A stretch of 54,495 nt of DNA, from NCBI RefSeq assembly GCF_003003795.1, contig NZ_PVWK01000157.1, forward strand, positions 1-54,495, in the 5' to 3' direction. The notes below the pieces were generated by a model. The model made no database searches. It was given only the letters and a program-made list of their open reading frames with translations, and had not been told where the DNA came from. The stretch comes from Stenomitos frigidus ULC18 (GTDB lineage Bacteria; Cyanobacteriota; Cyanobacteriia; Leptolyngbyales; Leptolyngbyaceae). The translations under genes were made by a program, and so were the position numbers. Shown here piece after piece: positions 1-54,495 of the stretch (position 1 is its first letter; each line of letters starts with the position of its first letter).

Positions 1-331
1 GCAGATAAGGGGCAAGACAGACCCACTGGTCAGCACTCAAGTCTGTGTCGTATGCTAGTCGTGTCATTGGGGGTCTCTGATCGACCCCTTTACTCTACAT
101 GACTACCTTTTCAAACAGGTTCTAAGTATTAAGCCATTCGGCAGTACTAGAGAGGACAGGATGACGAAAGGACAGGAGGCAGGAGAATGGAAAACCCTCA
201 TCATCACGTCATCCCATCATCGGTTTTAAGGAATGAGAATTAAATAAGTTCGAGGATTGGATAAGGGCGGATTTACTGAACGCTGCATGCCATTAGGGCT
301 TGTCTGGTCAAACCGACCCGTACAGCTTGCT
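1..331. other. Left-edge non-coding region
   Basis: No open frame with recognisable coding character is seen on either strand, and no RNA gene or strong hairpin. The stretch lies downstream of the minus-strand hydrolase gene that ends at 332. Confidence 0.5.
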
Positions 332-2059
332 TTAGAGTGGCGGTTGCTGGATGTCTAAAGTAGACAGTGGTTGGACTCCCAAGATGTCTTTCTCGTAGCG
401 AATCGGAGCGAGCACAACTTGAATGCCTCTCTGTTGGCATTGCGCAGCTAATTGGTCTAACCGTTTTTTCATTGCATCAGGAGAATCATCAGACAATTTA
501 GCTTGAGGTAGTGATAGCAGAAATTGCCGAAAGCCCACAAAAGCAAGTCCATAAATAAGCTGCTGGCTCCACTGACCGCTGAAATAGCCGCCATGTACGT
601 TCACACCACCCTTGCCAGAGCTTTGTTTGAAGTATGAAAGATTCAGCCAGACATAATCCCACAGATTAAGTGCTGCTTTTTTGAGTGCAAAACTCACAAC
701 ACCTCTTGGTTGATCTTTTATCTCCAATGGCTTCAAATCATCCTGGAAATCAACATAATCTGTGCAATCAAAGTAAGTGAACAAGTCAGCCACCACCACA
801 CCTTGAGCGGCACCCATCTTTTCTGTTGGCACCTTGTTATCTCTTAGCTCTTCTAAAGTTTGATGTTCACGATCGGATGCCCGCACTTCTAACCATTGAG
901 ATGGCAGTTCTGGCTTGCCCTCTTTCAGGTTAATAATGCCGTAGCTTTCAGGTCCAAGAATACGCTTTTGGTGATCCGTTTCATCTGTAAAGTGTCTAGC
1001 GGTTATATTACCTAGTCGATAGCCACTAGAGCGTTTCCGTGCTGGAAAACTAAAGTAATTGGCAGTCGTGGAAGCAAGGCGTAGGGCCAAATCGCCTTCA
1101 TTGCTGAAGACATAAGCCTCTTCGCATCGTCGTAGGGATGATCGCAAAAAGTTAGCCCGTCTAGGCATAATTGACTCTGTGGGAATATCTGGAGCCACTA
1201 AGATGAGTCGACCCAAGGAAAACACGCGACCAATATCAGCGGGTGGATTTTGCGCGATCGAACCAGGATCAAAAACATCGGAAAGAATCCGAATCGTATT
1301 GGTCACAACAAAACAACCCATACTGTGACCAATAAACGAAAGCTTGATTCTCTTTGCTTTACTAAGTGGGTCTTCTGTTCCTCTCTTATCCACTACAGCT
1401 TGGTCAAGTTGCCGAATGAGCTCAACGAGATCTAGAACACCATAATTTGTCGCACGGTAGTTGTCTCGAAAATAGGTAGAAAGCCGCAAAAGTATTAGAA
1501 CTAATACGCTCGCAAAAGCCAGCACAGAGACGATCAAAATTGGCGTTAGTAAGGCATTAAAATCATCTGTTCTAAATAGTAAGATGGCTGCAATCAAACT
1601 GACGATCAAGCTACCGCTAATCACACCACTTAGCAGCACAGGCAGCGCACTAACAGTATCCCGTAGCTTCGTCTGGAACGAGCTTCCCAGGGATAGATCG
1701 CCAGTGGGCTTTTCAGAGGGCCAAAGATAACCGAGAAAAACAGCGGTGTGCGGCTTACAGACAGCCGCAGCATGTTTATGAATCTTTTGATACCGTCGTT
1801 GAGCGTCCGATCGTTGGGTGCCATAACCATGAATCGAAATTACAACCTGCGGCTCAGTACTGGCAATTAAATAATCGGCAATGGCGTTAATTTTAGCTGC
1901 GACCAACGTATTATCAGTCGGCAGCGGATTATCCTCAATATTAATAGCGGCAGTGCTACTAATATAGTAACCAGGGACTCCGGTAGATACATCCGGATCG
2001 TCAATAGGATTAATGTCGAACTGGGTGATATCGGGTATTGAGTGAGCCGATGTAGGCAT
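332..2059 (-). CDS. Membrane-anchored alpha/beta-hydrolase-like protein
   Basis: The 575-residue protein carries a serine-hydrolase nucleophile elbow, GHSMG at residues 244-248 (Ser246), and an upstream HGYG motif (77-80) that fits an oxyanion loop. Two hydrophobic segments at about 138-162 and 170-192 look like a transmembrane hairpin, and they lie between the two motifs. The family is lipase/esterase-like; no substrate can be inferred. The start ATG at 2059 begins MPTSAHSIPD and has only a weak Shine-Dalgarno. The gene stands alone, 269 bases beyond the next minus-strand gene. Hydrolase fold is fairly sure, activity is not. Confidence 0.7.
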   Translation of the reverse strand: MPTSAHSIPDITQFDINPIDDPDVSTGVPGYYISSTAAINIEDNPLPTDNTLVAAKINAIADYLIASTEPQVVISIHGYGTQRSDAQRRYQKIHKHAAAVCKPHTAVFLGYLWPSEKPTGDLSLGSSFQTKLRDTVSALPVLLSGVISGSLIVSLIAAILLFRTDDFNALLTPILIVSVLAFASVLVLILLRLSTYFRDNYRATNYGVLDLVELIRQLDQAVVDKRGTEDPLSKAKRIKLSFIGHSMGCFVVTNTIRILSDVFDPGSIAQNPPADIGRVFSLGRLILVAPDIPTESIMPRRANFLRSSLRRCEEAYVFSNEGDLALRLASTTANYFSFPARKRSSGYRLGNITARHFTDETDHQKRILGPESYGIINLKEGKPELPSQWLEVRASDREHQTLEELRDNKVPTEKMGAAQGVVVADLFTYFDCTDYVDFQDDLKPLEIKDQPRGVVSFALKKAALNLWDYVWLNLSYFKQSSGKGGVNVHGGYFSGQWSQQLIYGLAFVGFRQFLLSLPQAKLSDDSPDAMKKRLDQLAAQCQQRGIQVVLAPIRYEKDILGVQPLSTLDIQQPPL

Positions 2060-2218
2060 AACCTGAAGAGTAAGTTAATGACCATAAAATCATATTCAGG
2101 TTAACAAAAGCATCACCCCATCAGGAATTTGCTAACAAATGTTAGCACAGAAGGCTGCTAGCATCCATCACTCATGCCCAGCTAAGGAACGAGAATTTAA
2201 TAAGATGCAATTCTGGGG

Positions 2219-2245
2219 TAGGGGCTTGTCAATGCCAAGCCCCTA
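2219..2245. repeat. Perfect 10-bp hairpin
   Basis: TAGGGGCTTG and its exact complement CAAGCCCCTA are separated by seven bases. It lies about 85 bases downstream of the minus-strand secreted-protein gene (ends 2329). No T-run follows on either strand, so it may be a factor-independent RNA stabiliser or a non-canonical terminator. Confidence 0.5.
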
Positions 2246-2328
2246 GAGCCGAGCGATCGTTCAGGTTATTTAATCCACGATCCTAAGTGTCTAGCTGACA
2301 GCAGAAGTGATCGTGCAATGCAAGCGAT

Positions 2329-3195
2329 TTACAAAAGCACGTTAGAGATGTAATCCACTACAACGTAATTCACCTGATCAACCACGACTACATTAGAGCC
2401 AATAACAACCAGATCATAATAGGTTGGCAAGTTGATGTAAGTGTTAACTTGCTTTGGCAACTTCACCAACTTCTTCGCGATACCGGGAGGCAGCCCTTTA
2501 CCGCGTAGCAATCGTTTTTGAATGCCAGGAGGCAACGATCGTGATTGGCTAATAATTTCAGTTCTGATAGAATTGCTCAACAAATTATTACAGCTACAGT
2601 CGCCGCGTAGCAGATCAACTAGTACCGTGCGCTGGCTCGTTGAAAAGCTGACAAACTCAACTTGTTGCACATTGCGAATAGGGCCGTTATAAGCAACCAA
2701 AATCCGGCTGGTGTATTTGTAGACCGTCACAACGCTTTGAACCGTTCTAGTGACCGAACCGACACGAATACCTGAAAAGGTAAACGTCCACGAATCACCA
2801 TTATCAACAAACGGACAACGTTGAGCGGGACCGTGCATCGAGTCTTCCGCACGATAATAGCGAAGGCCACCATTTGCTGCTTCTGCTGCTTGACGAGCCA
2901 GATTTTTAGCTCGATTCAGGTCAATACGCACCTCTCGTTCATCATCACGATCGCCTCTCCGATAACGATTGTTGCGACCTTTCTTATCATCCTTGTCATC
3001 CTTGTCATCTTTATCTGCCATTAACCACTGATGGGGATTAGCAGCATCCTTTTGAAGCGATGCTCCATCTAAAGTGCTTGTTTGAGATGTAAGGGCAAAG
3101 GCATCCGCAGTAACAGGAATCGCAGCAAGTACAGCAAGACTCATTGCAGTGAACAGACGCTTACTCATAGATGTAACTGAAGGTGAACGTGACAT
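2329..3195 (-). CDS. Secreted hypothetical protein with Asp/Lys-rich segment
   Basis: The 288-residue product starts with a basic region and a hydrophobic stretch (SLAVLAAIPVTADAFA, ending near residue 34) typical of a signal peptide, so it is probably periplasmic or extracellular. Residues about 60-85 are low complexity: repeated DKDD units then an Arg/Asn/Asp-rich run. The rest is rich in beta-type sequence with one CSCNN motif. The ATG at 3195 has a good ribosome site (AGAGG about nine bases upstream); a second ATG at 3168 also keeps the signal peptide. I do not recognise a family. Confidence 0.65.
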   Translation of the reverse strand: MSRSPSVTSMSKRLFTAMSLAVLAAIPVTADAFALTSQTSTLDGASLQKDAANPHQWLMADKDDKDDKDDKKGRNNRYRRGDRDDEREVRIDLNRAKNLARQAAEAANGGLRYYRAEDSMHGPAQRCPFVDNGDSWTFTFSGIRVGSVTRTVQSVVTVYKYTSRILVAYNGPIRNVQQVEFVSFSTSQRTVLVDLLRGDCSCNNLLSNSIRTEIISQSRSLPPGIQKRLLRGKGLPPGIAKKLVKLPKQVNTYINLPTYYDLVVIGSNVVVVDQVNYVVVDYISNVLL

Positions 3196-3703
3196 TAATT
3201 TCTACCTCTTCTAGACATTGAAGTTGCAAGTTGAAGTTGCAAGTTGAAGTTGCAAGTTGGAATTGCATAGATGCTTAACTTAAGTCTTTAAACTGCCTGT
3301 ATCCTTACAATGTTTCTTGTAGATGGTAGCTTGACCTCAACTTCACAAACTGCGTCAAAAGCATGAAGCCCGATACGCCTTCAGGTCTTGAGTTCTCTCA
3401 ACGAGCGAGCGATCGCTCCCCTGTCCTTTACCGGACTTTAATTGATACCAATTTCAATTGATCTGAGATTAGGCAAACTCAGTCATTGAAGCTAGATGAA
3501 CTTAATCAGCGAAGATAGCAGCGCCATCTTCCCCTAGAAGCGGCTTCCTGCCATCAGGTGCTAAGAAGCATTGCCGGAAGAGCTAGCAGTCGCGCTACCC
3601 AGCTATGGCGCAACGCTGAGGCCAACCTAGGCGGTGCGTGATCCTGATAGCAAGGAATGGGCTGTACTCATCCCTCTATTCTGCAACGCAACCCTTAATG
3701 CGG
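3196..3703. other. Intergenic region with short tandem repeat
   Basis: About 500 bases separate mnmE (ends 3704) from the start of the secreted-protein gene. It holds the 13-bp tandem repeat at 3218-3256 and a HIP1 palindrome GCGATCGC at 3409-3416. An open frame running in from 3638 on the plus strand is the antisense of mnmE. No gene is supported here. Confidence 0.5.
3218..3256. repeat. Three tandem copies of a 13-mer
   Basis: TTGAAGTTGCAAG is repeated exactly three times (3218-3230, 3231-3243, 3244-3256) followed by a decayed fourth copy. It lies 23 bases upstream of the secreted-protein start codon, in its probable promoter or leader. Confidence 0.9.
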
Positions 3704-5080
3704 CTATTTGCCGATGCAGAAACGGCTGAAGATCCGATCCAACACCGATTCGGTTACGTCTTCACCGAGAATTTCGCCAAGGGCTTGAATAGCGCTGCGG
3801 AGATCGATCGTCCAGAAATCAAGCGGCAATTGATCCGCGATCGTCTCTTGCACTTGTTCTAACGCTGCTTTCGCTCGTGTCAGGGCGGCTGCCTGTCGTT
3901 GATTAATCGCGATATCGAGGTTGGCTGCCTGCAGGGTTCCCGTTTGCACTGTTTCCAGGATTGCAGCTTCCAAGGCATCAATGCCCTGATTGAGGGCAGC
4001 GGCGGTTTGGATAGTGGGGTGTAGGGTAGAGGGTGTCGGGTGTCGGGTAGAGGGATGAACCAGATCGATTTTGTTGAGGATCAAGATTAAGGGACGATCA
4101 CTCACCTGTTCGTAGATGGCTTGATCGGCATCCGTCCAGCCTGCCTGTGCGTCGATCGTCAGCAGTACGAGATCAGCACTTTGAGCGGCGAGGCGTGATC
4201 GCTCCACGCCAATTTTCTCGACGGTATCCTCCGTGTCACGAATGCCTGCGGTGTCTAACACCTGGATGGGGATGCCGCCGACGACGAGTTGGGATTCAAC
4301 CACATCGCGGGTGGTGCCGGGAAGATCAGTCACGATCGCGCGATCGCTCTGACTCCAGGCATTGAGCAAGCTGGATTTGCCCACATTGGGACGGCCGACG
4401 ATAGCGACCTTCAACCCAGTTCGCAACAGTTCGCCGCGATCGGACGTTGCTAGAAGGTGGGTCATATCTAGCAGCAAGTGGTCAACTTGTGCTTTGATGG
4501 CAACTTCATCCAGAGGTGGCAAATCTTCTTCAAAGTCAATGCGTGCCTCTACCTCTGCCAGCAAATCGAGACACTGAGCGCGGAGCTTGCGGATCGGCTG
4601 CGCGAGCTTTCCTTGTAAGCCAGCTAGTGCGGTTTGAACTGCCTGGGGCGATCGTGCGCCCACTAAATCGGTGATACTTTCCGCCTGGGTTAAGTCCAGT
4701 CGTCCATTCAAGAAGGCTCTAAGCGTGAACTCTCCAGGTTGTGCTAAGCGAGCCCCTTGCTCTAAACAGAGCTGTAGCACCTGCTGCACAGGCATAATGC
4801 CGCCATGACAGTGGAACTCCACTACATCTTCGCGGGTGTAAGAGCGAGGCGCGAGCATCAGCAACAAAAGCGCTTCATCGACAACGTCCTGTGTCGCTGG
4901 ATGTCGCACGTAGCCGTACAGAATGCGATGGCTTTCCCAGGCTTGCTGACCAGGTGCATGGAACAGTGTGCGAGCGATCGCCACTGCCTCTGCTCCGGAT
5001 AGGCGCACGATGCCGACACTGCCTTGCGCGGGGACAATGGCAGTAGCAATAGCGGCGATCGTAGTTCCTGACATTGACAT
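3704..5080 (-). CDS. mnmE: tRNA modification GTPase MnmE (TrmE)
   Basis: MnmE with MnmG modifies the wobble uridine of certain tRNAs (cmnm5U pathway). The N-terminal tetrahydrofolate-binding domain starts [11 protein letters not shown]; the embedded G domain shows GRPNVGKSS (G1), [17 protein letters not shown] (G3) and LNKIDL (G4); the protein ends with the conserved FCIGK whose Cys is catalytic. Starting at ATG 5080 gives 458 residues, the usual length; an upstream in-frame ATG at 5158 would add 26 Pro/Arg-rich residues not expected in the family. ATG 5074 is also possible. A small repeat-derived insertion follows G4 (residues about 341-356). Confidence 0.96.
4014..4060 (-). repeat. GGGTGTC-type repeat inside mnmE
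   Basis: The plus strand here is a run of GGGTGTAGGGTAGAGGGTGT-like units. On the coding strand it gives [15 protein letters not shown], directly after the G4 motif of the MnmE G domain. The frame is kept on both sides. It resembles the degenerate repeats found between genes in this window. Confidence 0.7.
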
Positions 5081-5203
5081 ATAGCCATGCTGGTTAGGAC
5101 GGGGTGGAGGGGTGGAACCCCTGGCTGGGGGCACGACCCCTAAGCTTTGTGACAACAAAGGCGATCAAGTGCCTGGAGTGGTAGAAGTGCGCAAAACGCC
5201 TCT

Positions 5204-5259
5204 AAAAAGCCTTCACCGCTGACCTCAGTCTGAATGTTCAGAATGAAAGCAGCGGTGAA
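5204..5259 (-). terminator. Intrinsic terminator of gap2
   Basis: On the minus strand a perfect 10-bp stem TTCACCGCTG/CAGCGGTGAA is followed by GGCTTTTTAG. The loop itself holds a small palindrome (CTGAATGTTCAG). It lies about 80 bases beyond the gap2 stop codon. Confidence 0.8.
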
Positions 5260-5335
5260 AACAGCTTATGACTATGTGACTGGAAGCTCATTGAGCAACG
5301 GCTATCAATGCAGCTGTCTTAAAGTACTGACGGAG

Positions 5336-6349
5336 CTAAGCGACCCACTTTTCGGCGACTAACTCGGCTAGATCAACCACGCGCTGACTATAGCCCCACT
5401 CGTTGTCATACCAGGCAACGACTTTCACTAGATCACCGCCCATAACCATCGTCAGAGCCGCGTCGATAATAGAAGACTCATCAGTGCCAGCGTGATCACT
5501 GGAAACAAGTGGCAAATCGCAGTACTTCAAGATGCCTTTCAGCGAGTTTTCGGATGCTTCTTTGAGTACTTCATTTACCTGCTCGGCAAACGTTGTTTTC
5601 TCGACCTGTACAACTAGATCAACGATCGAGACGTTAGGTGTCGGTACGCGCAAGGCAATGCCGTTCAGTTTGCCCGCCAGTTCAGGCAGCACCATCGCAA
5701 CGGCTTTAGCGGCTCCCGTAGAGGTCGGTACAATGTTCATAGCAGCAGCTCGCGCTCGACGTAAATCCCGGTGACTAGCATCCAGAAGACGTTGATCGCC
5801 TGTGTAGCTGTGAGTGGTCGTCATCACGCCCTTGATAATGCCAAAATTTTCGTGCATTACCTTGGCGATCGGCGCAAGACAGTTGGTAGTGCAGCTGGCA
5901 TTGCTAATGACCCAATGATTTTCATGGGTATAGTCTTGCTGGTTAACGCCAACCACAAACGTTCCATCATCACCTTTACCAGGAGCCGTAATGAGTACCT
6001 TTTTGGCACCCGCTGTGATGTGCTTGGAAGCACCTTCTTTGCTCACAAACACGCCCGTTGATTCAATGATAAGGTCAATGTCCCAAGCTTTCCAGGGCAA
6101 GTTCTCAGGGTTTCGATCAGACGTACATTTGATTGTATGCCCGTTAACGGTGATGGTGTTTTCATCGGCGCTGATATCAGCATCGAACTTGCCCAACATG
6201 GTGTCGTATTTCAAGAGATGGGCATTCGTTTTGGGGTCAGAGGTGTCGTTAATGGCGACGACTTCGATCTGACTGTTGGCGCGAGTCAACCAGCACCGCA
6301 TGAAATTGCGTCCGATACGTCCAAACCCGTTAATCGCTACTCTAATCAC
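5336..6349 (-). CDS. gap2: Glyceraldehyde-3-phosphate dehydrogenase, Gap2 type
   Basis: At 337 residues this is the cyanobacterial/plastid Gap2 form, which reduces 1,3-bisphosphoglycerate with NADPH or NADH in the Calvin cycle. Seen: Rossmann GFGRIGR at 8-14, [18 protein letters not shown] of the coenzyme region, the catalytic [12 protein letters not shown] (Cys153), [11 protein letters not shown], and WYDNEWGYS near the C-terminus. The start ATG gives the standard [10 protein letters not shown]. Gap2 is the known partner of CP12, encoded at 13394, and FBPase/SBPase is encoded nearby. It is transcribed alone with its own terminator. Confidence 0.97.
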
Positions 6350-6560
6350 TGCGTCTTGCCCTCTGTCTATTAAAGAGATTCCTGATAGTCAAATTGATCA
6401 TAAGACTCTAAGGATACGAGTGCAATAACTCGCTCTATGGTCGTGGCCTCTAAACGCGGCTAACTAGCAACGGATCGCGCTTCTGCTAACAGCCTTAGCC
6501 TCAGCGTACGACTTTAACTGAAATTACTGTTCGTATCATTAACAGCCTTGAGTAGGTATT

Positions 6561-7361
6561 TTAACTCATTTGGTACAGGTTTTGTCCAACAATGTAGGAA
6601 TGTACCGCTTCTGGCACCAGATAGCGAATCGAATGCCCCTCACGGCAGCGCTGTCGAATCAAACTAGAGGAGATTGCTACAGATGGCATTTGCAATTGGT
6701 GCCAGCGGAGTGACGGTAAAGGCGTAAGCGAGGAGGGGGTGGGAAGTGGTAGTGGGGAAAGTGGAAGGATTGAAGGGGGTAGGTTTTTGAGTATCGCTTG
6801 CTCCGCCTCCTGGCTACTTTTAAAGTGATTGACCTCAACTTCGCTTTTAGAGCCCATCACTTTAACTCCTGACTCCTGTCTTCTGACGCCTCTCCCCTCT
6901 CCCCTCTTCTCCATTTCCTCTCCCCTCTCCCCTCTCCCCTCTCTCCTTACCTCATCCTCCGACCCTCTCGGTGCCACCAGCCAGATACATTGTGCGATTA
7001 AAGACTGGCTGCCTCGCCATTTGGGCAAACTTTGAAAGGCATCGTTGCCCACAATCCAGTACCAAACCGTATTTGGTTCAAGTGCTTGTAACGCGTTGAA
7101 AGTTGCGATCGCATACGAGGTGCCTGCTTGCTGTTCATCGATCGCAGAGACTGTAAAGGCAGGATGGTCAGCGATCGCGCGCCGCACCATTTCCATGCGT
7201 TGCTCAAATGCTAGCAGTGGATGCGCTTTATACGATGGGCGAAACGTAGGCACCCAAATCACACGATCAAGCTGAAACTGATCGAAAGCCGTTTCCGCAA
7301 TCAGAAGATGCCCCCAATGGATCGGATCGAAGGTGCCGCCAAAGATCGCAATTTTAGGCAT
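6561..7361 (-). CDS. nadD: Nicotinate-nucleotide adenylyltransferase with repeat insert
   Basis: NadD makes deamido-NAD from nicotinate mononucleotide and ATP. The N-terminus has GGTFDPIHWGH (residues 8-18), and the C-terminal part keeps ISSSLIRQR and SIRYLVPEAV. ATG 7361 places the family motif at the N-terminus; a frame open to 7424 adds 21 unlikely residues. The 266-residue protein is longer than the usual 190-200 because residues about 134-217 are low complexity, first Glu/Gly/Arg-rich then Pro/Leu/Ser-rich, encoded by repeats also found between genes. Without the insert the length is about 182. Whether the long product is active is unknown. Confidence 0.9.
   Translation of the reverse strand: MPKIAIFGGTFDPIHWGHLLIAETAFDQFQLDRVIWVPTFRPSYKAHPLLAFEQRMEMVRRAIADHPAFTVSAIDEQQAGTSYAIATFNALQALEPNTVWYWIVGNDAFQSLPKWRGSQSLIAQCIWLVAPRGSEDEVRREGRGERGEEMEKRGEGRGVRRQESGVKVMGSKSEVEVNHFKSSQEAEQAILKNLPPSILPLSPLPLPTPSSLTPLPSLRWHQLQMPSVAISSSLIRQRCREGHSIRYLVPEAVHSYIVGQNLYQMS
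6711..6962 (-). repeat. Repeat-derived in-frame insertion in nadD
   Basis: The segment holds CTCCCCTCTCCCCTC-type tracts (about 6892-6960), two ACTCCTG units at 6866-6880 and a G-rich tract near 6740-6785 on the plus strand. It lies between conserved NadD segments (CIWLVAPR before, RWHQLQMPSVAISSS after) and keeps the frame. Confidence 0.85.
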
Positions 7362-7832
7362 CTTAAAACCTGGGTATCCTTGAAATAGGCATCCTATCGG
7401 TCGTAAGCCATGAAGCTGCTGCAATCAGTGTGCGCTGACGGAACCGTCTCTCTGCAAGCTAGTACCAGTAAAGCGCTGTTGGATGAAGACAAGGTTTAAT
7501 GAATTTTATGGCTATTGATCAGGAAACTCTTGAAGCAGTGGTGTAGCTAATAGATCAGCGGATCATTTTGTAAGTGAGGTGTTTGGTTCAACTGAACGCC
7601 GCTTTGCGGGTACAATCCAAGCATTCAAGCTGATTTTATGTCGACAGCTCTTTGAATACCGTTAGCGGCTTTCTAAATACTAAGGTGATATAACTTTCAA
7701 GATGATTAAGTCTCACGCATCGACATCAAGCCTTTATTGTCGAGCTGCGAGATTTATAGAAAGGCTGTATCCCGAAAAGATAATCCTTGATATGATAGCG
7801 CGAGATATTGGTGTGGTGTGTGAGGAGTGAAA
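7362..7832. other. Divergent intergenic region nadD/murC
   Basis: About 470 bases between two divergent genes. No coding frame is convincing. A TATGAT hexamer at 7791-7796, about 40 bases before murC, could be a -10 element, but I see no good -35 partner. Confidence 0.4.
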
Positions 7833-9383
7833 ATGCTGAATTCCGTCGATTTCAGCGGTAGACCATTTCATTTCATTGGCATTGGCGGCATTGGCATGTC
7901 AGCCCTTGCTTATGTCTTAGCGAAACGTGGACTACCCGTGTCTGGGTCTGATTTGCATCTCAGTCGTATTACGCAACGATTGCAGGAAGAAGGCGCCCAT
8001 ATCTTTTGGAGTCAGGATCCTAGCAACTTAGAATTTTTTCAAGCGCCTACCAGTGCTGCACAGGAGCCCGTCGCTTCTGCTGCGGTTGGGCTTGCTCCAG
8101 TGAAGGTTCGCTCACAACGAGCAACGACATCTAGAGCCTTGACAAGCCCAGCGTCAGTGCGATTGCCACAAGTCATCTGCTCGACAGCCATTCATCCTGA
8201 AAATACTGAGTATCTTGCAGCACGCGATTCAGGTTGTCCGATTTTCCATCGCTCTGATGTGCTAGCAGGGTTGATGCAAGAATACGACAGCATTGCGGTT
8301 GCAGGCACTCACGGCAAGACGACAACCAGCAGCATGATTGGCTATATGCTCTTGCAAGCAGGGCTTGATCCGACGATCGTGGTCGGCGGTGAAGTCAACG
8401 CCTGGGAAGGAAATGCGCGTCTGGGTCAGAGCCCGCACCTGGTGGCTGAGGCGGATGAGTCGGATGGCTCCTTGGTCAAAATGGCCGCCAACGTCGGTAT
8501 TGTGACGAATATCGAGCTTGATCATCCTGATCACTACAACAATCTGGATGAAGTGATCGATATTTTCAAAACCTTTGCCAAACGCTGCCAAACGCTGATC
8601 GGCTCTATTGATTGCACAATTGTCCGAGAACAACTGCAGCCTACGATTAGCTATAGCCTGGATGTGAATTCGGGCGCTGATTACACCGTTGATTGCGTGA
8701 CCTGTCGTGCCGATGGCACCACAGCGAGAGTTTGGGAGCGCGGTGTGATCTTGGGCCGCCTGAATGTCAAGCTCCTGGGGAAACATAATCTCAGTAATGC
8801 GTTGGCAGCAGTCGCCGTTGGTCGTCTATTAAAGTTAGAGTTTGCGACAATCGCTCAGGCGATCGCGACCTTTGAAGGCGCTCGACGACGCTTTGAGCGG
8901 CGTGGGGAGTACAATGACATCCTCTTTGTTGACGATTACGCTCACCACCCCAGCGAACTTCAAGCCACGTTGGCAGCGGCTCGGCTGCAGATTAACGGCA
9001 CCTCCCGTACCTCAAAGCGCCGTTTGGTGGCGATCTTTCAGCCTCATCGCTATAGTCGTACGCTGACGTTCTTAGCAGACTTCGCGACCTCTTTTAGCGA
9101 TGCCGACGTCGTCGTGATCAGTGACATCTACAGTGCTGGTGAAACAAATCCAGGAAATATCAGTGGTCAGCAGGTTGCGAATTCAATCGCAAACCATCAT
9201 CCTCAAGTAGACTACCAACCGTCTCTCCAGGCGGTTAGCCAACGCTTGACTGAACTGTTGATGCCCGGAGATATTGCCCTCTTTTTGGGAGCAGGGAATC
9301 TTAACCAACTGATTCCCGAAGTCATGGCCTTTCATCAGACTCTTGAGCAAGGGCGATCGCAGGCATGGTGTAACCAGGCCTAA
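7833..9383 (+). CDS. murC: UDP-N-acetylmuramate--L-alanine ligase
   Basis: MurC adds L-Ala to UDP-MurNAc in the cytoplasm, the first peptide step of peptidoglycan synthesis. Seen: FHFIGIGGIGMSALA near the start, the ATP-binding GTHGKTTTSSM, EADESDGS, LDHPDHY and DDYAHHPSE of the Mur ligase fold. The ATG at 7833 is preferred over the GTG at 7827 because GAGGAG at 7822-7827 is a ribosome site five bases before the ATG and overlaps the GTG. The product is 516 residues. A Ser/Ala/Thr-rich linker of about 40 residues follows NLEFFQ and precedes PQVICSTAIHPEN. It is followed by murB after 78 bases, probably as an operon. Confidence 0.96.
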   Translation: MLNSVDFSGRPFHFIGIGGIGMSALAYVLAKRGLPVSGSDLHLSRITQRLQEEGAHIFWSQDPSNLEFFQAPTSAAQEPVASAAVGLAPVKVRSQRATTSRALTSPASVRLPQVICSTAIHPENTEYLAARDSGCPIFHRSDVLAGLMQEYDSIAVAGTHGKTTTSSMIGYMLLQAGLDPTIVVGGEVNAWEGNARLGQSPHLVAEADESDGSLVKMAANVGIVTNIELDHPDHYNNLDEVIDIFKTFAKRCQTLIGSIDCTIVREQLQPTISYSLDVNSGADYTVDCVTCRADGTTARVWERGVILGRLNVKLLGKHNLSNALAAVAVGRLLKLEFATIAQAIATFEGARRRFERRGEYNDILFVDDYAHHPSELQATLAAARLQINGTSRTSKRRLVAIFQPHRYSRTLTFLADFATSFSDADVVVISDIYSAGETNPGNISGQQVANSIANHHPQVDYQPSLQAVSQRLTELLMPGDIALFLGAGNLNQLIPEVMAFHQTLEQGRSQAWCNQA

Positions 9384-9461
9384 CGCCGCCGCATCGCTAC
9401 AACTTTAGACCAACGCACCCACTAGCGCTGACTTGTTGGGTCAAAAAAACGATTTACTACC

Positions 9462-10466
9462 ATGACGCTTTCGTACGATCCCCCCAAAGTGGCTATCCCT
9501 GGTACAGCCCGGCTGAGTTTTGAATCACTCAAAAGCAGCGCCCAACGGGCTGGTACCCAACCGATTCGGCTAAGTAATGACTGTATTATTAAACCTCAAG
9601 TATCACTAGCAGCCTTTACCTCCTTCCGCGTTGGCGGCCCTGCCCAATGGTACGTGGCGCCTAAACAGTTCGCTGAATTGCAGGCAAGTTTTGATTGGGC
9701 ACACGCTCATGATTTGCCAGTGACGCTCTTGGGGGCAGGTTCCAATCTGCTGATTAGCGATCGTGGCTTGCCTGGTTTGGTCATCAGCACTCGTCGTCTC
9801 CGCCAGAACCAATTTGACCCAGAATCGGGACAAGTGACCGTTGGTGCGGGTGAACCCCTTCCGCTGGTGTCATGGCACGCAGCTGAACGAGGTCTACAGG
9901 GGTTGGAATGGGCGGTTGGCATCCCAGGCACTATCGGCGGTGCGGTTGTCATGAACGCTGGTGCTCACGGCGGTTGCACCGCCGACTATCTGGTCAATGC
10001 CCAGGTGCTGTTACCAGATGGCACTACGAAAATCTTGACTCCACAAGAACTGCACTATCGTTATCGCAGCTCAGCACTGCAAGGGAAAAACTGGCTAGTG
10101 ACCCAAGCAACGTTCCAGCTCCAACCGGGTTTCGATCCGGTCGCACTCACTGCTTTAACTAGCCAGCACTACAACCACCGTCGCACAACTCAGCCCTATC
10201 ACTTGCCGAGTTGCGGCAGCGTCTTCCGTAATCCAAGCAACGACTACAAAGCCGGCTGGCTGATTGAGCAGGCTGGGCTGAAAGGTTACCAGATTGGTGG
10301 TGCTCAGATTGCTGAGCGTCACGCTAATTTTATTCTTAACTGCGGCAACGCGATGGCAAGCGATATCTTTCGCTTAATTCGTCACGCGCAGCACCAAGTT
10401 GAGCAACACTGGTCGCTACAGTTGGTGCCAGAGGTGAGGATTTTAGGCGATTTTCAAGCGGCGTAG
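9462..10466 (+). CDS. murB: UDP-N-acetylenolpyruvoylglucosamine reductase
   Basis: MurB is the FAD/NADPH enzyme that forms UDP-MurNAc, the substrate of MurC. The 334-residue protein shows FRVGGPAQWYV, the FAD-binding LLGAGSNLLISDRG, GIPGTIGGAVVMNAGAHGG, SCGSVFRNP with the catalytic Ser, and GYQIGGAQIAERHANFILN, all typical of type II MurB. About 45 residues precede the conserved domain. Gene order murC-murB on one strand supports co-expression. It ends inside a hairpin (10465-10516). Confidence 0.96.
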   Translation: MTLSYDPPKVAIPGTARLSFESLKSSAQRAGTQPIRLSNDCIIKPQVSLAAFTSFRVGGPAQWYVAPKQFAELQASFDWAHAHDLPVTLLGAGSNLLISDRGLPGLVISTRRLRQNQFDPESGQVTVGAGEPLPLVSWHAAERGLQGLEWAVGIPGTIGGAVVMNAGAHGGCTADYLVNAQVLLPDGTTKILTPQELHYRYRSSALQGKNWLVTQATFQLQPGFDPVALTALTSQHYNHRRTTQPYHLPSCGSVFRNPSNDYKAGWLIEQAGLKGYQIGGAQIAERHANFILNCGNAMASDIFRLIRHAQHQVEQHWSLQLVPEVRILGDFQAA

Positions 10467-10516
10467 GAGTCAGTAAAGCGTAATTGCATTAGCAATGCCA
10501 TGCTTTGCTGACTCCT
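10465..10516. terminator. Long hairpin between convergent murB and hemA
   Basis: AGGAGTCAGTAAAGC at 10465-10479 pairs with GCTTTGCTGACTCCT at 10502-10516 with one G-U mismatch, and the loop holds a further ATTGC/GCAAT pair. The left arm includes the last two bases of the murB stop codon. No clear T-run follows. It contains the CTGACTCCTG unit of the window's repeat family. Confidence 0.55.
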
Positions 10517-10568
10517 GACTGCTGAGTCCCTCAGCCCCCGTGCTGCTTGCAGTCAGCGATCGCAAGCG

Positions 10569-11861
10569 TTACCCAAACTGTTTATTCGAGCTTGTTTCGA
10601 GATTAAACAGGGTTGTAAGCGTTTGCATTGCCTGCCGCCGGACTTCAATATCTTGCTGTGCTCGTAGCTGTACCATGGGGTCGTGCAAAATTTTGTTGAC
10701 GATGCCACGGGTGAGGGCTTCAATCACCTCTTGATGCTTTTCGGCAAATTCGGTGCCCAGTCGCGAAAGCGCTTTTTCGAGTTCTTGAGCGCGAATGGTC
10801 TCCACTTTTTCACGTAAGCTGCTAATGGTAGAGACCGTTTCGAGTGATCGTAGCCAGCTATCAAAGGTATCGACCTCTTCATCCAGCAGTGACTCTGCCT
10901 CCATCGCCATCTGACGACGGCTTTCCTGGTTTTGCGCGACGACTGCCTTCAAGTCATCCACATTAAACGCCTGCACATGAGATAGTTCGTTGACGTCAGT
11001 GTGGACGTTGCGCGGTACGGCAATGTCAAATAGCATCAGCGGTTGCGCCGGGTCTAACACCATCTCTAGCTTCGCGCGATCGATCAGGGGTTCGGTTGCC
11101 GCTGTACTGGTGAAAACGATATCGGAATTTGCCAATACCGTGGGCAGATCGGACAACGGATGTAGATGCAGCTCTGCATCTGGGAAAAGCTTTGCTAATT
11201 CCTTTGCTCGTTCAAGGGAACGATTCAAGATCGAGATATTGACTGCGCCTTTCGACAGTAGGTGCTGCACGAGGAGCCGCGACATTTTGCCTGCGCCCAG
11301 AATGCCAACACGACAGGCGGCTAAATTTTGGGCTTTAATTTGTGCCAGTTCTACGGCTGCGGAACTAATCGAAACGGCCCCAGTGCCAATACTGGTTTCA
11401 GTGCGAACGCGCTTACCGGCTGTTAGTGCCTGTTTAAAGAGCTGGTTAAGCACGCGACCAATGCCCTGATGCTGCTGCCCTAGTTTATGACAGTGTTTGA
11501 CCTGCGCCAGGATTTGCCCCTCGCCCAAGACCAGGCTATCCAGCCCAGAGGCCACTCGCATCAAGTGCATCACAGCATCCTGATGCAACAGCGTAAAGAG
11601 ATGGGGACGTAACTGAGGGAGAAACAGCTTGCTGTGATCGCTTAAAAATTGGGTAACTTCGCGCATGCCTTGTTCCGTCTCACTGGTCACGAGATAAATC
11701 TCTAGACGATTGCAGGTGCTGAGAACAGCAACTTCTTCCAGGTGAGGGCAAGAGCAAAGCTGCGCGATCGCTCGATCATAAAGGGTTTCAGGAATACTCA
11801 GTTTTTCTCGAACGTCAACCGGGGCTGTTTTATGGCTTAACCCTACAACGGCAATGTTCAT
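10569..11861 (-). CDS. hemA: Glutamyl-tRNA reductase
   Basis: HemA reduces glutamyl-tRNA to glutamate-1-semialdehyde with NADPH, the committed step of tetrapyrrole (chlorophyll, heme, bilin) synthesis. The 430-residue protein begins [20 protein letters not shown], has the catalytic STCNRLEIY with Cys50, [13 protein letters not shown], the NADPH fold [11 protein letters not shown] and the C-terminal dimerisation helices. Length and start are standard. It converges on murB and is preceded by fructose/sedoheptulose bisphosphatase on the same strand 172 bases away, with a repeat-rich gap, so co-transcription is possible but not shown. Confidence 0.97.
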
Positions 11862-11936
11862 CTTGAAATATGCTCTTTTTATGTGAACCGAATCTTCTCA
11901 GTTGCTGGTTGTTAGTTGCTAATTGCTAGGCAATGC

Positions 11937-12033
11937 TTCTCACAACCAACAACTAACTACACCAGCGTAGGCTCGATCGCGGCCAGTTTTGGCTTTAGAG
12001 TGGCAATTTTTCTCACAACCAACCACTAACTAC
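11937..12033. repeat. Direct repeat pair between hemA and FBPase/SBPase
   Basis: A 24-base sequence beginning TTCTCACAACCAAC and ending ACTAACTAC occurs at 11937-11960 and again at 12010-12033, one mismatch apart. The second copy abuts the FBPase stop codon. A partly inverted version (GGTTGTTAGTTGCT) lies at about 11908-11921, so this gap is made of degenerate repeat units. Confidence 0.75.
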
Positions 12034-13071
12034 TTAGTGCAACTGCACAACTTTTGGCTGTCCAGACATATGGATGGTGTCTACAAAACGAGCTGTACTG
12101 GACTGGTTGGAGATCACTAGCGACTGCGTTCTGGCGCCGCCGCTAAAAAAGCGAACTCCTTCCATTAAGTTGCCGGAGGTGATGCCACAGCCAGCAAAGA
12201 GGATGGTCTCACCAGATGCCAGTTCGTGAGCGTCGTACACTTTATCGGGATCGGTGATGTTCATACTCTTGAGGCGATCGATGTTTGCCTGTTTGCTTTC
12301 ACCAATCAGCCCTGTTTTCACAACCGCTGGGTCGTAAATGAGCTGACCCTGGAAGTGCCCACCCATGGCACGCATTGCTGCCGCAGAAATGACACCTTCC
12401 GGTGCAGCACCGATGCCCATCAGCGCATGGATATTAGTACCCGCAAAGCCACAGGAAATGGCTGCGCCGACGTCACCATCGCTGATGAGCGAGACTCTAG
12501 CACCCGCCTCACGAATTTCCTTAATCAAGTCACTATGGCGCTCACGCTTCATCACGACGACCACTAGTTCTTCGATCTCCCGGTCTAAGCATTCAGCCAG
12601 AATCTTGAGGTTCTCGGTTGCCGATTTGTTGATGTCTACTTTGCCTTTCGCTGCCGGTGGTGCGGCTAGCTTCTTCATGTAAAAGTCTGGTGCTGCAAAC
12701 AGTCCGCCTTTTTCAGAGATTGCGAGCACTGCCATAGAGCCAGGTTGTCCGTAGGCGACTAGATTAGTGCCCTCGCAGGGATCTACCGCAATATCAATTT
12801 CGACCAGCTCGTCGGGGTTGCAGAAATCTTTGGCATTGGGTTGCGTACAAACGCCGACTTCTTCGCCAATGTAAAGCATGGGCGCGTCATCTCGCTCACC
12901 TTCACCAATGACAATCCGTCCCCGCATGTGGATTTTGTTCATCCGTTCGCGCATGGCTTCCACTGCAACCTGGTCTGCAATGTTTTTCTCACCCTTACCC
13001 ATCCAGCGGGCAGACGCGATCGCAGCTTGTTCAACCACTTCAATAATCTCTAGACCGAGCGTATTCTCCAC
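12034..13071 (-). CDS. glpX: Fructose-1,6-/sedoheptulose-1,7-bisphosphatase, class II
   Basis: The 345-residue product is the GlpX-type (class II) bifunctional FBPase/SBPase of cyanobacteria, which regenerates RuBP precursors in the Calvin cycle. Seen: the N-terminal [21 protein letters not shown], metal-site [32 protein letters not shown] and the SDGDVGAA motif. Start ATG 13071 fits the family. Neighbours gap2 and cp12 encode other redox-regulated parts of the cycle; cp12 is divergent across a 322-base gap. Confidence 0.96.
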
Positions 13072-13393
13072 GAAGTAAATCCTCCAACTGCTTGATTTGC
13101 GCGGCTTTATAAATTCTGTTCTCAGTCTTTAAGTCTACCAAAAGGGGGAGACGCGCTTGACAGCAATCTCGTGGCTTGATTGTGTAAAGTTTTACTGAGC
13201 TGAGCGGTGCCTTTGTACGATTCCTTCTCCGTGTTGCACTATACGAGCCAGCCAGATTACCGAACTTCGACTGCTAGTTTTCTCCACTGCCAAACCATAG
13301 CAGCAGCGCTAGAGTGGAATGAAGCACTCGCTACGTCAGTGCAGATCAGCGGGTTAACGCCACAGAAACCCGGTTAAAGGAGATTCATGCAAC
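13072..13393. other. Divergent promoter region FBPase/SBPase - cp12
   Basis: The 322-base gap must hold promoters for two Calvin-cycle genes. The only clear element is the cp12 ribosome site AAAGGAGA at 13376-13383. No strong operator palindrome is visible. Confidence 0.45.
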
Positions 13394-13654
13394 ATGTCCA
13401 AGTTACTCGAGACCAACGCACTTGAAACGAACAGCACTGCACCTCTCGAAGAGCAGCTACCGTCCATGCTAGAACAGGCGCGTATCGCTTGCAGCACAAA
13501 TGGTGATTTATCTAGTGAGTGTGTAGCTGCTTGGGATGCCGTAGAAGAAGTGCAAGCGGCGTCTGCCGATCGCCGACTTCACCTCAAAACGAGCCTCGAT
13601 CGTTACTGTGATGAACGCCCAGATGCTCTCGAATGTCGCATTTACGATGTTTAA
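13394..13654 (+). CDS. cp12: CP12, Calvin-cycle regulator
   Basis: CP12 is a small, mostly disordered protein that, when oxidised, ties Gap2 and phosphoribulokinase into an inactive complex. The 86-residue product has both cysteine pairs (Cys33/Cys43 and Cys72/Cys81), the core AWDAVEEVQA and the C-terminal YCDERPDALECRIYDV; most family members end IYDD or similar, so the final Val is a small departure. Start is supported by AAAGGAGA about ten bases upstream. An intrinsic terminator follows. Phosphoribulokinase is not in the window. Confidence 0.95.
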   Translation: MSKLLETNALETNSTAPLEEQLPSMLEQARIACSTNGDLSSECVAAWDAVEEVQAASADRRLHLKTSLDRYCDERPDALECRIYDV

Positions 13655-13698
13655 GCTGCAGTCTGAGTTGAGCTAAGCCTTTGTTGCTTAAATTGCAC

Positions 13699-13728
13699 GT
13701 CCCCTGGTCTGACACTGGGGGCTTTTTT
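13699..13728 (+). terminator. Intrinsic terminator of cp12
   Basis: GTCCCC pairs with GGGGGC (one G-U pair) around a ten-base loop, followed by six T (13723-13728). It lies 45 bases after the cp12 stop. Confidence 0.85.
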
Positions 13729-13790
13729 GTGGACTGGCGGTAAACTCTAGAGTGTCCGTCGTCGCGGCTTCATCGTCGCAGGATCGTCTC

Positions 13791-14042
13791 ATGTCACAGA
13801 TCCTTTGGTTGGTTCTGGCCTGGGTTGCTGGCACGGCAGCTACCTTAGGCAGCCTCATGGTGCTGGGCAGCTTACTCCTCTGGCTGAGCCCTACGGTTCA
13901 AGCTCGATCGCATCAAACAGATGCGTCACCCTTGCCTGTGCCCAAGCCTTGGCAAAACCGACTGACGTTACTGGCGTTTTCAATCGCGATCGCTCTTGCC
14001 GGACTTGGCATACTGGTAGTAGTTCCCTTTCCTTCTTTTTGA
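13791..14042 (+). CDS. Small two-pass membrane protein, unknown
   Basis: The protein of 83 residues from ATG 13791 has a first hydrophobic segment (about 2-33), a short Pro-rich polar loop (PLPVPKPW) and a second hydrophobic segment (about 58-80). AGGAT at 13780-13784 lies six bases before this ATG; a GTG at 13752 in the same frame would add 13 residues. It sits between cp12 and a glutaredoxin gene, 42 bases ahead of the latter. No family is recognised. Confidence 0.6.
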   Translation: MSQILWLVLAWVAGTAATLGSLMVLGSLLLWLSPTVQARSHQTDASPLPVPKPWQNRLTLLAFSIAIALAGLGILVVVPFPSF

Positions 14043-14084
14043 AAGATTGTTTTTTCGAAGACTATCTTTTTGGAAGATAAATAG

Positions 14085-14417
14085 ATGCTCTCGTGGAGTG
14101 ATCAATTTATGCTTAAAACCCTCAACTCCCTACTCAAACGCCATCCCGAACGAGTCAACGCCAACGTCGAAATCTACACTTGGCAAACGTGTCCTTTCTG
14201 TATACGTGCCAAACTGCTTTTGTGGTGGAAAGGCGTTCACTTTACAGAGTATAAAATTGACGGGGATGACACTGCCAGAACCAAAATGGCAGAACGCGCC
14301 AATGGAAAACGCTCTGTGCCGCAGATTTTTATCAATCAGCAACACATCGGTGGTTGTGATGACCTCTATCAGTTAGATCAAAACGGTCAACTCGACGCAC
14401 TGCTAGCTGCCGCTTAG
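14085..14417 (+). CDS. grxC: Glutaredoxin 3-like dithiol glutaredoxin
   Basis: The 110-residue product has the thioredoxin-fold active site CPFC preceded by VEIYTWQT, followed by the cis-Pro segment RSVPQIFINQQHIGGCDDLYQL, which binds glutathione. It reduces disulfides or glutathionylated proteins with GSH in the cytosol. ATG 14085 has GGAAG eight bases upstream; ATG 14109 is an alternative, giving 102 residues. The preceding small membrane-protein gene is 42 bases away. Confidence 0.93.
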   Translation: MLSWSDQFMLKTLNSLLKRHPERVNANVEIYTWQTCPFCIRAKLLLWWKGVHFTEYKIDGDDTARTKMAERANGKRSVPQIFINQQHIGGCDDLYQLDQNGQLDALLAAA

Positions 14418-14437
14418 TAGTGAAGAGGGGGAGGCAG

Positions 14438-14479
14438 GGCTAAAGGCTAAAGGCTAAAGGCTAAAGGCTAAAGGCTAAT
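14438..14479. repeat. Heptamer tandem repeat (GGCTAAA)
   Basis: Five exact GGCTAAA units (14438-14472) and a sixth ending GGCTAAT. Seven-base tandem repeats of this kind (STRR) are known in filamentous cyanobacteria. It runs straight into a C/T-rich tract at about 14490-14534. Confidence 0.92.
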
Positions 14480-14489
14480 CTCAAGTTCA

Positions 14490-14534
14490 TCCCCCCTGCC
14501 CCCCTCTCCCCTCTCCCCTCTCCCCTCCTCCCCT
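14490..14534. repeat. Polypyrimidine CCCCTCT tract
   Basis: Repeated CCCCTCTCC units fill this stretch up to the apparent first codon of tadA. The same units occur inside nadD at about 6892-6960, and the complementary GGGGAGA units in the hybrid kinase at about 35313-35372. Confidence 0.85.
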
Positions 14535-15047
14535 TTGCCATCCTCCTCCGCCTTCGATCACCCCGAATACCTACGACATCGACAGTGGATGGAGCGAGCG
14601 ATGTCGCTTGCTCAAAGAGCTGGAGACGCAGGTGACGTTCCGGTTGGTGCGATTGTTGTGAGTGCAGATGGACAAGCGATCGCTGAGGCTGAAAACCGTC
14701 GCGAACGGGATCATGATCCAACAGCCCATGCCGAAATCCTGGCATTACGTATGGCTGGACGTGCTCTGGGTAACTGGCATCTGACCCAATGTACTCTCTA
14801 TGTCACGCTAGAACCCTGCCCTATGTGCGCAGGAGCACTAGTATTGGCACGGTTGGGACTGTTAGTGTATGGAGCCGATGATCCGAAAGCTGGTGCGGTG
14901 CGATCGATCCTGAACATCCCTGATAGCGCTTGTTCTAACCACCATCTTTCTGTGCTGGGTGGTATTCTGGAAGCGCCCTGTCGTGAGCAGCTACAGTCTT
15001 GGTTTGCACTGCGTCGTAGTCATTCTGAGTACGATCGTTCGGTTTAA
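14535..15047 (+). CDS. tadA: tRNA-specific adenosine deaminase TadA
   Basis: TadA deaminates A34 of tRNA-Arg(ACG) to inosine. The zinc site is clear: HAEI at 65-68 and PCPMC with Cys95 and Cys98; Glu67 is the catalytic proton shuttle. The start is uncertain. Homology-like sequence (HRQWMERAMSLAQRAG) begins before the first ATG at 14589, so the TTG at 14535 is used here, giving 170 residues, but the bases ahead of it are a C/T repeat without any ribosome site. The repeat may have replaced the original 5' end. Confidence 0.9.
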   Translation: MPSSSAFDHPEYLRHRQWMERAMSLAQRAGDAGDVPVGAIVVSADGQAIAEAENRRERDHDPTAHAEILALRMAGRALGNWHLTQCTLYVTLEPCPMCAGALVLARLGLLVYGADDPKAGAVRSILNIPDSACSNHHLSVLGGILEAPCREQLQSWFALRRSHSEYDRSV

Positions 15048-15172
15048 TAATACTCCTCATGCCTGCTCATGCCACCCCAAAAAGTGTCCTTAGAGTAGAC
15101 GACGACGATCCCAGCGCCCTTTACGGTAGATAGACGTGTTGTTTTCGCATCTCGTCTGCCGTTGTGTACGCT

Positions 15173-16039
15173 ATGAACTCGCTTGATCCGACTAGACCGC
15201 TTTATGCTGTAGAGCAACTGCCAACCGATTCTGATACTCAGGTGAGTCCACTCGGCTACGAGCAGAAACTTTGTCAAGAATACGTCCACACCGATGATGT
15301 TGATATTGATGTTCCTGTCAGGCAGGCAATATCGGACACTTCATTAGTCGTGCGATTGCTGAAAGGCACTGCCCCTCATGGCAAGGCAGTGGCAGTTCCA
15401 GCGGCCTCTCAATGCTCTTCGTGGTTAGCCTCGCTGGTGTATCCGCTCGGTCGCTATCTCGTCGTGCCCTTCTACTTTGGGCGTATTGAGGTGGTTGGAC
15501 ACGAAAACCTACCCCGCTCAGGGCCTGTAATCCTTGCGCCAACTCATCGCTCCCGTTGGGACGCTGTCATGGTTCCCTATGCGGCAGGGCACGATATTAC
15601 AGGTCGTCACTTACGCTTTATGGTTTCGGCCGATGAGGTCAGGGGGCTTCAGGGCTGGTTCATTCAACGCTTAGGTGGGTTTCCGATCGACACCAGTCGT
15701 CCAGCGATCGCCAGTTTGCGTCATGGTGTTGATCTATTACAAGATGGTCAATCCCTCGTGATCTTTCCTGAAGGCAATATTTTTCGTGAAACGCAAGTAC
15801 AGCGGCTCAAACCAGGGCTGGCAAGACTGGCGTTACAAGCAGAAGCCAGTCATCCGAATCTTGATATCAAGGTTGTGCCCATTCGGCTTTACTACAGCAG
15901 ACCGTTTGCCCCTTGGCGATGCCGAGTCAAGGTTTGTATCGGACAACCCCTCCGTGTTGCAGCGTATAATCTCAGGACACCGAAGCAAAGCGCTCAATTA
16001 TTGACGGCTGATCTAAAACAAGCGATCGAAGCGTTATAG
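15173..16039 (+). CDS. plsC: 1-acyl-glycerol-3-phosphate acyltransferase family protein
   Basis: The product resembles PlsC, which acylates lysophosphatidate at the membrane. The catalytic motif THRSRWD lies near residues 124-130 and the glycerol-phosphate motif FPEGNIFR further on. ATG 15173 gives 288 residues; a GTG at 15164 is three codons upstream. About 90 N-terminal residues without family motifs precede a hydrophobic stretch (LVYPLGRYLVVPFYF), longer than typical PlsC. Exact acceptor cannot be told, since cyanobacteria have several paralogues. Confidence 0.85.
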   Translation: MNSLDPTRPLYAVEQLPTDSDTQVSPLGYEQKLCQEYVHTDDVDIDVPVRQAISDTSLVVRLLKGTAPHGKAVAVPAASQCSSWLASLVYPLGRYLVVPFYFGRIEVVGHENLPRSGPVILAPTHRSRWDAVMVPYAAGHDITGRHLRFMVSADEVRGLQGWFIQRLGGFPIDTSRPAIASLRHGVDLLQDGQSLVIFPEGNIFRETQVQRLKPGLARLALQAEASHPNLDIKVVPIRLYYSRPFAPWRCRVKVCIGQPLRVAAYNLRTPKQSAQLLTADLKQAIEAL

Positions 16040-16058
16040 TGCGATCGGCTTGGCATGG

Positions 16059-16108
16059 GCGGTCAACAGACAGAACAAGCTGACCGCTGATAGGTGACCG
16101 CTAAAAAA
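16059..16108. repeat. GACCGCT repeat units
   Basis: The stretch has GCGGTCAAC, AGCTGACCGCTGATAG and GTGACCGCTAAAAAACC. These are inverted copies of the AGCGGTCAGC units found at 25329-25352 and 35374-35402. It lies between convergent genes. Confidence 0.65.
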
Positions 16109-16151
16109 CCGAGTCTTGGTCGCAAATGATTGAGCATTCCTGCCTTAAACG

Positions 16152-16637
16152 CTATTGGCTGATTGCTAGCTCATTGGTCACATCAGCTAGCAACCCTTCG
16201 CAGGCATCGAATAGCAGATCAATAACCTGATTAAAGCCCTCAGTCCCGCCGTAATAGGGGTCGGGGACTTCTCGCAGGGTATGGCGAGTACAAAAATCAC
16301 ACATCAGCCGCACTTTATCGCGATGTTTGCCAGTTTGGTCAAGTGCGAGCATATCGGCAAGATTGTCTCGATCCATCGCCAGGATGCGATCGAACGCCTC
16401 GAAATCTGAACGGATGAACTGCCGCGCACTGCCACATAAAATGATGCCCTGCTTTTGGGCTGCGATCGCCATGCGTCGATCAGGTGGACTACCAGTATGG
16501 TAGCCAGCAGTGCCTGCCGAATCACAAATAATGCGATCGCTCAAACCTGCTTGAGCGATCAGATGGTTCATAATGTTCTCCGCTGAGGGAGAGCGACAAA
16601 TATTACCAAGACAAACGAATAACAGCTTGTGAGGCAT
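16152..16637 (-). CDS. Low-molecular-weight protein tyrosine phosphatase
   Basis: The 161-residue product has the LMW-PTP P-loop VCLGNICRSPSAE (nucleophile Cys9, Arg15) at the N-terminus and the general-acid DPYYGG near the C-terminus. The family removes phosphate from tyrosine, or arginine, of proteins in the cytosol, often acting on exopolysaccharide kinases. Length and start are standard. It lies on the same strand as the YbaB gene 142 bases upstream; no partner kinase is next to it. Confidence 0.94.
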   Translation of the reverse strand: MPHKLLFVCLGNICRSPSAENIMNHLIAQAGLSDRIICDSAGTAGYHTGSPPDRRMAIAAQKQGIILCGSARQFIRSDFEAFDRILAMDRDNLADMLALDQTGKHRDKVRLMCDFCTRHTLREVPDPYYGGTEGFNQVIDLLFDACEGLLADVTNELAISQ

Positions 16638-16779
16638 CGGCTATGCCCAAATAGTTTCAATAAAATTAATGCATCGCAGAATTAAGTTACAGACACGGAC
16701 TTTCAGCGTTGAACCTCTAGAAGCGATGCTTCACGCGATGCGATGCTGTCAGCCCATGTCTGTTGTTTGGTCAAAAGCC

Positions 16780-17124
16780 TTACATGCCAGGCAGATTGAG
16801 TCCACCAGTTAGCTCTTCCATCCGCTCTCGCATGGTGGTGGTCGATTTATTGTAGGCATCCTTCATGGCTGCCGTCACTAAATCTGAGAGCACCTCTGCA
16901 CCTTCACCGAGGACATCAGGCGAAATTGTGACGCTGAGGGGTTCCTGATTACCACTAAGGACAACCTTTACCAATCCACCACCGGATTCGCCCTCAATTT
17001 CCATCTGTTCGAGTTCTTCTTGAAGCCGTCTGGCTCCCTCTTGAACTTGTTGTGCTTTCTTGAAGGCTTCCGTCAGCTCTTTCATTTTGCCGAGACCGAA
17101 GCCAAATCCCTGTCCTTGTGACAT
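16780..17124 (-). CDS. YbaB/EbfC family nucleoid-associated protein
   Basis: The 114-residue protein begins [21 protein letters not shown], continues with a helical [18 protein letters not shown] and the family core [22 protein letters not shown], and ends in an acidic/Met-rich helix. The family forms small DNA-binding dimers. Length matches the family. The start ATG 17124 is the only sensible one. Confidence 0.93.
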
Positions 17125-17499
17125 AACGTATAGCGGGTTGCGAATTGAATGTAAGCAGTCAGTGGCTCCATTATGACATCGCGCATCCAGGCAACATCAT
17201 TTTTCGCAAAATCACTGGGTTTGAGCTAGAAATGCAGTGGCCATAGCTAGTGGATAGAGTAAGCAGCAGTGGGCTATCAGTCAATCATTGACCGTTTGGG
17301 ACGCGCTATTTCTAGTCCGGCCGATGTCAACAGGACGGAACCAGATTTTCTCTGGCAAGGTGAAAAATTTCGTAGCAGTGGCTACCATTTGGCAGGTAGA
17401 AGCTATCGATTTCTTAAGAGAAGCGCAAACAAAAGAATCCTTCTGTTAAAACTATTCCACAATGATCGCTAGCGGCAGTAGTGACGGGTTACATCAACA
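17125..17499. other. Intergenic region with one doubtful short frame
   Basis: A plus-strand frame 17269-17472 (GTG start, 67 codons, Arg/Lys-rich end) is open but has no ribosome site and no recognised family, so I do not call it. Nothing else is seen. Confidence 0.4.
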
Positions 17500-18414
17500 A
17501 TGCCAACGAACCCTCTGTTTTATCCGACTAGCGATTCAGCTCAAGCACAGAATCTGCACGATCAGATCCAGATTGCGTTGGCGATCGCCGATCGCCATGT
17601 GCTGCAGTCGCTGCTCGAAAATTGCATCCCGTCTCTTGTCAAAGGACAGCATATTCATACCATCTCGACTCAAGTGGGTGTGCCTACAGGCAATCAGCAA
17701 ACGGCTGACGGCATTGTGCATTTTGAGTCGAAGCGGTGCAGGCTGGCAGCGCCTGGAGAGCAGATTGAGCTTTCGGGGATGCATCGCAGCCGCACACTTG
17801 AAAGTCGGGCACTGGCAAGATTGACTCAGCATGAGTCTGATTTGCAGATGTTAGGGAGTAATTTACCACTGGCACTGACGGTTTCTCTCCTGGCCGAGTC
17901 GGGGTTTCTCCCGGAGCAAATTGAGGACATTCTGCACTTGCCGTATGATGCATGGCACAAATCCTGGTGGTATGCGATCGACCCCAGCGGCAACTTCACC
18001 CTGCCCTTTCTGCGGCAGATTCGCACCTTACGCTTTCCCGATGGCACTTTCACGCTGCAATATAAAGATTTTTTTGAACAAGATAACCCGAATTGTTTTA
18101 TCAGTCTGGCGCAAAAGGTGCTGATATTGATTAAGCCTGACTCGCAAGGCTTTGGGGAAACGTTAAAGCAAATCAATTACCAGCGAGAAGCGCTTGGTAT
18201 TGGTCAGGCGATTTTAATTTGCAGCGCGATTTCGGATCTGGAAGCACAGGGCTTTATCAATCAGGGGATCAGCGTTTATCCTGCGGTTGAGCTAATTTTG
18301 CCCACGCAATCAAACTGTGCTCAATGCGGGCGCAAAGAGTGCGGTATGAATGGTGTATCGGATTCGCCAGTGGCTTTGTGCTACGGCTTTTTGCCAGAGA
18401 GTGAATTTGTTTGA
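17500..18414 (+). CDS. Conserved hypothetical protein with C-terminal cysteine cluster
   Basis: The 304-residue protein is soluble in appearance. Its last 40 residues hold NCAQCGRKECGMNG and a further Cys (VALCYGF), giving a CxxCx4C pattern that could bind a metal or cluster. The N-terminal part has ADRHVLQSLLENCIPSLV; the middle is rich in aromatic residues. No transmembrane segment is seen. The start ATG follows GACGGG at about ten bases. I do not recognise a named family, and function is unknown. Confidence 0.7.
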   Translation: MPTNPLFYPTSDSAQAQNLHDQIQIALAIADRHVLQSLLENCIPSLVKGQHIHTISTQVGVPTGNQQTADGIVHFESKRCRLAAPGEQIELSGMHRSRTLESRALARLTQHESDLQMLGSNLPLALTVSLLAESGFLPEQIEDILHLPYDAWHKSWWYAIDPSGNFTLPFLRQIRTLRFPDGTFTLQYKDFFEQDNPNCFISLAQKVLILIKPDSQGFGETLKQINYQREALGIGQAILICSAISDLEAQGFINQGISVYPAVELILPTQSNCAQCGRKECGMNGVSDSPVALCYGFLPESEFV

Positions 18415-18673
18415 CGTGGCAGTACGATGCACCTGTTGCTTGGCGTAGAAACTACCTTGGTGCAAACTTTACGACTCCGGGGACGATCGACTGATCTAGC
18501 TTATGCCCGAGCAATCAGCCTGTTGTGAAACTCTAGTGATGTGTGTTCTGGTTGCTAATACGCTCTCTTTGCCCGATGGATCGCTCCCTATGCAGAGTCT
18601 ACTTGCGGGTCCATTCGCTAGAACAAGCCTAGAGCGGAAATCTATTGGCGACACAGGTATTGGCGACATAGGG

Positions 18674-18865
18674 ATGGAAAACTCTAAATACGCTATTTTT
18701 CTTGCTTTTGGCGTGCTTTGGGTTGCAACGGGTAGTGTCGCTGTGGTCGCCTTGATGAAAGCTGATGGTCAACCGATTCGTCTGGGTAAGTGGGGGTTGG
18801 TTGTCGCAGTGCCAATTCTGGTACCCCTCCTTGCGGCGTTTGCCTTTGCTGCCTTCTATCACTAG
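18674..18865 (+). CDS. Small two-pass membrane protein, unknown
   Basis: From ATG 18674 the product is 63 residues: MENSKYAIFLAF starts the first membrane segment (about 6-27), a short loop with KADGQPIRLGKW follows, then a second segment to the C-terminal FYH. The frame is open upstream to 18503, but those residues look non-coding. Ribosome site is weak. No family is assigned. Confidence 0.6.
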   Translation: MENSKYAIFLAFGVLWVATGSVAVVALMKADGQPIRLGKWGLVVAVPILVPLLAAFAFAAFYH

Positions 18866-18925
18866 AGTGCATTGGAGCTTCGTTACTACGTTCTGACGCT
18901 CCTTGTCGCATCACAGCACTGGCGA

Positions 18926-19996
18926 TCAGAGGCTCACTCTCTCATGTTTTACAAACGGCACCTCAACGATATCTCCTTCTGTATCGCCGACCTGAACATG
19001 TAAACCCGCCCCGCCAGCCTTAGTGCGAATATAGGCTAGCCCAACGGCTCCTTGTTCTGTTTCAGTCAAGCTGGTTAAAGTCCCAATTTTTTCTTCTTCT
19101 CTAGTAATGATGCTTCCTGGCGCGGCAATGCTCTTGAGACGGATGCCCCAAAGCTGTTGTTTAACCCCTTTATACGTATCCAAACGGGCGATCGTCTCTT
19201 GCCCGATGTAGCAGCCCTTATCAAAAGAAAGCATTTGCCATAGCCCTGCTTCCAGTGGATTGTAGTCCTCAGTCAGCTCACGATCGGGTGCGGGTCTGCC
19301 CTGTTCAATCCGTAGATGCTCCCAGGCGCGATCGCCGAGTGGTACTGCACCCGCTTCCGTCAGTAGTCTCCAAACCGTTGCCATAGCGCTGGTAGCCATC
19401 GTCAAGGTATAGCCTTCTAAAGCTAAACCGCTACCGACCGCGATGCGTACGACATGTCCTCCCAATGTCATAAGGCGATGGCTCGCGTAGGGCTGACTAG
19501 ACAGGTCATCAAGGCCTAATTGCTGCAAGAGGGCGCTACTTTCGGAGCCAATGAGGCTAAACGTCGAGGTTTGCTCGGTCAAATCAGTCAACGTGACTTG
19601 ATCACCAAAGAAAATATAGCGATCGAGCCATTTCAGCAGGTGTGCACGACGGTTGGGTGAAACCAATACCAGAATGGTGTCTTCCAGAATATAGGCTGTC
19701 GCCAAATCAATGGTACGAGCCGTAGACGTGACAAAAACGGTATCACAACCCTCTCCCGGTTTCAGGCGATTGAAGTCGTTGGTACTCTGGTTGTGCAAAA
19801 AGTTGAGACGATCGCTTCGAGCAACCTGAATGCGTCCCCAGTGAGTGTGATCACAAATGGCTACACCGGTCCGCGCTGCCTGAATTGCGGTTGGCTCATT
19901 GCCGAAACTCAAAGGCACTGAGGCCTTTTCCTCAACGGCATTTTCCTCAAAGACGGCACCCAACCGTGTCTGGATGTCACGCAAACTCTCGGCCAT
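18926..19996 (-). CDS. ygfZ: YgfZ/GcvT-like folate-binding protein
   Basis: YgfZ (Caf17/IBA57 family) helps repair or mature some iron-sulfur enzymes using tetrahydrofolate. The signature KGCYIGQETIARLDTYKG is present, with Cys in the conserved place, and the N-terminal fold resembles aminomethyltransferase (GVAICDHTHWGRIQVARSDR). ATG 19996 with GTGAG nine bases upstream is preferred over the TTG at 20005; this gives 356 residues. It lies downstream of ndhD on the same strand but a terminator separates them. Confidence 0.9.
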   Translation of the reverse strand: MAESLRDIQTRLGAVFEENAVEEKASVPLSFGNEPTAIQAARTGVAICDHTHWGRIQVARSDRLNFLHNQSTNDFNRLKPGEGCDTVFVTSTARTIDLATAYILEDTILVLVSPNRRAHLLKWLDRYIFFGDQVTLTDLTEQTSTFSLIGSESSALLQQLGLDDLSSQPYASHRLMTLGGHVVRIAVGSGLALEGYTLTMATSAMATVWRLLTEAGAVPLGDRAWEHLRIEQGRPAPDRELTEDYNPLEAGLWQMLSFDKGCYIGQETIARLDTYKGVKQQLWGIRLKSIAAPGSIITREEEKIGTLTSLTETEQGAVGLAYIRTKAGGAGLHVQVGDTEGDIVEVPFVKHERVSL

Positions 19997-20060
19997 AGTA
20001 ATCAACTCACTTAATGCAGCGTCTCGCTTTCAGATTATCGCGCGTCAAGCCTGTTCGACC

Positions 20061-20096
20061 AAAAAGCCCGAACAATCAAGGGCGATCGTTCGGGCT
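20061..20096 (-). terminator. Intrinsic terminator of ndhD
   Basis: On the minus strand AGCCCGAAC pairs exactly with GTTCGGGCT and is followed by TTTTTGG. It lies about 40 bases after the ndhD stop codon. Confidence 0.88.
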
Positions 20097-20131
20097 GCTT
20101 CATTTTCGATCGAGAGGAAATAGAAGAAACG

Positions 20132-21736
20132 TTACCTCACAATGCCGAGCAACTCAGGGGAAGAAGACTTAGTAAACCTTGGCACTTCAGAAAACTGAGA
20201 GAAGACCTCTAAGGGTTGGTGTGCCACAGTCGAAGCTGCAGCACGCACATGACTGGAAATTTCAACGGTTTTCACGTCATACGTCTGAGTCAGCAGCTTG
20301 GGATATAACCCAATACCAATCACCGGAAGCAGTAGGCAAGCCGTAATGAACACCTCACGAGGCTTAGCATCCATCAGAAAACTACCTTTAAGTTCTTTGC
20401 TTTCTTCACCGTAAAACATTTCACGGAGCATCGAGAGCAGGTAAATAGGCGTCACAATCAGACCTACCGCCGACAGCAAGACGACCACCACTTTGAAGGT
20501 AGAGGTATAAGAATCACTGGTGGCAAACCCAAGGAAGACACCGAGCTCGCCCACAAAGCCACTCATACCAGGGAGTGCTAGTGATGCCATCGAACCCACT
20601 GTGAAGAGAGCGAAGACGGTTGGCATCGATTTCGCCAAGCCACCCATCTTATCTAATGCCAACGTGTGGGTGCGATCGTAGGTCACACCAGACAGATAGA
20701 ACAAAGCGGCTGCAATCAAGCCGTGCGAAACCATTTGAAGCACCGCGCCGCTGAGACCAATTTCCGTATAGGACGCGATGCCTAACAGGACAAAGCCCAT
20801 GTGAGAAATCGAAGAATAGGCCATCCGACGCTTTAGGTTGCGTTGAGCAAATGACACGATCGCACCGTAGACGATGTTGACGACGCCTAACACTGCCAAC
20901 ACTGGAGCGAAGTAAAAGTGAGCGTCCGGTAACATCTCCATGTTCATGCGGATGAGCGCGTACCCACCCATTTTCAGCAAGACACCTGCCAAAATCATTG
21001 ACACAGGCGCTGATGCTTCACCGTGAGCATCCGGCAACCAGGTATGTAGAGGGAAAATGGGCAGCTTGACGCCGTAGGCAATGAGCAAGGCGGCATATAC
21101 GCATAATTCAAACGTCAGCGAATAATCCTTCAAGCCCAGCTCACGCATGTCGAAGGTGACGTTGCCACCGTAGAACGCCATTGCAAGGGCAGCAACCAGG
21201 ATGAAAATGGAGCCGATCGCCGTGTAAATGATGAATTTTGTCGCGGCGTAAAGGCGCTTTGGGCCGCCCCAAATGGAAATCAGAATGTAGACCGGGACTA
21301 ACTCCAACTCCCACATCAAGAAGAAGAGCAGAATATCTTGGGCGCAAAAGACCCCAATCTGAGCGCTGAACATCGCCAGCATCAAGAAGTAGAAAAGGCG
21401 TGGCTTCTCAGTCACTTTCCAGGATGCCAGGATCGCCAGGGTCGTGACGAGAGCGGACAACACGACCAGCGGCATCGAAATGCCATCGACTGCCAAGGAC
21501 CAGTTCAAGCCGATTTGGGGTACCCAGGCAATGGTCTCAACCAGTTGAAAGTCAGAATTCTGGACGTCGTAGTGTTGCGAGAATGCGTAGACAATCAGGG
21601 CGAAGTCAATCAAAGCAACTGAAAGGGCGTACCATTTAATTGTTTTACCGTACTTGTCCGGTAGCACTGGAATCAGTAGGGAGGCTACAAGAGGCAGCAA
21701 AGTAACGGTTGTGAGCCAAGGAAATTGGGTGTCCAT
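20132..21736 (-). CDS. ndhD: NAD(P)H-quinone oxidoreductase subunit 4 (NdhD)
   Basis: The 534-residue polytopic protein is the proton-pumping NdhD/NuoM subunit of the NDH-1 complex in the thylakoid, used for respiration and cyclic electron flow. Seen: many hydrophobic segments, the family's [18 protein letters not shown] with its essential Glu, and [18 protein letters not shown] with the conserved His/Lys region. It looks like the NdhD1/D2 type rather than the CO2-uptake D3/D4 type, but this needs a tree. No ndhF is adjacent. Confidence 0.94.
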
Positions 21737-22307
21737 CTTGAAAACTTACTCGATTTGCGGGGATAAAGAGCCTTGGGGTTGCTGGATGATGAGCAAGAAG
21801 CAACCCAAACCTAATCCGCGGAGAAGCCCACTTATCCAAGTGGAGGACTGGACGTTGCCAGACGCGCTTGCAGTTGATAACTGAGCAGCGAGAGCCGTGT
21901 ATGAATCACTACATTCAAGGTTAATGAAGCTGCAACCTGGCACGGCACTCACCGGATGTCTCTTGCACAGACTAAGTAAACGTTTTAAACAATCAACTAA
22001 ATAAGGATATGTACCTATCGGCTATATTACCCCAGTTTATTAAGTTAAATAAACTTTGTCCGCTGTCTTGTGACGCTTTTTCGACAGATATTTTGAATCA
22101 ATGACGCAGCTTACTGTCGTAAACTCAGCAAAAGTCTTTGAGGAAAGGTGTTTCCATAGCTAGAACCGTCCTAAATGCTTCGTAGCTGCATGTGCCAATT
22201 ATTACGAATTTGTTACCAAATCTTGAGCAAATGCTTTCTTGCGGCGATAGCACTCTGTTGCGTAAGCTACAATTCACTAGTTTTACGTAAATTTTTGCGG
22301 TTTTACT
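21737..22307. other. Divergent intergenic region upstream of ndhD
   Basis: About 570 bases hold only shadow frames. A TACAAT hexamer at 22268-22273, 35 bases before the next plus-strand gene, could be a -10 box. No RNA gene or clear palindrome is seen. Confidence 0.4.
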
Positions 22308-22853
22308 ATGCCAAGGTTCCAGGATTTAGCTACCTGGCAGCAAGCAGAGCAACTCATGCAGCCTGCCTTTATCCGTTTGATTGACAATCTTCGTAAGCAG
22401 CTTGAACAGTCAACCTGGCAAGGTACGTACGAAGAGGTGCCGGTTTGGGCTGAAGCGGTGAGTGTAGAGGTTCAATCCAGAGTGGCGCAGTTACAGGGAG
22501 CGCTTAAGACTGCTTCGGCCGATGAGGCGATCGTGATCGAGGCTGCCCTGGCACAACTGCCATCTTCCTACCCGGGCTACCATTTGCACCTTCAGCAGCA
22601 AGAGCACAGGGTAACGGTAGACCTCTGGAGCCTCTGCTACCAGATTTGTTTTCAGAACTATGACGCTGCGAGCGGAACATCTCACGCTCTTGGAGAAAGC
22701 AGCAGCGAGCAAGGAGTAAAAATTGACGGTGATCTATTTGACGACGCTGGAGCTATAGACTGGCATCGTCTTGATCACAAAACTCAGCAACTTGTAGAGC
22801 AAACGTTTGCCAACCTGCCTGGCGAAGCGACAACGCATGAAGACTCTAAGTGA
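22308..22853 (+). CDS. Conserved hypothetical protein
   Basis: The 181-residue soluble protein starts MPRFQDLATWQQAEQLMQP and contains TWQGTYEEVPVWAEAV and LPSSYPGYHLHLQQQEHRV, then an acidic C-terminus (IDGDLFDDAGAIDWHRLDHKTQQLV). I know no function. It has the look of a protein kept in cyanobacteria. It converges on petM. Confidence 0.7.
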   Translation: MPRFQDLATWQQAEQLMQPAFIRLIDNLRKQLEQSTWQGTYEEVPVWAEAVSVEVQSRVAQLQGALKTASADEAIVIEAALAQLPSSYPGYHLHLQQQEHRVTVDLWSLCYQICFQNYDAASGTSHALGESSSEQGVKIDGDLFDDAGAIDWHRLDHKTQQLVEQTFANLPGEATTHEDSK

Positions 22854-22900
22854 TTGGAAAACTGGAAAAGTGATTGGAAAACTAGAATATGGTGCAGTAG

Positions 22901-22930
22901 AGGCAAAAGGTTGAATGTTCACTTTTGCCT
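22901..22930. terminator. Hairpin between convergent genes
   Basis: AGGCAAAAG at 22901-22909 pairs with CTTTTGCCT at 22922-22930, and TGAA/TTCA extends the stem inward past a two-base bulge. It sits 8 bases beyond the petM stop and 48 beyond the plus-strand gene, so it could end both transcripts. Confidence 0.6.
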
Positions 22931-22937
22931 GTTGCTG

Positions 22938-23039
22938 TTACTCTTCGCCACCCTGAAGCTTGAGCAAGAGGAAGCCGACACTGAGACCAATTAGCACCAA
23001 AACAGGCGCTAGTAGAGCAGCATTGAGAATTTCACTCAT
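22938..23039 (-). CDS. petM: Cytochrome b6f complex subunit 7 (PetM)
   Basis: A 33-residue gene that length cut-offs would miss. It begins MSEILNAALLAPVLVLIG, has a single membrane helix, and ends LLLKLQGGEE, matching the short PetM pattern of one helix followed by (I/L)K(I/L)QG.EE. PetM is a peripheral single-span subunit of the thylakoid cytochrome b6f complex. AGGAAG lies about nine bases before the ATG, which supports translation. It follows psb29 on the same strand 216 bases downstream. Confidence 0.9.
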   Translation of the reverse strand: MSEILNAALLAPVLVLIGLSVGFLLLKLQGGEE

Positions 23040-23255
23040 TGATTATGTTCTTCCTTTGGAGTCGGGTTTGGAGTTGATGGAGGTAGCGAGACAAACAGCA
23101 GAGGGATTCACGCCCTGTTGAACGCTGCCATGCTCTCGCCAATAGAGAGCATTCTAAACTAGATCGGTACCCTGTTCAGGTCTAGTTGTAAACGTTGTGA
23201 CTGAAGCCAGCGATGCGTTTAAGTGCTCACCGTATCCGTGCATAACTAGCGATCG

Positions 23256-24026
23256 CTAGGAACCGGGTGTCGGTTCGCCTTTTGCTTCAGTGGCATCAGA
23301 CGGGTTAGCGGTATTGGCAGCCATTTTTGCCCGCTCACGGTCTTCTCGCTTTTTGCGCTCTGCTTTCAGCACATCTTCCATGACAATCTGAGCCTGAGCC
23401 ATTTTCTCAAGATTGCTGCGGTAAAGCTCTAGATCTCTCTGCACCTTGTCTTCAGACAGATTTAAAGCAGCGCAAAGACGCTTGAGTGTCTCATTCAGCT
23501 TGGTTTCATCTTTGACTAGATCGGCATCGGCTAGCTCCAGCAAACTGTACAATCCGATCGCGAACAGGCGGCTGTACTTAAAAGCCGAGTTGTGGGCGAT
23601 CGTGTTTGCCTGCGCTTGCAAATCGTTGAAGTCTGCGATCGACCCCGCTTGCTCTAGCCAGCTAAGGATTGCGTCTACTGACGATCGACTTGCCAGGGCT
23701 TTGAGGCGTTCTGCATCGTTTCTAAAGCGCTGGGGATCGTCCTGTAGTGCTTTACAGAGACCATCAAAAATGGAGGCAATATCTTGTTCGGGACGATATG
23801 ACTGCATGAAGCGATGGAAGGAGGTAAAGACACCCAACGCGTAGAAGGCGTCGTAGTGAAAGTCTACGTTGACCGTCAGCAAATGCATCTCGACCATTAA
23901 CTCTTCCACCACCCGACGGTAGATCGAATTAATCGGACGAGTATGGATGGTGTAAAAAGCTCTCTTGGTTTCTGAGACGGTGCGGACGTTATTCACAGCA
24001 AAAGGATAGGGCAGGACTACTCTCAT
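23256..24026 (-). CDS. thf1: Photosystem II biogenesis protein Psb29/Thf1
   Basis: Psb29/Thf1 acts in PSII assembly or repair and thylakoid formation. The family core VRTVSETKRAFYTIHTRP, SIYRRVVEELMVEMHLL and FHYDAFYALGV is clear, and a C-terminal charged coiled coil (AERKKREDRERAK) ends the protein. The start is uncertain: ATG 24026 is used (256 residues); homologues usually begin just before NNVRTVS, which points to the GTG at 23996 (246 residues); a TTG at 24053 is unlikely. None has a good ribosome site. It lies downstream of an M23 peptidase on the same strand. Confidence 0.94.
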   Translation of the reverse strand: MRVVLPYPFAVNNVRTVSETKRAFYTIHTRPINSIYRRVVEELMVEMHLLTVNVDFHYDAFYALGVFTSFHRFMQSYRPEQDIASIFDGLCKALQDDPQRFRNDAERLKALASRSSVDAILSWLEQAGSIADFNDLQAQANTIAHNSAFKYSRLFAIGLYSLLELADADLVKDETKLNETLKRLCAALNLSEDKVQRDLELYRSNLEKMAQAQIVMEDVLKAERKKREDRERAKMAANTANPSDATEAKGEPTPGS

Positions 24027-24183
24027 TCTCGCGCTTGACGGCAAGTTTGCCAACCTTTGGGCAGTGGTGGCAACCCGAGATCGCGCCCAAAACTGACTGA
24101 GGGCGCGTCGATCGGTTCATTTAAAGACTCTGGTTGGTGACTGCTAATCTAGCATGACTCTTGTAAGCGCCGCCGTGCTTTAC

Positions 24184-25119
24184 TCACTTCTGCGCTTGAG
24201 TCTGTCGCGCAGGAGCATTGAGGACATAAGGTGCGGGATTCTTGGCAACCCATCCAAGTTGAGAGCGCGATCGCACTTCAAAGTGCAAATGCGCTTCCCT
24301 GGAACTAGGGTTTCCGGTTCTACCGACCGTTGCGATCGGCTGTCCACGTCTCACCACTTGCCCCACTTTGACCTTAAAACTGGCAAGTTGGGCGTAGCGG
24401 GTCTGCAAACCCTCAGCATGGTTGATGACTACCAGATTGCCGTACGCGCCTTGCTTACCCACAAAGGCAACAGTACCATCCGCAACCGTCAGTACTGGCA
24501 ACCCTACAGGCGCTGCTAGATCAATGCCGCTATGAAAGCCAACCTTACCAGTAATGGGTTGAATACCCCAACCATAAGCAAGCAGTAGTGTCGATCGCGA
24601 TGGTTTAGACGGCAGCGGATAGGCGTTCAAAATTTGCCCTGGCTGTTCCGCAGCGGGGTTATTGGGAGCCGTTGTCGTCACCACTGGCGACCAGTTTACG
24701 CCTGGCACAAAGACAACTTTCGGTGCTGGCTGACAGCCGTTTACCTCAAACAACACATCAGAGCGAACATTATAGGTCTTTGCCACCTCTCGCCAGGTTT
24801 GGTTTGGCTTCAGTTCAACCCGAATGCCGTTGTAGGGAGGCACTAAAAGCTCAGCGCCGATCGGTGCTTTGCCGCTACGTAGAACTGGGTTGAACCCCAT
24901 TAAGGTGGAAGGAATGAGGTTGTATTGCTGCGCGATCCCTTCTAGCGTCTCGCCAGAGGCCACTTTGTGGCGCACTATCCGCAAGAGCGCAGGCGCAGTA
25001 CAGGTCGCTTGCGCGGCTGTTGGCATTGACTGTACAAGGACTTGCGATCGTGCAGCCTCCACACCTGTCAGGGACATCCCAAAACAGACTGAAAGTGCTA
25101 GCCAGTGAAGTCGCTTCAT
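24184..25119 (-). CDS. LysM and M23 peptidase, cell-wall hydrolase
   Basis: The 311-residue protein has a signal peptide (MKRLHWLALSVCFGMSLTG), one clear LysM domain (HKVASGETLEGIAQQYNL), a second LysM-like segment (NQTWREVAKTYNVRSDVL) and a C-terminal M23 lysostaphin-type domain. The zinc ligands are visible as FHSGIDLAA (HxxxD) and AHLHFEV (HxH). It is expected to bind and cut peptidoglycan in the periplasm, or to be an activator of amidases. Full motifs suggest an active enzyme. Psb29 follows after 158 bases. Confidence 0.92.
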   Translation of the reverse strand: MKRLHWLALSVCFGMSLTGVEAARSQVLVQSMPTAAQATCTAPALLRIVRHKVASGETLEGIAQQYNLIPSTLMGFNPVLRSGKAPIGAELLVPPYNGIRVELKPNQTWREVAKTYNVRSDVLFEVNGCQPAPKVVFVPGVNWSPVVTTTAPNNPAAEQPGQILNAYPLPSKPSRSTLLLAYGWGIQPITGKVGFHSGIDLAAPVGLPVLTVADGTVAFVGKQGAYGNLVVINHAEGLQTRYAQLASFKVKVGQVVRRGQPIATVGRTGNPSSREAHLHFEVRSRSQLGWVAKNPAPYVLNAPARQTQAQK

Positions 25120-25328
25120 ATGAGCCAGGGTTCCAATGGTGACGTGTGCAATGTAAACGCTGCTCTTCCACTTTAGCGTTCTGCCTTTTACGCCCTTCTT
25201 CGCAGCACAGCCTTGATCCGGACTTTGGGTCGAAGAGAGTTGGAGGGAAGTGGAGGAAGCAGAGGGCGCAAGGGAAGAAAGTTTTGAGTTACGGCGGTTT
25301 TCAGTTGGGTGGAACGCAGCTTTGAATG

Positions 25329-25352
25329 AGCGGTCAGCGGTCAGCGGTCAGC
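25329..25352. repeat. AGCGGTC-type tandem repeat
   Basis: AGCGGTC is repeated three times followed by AGC, and TTTTTGCTAACCGCT follows. The same unit is inside the hybrid kinase gene at 35374-35402 and inverted at 16059-16108. Confidence 0.8.
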
Positions 25353-25530
25353 TTTTTGCTAACCGCTAGGAGAGGATTGTGACTGATGCACTTGCACATG
25401 GCTGTCAGTCTTCAGCCTTCTTGAACTCTGCTCCTCCCTTGCTTCCCTTGCTCCCCTTGCCTTCTGTCCTTAGCAGTTACAATAAGCCCATGTTCGAGCT
25501 GAGCACCGCTGTTGTTGGGCTACTAAATTT

Positions 25531-26748
25531 ATGAATCTCTCTTTGAAGCAGCTGGCAACCTATGTTTCGCTCCTGGCGATCGGTAGCGGCGCAGGCATTA
25601 TCGGTGGTCAATATTTGTTGCCTCATGAGCGGATCAGCTCCAATTCTATGGACACGCCAATCGTAAAAGTGCCCAGCAAACCAGCCAGTCAAACCACTAC
25701 TTCAGCCCCTTCTGCATTGAATAGTCAACTAGGCGGTGCCAACTTTATCGCTACAGCGGTGGAACGGATTGGCCCAGCGGTTGTACGGATTGATGCGGCT
25801 CGTAAAGTCGTCAATAGTCTGCCGGACGCTTTCCAAAATCCTCTCTTTCGGCGTTTCTTTGGCGATGAAGTGCCAGTACCGAAAGAGCGTGTCGAACGTG
25901 GCACAGGGTCTGGCTTTATTTTGAGCGGGGATGGCCGCTTGCTGACCAATGCTCATGTGGTGACTGGGGCCGATACTGTAGAGGTCACGCTGAAAGATGG
26001 TCGCACATTTGAAGGGCGCGTGATCGGGTCTGATGCCGTAACGGATGTAGCCGTCGTCAAGATTAATGCATCAGGGCTGCCAACGGTGCAGATTGGTCGA
26101 TCGGATAACTTGGTTCCAGGCGAGTGGGCGATCGCGATCGGGAATCCTTTAGGGTTGGACAATACCGTCACTGCTGGGATTATCAGTGCGACAGGACGGT
26201 CTAGTTCGCAGGTGGGTGTGCCCGACAAGCGCGTCAGCTTTATTCAAACGGATGCCGCGATTAATCCGGGCAATTCGGGTGGCCCGTTGTTGAATGACCG
26301 GGGGGAAGTCATTGGCATTAATACAGCGATTCGAGCAGACGCACAGGGCCTGGGCTTTGCCATTCCGATCGAAATCGCGCAACGGGTTGCCGATCAACTG
26401 TTTGCCAAAGGCAAAGTGGAGCACCCCTATCTGGGGATTCAAATGGTTGACCTGACGCCAGCATTACGCAAAGAAATCAATCAAGACGGTGATGCGAAGC
26501 TCAAGGTGAACCAGGATCAGGGCGTGTTGATTGTGCGTGTTTTTGATCATTCCCCAGCGGCTCAAGCAGGGATGCGCCAGGGCGATATTATCCAAAAGAT
26601 TGACGGGAAGCTGGTTAAAACAGCTTCAGATGTACAGGAACGAGTCGAAGCAAGCGCGATCAATAAAGCGTTGTCTGTCGAGGTCTCTCGTGATGGTCAG
26701 CAACGCAGCCTCCAACTCAAACCTGCCCCTTTCCCCAGCAAAAGCTGA
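25531..26748 (+). CDS. htrA: HtrA/Deg-type serine protease with PDZ domain
   Basis: The 405-residue product has an N-terminal membrane anchor or signal (LKQLATYVSLLAIGSGAGIIGG), a trypsin-like domain with the triad in TNAHVV (His near 143), TDVAVVKI (Asp) and GNSGGPL (Ser near 249), and one PDZ domain near the C-terminus (AAQAGMRQGDIIQKIDGK). Cyanobacteria have HhoA, HhoB and HtrA paralogues, and I cannot tell which this is. It acts in periplasmic or thylakoid-lumen protein quality control. It converges on sir. Confidence 0.94.
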   Translation: MNLSLKQLATYVSLLAIGSGAGIIGGQYLLPHERISSNSMDTPIVKVPSKPASQTTTSAPSALNSQLGGANFIATAVERIGPAVVRIDAARKVVNSLPDAFQNPLFRRFFGDEVPVPKERVERGTGSGFILSGDGRLLTNAHVVTGADTVEVTLKDGRTFEGRVIGSDAVTDVAVVKINASGLPTVQIGRSDNLVPGEWAIAIGNPLGLDNTVTAGIISATGRSSSQVGVPDKRVSFIQTDAAINPGNSGGPLLNDRGEVIGINTAIRADAQGLGFAIPIEIAQRVADQLFAKGKVEHPYLGIQMVDLTPALRKEINQDGDAKLKVNQDQGVLIVRVFDHSPAAQAGMRQGDIIQKIDGKLVKTASDVQERVEASAINKALSVEVSRDGQQRSLQLKPAPFPSKS

Positions 26749-26814
26749 AGGACTTTCTGGATCACTCCTCTAGAAAAAAGCTCGTTCTATTGAACATCAG
26801 TTCGGGATCAGGGA

Positions 26815-26867
26815 GGGGCAAAACAGATAGGCTGAAAGTACTGCATTCTCAGCCATCTGCTTGCCCC
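26815..26867. terminator. Imperfect long hairpin between htrA and sir
   Basis: GGGGCAA-ACAGAT-GGCTGA at 26815-26835 pairs with TCAGCCATCTGCTTGCCCC at 26849-26867, apart from two single-base bulges or mismatches. It lies between the convergent genes and could be a bidirectional terminator. Confidence 0.6.
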
Positions 26868-26890
26868 ATGCTTGGTCTAGAAAACCTCAG

Positions 26891-28852
26891 CTATTCTTGC
26901 TCCAGACTGCTCAGGTACGCCGCGATCCCAGCGTTTGCCAACTGGCTTGCGGGTTTGCCTTCTCGCAAGGCCGCTGCTTGCAACCGTGCATACACGTCCT
27001 CTTGGAGGGTGACGCGGCGACGAATTTTACTGCCAGCTTTCAGCCTCTCACCCTGATCAGCAGAAGGTTCAACCGTTGCGGCCGAGATGCTTTCGGGCTG
27101 ATATTGCGCCACATATTGATGGATGGACGCTAAGCCCACGCGATCGCAGAAATCGCCAAAGCTTTCTCCAGGCTGACGAGACTGCTTAAAGTAAACAAAG
27201 ATCGGCTCAAACGCAGTTTCCAGATCGTTGATGTGCAGCTTTTCTAAATACACCTGCGCTAACCGCGTTTGATTGGGAGCCGCGCCCAACCAGATCTGAT
27301 ACGTATCAGGCCCGTTCCCTACAAAGGCGAGTTCTGCCAGATAGGGGCGGGCACAACCATTCGGGCAACCCGTCATCCGGATAACGAAATGCTCGTGCTC
27401 TAGCCCAACCCGATCGAGAAGGGTACGAAGGCGATCGAGAATGCTAGGAATGACCCGTTCAGATTCTGCCGTCGCCAGCCCGCAGGTCGGTAAGGCAGGG
27501 CATGCCATTGAGTAGCGCACCAGGGGATCAATATCCTCTAAGCCCTTAACGCCACAACGGGTGAGAATGGCCTGAATTTGAGCCTTCTGCGCGGGGACAA
27601 TATCGTAAAGAATCGCATCCTGGCTGGGCGTTAGCAATAGCGGCAGGTTGAAGGTCTGCACAATCTCCCGTAGTGCCGTCTTGAGCTGTAAGGACTCATC
27701 GTCTTTGACGCGCCCGTTTTGAATGGAGATACCCACAAACAGCTTGCCATCACCCTGTTCATGCCAGCCGAGGAAGTCAAGATACTTAAACTCAGGCAAC
27801 GGTTTGAAGGGTGCGATCGCCTTGCCAAAATAGCTTTCCACTTTCTCGCGGAAGCGATCGACACCCCAATCTTCGATCAGATACTTCATCCGTGCATGAC
27901 GACGATCGGTGCGATCGCCATAATCGCGCTGGGTTGCCACGATCGCCTTCATCAAGTCATACACATCGGCTTTGTCCACGTAGCCGATCGGGTCAGCAAT
28001 GCGAGGAAAAGTTTCTTCCTTGTTATGGGTACGTCCCAATCCACCACCCGCGAACACGTTAAACCCTTCTAGCTCACCCTTCGCGTTTGTGAGCACAACG
28101 AGGCTGACATCCTGCGAATACAAGTCCACCGAGTTGTCACCTGGCACCGTGACGCTGATTTTGAACTTACGGGGCATGTAGTGCTTGCCGTAGATCGGTT
28201 CTTCCGCTTCGTGGGAAAGCGTACCATTACCGTTGCGTTGACGGGCAGCGATCACGGCCGGGCGCTCTTCTGCTGAAATGGCCTTCTCGCCATCCAGCCA
28301 GATTTCATAGTAGGCACCTGTTTGAGGCGTTAACAGGTCAGCAATGTTGTTGGCATACTCACGGGCATACTCATACTCCGGGCGGTTTCTGTAGGGAGCC
28401 GCAGGAGCCATGACGTTCCGGTTCAGGTCGCCGCAAGCGCCGAGTGTCGAGCCCATGCTTTGGACGATCGCCGCGATTGTAGCCTTCAAGTTCCGTTTGA
28501 GCACACCATGAAGCTGGAAACCTTGGCGAGTGGTCGCCCGTATGGTGTGGTTGCCATACTCATCCGCAAGGCGATCGAGGGTCAGGTACAACTCTGGCGG
28601 AATGTAACCACCAGGGCTACGCGTCCGCAGCATCATCTGATAATCCTTCTCCTGTCCCTTTAAACGGTTGTCCCGGTTATCTTGCTGATAAGAACCGTGA
28701 AACTTCAGAATCTGGATGGCGTCCTCAGTGAAATGCGTTGTGTCTAGCAACAATTCAGACGCAACAGGTTCGCGGAGAAAATGGCTATGGTCTTTGAGGC
28801 CTTCAACCTTGGAGGGTTTACGGACAGCGGCGGGCGTTGGAGTATTAACCAT
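26891..28852 (-). CDS. sir: Ferredoxin-sulfite reductase with C-terminal extension
   Basis: Sir reduces sulfite to sulfide with six electrons from ferredoxin, using siroheme and a 4Fe-4S cluster. The ligands are [11 protein letters not shown] (Cx5C) and [14 protein letters not shown] (Cx3C). Nitrite/sulfite reductase repeats are present in both halves ([28 protein letters not shown]). The 653-residue length is slightly above usual. The last 43 residues look like a separate ribbon-helix-helix-like segment ([15 protein letters not shown] then a helix with [15 protein letters not shown]). The start ATG 28852 is good for the family. Confidence 0.95.
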
Positions 28853-29053
28853 CAGAAGGGCGACAAAAGAGGAGTCAACGAATTACTACTGCGATCGTGG
28901 GGATTACCAAAATCCCAGCAAGACGGTCGGAATAATGTAAATACCACACGATCCTATCACTGCTTTCCTTATTCAGACATGTCCCAACCGCTTCGCGAGT
29001 AGTGAAGACATGAATGTTTAAAAGTCAGACTTTGACGATTGTAACGTTGAACG

Positions 29054-29100
29054 CCATAGATTATCGCCCTCAGGCCGAAGCCCAGGGCGATAATCTATGG
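29054..29100. repeat. Perfect 17-bp inverted repeat
   Basis: CCATAGATTATCGCCCT and its exact complement lie around a 13-base loop that can itself pair GGC with GCC. It lies 35 bases downstream of the minus-strand coiled-coil gene and 200 bases upstream of sir. No T-run follows, so it may be a terminator of another kind, an RNA 3'-end stabiliser, or a mobile repeat. Confidence 0.85.
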
Positions 29101-29134
29101 TCAATGACCCAGAAGTCGTTGTTGCTGTAAGCGT

Positions 29135-29962
29135 CTATGGTTCGATGCGATCGCGTGGCGCTGGGGGAAGCTGAGGTGTAGGGCGATCGGGCGTATCATC
29201 CTCCTCTCTCACCGTCTCAGAAGCACGGCGCAACAGAGCGCTTAACAGGTTGCGGACTTCACGTTCTCGGCGGGCAAGAGCGGCTCCCGCTTCACCAATT
29301 TGCTGTTCAAGCTGAGCAAACTTTTGGTCTGCCTGCCCCTTCGCCGCTTCAGCTTTGGGACGCGCCTTACTGTACCAATGCTTAGCGTCGTCTAAATGCT
29401 CTTGTGCCTGATCGTAATAAGACTCAGAACGAGCCGCTAAGGTCGCACGCAAAATTGCTGCCTGAGCCTGCAGTTGAGCGTAGCGTTTTTTCAGCAGAGA
29501 GGCTTCTTCACTGTTCTGGACAGTCGCGATCGCTTCTTCAACCAGTGCTTTAACTTTGTCTGGCGCTGTGTTGGCCGCTTCTTGAACACCTTCTAAGCCA
29601 GTCGTAATTTCCTGTTCCAGTGCTTCTTGCTGGGCCGAAAGTTTGGTTTGCAGTCGTTTTACTTCTGCTTCGGTTTCAGCAATTTTTTGCTGACGCGCAC
29701 TGCTAATCCCATCCACAATGCCTTCAATGGAGGCCGCAATTTCGTCTTTGGTTTCCTTGCCGCTTTCTTGCAAACCTGTGATCGCAGACGAGAAGACATC
29801 TTTCACAATGGAACGAAAATCACCAGAACCTTCCTTAAATTCAGCGGTGACTTGTGAAACGGCAGCACGCAAAATAGCGCGGATGCGATCGCTACGCAAT
29901 TTGCCGACTTCTTTTACCTGCTTCAGTTCGGTTGAAAGCTTATCTTTCACTGGAGTAGACAT
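29135..29962 (-). CDS. Coiled-coil, helix-rich hypothetical protein
   Basis: The 275-residue protein is almost wholly helical and polar, rich in Ala, Glu, Gln and Lys, without membrane segment or signal peptide. Strong coiled-coil runs include EAEVKRLQTKLSAQQEALEQ and QKFAQLEQQIGEAGAAL, and the end is Pro/Arg-rich (PQLPPAPRDRIEP). Apolipoprotein-like or LEA-like composition suggests a structural or stress role, but this is composition only. The start ATG 29962 is clear. It is followed by the inverted repeat at 29054-29100. Confidence 0.75.
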   Translation of the reverse strand: MSTPVKDKLSTELKQVKEVGKLRSDRIRAILRAAVSQVTAEFKEGSGDFRSIVKDVFSSAITGLQESGKETKDEIAASIEGIVDGISSARQQKIAETEAEVKRLQTKLSAQQEALEQEITTGLEGVQEAANTAPDKVKALVEEAIATVQNSEEASLLKKRYAQLQAQAAILRATLAARSESYYDQAQEHLDDAKHWYSKARPKAEAAKGQADQKFAQLEQQIGEAGAALARREREVRNLLSALLRRASETVREEDDTPDRPTPQLPPAPRDRIEP

Positions 29963-30230
29963 AGTTACAAACTCCTAAATTAATTAGTTAGCATCAGCCA
30001 GATCAAAGACGCGTTCAACTTCAAAAATCTTGCGATCTCTTATCCAATAACGATGCTCAAAAGTGAGCCTTTGAAACTGTGCTTTTATCAGCGCTGTCTG
30101 ACTGCTTACCTCCATCCTGACAAAGACCCTGGCTGTTAGCGTCCCTCCTACGGTAGGAAAGCCGTCCTAAAACGAGTGGTAAAAACCGAAGGCTGACGGT
30201 GAGACTGAGATCGAGGCGTCAACGATCGGC

Positions 30231-30272
30231 AAAAAAACGGAGGGCACAAAGAATGATTCTTTGTGCCCTCCG
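30231..30272 (-). terminator. Strong intrinsic terminator of the barrel-protein gene
   Basis: On the minus strand CGGAGGGCACAAAGAAT pairs exactly with ATTCTTTGTGCCCTCCG around one base, followed by seven T. It lies about 60 bases after the stop at 30333. Confidence 0.95.
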
Positions 30273-30332
30273 CATCCTGTCAATCAAATGAGCCCATTGG
30301 CATAGAACCAAGCAGCATCAGCTAACCAGAGA

Positions 30333-30887
30333 CTAGAAGCGATAACCAACACCGGCCTGGAAGCTGACCGCATCAGCAGAGCTGTTCTTATACGCATCAA
30401 TGCCCCATTTCGCATCACCATAAACAACAACGTTTCTGCCAAGTCCGGCTTCAGCGCCAGCAGTCAGAACAGGAGCATTTTTGTTGCCTAAGGGTGATGG
30501 CTTGCCTTCCTTATCGGCAAAGGAGTAGCCAGCACCAGCGTAGATATTAGCGTTGCTGGAAACGGGTAGATCGTACGTCAGGAGTGGCATAATCGCTGCA
30601 CTTTCACCACTAAACAAAACGGCGCCTCTCACAGAAACTGGCGCATTGGGAATGGCGAAACGACCTTGAATATTGCCGCCGATCGTAGCAGCATCGCCAC
30701 TTTGCCCACCATTGGTGACGCCAGAAGAAACGCCAGCGCCAATATAGCTATCGTTAAAGGTAATGGGTTGGGCAGAAGCGTTGCCGGCAAAGATCACGGC
30801 AGGCGAGATCGCCAAAGCGGATAGGGCAACAAGACCAGCAGGCAGGGCTTTGCGAAGGGCTGATGAAAGAGTTTGAGAGAGTAGCAT
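30333..30887 (-). CDS. Small outer-membrane beta-barrel-like protein
   Basis: From ATG 30887, with GAGGAAC six bases upstream, the product is 184 residues. A signal peptide (ALRKALPAGLVALSALAISP, cleaved near ASAQP) precedes alternating strands such as DSYIGAGVSSGVT, NANIYAGAGYSFAD and NVVVYGDAKWGIDA, and the protein ends SFQAGVGYRF with a terminal Phe as in outer-membrane barrels. An upstream frame to 30980 is not needed. Function is unknown; the strong terminator and ribosome site suggest good expression. Confidence 0.85.
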   Translation of the reverse strand: MLLSQTLSSALRKALPAGLVALSALAISPAVIFAGNASAQPITFNDSYIGAGVSSGVTNGGQSGDAATIGGNIQGRFAIPNAPVSVRGAVLFSGESAAIMPLLTYDLPVSSNANIYAGAGYSFADKEGKPSPLGNKNAPVLTAGAEAGLGRNVVVYGDAKWGIDAYKNSSADAVSFQAGVGYRF

Positions 30888-31336
30888 GGTAGAGTTCCTC
30901 ACAAGGTTAGGGTGTTGAATCCAGCTAAATCTAAAGTCGAAAAACGTGTGAGATATGTTCCAGAGATTACCATCAACCAAATGCCATCTGGAGTAATAGC
31001 TTCACTAGCAGGCAGAAACAGTTGAGTGTGCTCTCTTAAAAGAGTAATACCGCTCATTTGAAACGTAAAAGCTAGCAAACTCTTCTGTCTTAGGTATAGC
31101 GTTTTGCTTGAATTAGCTGTCTCTTAGAAGAGTCTGTTCTCCAACTGTCACAAACAGTTTACATACAAAAAGCGATCACCTTACTAATAGGAACCTCAGG
31201 GTTTAATTAGTTCACCCAGTCGGATGTAGTAGCCACATTTAAACTGTGCTAAGTCAATCCTAAAGCATTCATGAACGCAAAGACCTCCGAGTTCTTTGCG
31301 CACTCGGAGGCCTACAAGCTTCAGCGACGATCGCGC
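30888..31336. other. Intergenic region with interlocked inverted repeats
   Basis: The 449-base gap has no convincing coding frame. The overlapping hairpins at 31276-31310, described separately, are the main feature. The rest, upstream of the barrel-protein gene, should hold that gene's promoter. Confidence 0.45.
31276..31310 (-). terminator. Two interlocked inverted repeats after kinase gene
   Basis: On the plus strand the order is CGCAAAGA, CCTCCGAGT, TCTTTGCG, C, ACTCGGAGG. The first and third segments are exact complements (8 bp), and so are the second and fourth (9 bp). The hairpins cannot both form as simple stems, but could form a pseudoknot or alternate. The site is 27-61 bases beyond the minus-strand kinase stop codon, so a terminator or 3'-end structure is the simplest reading. 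Confidence 0.7.
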
Positions 31337-32554
31337 TCAGGCAATCGTTATCTCTAGCGGTAACACAACCGTAAACGTAGACCCAACGCCAACTTCCGAG
31401 GTCAAACTAATTTCGCCTTGCAGCAATTTCACCATGCGAGCCACAATCGCCAGACCCAATCCTGTACTATTCGGCAGTCGATCGAGTGCAGACGGCAGCA
31501 CCTGAAAGAAGGGCTCAAAAATGTGGGGCTGATCGTTCGGCGCAATGCCAATACCCGTATCGCTCACCGCGATCGACCACCAGCCATCAGACAGCAACCG
31601 GGTCTGGATCGTCACACTGCCAGCTTCGGTGTAGCGTATAGCATTGCTAGCAAGATTCATCAGAATCTGCTGCAGGCGGAACGGATCAGTCATCACGCGA
31701 TCGGGTGCCCGCTCATCGTCTAGCACCAGCTTTAAGTTGTTAGCCGTTGCTAAGGGCTGTATGACCTCAGCAACTGTTTGAAGGATGCCACGCACATCGG
31801 TCGACTCCAACCGCAGCGTCATCTGCCCCGCTTCGTACCGCGACATTTCTAATGTGTCGTTGATCAGGCGTAAAAGCTGGCGACTATTCCGTACAACGCG
31901 CTCAATATGTTCCAAACTATGTAGCGTGTCACGCACGGCTGGCTGACGCTGCTGCCGCAAAAAGAGTTCGGAGTAGCCAATGATCGAGGTCAATGGGGTT
32001 TTCAGCTCATGCGCGAGCACCGACAGATTCTCCTGATTCGACTGCACCAAACGATCCAGTTCCTGGTGCGTCAGGAGAAGTTGTCCCCGGAGCTTCTCCA
32101 ATTCATGCAGACGTTCACCAACATAGCTTTTGAAGCACTGGGCGATCGCGCCATCCACAACGGCATTAATCAGAGAGACGGCTCGCAGTACCTCTTCAGC
32201 AGTCCGTTCCAGTAAGGGCACCTGCAGTACCTGGAGAATTTTCGCACGCAGTAGATGGTATTCTCGGGCTATTTCAGTGGGGTCAAACCCTTGCTCAGCA
32301 CGAAGAGCACCATGCTTGAGACTGGCCTGGATGATGGTTGAAATATCGCTTTCCTGAGTGTCTGCCAGCACCGTTGCCAACGCCGCCAGAATATAGGGGA
32401 TATGGTCACGAATGGCGGTTGGCAAAAGCGGATCAGCACTTTTAATCTGCTGATCCTGGAAAACGGCTTCAACCCACTCTTCTGTAATGATGTGCGATCG
32501 CTCAGTGAGCAATTGGCTCAAATCAGACATTGGCGATAACTGAGAAATAGCCAT
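31337..32554 (-). CDS. Sensor histidine kinase with RsbRD-like N-terminus
   Basis: The roughly 405-residue protein is cytosolic. Residues about 1-165 are helical, with EEWVEAVFQDQ and QGFDPTEIAREYHLLRAKILQVL, resembling the N-terminal non-heme globin-like domain of RsbR-type sensors. A HisKA domain (LSVLAHELKTPLTSIIGYSEL, phospho-His in AHELKTPL) and a HATPase domain (NLASNAIRYTEAG, DTGIGIAP, STGLGLAIV) follow. No response regulator is fused or adjacent. Several starts are possible: GTG 32563, ATG 32554 (used) and ATG 32530; none has a strong ribosome site. Confidence 0.88.
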   Translation of the reverse strand: MAISQLSPMSDLSQLLTERSHIITEEWVEAVFQDQQIKSADPLLPTAIRDHIPYILAALATVLADTQESDISTIIQASLKHGALRAEQGFDPTEIAREYHLLRAKILQVLQVPLLERTAEEVLRAVSLINAVVDGAIAQCFKSYVGERLHELEKLRGQLLLTHQELDRLVQSNQENLSVLAHELKTPLTSIIGYSELFLRQQRQPAVRDTLHSLEHIERVVRNSRQLLRLINDTLEMSRYEAGQMTLRLESTDVRGILQTVAEVIQPLATANNLKLVLDDERAPDRVMTDPFRLQQILMNLASNAIRYTEAGSVTIQTRLLSDGWWSIAVSDTGIGIAPNDQPHIFEPFFQVLPSALDRLPNSTGLGLAIVARMVKLLQGEISLTSEVGVGSTFTVVLPLEITIA

Positions 32555-33002
32555 ACAGATCACCCGCTTGAAGCAAATCTATCTTCTGAAGAAAAAAGCC
32601 CTTTAGCACGGGTATTTCACCGCTCAAAATGTAGACATCTATTCTACCTTAGGGCTGATCTTTGCGGCTATGGTCGTCAGGCTCACCAGGAAAAACCTAG
32701 TGTTGATAGCTAACTCAGCCATTTTTGACTGGACTTTACCTGCTTGATCCGATCGCTCAGTCGCATTTACCCTTTAGATAGGAAGAACATGAACTTACAA
32801 TAAAAGACCGGGACAAGGTAATGGGAAAGGATCAACAGTAGCGCAGCAAAGGCGGTTTGCATACAGGCTTCAGCCTTCGACATACCGCTTGAGGTCATGA
32901 GCTGAAACATACCTACAGTAGAGACGGCTGCAACAGCCATCACGTTTGCTTGCCTTGCCCTGTCCTGCGTCCCATGACTTTAGTTATCTTTCGTCGATCG
33001 CC
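32555..33002. other. Divergent intergenic region between two kinase genes
   Basis: About 450 bases with no plausible gene. It must hold promoters for the minus-strand kinase and for the plus-strand signalling row. No clear operator is seen. Confidence 0.4.
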
Positions 33003-36000
33003 ATGCTAAATCGCTTGAAAATTGGTACCAAAATCGGAGCCAGCTTTGCACTGGGTTTACTCTTTTTCGTAGCGCTCTCAGCCATCTCCTACCGTAGTAC
33101 CCATCAGTTAATTGGCACTGCCGAGCGCGAATCACATACGTATGAAGTGATTGGACAAATAGAAGACCTCTTATCGCACTTAAAAGACGCGGAAACAGGG
33201 CAGCGTGGCTATGTGATTACGGGCGACGAAAAATATCTGGAGCCTTATAACGCGGCTGTTCGCGTGCTTGATGGCAGAACCAGAGAGCGACTGCGTGTGT
33301 TGATTCAAGATAATCCTACGCAGCAGCAGCGCCTGGAAACGGTAGACCCAATCATCACAGCCAAGCTCACTGAGTTGGATGAGAGCATTAGGCTACGCCG
33401 GCAACAGGGGTTTACCGCTGCCCAAAAAGCGGTTCAAACGGATCGTGGCAGCCAACTGATGGGCAACATCCGGAGAATACTCTTAGAGATGGAAGTTGAA
33501 GAGCGAAAGCTCCTAAAGCAACGATCTCAAGACGCTGCTGCCGCCGCCAAACAAACCACCGATAGCGTCACCTATGGCATTCCCGTTTACTCGCTGCTGT
33601 TGGTTCTCATTGGCTGGGCGTTAGCGCGACATATTTCGCGGCCATTGCGCCACGTTTCCGAAGTGGCCGATCGCATTGGTGACGGTGATTTAGATGTCAG
33701 TGTACCGACGAGCGATCGGCAGGATGAGATTGGCACGCTCACGCGCACCTTTAACCAGATGATCACCAATCTACGCGATACCAATCGACGGAACGACGAG
33801 CAAACCTGGCTGAAGTCAAACCTGGCAGACGTTGGACGCATGCTTCAGGGACAGCGCGATCAAGAAGCCGTCGCCCGTCAGATCCTCTCCAAGCTGGCAC
33901 CCCTCATTGGCGCACAGCAAGGCGTTTTCTACTTGATGGAGACCGACACCCATCCGCCCCAGCTAAAGTTGCTTAGTAGCTACGCCTATCGGGAACGCAA
34001 GCATCTGGCTAATCAGTTCCGGTTGGGTGAAGGGCTGGTGGGGCAATGCGCTCTAGAAAAACAGCGCATTCTGCTCACCGACGTGCCCAGCGACTACATT
34101 CGCATTGCGTCTGGCTTGGGTGAAGCGCCACCCCTCAACATTGTGGTGTTGCCGATTCTGTTTGAGCAAGCAGTGACTGGAGTAATGGAATTGGCATCTC
34201 TGCAACGGTTTAATGAGATCCAACTGACGTTGTTAGATGAGGTAAGTGAGAGCATTGGCGCAGTGCTGAATACGATCGCCGCCGACCTTCGCACAAATGA
34301 ACTGCTGCAAGAATCCCAGACCCTCACCGAGGAACTACAGCAGCAGCAAGATGAAATTCAAGAAAGCAGCCGCTTGCTCGAAGAACAAACCGAAACGCTG
34401 CGTTTATCGGAAGCACAACTGAAAGAGCAACAGGAAGAGCTGCAGCAGACAAACGAAGAACTGCAGCAATTGAACGAAGAACTGGAAGAAAAAGCTCAAC
34501 TGCTGGCAGAACAAAAGCAAGAGGGCGAGCAGAAGAATCAAGCGATCGAACTGGCGAGACAGGCGATCGAAGAAAAAGCCGCACAGCTGACCCTCAGCTC
34601 TCGCTACAAGTCTGAGTTTCTCGCCAATATGTCGCACGAGCTGCGCACCCCGCTCAATAGTTTGCTGATCCTGGCACGCCTGTTGAGTGAGAACGGCGAC
34701 GGTAACTTGACCGATAAACAGGTGGAATACAGCCGCACGATTCACGCGGCTGGTAGCGACCTACTCGAACTAATCAACGAAATTCTCGATCTAGCCAAAA
34801 TTGAATCGGGCACTATCTCCATCGATGTTGAAGACCTCCGCTTAACCGATTTACAGCAATTCCTGGAGCGCACGTTTCAGCAGGTGGCCCACGATGTGGA
34901 GCTGGAGTTTCGCGTCGAGTTAGACCCAGCCTTGCCCCCATCCATACAGACTGACCCCAAACGTCTGCAGCAAATTCTCAAGAACCTTTTATCTAATGCT
35001 TTTAAGTTCACTGAGCATGGCAGCGTGACCGTACAGATTACCCCTGCAGCGGACGATCGCGCGCCGCTGTTCGCCAACAATCCAGAACCCATGATTGCCT
35101 TTGCCGTCACCGACACTGGCGTTGGCATTGCCCCTGAAAAACAAGCCGTGATTTTTGAAGCGTTTCAGCAAGCCGATGGCACTACCAGCCGCAAATATGG
35201 CGGAACTGGGCTCGGCTTGTCAATCAGCCGCGAACTGGCTCAACGACTGGGCGGTCGCATTGAGCTGACTAGTCAACCAGGACAGGGAAGTACTTTCACG
35301 CTGGTGCTGCTAATGGGAGAGGGGAGAGAGGAGAGAGGAGAGAGGGATGAGAAGAGAGAAGGGAGGAGAGAAGAGCGGTCAGCGGTCAGCCGTCAGCCAT
35401 CAGCTTTTAAAACTCACTCGCAACCGCCACTCACGCCTCACGCCTCAACCCTTACCGCTCCCAACGAAGTTGATGACGATCGCGCCCTGATTCAGCCTGG
35501 CGATCGGGTGTTGCTAATCATTGAAGATGATCAGCACTTTGCCCGCATTCTGATGGAGATGGCGCGTCAGCAAGGCTTCAGAGTGTTGGCTTCATTACGG
35601 AGTCAGCCAGGGCTGGCGCTGGCACAGGTCTTTAAGCCCGATGCCATCATGCTAGATATCCGTCTACCGGATATGGATGGCTGGACGGTGCTCGATCGGC
35701 TGAAGCATGACCCAGAGACACGTCACATTCCAGTGCATATTCTCTCGGTTGACGATGAACAGCAGCGCAGCTTGCAATTGGGCGCGATCGCCTACCTGCA
35801 AAAACCCGTCTCGCCACAAGCCCTGACACAAGCTCTTGTCAATATCAAAGGGTTTGTGGAACGTCCGGTGAAGAACCTGTTGGTAGTGGAAGACGATCCA
35901 GTACAGGCACAAAGCATTCGAGCACTCATTGGCAATGGCGATGTTTCGACAACCATCGTGGGGACAGGAGCCGCAGCACTGGCAACGTTGCGATCGAGCC

Positions 36001-36674
36001 TCTTTGATTGTGTCGTGTTGGATCTCGGTTTGCCCGACATGACTGGCTTCGACTTGATCGAGCAAATTAAACAACAGCCAGAGTTCTTGCGGCTACCCAT
36101 CATTGTCTACACAGGCAGAGAACTCACCCAGCAGCAGGAAACACAGCTCAGACGACTGGCAGAAACCATCATCGTTAAGGATGTACGATCGCCTGAACGG
36201 CTGCTTGATGAAACCGCCCTCTTCTTACATCGAGTCCAGGCAGCGTTGCCGGAGTCGAAGCGACAAATGCTGGAGCAATTGCATCAGAGTGATCCAGTGC
36301 TGGCGCACAAAAAGGTGCTGATTGTGGATGATGATGTACGCAATATTTTTGCCCTTACCAGCCTGCTAGAACGCTACCAGATGCAAGTGTCCTACGCTGA
36401 GAACGGGGTTGATGGCATTGCGTCACTCCAAAACCATCCCGACATTGATGTGGTATTGATGGATGTCATGATGCCGGAACTGGATGGCTATGAAAGCACG
36501 CGAGCCATTCGTCAGATCGACTCCTTTCGCTCCTTACCCATCATTGCCTTGACGGCAAAAGCCATGCAGGGCGATCGTGAAAAGTGTCTGGAAGCAGGCG
36601 CGTCAGACTATATCACCAAACCCGTTGATACCGAACAGTTACTCTCTTTACTGCGGGTGTGGCTCTACCGTTAA
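33003..36674 (+). CDS. Hybrid histidine kinase: CHASE3-HAMP-GAF-HK-REC-REC-REC
   Basis: Starting at ATG 33003 the protein is 1223 residues. Order: membrane helix (about 12-30); CHASE3 sensor ([21 protein letters not shown]); second helix (190-208); HAMP; GAF (285-430); a long Gln/Glu-rich coiled coil; HisKA with [13 protein letters not shown] (His near 544); HATPase ([23 protein letters not shown]); and three receiver domains with phospho-Asp in [24 protein letters not shown] and [13 protein letters not shown] repeat-derived insert (771-820) links kinase and receivers. The frame is open to 32946, but the membrane helix fits this start. CheR follows. Confidence 0.93.
35313..35462 (+). repeat. 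Repeat-derived in-frame insert in hybrid kinase
   Basis: A run of GGGGAGAGAGGAGAGAGG-like units is followed by AGCGGTCAGCGGTCAGC, a CACGCCTCACGCCTCA tract, then normal coding sequence. It encodes about 50 residues (Glu/Arg/Gly then Ser/Pro/His/Thr) between the HATPase and first receiver domain. Frame is kept. Confidence 0.85.
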
Positions 36675-36860
36675 GCGCTCGTATCGCTATCGCTCACGAT
36701 CTGGCGTTGCTGAATCTGGGGGGCATCCCCTTGCCAGCACTTTCTATCTTTAGGTAGTGCTAAGAGCATGCTGAAACCTGTTACGTTCGATGGGTTAATC
36801 TATCTCAAGCTGTACACCACAGGTTGTAGATTTGGAGTCAGTATTTTTAATGACGAACCC

Positions 36861-37691
36861 ATGGCTCCGCCCGATCCTAATTTAGAAGAGATTGAGGTTC
36901 AGTTGCTTTTAGAGGGCATCTACCGCTATTACGGCTTTGACTTCCGAGACTATGCGCTTTCATCGATGAAGCGACGTATTCGCAAAATTTTGGCCGCAGA
37001 AGCATTGCCAAACATCTCTGCGCTGCAAGATCGTTTGTTGCACGATGCGGGCTGTTTTGAACGGTTTTTGCTTGGTTTAACGGTCAATGTCACGTCGATG
37101 TATCGTGACCCTAGCTTTTTTGCGTCCTTTCGAGAGACGATCGTACCGCTGCTACGCACCTATCCTTTTATTCGCGTCTGGCATGCCGGTTGTTCGACCG
37201 GACAGGAAGTCTATTCGCTGGCTATTCTGTTGCAGGAAGAAGGGCTGTATCATCGCTGTCGCCTTTACGCAACCGATACCAATGAGCTTGTTTTACAGAA
37301 AGCAAAACAAGGTATTTATCCGATCGCACTCATGCAGGAATACACACAGCTTTATTTGAAAGCAGGCGGCAAGCGATCGTTCTCCGAGTACTACACAGCG
37401 GGTTACGGTAACGCCATCTTTCGCTCATCCTTGAAAGAAAATATTGTCTTTTCACAACACAATTTGGCGACCGATCATTCCTTTAATGAGTTCAACGTCA
37501 TTCTTTGCCGTAACGTTTTAATTTATTTCAACCGCACGCTGCAACAACGGGTACATCAACTGTTTTACGATAGTCTCTGTTCGTTTGGCATCTTGGGTTT
37601 GGGGCGACGAGAGTCACTAAAATTGTCGCCTTACGAGCCCTGTTATGAAGAAGTGGTCAAGGGAGAGCGGCTCTATCGGAGGCTCGACTAA
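36861..37691 (+). CDS. cheR: CheR-type protein-glutamate methyltransferase
   Basis: CheR transfers methyl groups from SAM to receptor glutamates. The N-terminal helix domain has YGFDFRDYALSSMKRRI; the SAM-binding domain has RVWHAGCSTGQEVYSLAI, YATDTNEL and NVILCRNVLIYFN. ATG 36861 gives 276 residues, the family length; the frame is open from 36768, but those residues look unrelated. It lacks TPR repeats. Its stop overlaps the cheB start by one base, so translation is coupled. No chemoreceptor lies in the window, so its substrate is unknown. Confidence 0.93.
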   Translation: MAPPDPNLEEIEVQLLLEGIYRYYGFDFRDYALSSMKRRIRKILAAEALPNISALQDRLLHDAGCFERFLLGLTVNVTSMYRDPSFFASFRETIVPLLRTYPFIRVWHAGCSTGQEVYSLAILLQEEGLYHRCRLYATDTNELVLQKAKQGIYPIALMQEYTQLYLKAGGKRSFSEYYTAGYGNAIFRSSLKENIVFSQHNLATDHSFNEFNVILCRNVLIYFNRTLQQRVHQLFYDSLCSFGILGLGRRESLKLSPYEPCYEEVVKGERLYRRLD

Positions 37692-38263
37692 TGGCGTTTG
37701 AATTGGTCGTCATTGGCACGTCCCTTGGTGGGTTGTCGGCGCTTAAAGTGCTGTTAGGTGGCCTGGCAGACCCCTTTCCACTAGCGATCGCGGTCGTGCA
37801 ACATCGGCACAAAGAATCTGGCCATGTAATGAGTGAATACATGCAGCAGTACACAACTCTACCCGTGCTTGAAGCAGAAGATAAAGACGAACTGCTACCA
37901 GGGCATATTTATCTCGCTCCAGCCGACTATCACCTGCTCATCGAATGGGGTTATCTAACGCTCTCAGTGGACGAACCCGTCTGCTTTGCCCGACCCTCGA
38001 TCGACGTGTTGTTTGAATCAGCCGCCGATGCCTATGCCGATCGCGCCATTGGCATCATCTTAACGGGAGCCAATCGTGATGGTACCAACGGTCTGGCACG
38101 CATTAAAGCCTGCGGTGGGCTAACGATAGTCCAAGATCCAGCAACGGCTGAAACGGGCATGATGCCCCAAGCCGCGATCGCCACAACGAAGGTGGATGCA
38201 ATCTTACCGCTGCCAGACATTGCACCTTACCTGGTCAATCTGTTATCTCGTGTGCGGAGTTAA
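37691..38263 (+). CDS. cheB: CheB-type protein-glutamate methylesterase domain
   Basis: The 190-residue protein is a bare methylesterase domain without the receiver domain that normally controls CheB. The catalytic triad is visible as GTSLGG (Ser11), QHRH (His38) and TGANRDG (Asp130), followed by GLARIKACGGLTIVQDP. It should remove methyl groups added by the neighbouring CheR or deamidate Gln. It overlaps cheR by one base and is four bases ahead of the next kinase gene, so the three are one transcription unit. Confidence 0.93.
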   Translation: MAFELVVIGTSLGGLSALKVLLGGLADPFPLAIAVVQHRHKESGHVMSEYMQQYTTLPVLEAEDKDELLPGHIYLAPADYHLLIEWGYLTLSVDEPVCFARPSIDVLFESAADAYADRAIGIILTGANRDGTNGLARIKACGGLTIVQDPATAETGMMPQAAIATTKVDAILPLPDIAPYLVNLLSRVRS

Positions 38264-38267
38264 TGCC

Positions 38268-39950
38268 ATGACGTTGCCATCTACAGTCAACATTCTCCTT
38301 GTTGATGATCACCCAGAGAATTTGCTCGCGTTGGAGGCGGTTTTGGGCAACCTGGGCGCAACGCTAGTGCGGGCAAATTCTGGACAGGAGGCGTTACGGT
38401 GCCTGTTAAATCAGGATTTTGCTGTCATTTTGCTGGATGTCCAGATGCCTGATATGGATGGCTTTGAAACAGCAACGCTGATCCGTAGTCGAGAGCGATC
38501 GCGCCAGACACCCATCATTTTTCTCACGGCCTTTAGTACCAGCGAACAGCTTATGTTCAAGGGTTACTCGTTAGGCGCGGTGGATTATCTGCACAAGCCA
38601 ATCAACGCCAGTATTTTGACCTCTAAGGTAACGGTCTTTGTTGATTTATTTCGCAAAACTGAAGCAGTTAAGGCACAGGCAGCACAACTTACCACGATTA
38701 ACGCTGAATTAAGTGAAAGTGAAGAACGGTTTCGCTCTCTCAGCGCCTATGCGCCAGTCGGTATTTTTATGAACGATACGACTGGCTCCTGCACCTACAC
38801 GAATCCCTGCCTGCAAACAATCGGCGACTTTACGTTCTCAGAGGGGCTCGGCGACGGTTGGACAACACGCATCCATGTGGACGATCGCGATCGCGTGGTG
38901 AAAGAATGGCAGGCTTACACAAACGGTCATGCCTCTGAGCATGCCACTGAGTACCGTTTTCAGCACCGTGATGGCAATGTACGCTGGGTCTACGCCCGTT
39001 GCTCGCCGCTGTTTTCTGATTTATGCGAACTGACTGGGTATGTTGGCACTGTTGAAGACCTTACAGAACGTAGACAGGCAGAAGAAGCCCGTACGCAGGT
39101 TTTTCGCGAACAAGCAGCACGAAAAGAAGCAGAAGCAGCCAACCGCATGAAAGATGAGTTTCTCGCCGTGCTCTCTCACGAACTCCGAACACCGCTCAAC
39201 TCGATGCTAGGCTGGTCTCGCTTGCTGCGCACACGCCAATTAGACGATGAGACCGTCACCCGTGCGCTAGAAACCATTGAACGCAACGCTTTAGCACAAG
39301 CACAGTTAATCGACGACATTCTGGATGTCTCGCAAATTGTACGCGGCAAACTGCGGCTACAGTGTCAGGCGTTGAACCTGGCAGCAGTGGTTGAAGGAGC
39401 GATTGAATCCGTCCGCCCGATGCTTGAAGTCAAGGCCATTCAGCTAGAGTCGTTTCTTGATCCAGCGGTTGGGCAGGTTTGGGGCGATTCTGTTCGGTTA
39501 CAACAAGTGGTGTGGAACCTGCTGACCAATGCCATCAAATTTACGCCTGCAAACGGCACCGTTACAGTGCGGTTAGCAGTTATGCAGTCGCAATTAGCAG
39601 CCGACAGCAGACAGAACCCCAGCAAACACTACACCCAAATCAGCATCAGCGATACAGGCAGTGGCATTCATCCAGAGTTTTTACCACACGTGTTTGATCG
39701 CTTTCGGCAGGCAGACAGCACGACCAGTCGCCCTCAAAATGGACTAGGGTTGGGGTTGGCGATCGTGCGGCATCTGGTCGAACAGCATGAGGGCAGTGTG
39801 CATGCAGAGAGTGAAGGCGTCGATCAAGGATCGACATTCACCGTCACCTTACCGCTCTTAAATACCAAGACCGAGGTGAATGGCTATGTCACAAGGCCCA
39901 GCAGTAAAACGGGCGCAACTCAGAGCGACTCTTCCCGCAATACCATATGA
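38268..39950 (+). CDS. Response regulator - PAS - histidine kinase
   Basis: Starting at ATG 38268, with CGGAG eight bases upstream, the protein has 560 residues. A receiver domain comes first (INILLVDDHPEN; phospho-Asp in LLDVQMPDMDGF; Lys in YLHKP), then a short coiled coil, a PAS/PAC module (SEERFRSLSAYAPVGIF, YRFQHRDGNVRWVYAR), HisKA ([16 protein letters not shown]) and HATPase (NLLTNAIKFTPANG, GLGLGLAIVRHL). No membrane segment. It starts four bases after cheB and is probably controlled by phosphotransfer from the upstream hybrid kinase, which is inference. Confidence 0.92.
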   Translation: MTLPSTVNILLVDDHPENLLALEAVLGNLGATLVRANSGQEALRCLLNQDFAVILLDVQMPDMDGFETATLIRSRERSRQTPIIFLTAFSTSEQLMFKGYSLGAVDYLHKPINASILTSKVTVFVDLFRKTEAVKAQAAQLTTINAELSESEERFRSLSAYAPVGIFMNDTTGSCTYTNPCLQTIGDFTFSEGLGDGWTTRIHVDDRDRVVKEWQAYTNGHASEHATEYRFQHRDGNVRWVYARCSPLFSDLCELTGYVGTVEDLTERRQAEEARTQVFREQAARKEAEAANRMKDEFLAVLSHELRTPLNSMLGWSRLLRTRQLDDETVTRALETIERNALAQAQLIDDILDVSQIVRGKLRLQCQALNLAAVVEGAIESVRPMLEVKAIQLESFLDPAVGQVWGDSVRLQQVVWNLLTNAIKFTPANGTVTVRLAVMQSQLAADSRQNPSKHYTQISISDTGSGIHPEFLPHVFDRFRQADSTTSRPQNGLGLGLAIVRHLVEQHEGSVHAESEGVDQGSTFTVTLPLLNTKTEVNGYVTRPSSKTGATQSDSSRNTI

Positions 39951-40097
39951 CCTCATTAGAGTCTGAGATAGTAGCACTAGCCTTTCTCTAAGCATGGTTA
40001 CGCTAAGAGCGTATCTAAAAACTGTCCACGCCTAGAACAGCAATCAGCTATGACGCCAATGCCGATTACCGACTACTGACTATCGACTACTCTCCTA

Positions 40098-42191
40098 TTA
40101 AGCATTAAACCCATAAACGCGATAGCCACTATCGGCAAGCATGGCGTAGTCTATGGTGCTGGGGGCATACAGGCGATAGAGCCACCCATAAGACAGGATG
40201 GATTGAACGCTATCCGCAGGATGGGAATAATCATAGGTGCCCGTCACAGGGTTGGCTCCGTTCTGAGCTTGCAGAGGCACGTAGTTGCCGCCATTGGCTG
40301 CCCTAGCATATTCTCCTTTGAAAACAGCTGTCTGAGGAGTTGAGCGATCCGTCAGGTTATAGCCTTGCCAGTTCAGCCCAACGAGGCCGAGCACATGCCC
40401 AATCTCATGCGTCACGACCTGGTACAGCAGCCAGCCCGTGGGATCATTAGTAGCAGAAAAGGTATCAGCATTGATTGCAATCTGTCCGACCCGCGGCATC
40501 AAGTCTGGAGAAGAAATCCAACCACCAAACTCATAATCAGGGCCACCATTGGCGGCTTCCAGCCCAGCGTTCCCCTGGTAAGGATTCAGAAAAATGAGCA
40601 GATCATCAACGTAACGTTTGCTCGTAAAGCTATAAGAACGACTGGAGTTAGCACCCAACTTACTGATCGTGCTGTTGAGCTGGAAATTAGTCCACTCGCT
40701 GGCAATTTGCGCAGCCCAATCATTAGCGGCTTTTTGGGCGATCGCCCGATGCTCAGGTGTCCAAAAGCCAAACGGGTCATTGCGGAAATCCAAATCAATG
40801 TTGAAGCGCGTCGGATCAGGAGCATAGGTATTGGTCACTTTGCCCAGTTCGTAAACAGCGCTACCCGCTAAACCACCGCTGAGCGTATAGCTAACGGTAT
40901 TGCCTAGCAAACGATCGGCACTAGAGTTGTCAGCTTCAGCGATAAACGACACCGTGCGCACCGCTTTCCAATCTTGAGGGGTAAACGTAAGCGTGTTTTG
41001 CGTCCCATTCACAACCGTGCTATCAGCATCCACCACCACAAAGCTGCCCGTCGAGAAAGTGAGGGTCACATTCGTAGTGGGAGCCTGCGTCAATTCCACT
41101 TTAAACGTCCCACCATCACCTTCTTGACCACTAAATGCGAAATTACTAATTTTGATTGGGTTGGAAGCGATCAACGTATCTTGTAGAGCAATCCGCCAAT
41201 TCAAGTCACTCACTGCTGGCAGATTAGCCGCTTGGTTCGTATCCTTAAGGTCATCCAGGAACCAAACCCCATTTTGCCCGGTCGCAACGTTACGCCAAAA
41301 AATGTCCGTTTTGCCATCGTTATTGCTATCGCCAGCACCCTGAATTTGCCAGTTCACGTCGCTAACCGTAGTCAAAAAAGTGGTGCTTGCAATCGTCATG
41401 TTGCTCCACGTGGTGCCGCCCAATGACCAGATAAACGTCTCACCGGAAAGGTCATTGCGCCACAGAATTTCTGGCTTGCCATCGCGGTTAAAGTCTGCTG
41501 CTGCCTGAATTCTGAGATTGGTTCCTAAGGCGCTTGGTAGGTAAGCTGTGTTGCTTACGGTCGTGCCATTGAGTGCCCAAATTGCATTCTCCCCAGTCGC
41601 ATAATTACGCCAGAGAAGATCGGGCTTCCCATCACCCGTAAAATCTGCCGTACCTTGAATTTGCCAATTAGAGCTTGCAAGTGGAGTCAAAAAGACGCTT
41701 GAGTGCAATGCAGCACCATCCATGAGCCAGATCACATTCTGCCCAGTCGCATAGTTGCGCCACACAATATCGGTCTTACCATCACCGTTAAAATCATTTG
41801 CCCCCTCTATGCGCCAATTGATGTCGCCAACTGTCGTCAACGATGCACTAGAGAGCCGATCCGCGCCCTTCATAAACCAAATGACATTCTCTCCAGTGGC
41901 ATAGTTGCGCCAAAGCAAATCCGTCTGACCATCATTATTGAAATCTGCCCCCACGTTAAGGGAACGTGGGGCCGAAGACGCAGTCGGCACCGTTGGCACC
42001 ACAGCTGGCTGCGAATCAGGAGTCGCAGCACTCGCTCCAGAAGCACTGGATGGGCTGAGGCTTAGCGTACTCAAGTCACTGGTAGGGCTGCTTGGGCTCA
42101 CTAACTGACTGGTCGCCAGTATCGCTGCGGCTGAGGATAGGCCAGAGGATGAGGCAATGTCGGAGGCACGATTATGGCGATCGGCGAACAT
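40098..42191 (-). CDS. FG-GAP repeat, Calx-beta and metalloprotease-like protein
   Basis: The 697-residue protein starts with a Ser/Ala/Pro-rich tail, followed by five FG-GAP/VCBS-type repeats of about 50 residues, each with a Ca-binding loop such as DFNNDGQTD, DFNGDGKTD, DFTGDGKPD. A Calx-beta-like segment (FSGQEGDGGTFKVELTQAP) follows, then a C-terminal domain with VVTHEIGHVLGLVGLNW, like the zinc site of metzincin-type proteases (HExxH). The usual third ligand at position 11 of the motif is Gly. No classical signal peptide is seen; the type is often exported by type I secretion. Probably an extracellular protein. Confidence 0.8.
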   Translation of the reverse strand: MFADRHNRASDIASSSGLSSAAAILATSQLVSPSSPTSDLSTLSLSPSSASGASAATPDSQPAVVPTVPTASSAPRSLNVGADFNNDGQTDLLWRNYATGENVIWFMKGADRLSSASLTTVGDINWRIEGANDFNGDGKTDIVWRNYATGQNVIWLMDGAALHSSVFLTPLASSNWQIQGTADFTGDGKPDLLWRNYATGENAIWALNGTTVSNTAYLPSALGTNLRIQAAADFNRDGKPEILWRNDLSGETFIWSLGGTTWSNMTIASTTFLTTVSDVNWQIQGAGDSNNDGKTDIFWRNVATGQNGVWFLDDLKDTNQAANLPAVSDLNWRIALQDTLIASNPIKISNFAFSGQEGDGGTFKVELTQAPTTNVTLTFSTGSFVVVDADSTVVNGTQNTLTFTPQDWKAVRTVSFIAEADNSSADRLLGNTVSYTLSGGLAGSAVYELGKVTNTYAPDPTRFNIDLDFRNDPFGFWTPEHRAIAQKAANDWAAQIASEWTNFQLNSTISKLGANSSRSYSFTSKRYVDDLLIFLNPYQGNAGLEAANGGPDYEFGGWISSPDLMPRVGQIAINADTFSATNDPTGWLLYQVVTHEIGHVLGLVGLNWQGYNLTDRSTPQTAVFKGEYARAANGGNYVPLQAQNGANPVTGTYDYSHPADSVQSILSYGWLYRLYAPSTIDYAMLADSGYRVYGFNA

Positions 42192-42425
42192 TGGGCAACC
42201 TAAACGATTTATTGTCTTACTTTATACCGTTTTTATTCATCACCCTGCAATATCCCCTAAGTTAAAACGCTTTTTCACATCTACATTGAAGGTTCTGTAA
42301 AGACAATCCATTGCTCTGTGAAGGATGCTATGTCTAACGATGGCTCGCACCCGGATAGTGAGCGAAACTCAAAATGACTATCCAATTCTAGTCGGCACCC
42401 TTCTCAGTAGAATGTGTTCATTGAC
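42192..42425. other. Intergenic region, no gene seen
   Basis: The AT-rich gap between the FG-GAP protein gene and the next minus-strand gene has no supported feature. Confidence 0.4.
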
Positions 42426-42680
42426 TCACCGTACCAACGAGATATACCGAGCCAAAATACTCATCACTTCACCAGCGTTAGGCCCAGGCAACAATGGGCT
42501 CCACTCACGCACTTCAGCAAACCGCAGGCGATGCAAGGTTTGAATCGTGTTCGTCACGCCTTGGCGAGAACCAATGACTAAAATGCGCAAAGGTTCACGA
42601 TCGGACGTTTGCTCTTTAGGCGTTGTGTTAACGACAAGAGGAGAGGCGTCATTGGCAGAAAGCAAGAAATTTTCAGGCAT
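42426..42680 (-). CDS. Small conserved hypothetical protein
   Basis: From ATG 42680 the product is 84 residues. After a variable start it has a compact core: PLRILVIGSRQGVTNTIQTL followed by FAEVREWSPLLPGPNAGEVM and SILARYI. I believe this is a small family common in cyanobacteria and without known function. ATG 42707 would add nine residues. It has no signal peptide or membrane segment and lies between unrelated genes. Confidence 0.75.
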   Translation of the reverse strand: MPENFLLSANDASPLVVNTTPKEQTSDREPLRILVIGSRQGVTNTIQTLHRLRFAEVREWSPLLPGPNAGEVMSILARYISLVR

Positions 42681-43037
42681 TGTGCTAACCCAGGATGGCA
42701 TAAACATTGTCTTAACTACCGCGTGCTATAGCTGTCGTCACAGAGCTTAAGGCGTTGAGATCAAAAGGCAGCCAGGAGTTCCACTCCCGCACCCCGTCCC
42801 AACCCATGTGAACGACTGCTCTAACGCCAGACAGGGCTGAGGAAACAGGGCATAGCCACACCCTCAAATGACGCTATGCAGCTAAAATCACACGGCAACT
42901 TAAAACAAGTTACACGGTAAAGCTTAAAAAGTCAAAAGATAAGCGATCTGCATGTAGCCACACTACTGACAGTAGAGGCGCAAGCAGTCAACGAAGCATA
43001 TTGGGCGCAATGTTCTGATAGCTGAGCGTCCTGCTGC
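42681..43037. other. Intergenic region, no gene seen
   Basis: About 350 bases separate two short minus-strand genes. A HIP1-poor sequence with no strong hairpin, RNA gene or open frame. Confidence 0.4.
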
Positions 43038-43271
43038 TTAAACCCAACTAATGCTGCGTAGCCATTTCCACACACCCGTGTTGCGCCTGACCATGATGCC
43101 CTGGCTTTGTTCTTTCGCGATCGCCATCAGCTCATCGGTGCTAAAGCTATAGCCGAGTTGTTCCGTGATTCTCAAAAAGTCGTCTGGATTCGTCACGCCT
43201 TCAAACCGATCGCGCAACGTCTCGTCATAGGCAACCGCTTCAAGAAATCGATTCGCACTTTCTATAGACAT
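43038..43271 (-). CDS. Nif11-domain protein
   Basis: From ATG 43271 the product is 77 residues and starts MSIESANRFLEAVAYDETLR, followed by ITEQLGYSFSTDELMAIAKE, the Nif11-type helical domain found in nitrogen-fixation-linked proteins and in leader peptides of ribosomal natural products. There is no Gly-Gly cleavage site or Cys/Ser-rich core after it, so it is not a normal precursor peptide. The start has a strong AGGAGG about eight bases upstream. No nif gene or lantipeptide synthetase is in the window. Function is unknown. Confidence 0.85.
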   Translation of the reverse strand: MSIESANRFLEAVAYDETLRDRFEGVTNPDDFLRITEQLGYSFSTDELMAIAKEQSQGIMVRRNTGVWKWLRSISWV

Positions 43272-43441
43272 CCCTGAGCCTCCTGCTATGGCATTTCTAC
43301 CTATTTTCACGATCGTTCCTACCGTTATACTGCCCTAAATTTTGCCCTTACTAGCGAGGCCGTGCAGGAGAATTAAGGCTGTATGATTGCAGGAAGACAC
43401 CAGTCTTTGTCACCCATCAGCTAGACCATCATGGCTAGTGC

Positions 43442-44743
43442 TCAGTGGTTAGTTAAAGTGAGGGGCAATTGCATGACGAACTCCGTCCCTTGACCGGGCG
43501 TTGAACGGTAGCTCAGTTGACCATTATGCTTCTCTACAACGATTTGGTAACTAATCGCAAGACCTAACCCCATTCCCTGCCCCACAGGTTTTGTTGTAAA
43601 AAATGGTTCGAATAACCGCATGCCTACAGTTTCTGAAATGCCAACGCCATTATCTTTAACGCGAATCGTGATAGTTTGCGCTTCTGTTAGTTCTGTACTC
43701 AGCAAAATCGTTGGCGACAAGTCGAGGGCTGGTGACTGAACAAACTGCCGTTCTAAGGCATCGATCGCGTTATTGAGCAAATTTAGAAAGACTTGATTTA
43801 ATTCACCCACCGAACACGTTACCAGCGGCAGCTTGGCATAGTTTCGGATGACGTTGATCGAGGGCATATCAGGCTTATCTACCAGCCGCTGGCCTAACAG
43901 CAGAACCGTATTTTCTAAACCTTCATGAATATCGATCGCTTTAACCTCTGCTTCGCCCAAGCGGGAAAAGTTGCGCAGGGCTGAAATAATCGTGCAGACG
44001 CGATCGCTACCGCCTCGCATTGATTTAATGATGCTTTCTAGATCCGCAGTCACAAAATCTAGGTCGGCTTCTTTCAGCATCGCTGCGATCGCTGGTGTCG
44101 GCTCTGGATATGCTTGCTGATAAGCATTGACGACTGCTAACAAGGTTTCCACATAGACACTCGCTGGGTTGAGATTGCCCACAATGAAGCTCATTGGGTT
44201 ATTCAACTCATGACAAACACCAGCGACCAGTTGCCCTAAACCCAACATTTTCTCTTTGCGAATTAGCTGCGCTTGCATCTGTTTTAAGTGATCAAAGGCT
44301 TGTTGAACCTGATCATTCTTGGCTTGTAATTGCGTTTGTAGATCTTGAATTTTCAGATGGGTTTGAATGCGAACCAAAACGTCTTCAAATTGAAACGGTT
44401 TAGTAATAAAGTCAACACCGCCGACCTGAAACGCTTTTACTTTATCAGTTACCTCATCTAATGCACTTAAGAAAATTACAGGCACTCTTGAAGTTTTGGC
44501 ATCCGCTTTTAGTTGCTTGCACACCTCATACCCATTCATATCAGGCATGTTCACGTCTAGGAGAATTAAATCAGGAGGGGTGGTTTGAGCAGCCATCAGT
44601 GCCATTTTACCGTTAATGGCTTTGCGGACGTCATAGCCTTGTTGCAGCAGCAAAGCAGAGAGCAAGCGAATATTCTCTGCTGTGTCATCAACAATGAGAA
44701 TATCGGCCGTTTGAAGGCTAGTTTGACTACGATTGGAAAGCAT
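43442..44743 (-). CDS. Response regulator - histidine kinase
   Basis: The 433-residue protein has an N-terminal receiver domain (DILIVDDTAENIRLL; phospho-Asp in LLDVNMPDMNGY; Lys in FITKPF), a coiled-coil linker (QDLQTQLQAKNDQVQQAF), a dimerisation domain with phospho-His in GVCHELNNPMSFI, and a HATPase domain (NLLNNAIDALER, GQGMGLGLAISYQI). No membrane segment. The HELNNP type of H-box is common in cyanobacterial kinases that take input from a receiver. It lies 124 bases downstream of the ethylene-receptor-like hybrid kinase on the same strand and could be its phosphorylation partner. Confidence 0.92.
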   Translation of the reverse strand: MLSNRSQTSLQTADILIVDDTAENIRLLSALLLQQGYDVRKAINGKMALMAAQTTPPDLILLDVNMPDMNGYEVCKQLKADAKTSRVPVIFLSALDEVTDKVKAFQVGGVDFITKPFQFEDVLVRIQTHLKIQDLQTQLQAKNDQVQQAFDHLKQMQAQLIRKEKMLGLGQLVAGVCHELNNPMSFIVGNLNPASVYVETLLAVVNAYQQAYPEPTPAIAAMLKEADLDFVTADLESIIKSMRGGSDRVCTIISALRNFSRLGEAEVKAIDIHEGLENTVLLLGQRLVDKPDMPSINVIRNYAKLPLVTCSVGELNQVFLNLLNNAIDALERQFVQSPALDLSPTILLSTELTEAQTITIRVKDNGVGISETVGMRLFEPFFTTKPVGQGMGLGLAISYQIVVEKHNGQLSYRSTPGQGTEFVMQLPLTLTNH

Positions 44744-44867
44744 GATGCTATCGCCATTAGGTGAGGAACTTAGGTGAGGAACGCTGATGCGGTAAGGGGC
44801 AATTGGAGTCTACTCAGCCATTCTCTAAGCCTCGCTCGATCGCATATGATCTATCGATCATTGGCCT

Positions 44868-47800
44868 TCAGGTTGAGAACGATTCAGCGTCGTTAATGAC
44901 AAAGTCAGGCATAGCCAGCATCGTTAAAATTTGGTCAAATTGAAAGCCTTCAGCAAGCTCAATCAAGGCATCTTTCAAGGCGGTGTGTGCAGACGGTATT
45001 TGCTGCAGTAACTCTAGTACTCGCGCATCGCTGCACTCTAAAGCTGCATGGTATAGCTGCAGCCTCCACGTCGCTGACAGTGCGGCCAAAGTGGCTTGCA
45101 AAGCCTCTTCAGTCAGTTGAGAGGTTTGCTGATTGCGTTGCTGGAGAGAGCGTATTTGTGCCGACTCAGTTACTGCATAAAGGTACTGCACACCTAAGTG
45201 TTGACTGATTTTGGCAAACAAGGTGTGCCGTTGAAACGGTTTGCTGAGAAAGTCATCACAGCCAACGGCAAGAAATACCTGCCGCTGTTCTTCAAACGCA
45301 CTGGCTGTGAGAGCAATAATAATCGTGTCTTGGATGTGGGCATCCGCTTTAATCTGTTGCGTTGCTTCAACACCATTCAGCACAGGCATGCGCATGTCCA
45401 TCAAAATTAGGTGTGGTCGCCATTCCCTACAAAGTGCGATCGCGTCGAGTCCATTGTCCACTTCTTTCAGTTCTAAACCTTGCAGGTTCAATATTTGTGA
45501 GAGCAAATAGCGATTAGTAGCATTATCTTCAGCAATAAGAATGCGATAAATCGGTTGATTGGGCGCCAATCCAATCACCGTTTGAGTGCTTGATCGAAGC
45601 GTGTCGGTGGTGATCGATGGATCGTAACCAACCGGAATGTCAAAGGAAAAAACGCTACCTTGATCGCGTTGACTGGTAACGGTAATTTCGCCACCCATTA
45701 ATTGCACGAATTTTTGGCTGATAGCTAGTCCCAACCCTGTGCCTTCTGCAGACAATAAGCCAGCTCGAGTTTGTTCAAACGGCTTAAAGAGGCTTTGCTG
45801 TTCAGCCAGCGTCATGCCTGCACCAGTGTCTTCCACCTCAAAATGTAGTATCATTCTGGGCTCGGAGGCTGCTTTTTTAAAATGCAGATAGCGAGGAAGC
45901 TCAATGCCTTTTGAAAGCTTTAGTATAATGATCCCTTGTTGAGTAAACTTAATCGCATTGCCTAACAGGTTAATCAAAACTTGTTGGAGCTTACCTTCAT
46001 CAGCAATGACCCATTTAGGAACATCGTTTGAACACTCGATCGTGAACTGTAAGTGTTTGGTTTCAGCTCGCAACTGCAGCATTTCCTCTAAATTGTGCAG
46101 AAGATTATAAAGATCGAAATGATCAGTGTCTAACGAGAGCCGTCCCGCCTCAATTTTAGACATCTCCAACACATCATTAATCAGCTTCAGCAGGTGTTCA
46201 CCACTACGGTTGATAGTCTGAAGATGCTCTTGTTGCTTCTGCGTCAGCGACGCATCGCAGGACATCAGCTGAGAAAAACCCAACACTGCATTTAAAGGAG
46301 TACGCAATTCATGACTCATGTTTGCCAAAAACTCACTTTTCGCCCGGTTAGCATCATCAGCAAGTTCTTTCGCCTGTTGCAGTGCGACTGACTGCTGCTG
46401 CGTTTGGGCAAACAATTCAGCTTGCTGTACCGCGACTCCTAGCTGACTACTGATTTGAGAGACTACTCGGATTTCTGCCTCTTGCCACTGGCGAGGAAGC
46501 GTGTTCTGGTAGGCTGACAGCAAGCCCCAAAGCTGGTTACCGCAAAAGATCGGGACGGTGATATAAGCGCGTGCCTGCAAAGATTCAAGGAGTTCAAGGT
46601 AGCAGGTATCAAACCCTGCTGCGTAAACGTCAGGCACACAGCAATAGTTTGCTTTCTCACGGTAGAGCCCACCTTCGTTTGCTTGTAGGTAGGTGTCTTG
46701 AATCAAAACTGCGTTGCCATCTAAGCGCTTGATAATACAGTCTGGCTGATCAACAGCTGTCGTTACCAGTGCTGGATCGTCAAGGCGAAACGGGATGATC
46801 GCATTCCAACCAGCCCCCACCGACTCAGCGACCACATTGCCGCTCCAGTCTGGGTTAAAGCGATAAATGAGAGCACGATCACACCGCATCGCTTGCCGCA
46901 CTTCAATGGTTGTTGTACTGAAAATGTCGTCTAGATCTAAACTCTGACGCATCCGCAGAATTACGCGAGTGGTTGCCCGTTCCAGTTCTGCCATGCGTTG
47001 CAGTTCTGCTTCTGCCGCGATCCGCTCCTGAATTTCGGTTTCGAGTGCTGTGTTGATTTCAATGAGCTCGGTGGTTCGTTCTTCCACCCGAAATTCCAGT
47101 GCCTCATACGCGTAGTTACGGGCTTGCTCTGCCCATTGACGTTCAAGCTCAGCCGCCGCCCGAGTTGCAAACACGCTCACAAGGGCATACTTGTTTTCGT
47201 CCAAGGCTAGTGGCTGTGAGTGCAGCAGAGATAAATGCCCAATCACATGCCCTGCTGCATTCACTAAGGGCATACCCAAATAGCTCTCTGCTTGCAGGTC
47301 TTTGACGATGGCAGATGTGGGAAACCGCTCTTGTAACGTATCGGGGTAATAGCACAGACAACCGTCTTGAATGACGGCTCCGCAAGGGTTGCCAAGAAGA
47401 GGGATGGTTAGGTTCTCCGCTAGCGTTTCATGTGCCCATACCGCTAACGTTTTAAGCTCAGTAGGTTGCTCTGGCAATCGTTGTGCCACGATCACGTAGG
47501 GCACGTCTAGCGCGATCGCCAAATGCTTTACCAGTGCTGGAAAGAACGCCTTACCGGTTGCCGAAGCAGTACCTGCCACAATACTTTGTAGCGTCGCCTC
47601 AGCCCGTTGACGCTCAACAATTTCTTGTTGCAATTTCTGGTTGATGGCCTCGAGTTGGTCAGGTGTTTTGAGCGCCAAAAACTGAGGCAGCAGCGTAAGC
47701 AACTGCAAGGCGGTATAGCAAGAGACTAGAGCCGTTAGCGCACGCACACCACCAGCCAGCCAATAGGCCGGATGCCACAGTGTCCAAATGTCTAGTAAAT

Positions 47801-48038
47801 GCCCTGTGCCACACAGCACAATGAACGCCCCAAACATGATGAAGACTTTGGAGAACGGGACGTCTTGACGCTTGTGAACAAAGTAGACCAGCATGGCTGG
47901 GATGGAAAAATAAGCGATCGCAATCAGCGCATTACTCACAACATGCAGCCCAACTAATGGCGTCTGCCACAAATAGCAGTACCCATGCGGCATATAAGCA
48001 TTGGGCGAGAACAAATTCTGCAGCAATTCCAGCATCAT
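44868..48038 (-). CDS. Ethylene-receptor-like hybrid histidine kinase with two GAF domains
   Basis: The 1056-residue protein starts with three membrane helices that match the plant ETR1 ethylene-binding domain (AYFSIP at 42-47, [10 protein letters not shown] at 71-80, copper ligands Cys76 and His80). The position of ETR1 Asp25 is Asn36. Then come GAF1 (about 150-300), a coiled coil, a phytochrome-like GAF2 (360-540) with Cys479 in [14 protein letters not shown], HisKA with [13 protein letters not shown] (His576), HATPase and a receiver domain (phospho-Asp in [11 protein letters not shown]). The layout resembles cyanobacterial Slr1212 (UirS/SynEtr1). The receiver kinase gene is downstream. Confidence 0.9.
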
Positions 48039-48567
48039 CTTAAAAGTGAGACTCCCCAGGTGTGGCGAATGTGGCGACTTTAGTTATTACAGCCGGTTGC
48101 AAATGGGTCAGCCACAGTGCGAGCGTCCTGCTCGCAGACGTGAGTGAGATGCGCACACTCAGTTGATGTGACCGATTCCAACGAAAATTTCTGTTAAGGA
48201 AGCGTGTTGTCAAAAACCCTGCCCTATTCCAACAAACTTGAAGAAGCGATGCATCCAATACCCATCGGGATCGAGACACTGAGCAACTTACTGCAAAATT
48301 CTCACCACAATCACAGGAGTATGGACGGGTAGTGCGCCCTACAAACAGCCTGCTTTGTGCGAGTGCTTTAGAAATGACTTAAAACTAGCTGCAATTCTAT
48401 CTCAGGTTAAACGCGACACCCTACTCCTTAAGATTTAATTTAACGGTATGCAAATCAGAAAGGCTGGTATTGTGCCAAGTCTACTCTGGAAAAACTTTTT
48501 AAGGGGTTTCAACTTTAGGAAAGGCCAGAAGCCATTCCCTAGCTGCCAATTCCAAAGTGGTAGCTAA
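48039..48567. other. Intergenic region, no gene seen
   Basis: About 530 bases between two minus-strand genes. Short open frames here show no ribosome site or family motif. No strong hairpin is apparent. Confidence 0.4.
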
Positions 48568-49404
48568 TTAAGCACGATCGTGCTGAGTCAATAGCCCTTG
48601 AGAAGGACTGAACAGCAACGCCAAGAGCAGCAAGCCAAAACTTAGCAGCACAATACAGGGCCCTGACGGTACATTCAGGTAATAGCTGACATACATGCCG
48701 CTAACACTGGCAACCACACCAATCACCGCTCCTAAGCCCATCATTTGATGCAGTTCCTTCACCAGCAAATACGCCGTTGTGCCCGGCCCAATTAGCATAG
48801 CAACGACCAGCACAACGCCCACAGTCTGCATACTGGCAATAATCGTGAGCGTCACAGCAGCCATTAAACCAAGATAAAGGCTCTCAACTGGTAACCCGAT
48901 CGCCTGTGCACCCAACGGATCAAAGGTATAAAATAAAAGTTCTTTGTAGAAAACTCGTACCAGCAGCAACACCATCGCTGTAATCAGCGCCGTCCGCACC
49001 ACATCCTGCCAGGTCACACCTAAAATATCGCCAAACAGAAAGCTATCTAAATCAAGCTTGTTGCGTAAAAGCGTCAGCAGCAAAATACCCAACGCGAAAA
49101 AGCTGCTAAACACGATCGCCATCGCCGCATCCACCTTAATGCGAGTTTGAGAACGCAGCCAGGCAATCAAAAAAGCGCTGATAATGCCAGAGACAAAAGC
49201 ACCGATCAAAATATTGATTCGCAGAAAAAAGGCGATCGCCAGTCCCGGTAGCACCGAATGTGCCATCACATCCCCCAGAAGCGACATCCGCTGGACAATC
49301 AGGTAAGCCCCAATGATGGGACATAGAATCCCAATCAGAACGCCAACGGCTAGAGCGTTTCGCATAAATTCAAAGCCAAGCGGCTCAAGTAGCCAGTCGA
49401 GCAT
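48568..49404 (-). CDS. znuB: Metal ABC transporter permease (ZnuB/MntB family)
   Basis: The 278-residue protein is a polytopic inner-membrane permease of the Zn/Mn/Fe family: MRNALAVGVLIGILCPIIGAY near the start, QRMSLLGDVMAHSVLPG and several further helices. It forms the channel for the ATPase and binding protein encoded next to it. The ATPase gene is 106 bases upstream on the same strand. Metal cannot be told from this subunit; a Zur-like box in the promoter favours zinc. Confidence 0.9.
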   Translation of the reverse strand: MLDWLLEPLGFEFMRNALAVGVLIGILCPIIGAYLIVQRMSLLGDVMAHSVLPGLAIAFFLRINILIGAFVSGIISAFLIAWLRSQTRIKVDAAMAIVFSSFFALGILLLTLLRNKLDLDSFLFGDILGVTWQDVVRTALITAMVLLLVRVFYKELLFYTFDPLGAQAIGLPVESLYLGLMAAVTLTIIASMQTVGVVLVVAMLIGPGTTAYLLVKELHQMMGLGAVIGVVASVSGMYVSYYLNVPSGPCIVLLSFGLLLLALLFSPSQGLLTQHDRA

Positions 49405-49510
49405 AAGAGGTTAGAGGGATGAGGGATGAAGAGAATTTTGAGTTTTGAATTTTGAGTTTTGAATTAACTTTGACCACCGGCTACCGACCACTGACTCCTG
49501 AATCCTGCTT

Positions 49511-50260
49511 CTAACAGAAAAAATTACTTTCTAATGAATCATGAAAATGCGGCAATGCTGGCGGAATGCCGTAGGCAACTTGAATATTTTTCTGAGTCAT
49601 CACTTCTGTTGGTGATCCATGTGCAATCAACCGCTGGTTGAGTAAGAGTAACTGGTCATAGTGATTGAGAATACCGCCCCATTCATGACAGCTAACCAGA
49701 AGGGTTTTACCCTGAGCTTTCAGTTCGTCGTAAATTTGAAAAATTAACGCTTCAGTTTTCTTATCGACAGCGGCAAGTGGTTCATCTAGCAGCAGTAAAT
49801 CGGCTTGCTGCGCGATCGCCCTCGCCAGAAAAACCCGTTGTTGCTGCCCGCCAGACAGCGATCCGATCGGGCGATCGCGCAAATCTAGCATTTCAACGCG
49901 TTGCAACGAGTCTCTGACGATGTCCCGCGACTGGCGGCTGGGCGATCGGAACCACCCAGTGTGAGGAGTGCGCGCCATCATTACTACATTCCAGACGGTA
50001 ATCGGGTAATCCCAATCGATTTGCGATCGCTGTGGCACATAAGCGACTCGCCGAAGCTGCTGTTTGAGTGGCTTATTTCGATAAAGCACCTGCCCCGCCT
50101 GTGTTGGAATCAACCCCAGCAACGCTTTAATAAGCGTACTCTTACCCGCTCCATTCGGACCAATCAGCCCCACCAATGAGCCACTGGGTAGCCTGAAACC
50201 AATATCGTCAAGCGCTTGTAACCGACGGTAATTGACAGTGAGATGCTGAACCTGTAGCAT
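49511..50260 (-). CDS. znuC: Metal ABC transporter ATP-binding protein (ZnuC family)
   Basis: The 249-residue ATPase shows Walker A GPNGAGKST, signature LSGGQQQRVFLARAIA and Walker B LLLLDEPLAAVD. Homology to ZnuC/MntA/TroB-type ATPases fits its neighbours. It is the first gene of the minus-strand unit, with the permease next, and shares a 53-base divergent promoter with the binding-protein gene. Confidence 0.92.
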   Translation of the reverse strand: MLQVQHLTVNYRRLQALDDIGFRLPSGSLVGLIGPNGAGKSTLIKALLGLIPTQAGQVLYRNKPLKQQLRRVAYVPQRSQIDWDYPITVWNVVMMARTPHTGWFRSPSRQSRDIVRDSLQRVEMLDLRDRPIGSLSGGQQQRVFLARAIAQQADLLLLDEPLAAVDKKTEALIFQIYDELKAQGKTLLVSCHEWGGILNHYDQLLLLNQRLIAHGSPTEVMTQKNIQVAYGIPPALPHFHDSLESNFFC

Positions 50261-50276
50261 GACGATTTAGATAGAA

Positions 50277-50291
50277 TGAGAATCATTTTCA
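50277..50291. promoter_or_regulatory. Zur-type operator in divergent promoter
   Basis: TGAGAATCATTTTCA is a 7-1-7 inverted repeat with one mismatch (TGAGAAT against ATTTTCA) and closely matches the cyanobacterial Zur box pattern TGATAATNATTATCA. It lies between znuC (start 50260) and the binding-protein gene (start 50314), where a repressor could block both. Fur boxes are similar, so the regulator could be Fur. Confidence 0.75.
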
Positions 50292-50313
50292 TCACCATAC
50301 CGGAAGTATCATC

Positions 50314-51333
50314 TTGTGTAAACCTTTGCCCCCTCGGCCAAGCCATCTAAGTGGCTTAGCTAGACTATTTTTGGTGTTCAGCTTGAGCGGTTGCGTGTCG
50401 GCACCGCTTCAATCTGCCAAACCAACAGCATCAGAGCCAACAAACGCCTCATCGGCAAGCAAGGCTCCGTCTAGTAGCGATCGCCCTCTTGTTGTCGCCA
50501 CTAACACTGTTGTTTGTGACCTGACGCGACAGATTGCCGCCGATACAGTGACGCTCAAATGTCTGATTGACGCGGGCGCTGATCCTCACGAATATAAACC
50601 GAAGCCAGAGGATAGCAAGGCGATCGAGCAAGCAAAACTGATCCTCTACGGGGGCTACAATTTCGAGCCTGAAGCGATCAGGCTCATTCAAGCGAGCGCT
50701 AATACGGCTCCCAAGGTGGCTGTGAATGAGTTGGCCGTCTCCAAACCACAACAGTTTGAAGAGCATGGCAAAACTGAGACCGATCCACATGTGTTTCACA
50801 CTGCCGCAAATGGTGCGTTAATCGCCACTGTCATTAGCAAAAGTCTGATTCAACTGCAACCCAGTCAGGTAACTCTATACGCAGCCAACACCAAAAAAGT
50901 GACTGATGAATTGACCCAAATTCATACCTGGATCAAGGCAGAAATTGCGACTATTCCTGTCAGCCAACGGAAACTTATGACGACTCACGATGCTTTTGGT
51001 TACTATTCCAAAGCCTATGGCATTCCCGTAGTTGGTGCCTTACAAGGGCTTAGTACCGACGAGAAAGCCACACCGAGCAGGGTGAAAACATTGGTTCAAG
51101 AGATCAAAGCCGCGAACGTCCCGACAATTTTTGCCGAAGCAACAATCAACCCAAAGCTCATTGAAGCTGTCGCCAACGAAGCGGGGATTAAGGTTGCAGA
51201 ACAAGAGTTATTCGCCGATGGACTGGGTGAAAAGGGCAGCAAAGGCGATACCTACCAGACGTTTTTTATCGCGAATACAAAAGCTATTGTTGAAGGCCTG
51301 GGTGGTAAGTACACGCCGTTTCAGGCAAAGTAA
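50314..51333 (+). CDS. znuA: Metal ABC transporter substrate-binding lipoprotein
   Basis: The 339-residue protein is a cluster A-I (ZnuA/TroA/PsaA-like) binding protein. A lipobox (FSLSGC) makes it a lipoprotein; a Ser/Ala/Pro-rich linker follows. Metal ligands fit ADPHEY (His), TDPHVFH (His), TTHDAFGYY (His, as in zinc-type TroA/ZnuA; manganese-type proteins such as MntC or PsaA have Glu here) and LFADGLGE (Asp). The His-rich loop usual in ZnuA is absent. Start is TTG 50314 with GGAAG seven bases upstream. Divergent from znuC, sharing the Zur-type box. Confidence 0.9.
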   Translation: MCKPLPPRPSHLSGLARLFLVFSLSGCVSAPLQSAKPTASEPTNASSASKAPSSSDRPLVVATNTVVCDLTRQIAADTVTLKCLIDAGADPHEYKPKPEDSKAIEQAKLILYGGYNFEPEAIRLIQASANTAPKVAVNELAVSKPQQFEEHGKTETDPHVFHTAANGALIATVISKSLIQLQPSQVTLYAANTKKVTDELTQIHTWIKAEIATIPVSQRKLMTTHDAFGYYSKAYGIPVVGALQGLSTDEKATPSRVKTLVQEIKAANVPTIFAEATINPKLIEAVANEAGIKVAEQELFADGLGEKGSKGDTYQTFFIANTKAIVEGLGGKYTPFQAK

Positions 51334-51529
51334 CCAGCGCATATCGCAATCCAAGTGGATTGAGAAAGCTTTTTTCCATAGGGAAGAGTTTTGCCAATCT
51401 CTTCCTTCAACAATGACTCAAGGCTGTACTATCAATGATCCCAAGCTGGAATGGGCATACTAAAGGTGAAGTAGGTGGTGCAGAGGCTTACCTGCTTGTT
51501 CATTCAGCATTAAGGCGCGTCACAAAGCT

Positions 51530-52327
51530 ATGTCTGTGCAAAAGATTCAGCTTGAAGCACTTCAAAAAATTCGGCAGCATATTCAACATGGCTTTGCACT
51601 GCCTGAATCGGAGAACCACCCCCGATCTCTAGCATCATTCGATGAAGCAATAGAGATTCCGGAACCAGACTCGCTGAGTGGTCTGGGCGATCTGTTTAAT
51701 TTTGGCAGTGCAATGGATGAGCCCACCCATGCACCAAATACTCGTGGAGAGTGGTTCATCAGTGCTACAAATCCGGGCTCAGTGCTGCAGAAACTTCCTG
51801 GCCTCACGCTCAAACCGGATGTGCGTCTAGTCTGCTACCTTCATCGGCAATTAGAGGAAGGAAGGGGGGTCATTTGGGCAGTCCCGGAGTCGCTAAGTAC
51901 CACAGCCCAACTGGAAAAAGCGCTGGCTGGCAGCGGCGATAGCACCCATCCCCCTTGCCCCGCCGGGGCTTTCACGAACCTAATGGAAGCGGTAGAAGGC
52001 GATCACTCGGCAGTTTCTTTTATCATTGCCTCTCTTCTACAACGCGAACTGGCAGAGTTTGGGTGTTTTGGCAAAGCTAGTCATTGGTCACACCATCGAC
52101 TCATTAAGGCCGTGCCAGCACAGGCACAATGGCAATGGAAAATTGAAATACCGAAAGATCTATCCCCTAAAGTGCTCTTGTTTGCTGATGGAAGAGCAGC
52201 GATCGAATTTTTTAGCTGTCGAGTGGTGCCGCCCTTGGCCCTCTTTCAACATCTTGACCAGTACTCTGAGAAAAACTATAAAGCAACCGTTTTGGATCGG
52301 GCGATCGCGATCGCTCAGCGCACATAA
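51530..52327 (+). CDS. Conserved hypothetical protein
   Basis: The 265-residue soluble protein has an acidic, low-complexity N-terminus (IEIPEPDSLSGLGDLFNFG) and a better ordered region with DVRLVCYLHRQLEEGRGVIW, SFIIASLLQRELAEFGCFG and ALFQHLDQYSEKNYKATVLD at the end. No signal peptide, membrane segment or catalytic motif is recognised. It lies 196 bases after the binding-protein gene on the same strand and converges on the next gene. Function unknown. Confidence 0.65.
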   Translation: MSVQKIQLEALQKIRQHIQHGFALPESENHPRSLASFDEAIEIPEPDSLSGLGDLFNFGSAMDEPTHAPNTRGEWFISATNPGSVLQKLPGLTLKPDVRLVCYLHRQLEEGRGVIWAVPESLSTTAQLEKALAGSGDSTHPPCPAGAFTNLMEAVEGDHSAVSFIIASLLQRELAEFGCFGKASHWSHHRLIKAVPAQAQWQWKIEIPKDLSPKVLLFADGRAAIEFFSCRVVPPLALFQHLDQYSEKNYKATVLDRAIAIAQRT

Positions 52328-52371
52328 AGCAACGACTCAAACAAAAACAGGGATTCAGGAGAAAGTAGTGG

Positions 52372-53109
52372 TCAGCGCAAGCGCACTGTGATGGTGTACG
52401 AAGGACGCTGCTTAGCTTCTCGTTGAGATTTCACTAGTCGAAACTCTGGATCTATATAAAGATGTTCTAGCTGTGGCTTTGACTTGAAGATTGTTGCAAA
52501 CCTCTTAGCAGTTTTTTGATCCAAATTTTCAAAGTCAGGCACTTCTAAAAAGTCTTTTTCTAAAGCAGCAAACGTTGACGCCTGAGCGACCTTAGTAAAC
52601 CAAGCCTCGGCTCGTTCAACGCTGAGTGGCACGTGCCCAAATCTCAACTTCTGCTTGATAACAACATTTTGTATATACCAATGCCCGTCAACTATTTGAT
52701 ATTTCTGAAGGATCATGAAGTCGTAGGCAAATAGAAAAGATGGCATGTTCTTCAGCAACGGTAGCTGCTTTCCTGGAGCATAGCGAGCCACGTTGGCGTA
52801 ATAGCCGTCATCATGAAAAATCTGGTAAGACTGCTCTCGAAGCCGTCCAGGAATCGTATCTTGAAAGGGAATGGTAGACCAAATCGGTTTCCAGGCACCG
52901 ATGACAAGCGGAACTTGCTCTTCTACTCTTACAGTAGGATTGCGGGTACTCAGTTCGTCAAACACTGGTTTCAGCGTATCCTTAAAAAACTGTACTTTTT
53001 GACTGAGAGAATCAGTATCCCGGTTTGCAGTCAATCGCAATAGTTCTTGCTTCAGCGCTTCTGTCGACAGTTGGTGCAACTGCTCCGAACTTAGAACATT
53101 TTCTACCAT
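52372..53109 (-). CDS. Hypothetical protein, possibly fibrillin/PAP-like
   Basis: The 245-residue protein begins with helices (LSTEALKQELLRLTANRD), then a beta-rich part with VIGAWKPIWSTIPFQDTIPG and QSYQIFHDDGYYANVARYAP. The order of helix then a W...W/Y beta core loosely recalls plastid-lipid-associated (fibrillin) proteins, but I would not claim this. No signal peptide. Same strand as upp, 55 bases downstream of its stop, so the two may be co-transcribed. Confidence 0.6.
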   Translation of the reverse strand: MVENVLSSEQLHQLSTEALKQELLRLTANRDTDSLSQKVQFFKDTLKPVFDELSTRNPTVRVEEQVPLVIGAWKPIWSTIPFQDTIPGRLREQSYQIFHDDGYYANVARYAPGKQLPLLKNMPSFLFAYDFMILQKYQIVDGHWYIQNVVIKQKLRFGHVPLSVERAEAWFTKVAQASTFAALEKDFLEVPDFENLDQKTAKRFATIFKSKPQLEHLYIDPEFRLVKSQREAKQRPSYTITVRLR

Positions 53110-53164
53110 ACAATTACCGTTCTATTCGTTACTCGCACAAACGTACAGTACTGCACCATAAACC

Positions 53165-53800
53165 CTATTTCGTTCCGAATAAACGATCACCTGCGTCACC
53201 TAACCCCGGCACAATATACCCGTGTTCGTCTAGTTTCTCATCGATCGCTGCTGTGAAAATCGGTACATCCGGATGCTGCTCGTGAAAGTTACTGATACCT
53301 TCAGGTGCTGCTAATAGACACACCAGTTTGAGCGATCGTGGGTTAATTTCTTTCAGGCGCTGCACTGCTGCAGCTGCAGAATTTCCTGTAGCAACCATCG
53401 GGTCGACTACGATCATATCGCGCTCCTGAATATCATGTGGCACTTTAAAGTAGTACTCCACTGGTTCTAGAGTTGTCGGTTCGCGGTACAAGCCAATGTG
53501 CCCAACTCTTGCAGACGGCATCAGTTGTAGCATTCCATCCAAAATACCCTGCCCTGCACGCATGATAGAAACAATCACAAGCTTTTTGTCAGAAGCCAAC
53601 ACAGGTGCATTCATAAGACATAGCGGCGTATTAATTGATTCATACTTGAGTGGCAAATCGCGCGTTACCTCATAAGCCAACAACATACTAATCTCAGTCA
53701 TAAGTAACCGAAACTTAGCAGTGCTGGTTTCAGCTCGGCGCATCAGAGTCAATTTGTGTTGAATCAGAGGATGCCCAATAACGGTGACGCTAGATGCCAT
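53165..53800 (-). CDS. upp: Uracil phosphoribosyltransferase
   Basis: Upp makes UMP from uracil and PRPP in pyrimidine salvage. Using ATG 53800 the product is 211 residues, close to the family's 208-210. The start [34 protein letters not shown], the PRPP loop [15 protein letters not shown] and the C-terminal [14 protein letters not shown] are all typical. The TTG at 53824 is unlikely. It is followed by the hypothetical gene on the same strand. Confidence 0.96.
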
Positions 53801-53901
53801 AAATGAAATCTCTTGTAGATGCAATTAAATATGAGGCTAGCTTAATTAATTCACAACAAACATGCTAAGGTAGCCTCCGCAGCAAGACTCTAATAGGTCA
53901 A

Positions 53902-54339
53902 TCAAGGCAAATACTTTTGCACAACACCCCATCCCGTTAATGAGACCCAAAGTAATCCAAGAAACAAGACTAAATTGGTGCTGACATGAAGTGACCTCGC
54001 CCAAGGACGCATCAGATTGATTTGCATGGCACTCCACGCAGAGAGAAACATCAGACTGGCAACAGCTAGTCCTGCGAGTAAGTGCCAGGAATGTCCTAAG
54101 CTTCCAAAGTGCCCTAATGTACCAACAATACCAATGCCCAAAAGCAGCAACACTAGCACTATCATTACACCACCAGTTGTAGCGTGCAAGGGGCGTAACC
54201 AAGAAGCGCGAAATTGCTGTTGCTGCCGCTTAGCAAAGATCAATATACCCGTAATAGCCAATATGCAATACGCTGCGAGCGCAAATCCCATTGACCATGC
54301 CGCAATTTTCCAAAGCCAGATAAAAGAAGGTAAATTCAT
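53902..54339 (-). CDS. DUF4079-like membrane protein
   Basis: The 145-residue protein has four hydrophobic segments (MNLPSFIWLWKIAAWSMGFA; GGVMIVLVLLLLGIGIV; WHLLAGLAVASLMFL; NLVLFLGLLWVSLTGWGVV) joined by short polar loops with His residues (LRPLHATTGG, LGHSWH, RSLHVST), which fits the cyanobacterial/plant DUF4079 family, of unknown function. Spaced histidines in the helices could bind heme, which is only a guess. The start ATG 54339 is clear. Confidence 0.8.
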   Translation of the reverse strand: MNLPSFIWLWKIAAWSMGFALAAYCILAITGILIFAKRQQQQFRASWLRPLHATTGGVMIVLVLLLLGIGIVGTLGHFGSLGHSWHLLAGLAVASLMFLSAWSAMQINLMRPWARSLHVSTNLVLFLGLLWVSLTGWGVVQKYLP

Positions 54340-54412
54340 CAGTTAAAACCAAAAACCTTCTTTATCTTGCATATAGATAGAGCAAGAAAGCGAATTAAAT
54401 TTAAGCAAGTAT

Positions 54413-54463
54413 GACACAACTAGAGCGGCATTCTTATTGAAAGAATGCCGCTCTAGTTGTCAT
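54413..54463. terminator. Long hairpin at the right edge
   Basis: CTAGAGCGGCATTCTT (54420-54435) and its exact complement (54441-54456) surround a five-base loop; four more outer pairs follow, then with a two-base bulge the stem reaches ATGACA/TGTCAT. It lies about 75 bases upstream of the DUF4079-like gene. It could terminate a minus-strand gene lying to the right of the window. No T-run is seen. Confidence 0.75.
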
Positions 54464-54495
54464 TAATTAACCTGGCACCGAGCTATTTTTGCAGG

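Follow-up and report, generated by a model that had tools for sequence, protein, structure and literature searches.

Heptamer repeats named STRR are said to have been described in cyanobacteria by Mazel in 1990, and the SDR elements of Nostoc punctiforme, reportedly described by Elhai in 2008, are said to measure 21–27 nt, to form hairpins and frequently to sit within arrays of heptamers. Judging by its title, Vioque 1997 locates STRR within rnpB, the gene for RNase P RNA, of heterocyst-forming cyanobacteria. In another lineage, Rickettsia palindromic elements lie in frame in conserved protein genes and also occur in RNA genes, and the product of one host gene, gmk, stays active, according to a published passage on them (PMC2229807). 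A passage on Nostoc gives 68% of the GGGGA(C/T)T heptamers as intergenic (PMC4692102). Passages from a survey of long simple sequence repeats in bacteria (PMC4679880) report that heptanucleotides are the commonest class in most genomes examined, name polymerase slippage as a proposed cause and describe multiple-of-three units as likeliest within coding regions. In the literature searched, which covered few subscription journals and was represented partly by titles and passages, we came across no account of heptamers turning over at a fixed loop of a protein.

The DNA analyzed here is a contig of 54,495 nucleotides from Stenomitos frigidus ULC18 (hereafter, the window). On its minus strand, nadD, the gene for nicotinate-nucleotide adenylyltransferase, occupies 6561..7361 and encodes 266 aa from a likely ATG start at 7361, within an open reading frame (ORF) that opens at 7424 (6561..7424). 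The product was assigned to NadD by equivalog scores above the curated cut-offs (TIGR00482, 168.5 bits, cut-off 112.45; NF000840, 166.8 bits, cut-off 150), and the best 17 sequence matches listed from the PDB, as well as 50 of the 50 Foldseek structure matches listed, are NadD. The first conserved block of the enzyme stops at WLVAPR (R132) and the second starts at LRWHQLQMP (residue 218); between them lies an in-frame heptamer-mosaic insert of 85 aa (residues 133–217; 6711..6965, minus strand). The sequence-only reading had described a low-complexity stretch at 6711–6962 (residues 134–217) that splits the two blocks and keeps the frame, and this was borne out, as the stretch is real and the reading frame through it is open.

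The insert is composite. A G-rich heptamer part on the minus strand (6889..6947; Tandem Repeats Finder, period 7, 8.4 copies) shows CCCCTCT on the plus strand, which is AGAGGGG in the nadD mRNA, and two ACTCCTG units, CAGGAGT in the mRNA, lie at 6865..6878 (minus strand). A middle module, partly non-heptameric and dispersed in the genome, occupies 6799..6885 (minus strand), and the 3' part, C-rich on the sense strand, occupies 6711..6790 (minus strand; drawn by GC skew, boundary approximate). The sense halves have GC skews of +0.78 and −0.48. Positions 6700–6990 contain five CCCCTCT and two ACTCCTG units, compared with nine (and three on the other strand) and four (and four on the other strand), respectively, in the whole window. 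The period-7 match for the insert as a whole is 0.47 versus 0.30–0.38 for the other periods from 3 to 13, so the insert is a degenerate mosaic. The middle module recurs at 74% over 80 bases within an 886-aa ORF on contig C129 (histidine-kinase-like by eye) and at 79% over 61–62 bases on contig C163, and a reversed-sequence control gave no matches.

Mapped onto an AlphaFold model (33 sequences), the insert falls in a low-confidence region between two predicted strands (residues 125–130 and 219–222): the pLDDT block means are 32–71 across residues 131–220, and at least 90 in 13 of the 18 blocks outside them. The loop at this site has a median of 27 aa outside the genus (range 11–55; a result for 98 of 101 loci), which puts the excess of the 85-aa loop at ~58 residues. 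In six genus relatives and the genome G010, the loop measures 33–71 aa, always above that median (one locus, L022, gave no NadD loop in one comparison); by eye, no repeats are apparent in the inserts of G003, G005 and G006. The loop is thus variable in length, and the clean gap in relatives that a recent insertion into nadD had been expected to leave did not appear.

Heptamers are the prevailing tandem period of this genome. In 400 kb, with an equal number of matching positions required per period, we counted 12.5 period-7 arrays per 100 kb, 0.2 at period 6 and 0 at periods 4, 5 and 8–12; the other sampled genomes had at most 0.5 arrays per 100 kb at period 8 and at most 2.0 at period 12. At three thresholds, a 70-base sliding test over 454 kb returned 51, 35 and 30 regions of period 7 and no regions for periods 4, 5, 8, 10 and 11, which indicates that the NadD repeat is not due to chance; at the middle threshold, NadD 6855–6972 is one of four period-7 regions in the window. 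With a simple ORF caller, 29 of the 56 arrays in the 454 kb (window included) are intergenic, 5 are at an ORF edge and 22 lie within ORFs at a depth of 40 aa or more. Coding sequence makes up 0.82 of this sample, so that 29 of 56 arrays lie in ~18% of the DNA; intergenic DNA is thus enriched in arrays, although two in five fall within ORFs. A unit table that took in 14 loci chosen for RadA and RlmN, and therefore leans towards genes, was kept out of the counts. By manual reading, 12 of the 19 sites with an exact double CCCCTCT unit and 8 of the 11 with a double ACTCCTG unit are well within ORFs of at least 287 aa, and nadD appears in both sets. The reversed-pattern control gave 25 hits versus 28 for CCCCTCT, a unit that is nearly the same read backwards, and 0 versus 16 for ACTCCTG.

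Within the window, intergenic heptamer clusters lie at 14396..14564 (GGCTAAA and CCCCTCT arrays) and 49414..49516, neither assigned a strand. The array of the nadD insert recurs at 14501–14527, in agreement with the earlier statement that the repeats of the nadD insert also occur between genes. The implication that such an insert is peculiar to nadD did not hold, as similar repeats are found inside other genes, for example, in frame on the plus strand at 35298..35454 in the ORF 32946–36671 (1242 aa, histidine-kinase-like by eye). These arrays are STRR-type in being 7-base tandem direct repeats with many copies clustered between genes, the term standing here for period and clustering. The likeness to STRR thus covers tandem heptamers, clustering, a cyanobacterial host and, going by the title of Vioque 1997, presence in rnpB. 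That title, however, names heterocyst-forming hosts, whereas the present case concerns a Leptolyngbya-like genus, in-frame filling of protein loops and turnover of their content.

Sample and pattern searches revealed repeat inserts inside PriA, RadA, RecG, MutS, GyrA, RlmN, TrpE and others, and heptamer mosaics are also present in an mfd-like ORF of this genome and in uvrA of a genus relative. The NCBIfam match brackets the insert in 9 of 10 proteins tested (PriA, RadA, GyrA, RlmN, AnmK, MenE, PyrD, TrpE and RecG, with a very short insert in PyrD); the exception is Mfd, where the match begins at residue 220, past the insert site at ~117. The MutS family match comes in two pieces, one on either side of the insert. 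Compared with solved structures, 60 residues replace 3 in RadA, and 109 replace 47 between aligned parts in PriA. A short C-rich repeat-like stretch lies in mnmE (MnmE by TIGR00450; 4010..4060, minus strand), and MnmE has such a stretch at one site in this genome (G000), G001 and G002, with differing content. Separately, murC (window 7827–9383) possibly has an extra N-terminal stretch, its Mur_ligase match spanning 140 residues for a 95-position profile.

In RadA, RlmN and MutS, the site is fixed and the content is rewritten between the genomes of the genus. The inserts occupy the identical site in 7/7 genus genomes, while the mean identity falls from 0.96 in the flank to 0.27 in the insert for RadA (15 pairs, the G004 fragment left out), from 0.94 to 0.26 for RlmN (21 pairs) and from 0.92 to 0.31 for MutS (21 pairs). 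The period-7 match of the RadA loop is 0.59–0.67 in six genus genomes and 0.43 in G002, which has 2.5 arrays per 100 kb and the shortest RadA insert, compared with 0.30–0.40 for other periods; in MutS, it is 0.41–0.66 versus 0.28–0.39. The GGGGA(C/T)T repeats of Nostoc are likewise heptamers in a cyanobacterium, but the passage that describes them (PMC4692102) gives no account of fixed sites in housekeeping-protein loops with turnover between species. The long repeats of PMC4679880 differ in another way, since the passages there associate coding regions with multiple-of-three units, whereas here they hold heptamers. By eye, the peptide stretch R.VH.VAPSELALLKT is common to the priA insert of this genome (L045) and the mutS insert of G002 (L338), which points to a module that has moved between genes.

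Is the loop older than its repeats? RadA loci were obtained from 30 of 39 family genomes, and 29 gave a loop, of 13–82 residues (the locus of G023 is without a loop result). In the six genomes without an array in the 80-kb sample, the periodicity of the RadA loop is 0.18–0.31, again over lengths of 13–82 residues; the loops of these relatives are non-periodic, unrelated in sequence and varied in length. The denser the heptamers of a genome, the more periodic its RadA loop tends to be (Spearman 0.80, p = 4e-4, n = 15 of 17 sampled genomes, G010 and G017 being without a RadA value; periodicities transcribed by hand), although the points come from related genomes and are not independent, and the 80-kb samples are small. 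G030 is off the trend, with 3.0 arrays per 100 kb and a periodicity of 0.68, and G017 and G018, with no arrays in the 80-kb sample, yet have nine GTCAGGA matches each genome-wide. The RadA loop seems to precede its repeat filling. As an observation of its own, the match to radA of G010 (G010:C1:2692296-2693919) is split over two frames, with the junction at query residue 264, at some distance from the insert; this is a frameshift or a sequencing error.

Beyond the family, 79 loci of other cyanobacteria, mostly Nostocales (L072–L150), have 9 of 238 arrays deep in ORFs and 219 of 238 between genes, compared with 52 of 146 deep in ORFs in samples of five genus genomes. The nine lie at approximately the same distance from nadD and are therefore probably in one orthologous ORF. 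Since all 79 loci come from one orthologous neighborhood, their lower in-ORF share is no more than a lead.

The RNase P RNA gene provides a counterpart outside protein genes. In 7/7 genus genomes (L329–L335; in this genome, L333, G000:C73:15522-15998), in a comparison of anchored loops only, one rnpB region between fixed anchors is heptamer-like, with a period-7 match of 0.41–0.64 versus 0.24–0.37 for other periods. By eye, the units are GAGTTTT-type in G000 and G006, GGCTAAA-type in G001–G004 and GGTAAAA-type in G005. The region folds mainly as one stem (with a side hairpin in G002), with z values of −2.5 to −7.6 after separate shuffling of the halves; its own arms beat all swapped arms in 3/7, and arms are often interchangeable between genomes with a common unit type. 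Hand translation of GGCTAAA gives a stop on either strand, which would bar this unit from long in-frame arrays. Together, the retained pairing and the stops of GGCTAAA suggest that the filler obeys base pairing in the RNA and the reading frame in proteins.

We consider it probable that permissive loops have been colonized by STRR-type heptamers that are constrained locally and have no common function, with nadD as one case. Loops that already tolerated length change in conserved proteins would have been colonized by heptamers that otherwise lie between genes. Slippage, recombination with other heptamer clusters and the insertion of small dispersed modules would then rewrite the content, and selection would remove only the copies that cause a stop, a net frame break or a disturbance of the fold. 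By simple arithmetic, the three frames of a heptamer array all yield one cycle of seven residues, so a single strand free of stops is enough. In rnpB, the same filler would be held to base pairing instead of frame. When inserts were matched to repeat pools, the own genome ranked first for 5 of 16 with 12-mers (p = 0.11) and for 4 of 16 with 10-mers (p = 0.27), neither significant; after a post-hoc correction for pool richness, p was 0.003 with 12/16 positive. No pair of filled and empty genomes for an insert site was found among the genomes compared, and the insertion event itself is thus unseen. Judged from sequence, the inserts most likely amount to near-neutral filler without a shared function, and the one in nadD most likely has no function.

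A discrete mobile element of fixed length with terminal repeats, comparable to the Rickettsia palindromic elements, is the best-placed alternative, albeit an unlikely one. The resemblance lies in repeats that are in frame in conserved protein genes and present in RNA genes, and modules do recur in genes and between genes: the middle of the NadD insert is one, and a second, a dispersed module of 46 bases that lies within AAAACTC arrays, was found in six protein ORFs (L059, L051, L164, L157, L043 and, as a partial copy, L175), between genes at L176 and at an ORF edge at L178 12572–12618. This module is similar to SDR by eye only, and it differs in having copies within protein genes. The Rickettsia elements, as described in the published passage, carry inverted repeats and are recognizable in sequence, whereas we see mosaics of changing heptamers without fixed ends; the inserts of NadD, RadA, RlmN and MutS have neither a common length (29–85 aa) nor a shared sequence, and although some folds are strong, they do not make up a single family of similar length that carries inverted repeats.

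Folding tells against such an element as a general explanation in protein genes, since the own arms of an insert beat all swapped arms in 0/22. Against within-half mononucleotide shuffles, the 22 inserts have z values from −3.79 to +2.31, with five below −2 (two NadD, three RadA). RadA is negative in 7/7 (−0.60 to −3.79), a point in favor of the mobile element, and its inserts could still include some pairing beyond composition. Plain-shuffle z values had looked stronger because they ignored the composition, G on the left and C on the right. Small elements within the mosaics may be mobile.

Could selection instead maintain the inserts for a function, such as that of a flexible charged linker or an mRNA structure? 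We regard this as rather improbable, but it has two regularities on its side, the same site in all seven genomes and a constant polarity. The sense strand runs from G-rich to C-rich in 22/22 NadD, RadA and RlmN inserts and in 7/7 MutS inserts (29/29 in all). Outside the genus, this order is found in 28/98 NadD loops, compared with 8/8 within the NadD set here (Fisher p 1e-4, a comparison in which both sides include related rows). In MnmE, both halves of the stretches are C-rich, contrary to this polarity, and MnmE was excluded from the counts for polarity, folding and k-mers. Around single G-rich arrays, the mean skew is positive upstream and negative downstream, for the 55 arrays in ORFs (p = 2e-6) as well as for the 95 between genes (p = 2e-8). 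The skew is negative downstream of 34/55 arrays in ORFs and 56/95 between genes, and upstream of 10/55 and 20/95, respectively; the arrays within one cluster are not independent, and this polarity is a tendency. If the 29/29 polarity reflected a requirement of the protein, "neutral filler" would be too simple a description. The five inserts that fold better than their within-half shuffles also speak for a function. On the other hand, content and length turn over, relatives without sampled arrays have unrelated RadA loop sequences of 13–82 residues, and the nadD mRNA fold is not significant against dinucleotide shuffles (z −1.55; 13/200 as good).

A bolder proposal, which we rate as improbable, is that this lineage might carry repeat-controlled DNA-repair genes that act as switchable mutators or, in a milder form, that the clade has lost the exclusion of repeats from genes seen in Nostocales. 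The proposal draws on the heptamer mosaics in mutS, radA, recG, priA, gyrA, the mfd-like ORF and the uvrA of a relative. Since seven is not a multiple of three, one unit lost or gained would switch a gene off reversibly.

It is very improbable that the nadD insert is a one-off recent insertion tolerated through a second nadD. The second gene, which the sequence-only reading had offered as one of two possibilities, is present: contig C84 encodes a 199-aa NadD (250.7 bits, cut-off 167) in a cluster between pncB and a nudix gene (nadD and pncB by NCBIfam, nudix by eye). By eye, the adjacent pncB (L002 3-1415) has a repeat-like stretch, SSSQRAAVSGQESVERP. Of 58 relatives, 53 have the C84-type nadD at E ≤ 1e-15. 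The window type is absent in 12 of 34 family relatives (best hits 9e-9 to 7e-4), all 12 of which have the C84 type, and G003 and G021 show the reverse pattern, the window type without the C84 type. From this distribution, either gene seems to be enough and the two types appear interchangeable, a point in favor of a one-off insertion. However, RadA and RlmN, with one match each per genome in 7/7 genus genomes, have similar inserts, so redundancy is unlikely as the general reason for tolerance. Furthermore, the loops at the same place in the six genus relatives and G010 exceed the outside median, and like inserts at conserved sites in RadA, PriA, GyrA, MutS and others contradict an isolated event.

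A pseudogene, a sequencing error, an intein or an intron is extremely improbable, as only the odd composition and the draft state of the assembly (167 contigs) favor them, whereas NadD has an open frame in the genus genomes, its two blocks are conserved, and Pfam and NCBIfam give only cytidylyltransferase-like and NadD families.

With the colonization of permissive loops by heptamers as the preferred reading, the parts of the system are ordinary, namely STRR heptamers and tolerated inserts; its extent and its pattern of fixed site and free content are unusual. In the published passages, heptamers are mainly intergenic, whereas here they have rewritten loops of replication and repair proteins whose flanks are 92–96% identical on average. 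For annotation, this is a warning, as a profile match can be broken into two by such an insert, which may also pass for an error. For the biology of the genus, the RadA, RlmN and MutS inserts form a natural series for how freely a protein loop can change, and pairing these proteins with rnpB separates the behavior of the repeat from the permission given by the host gene.
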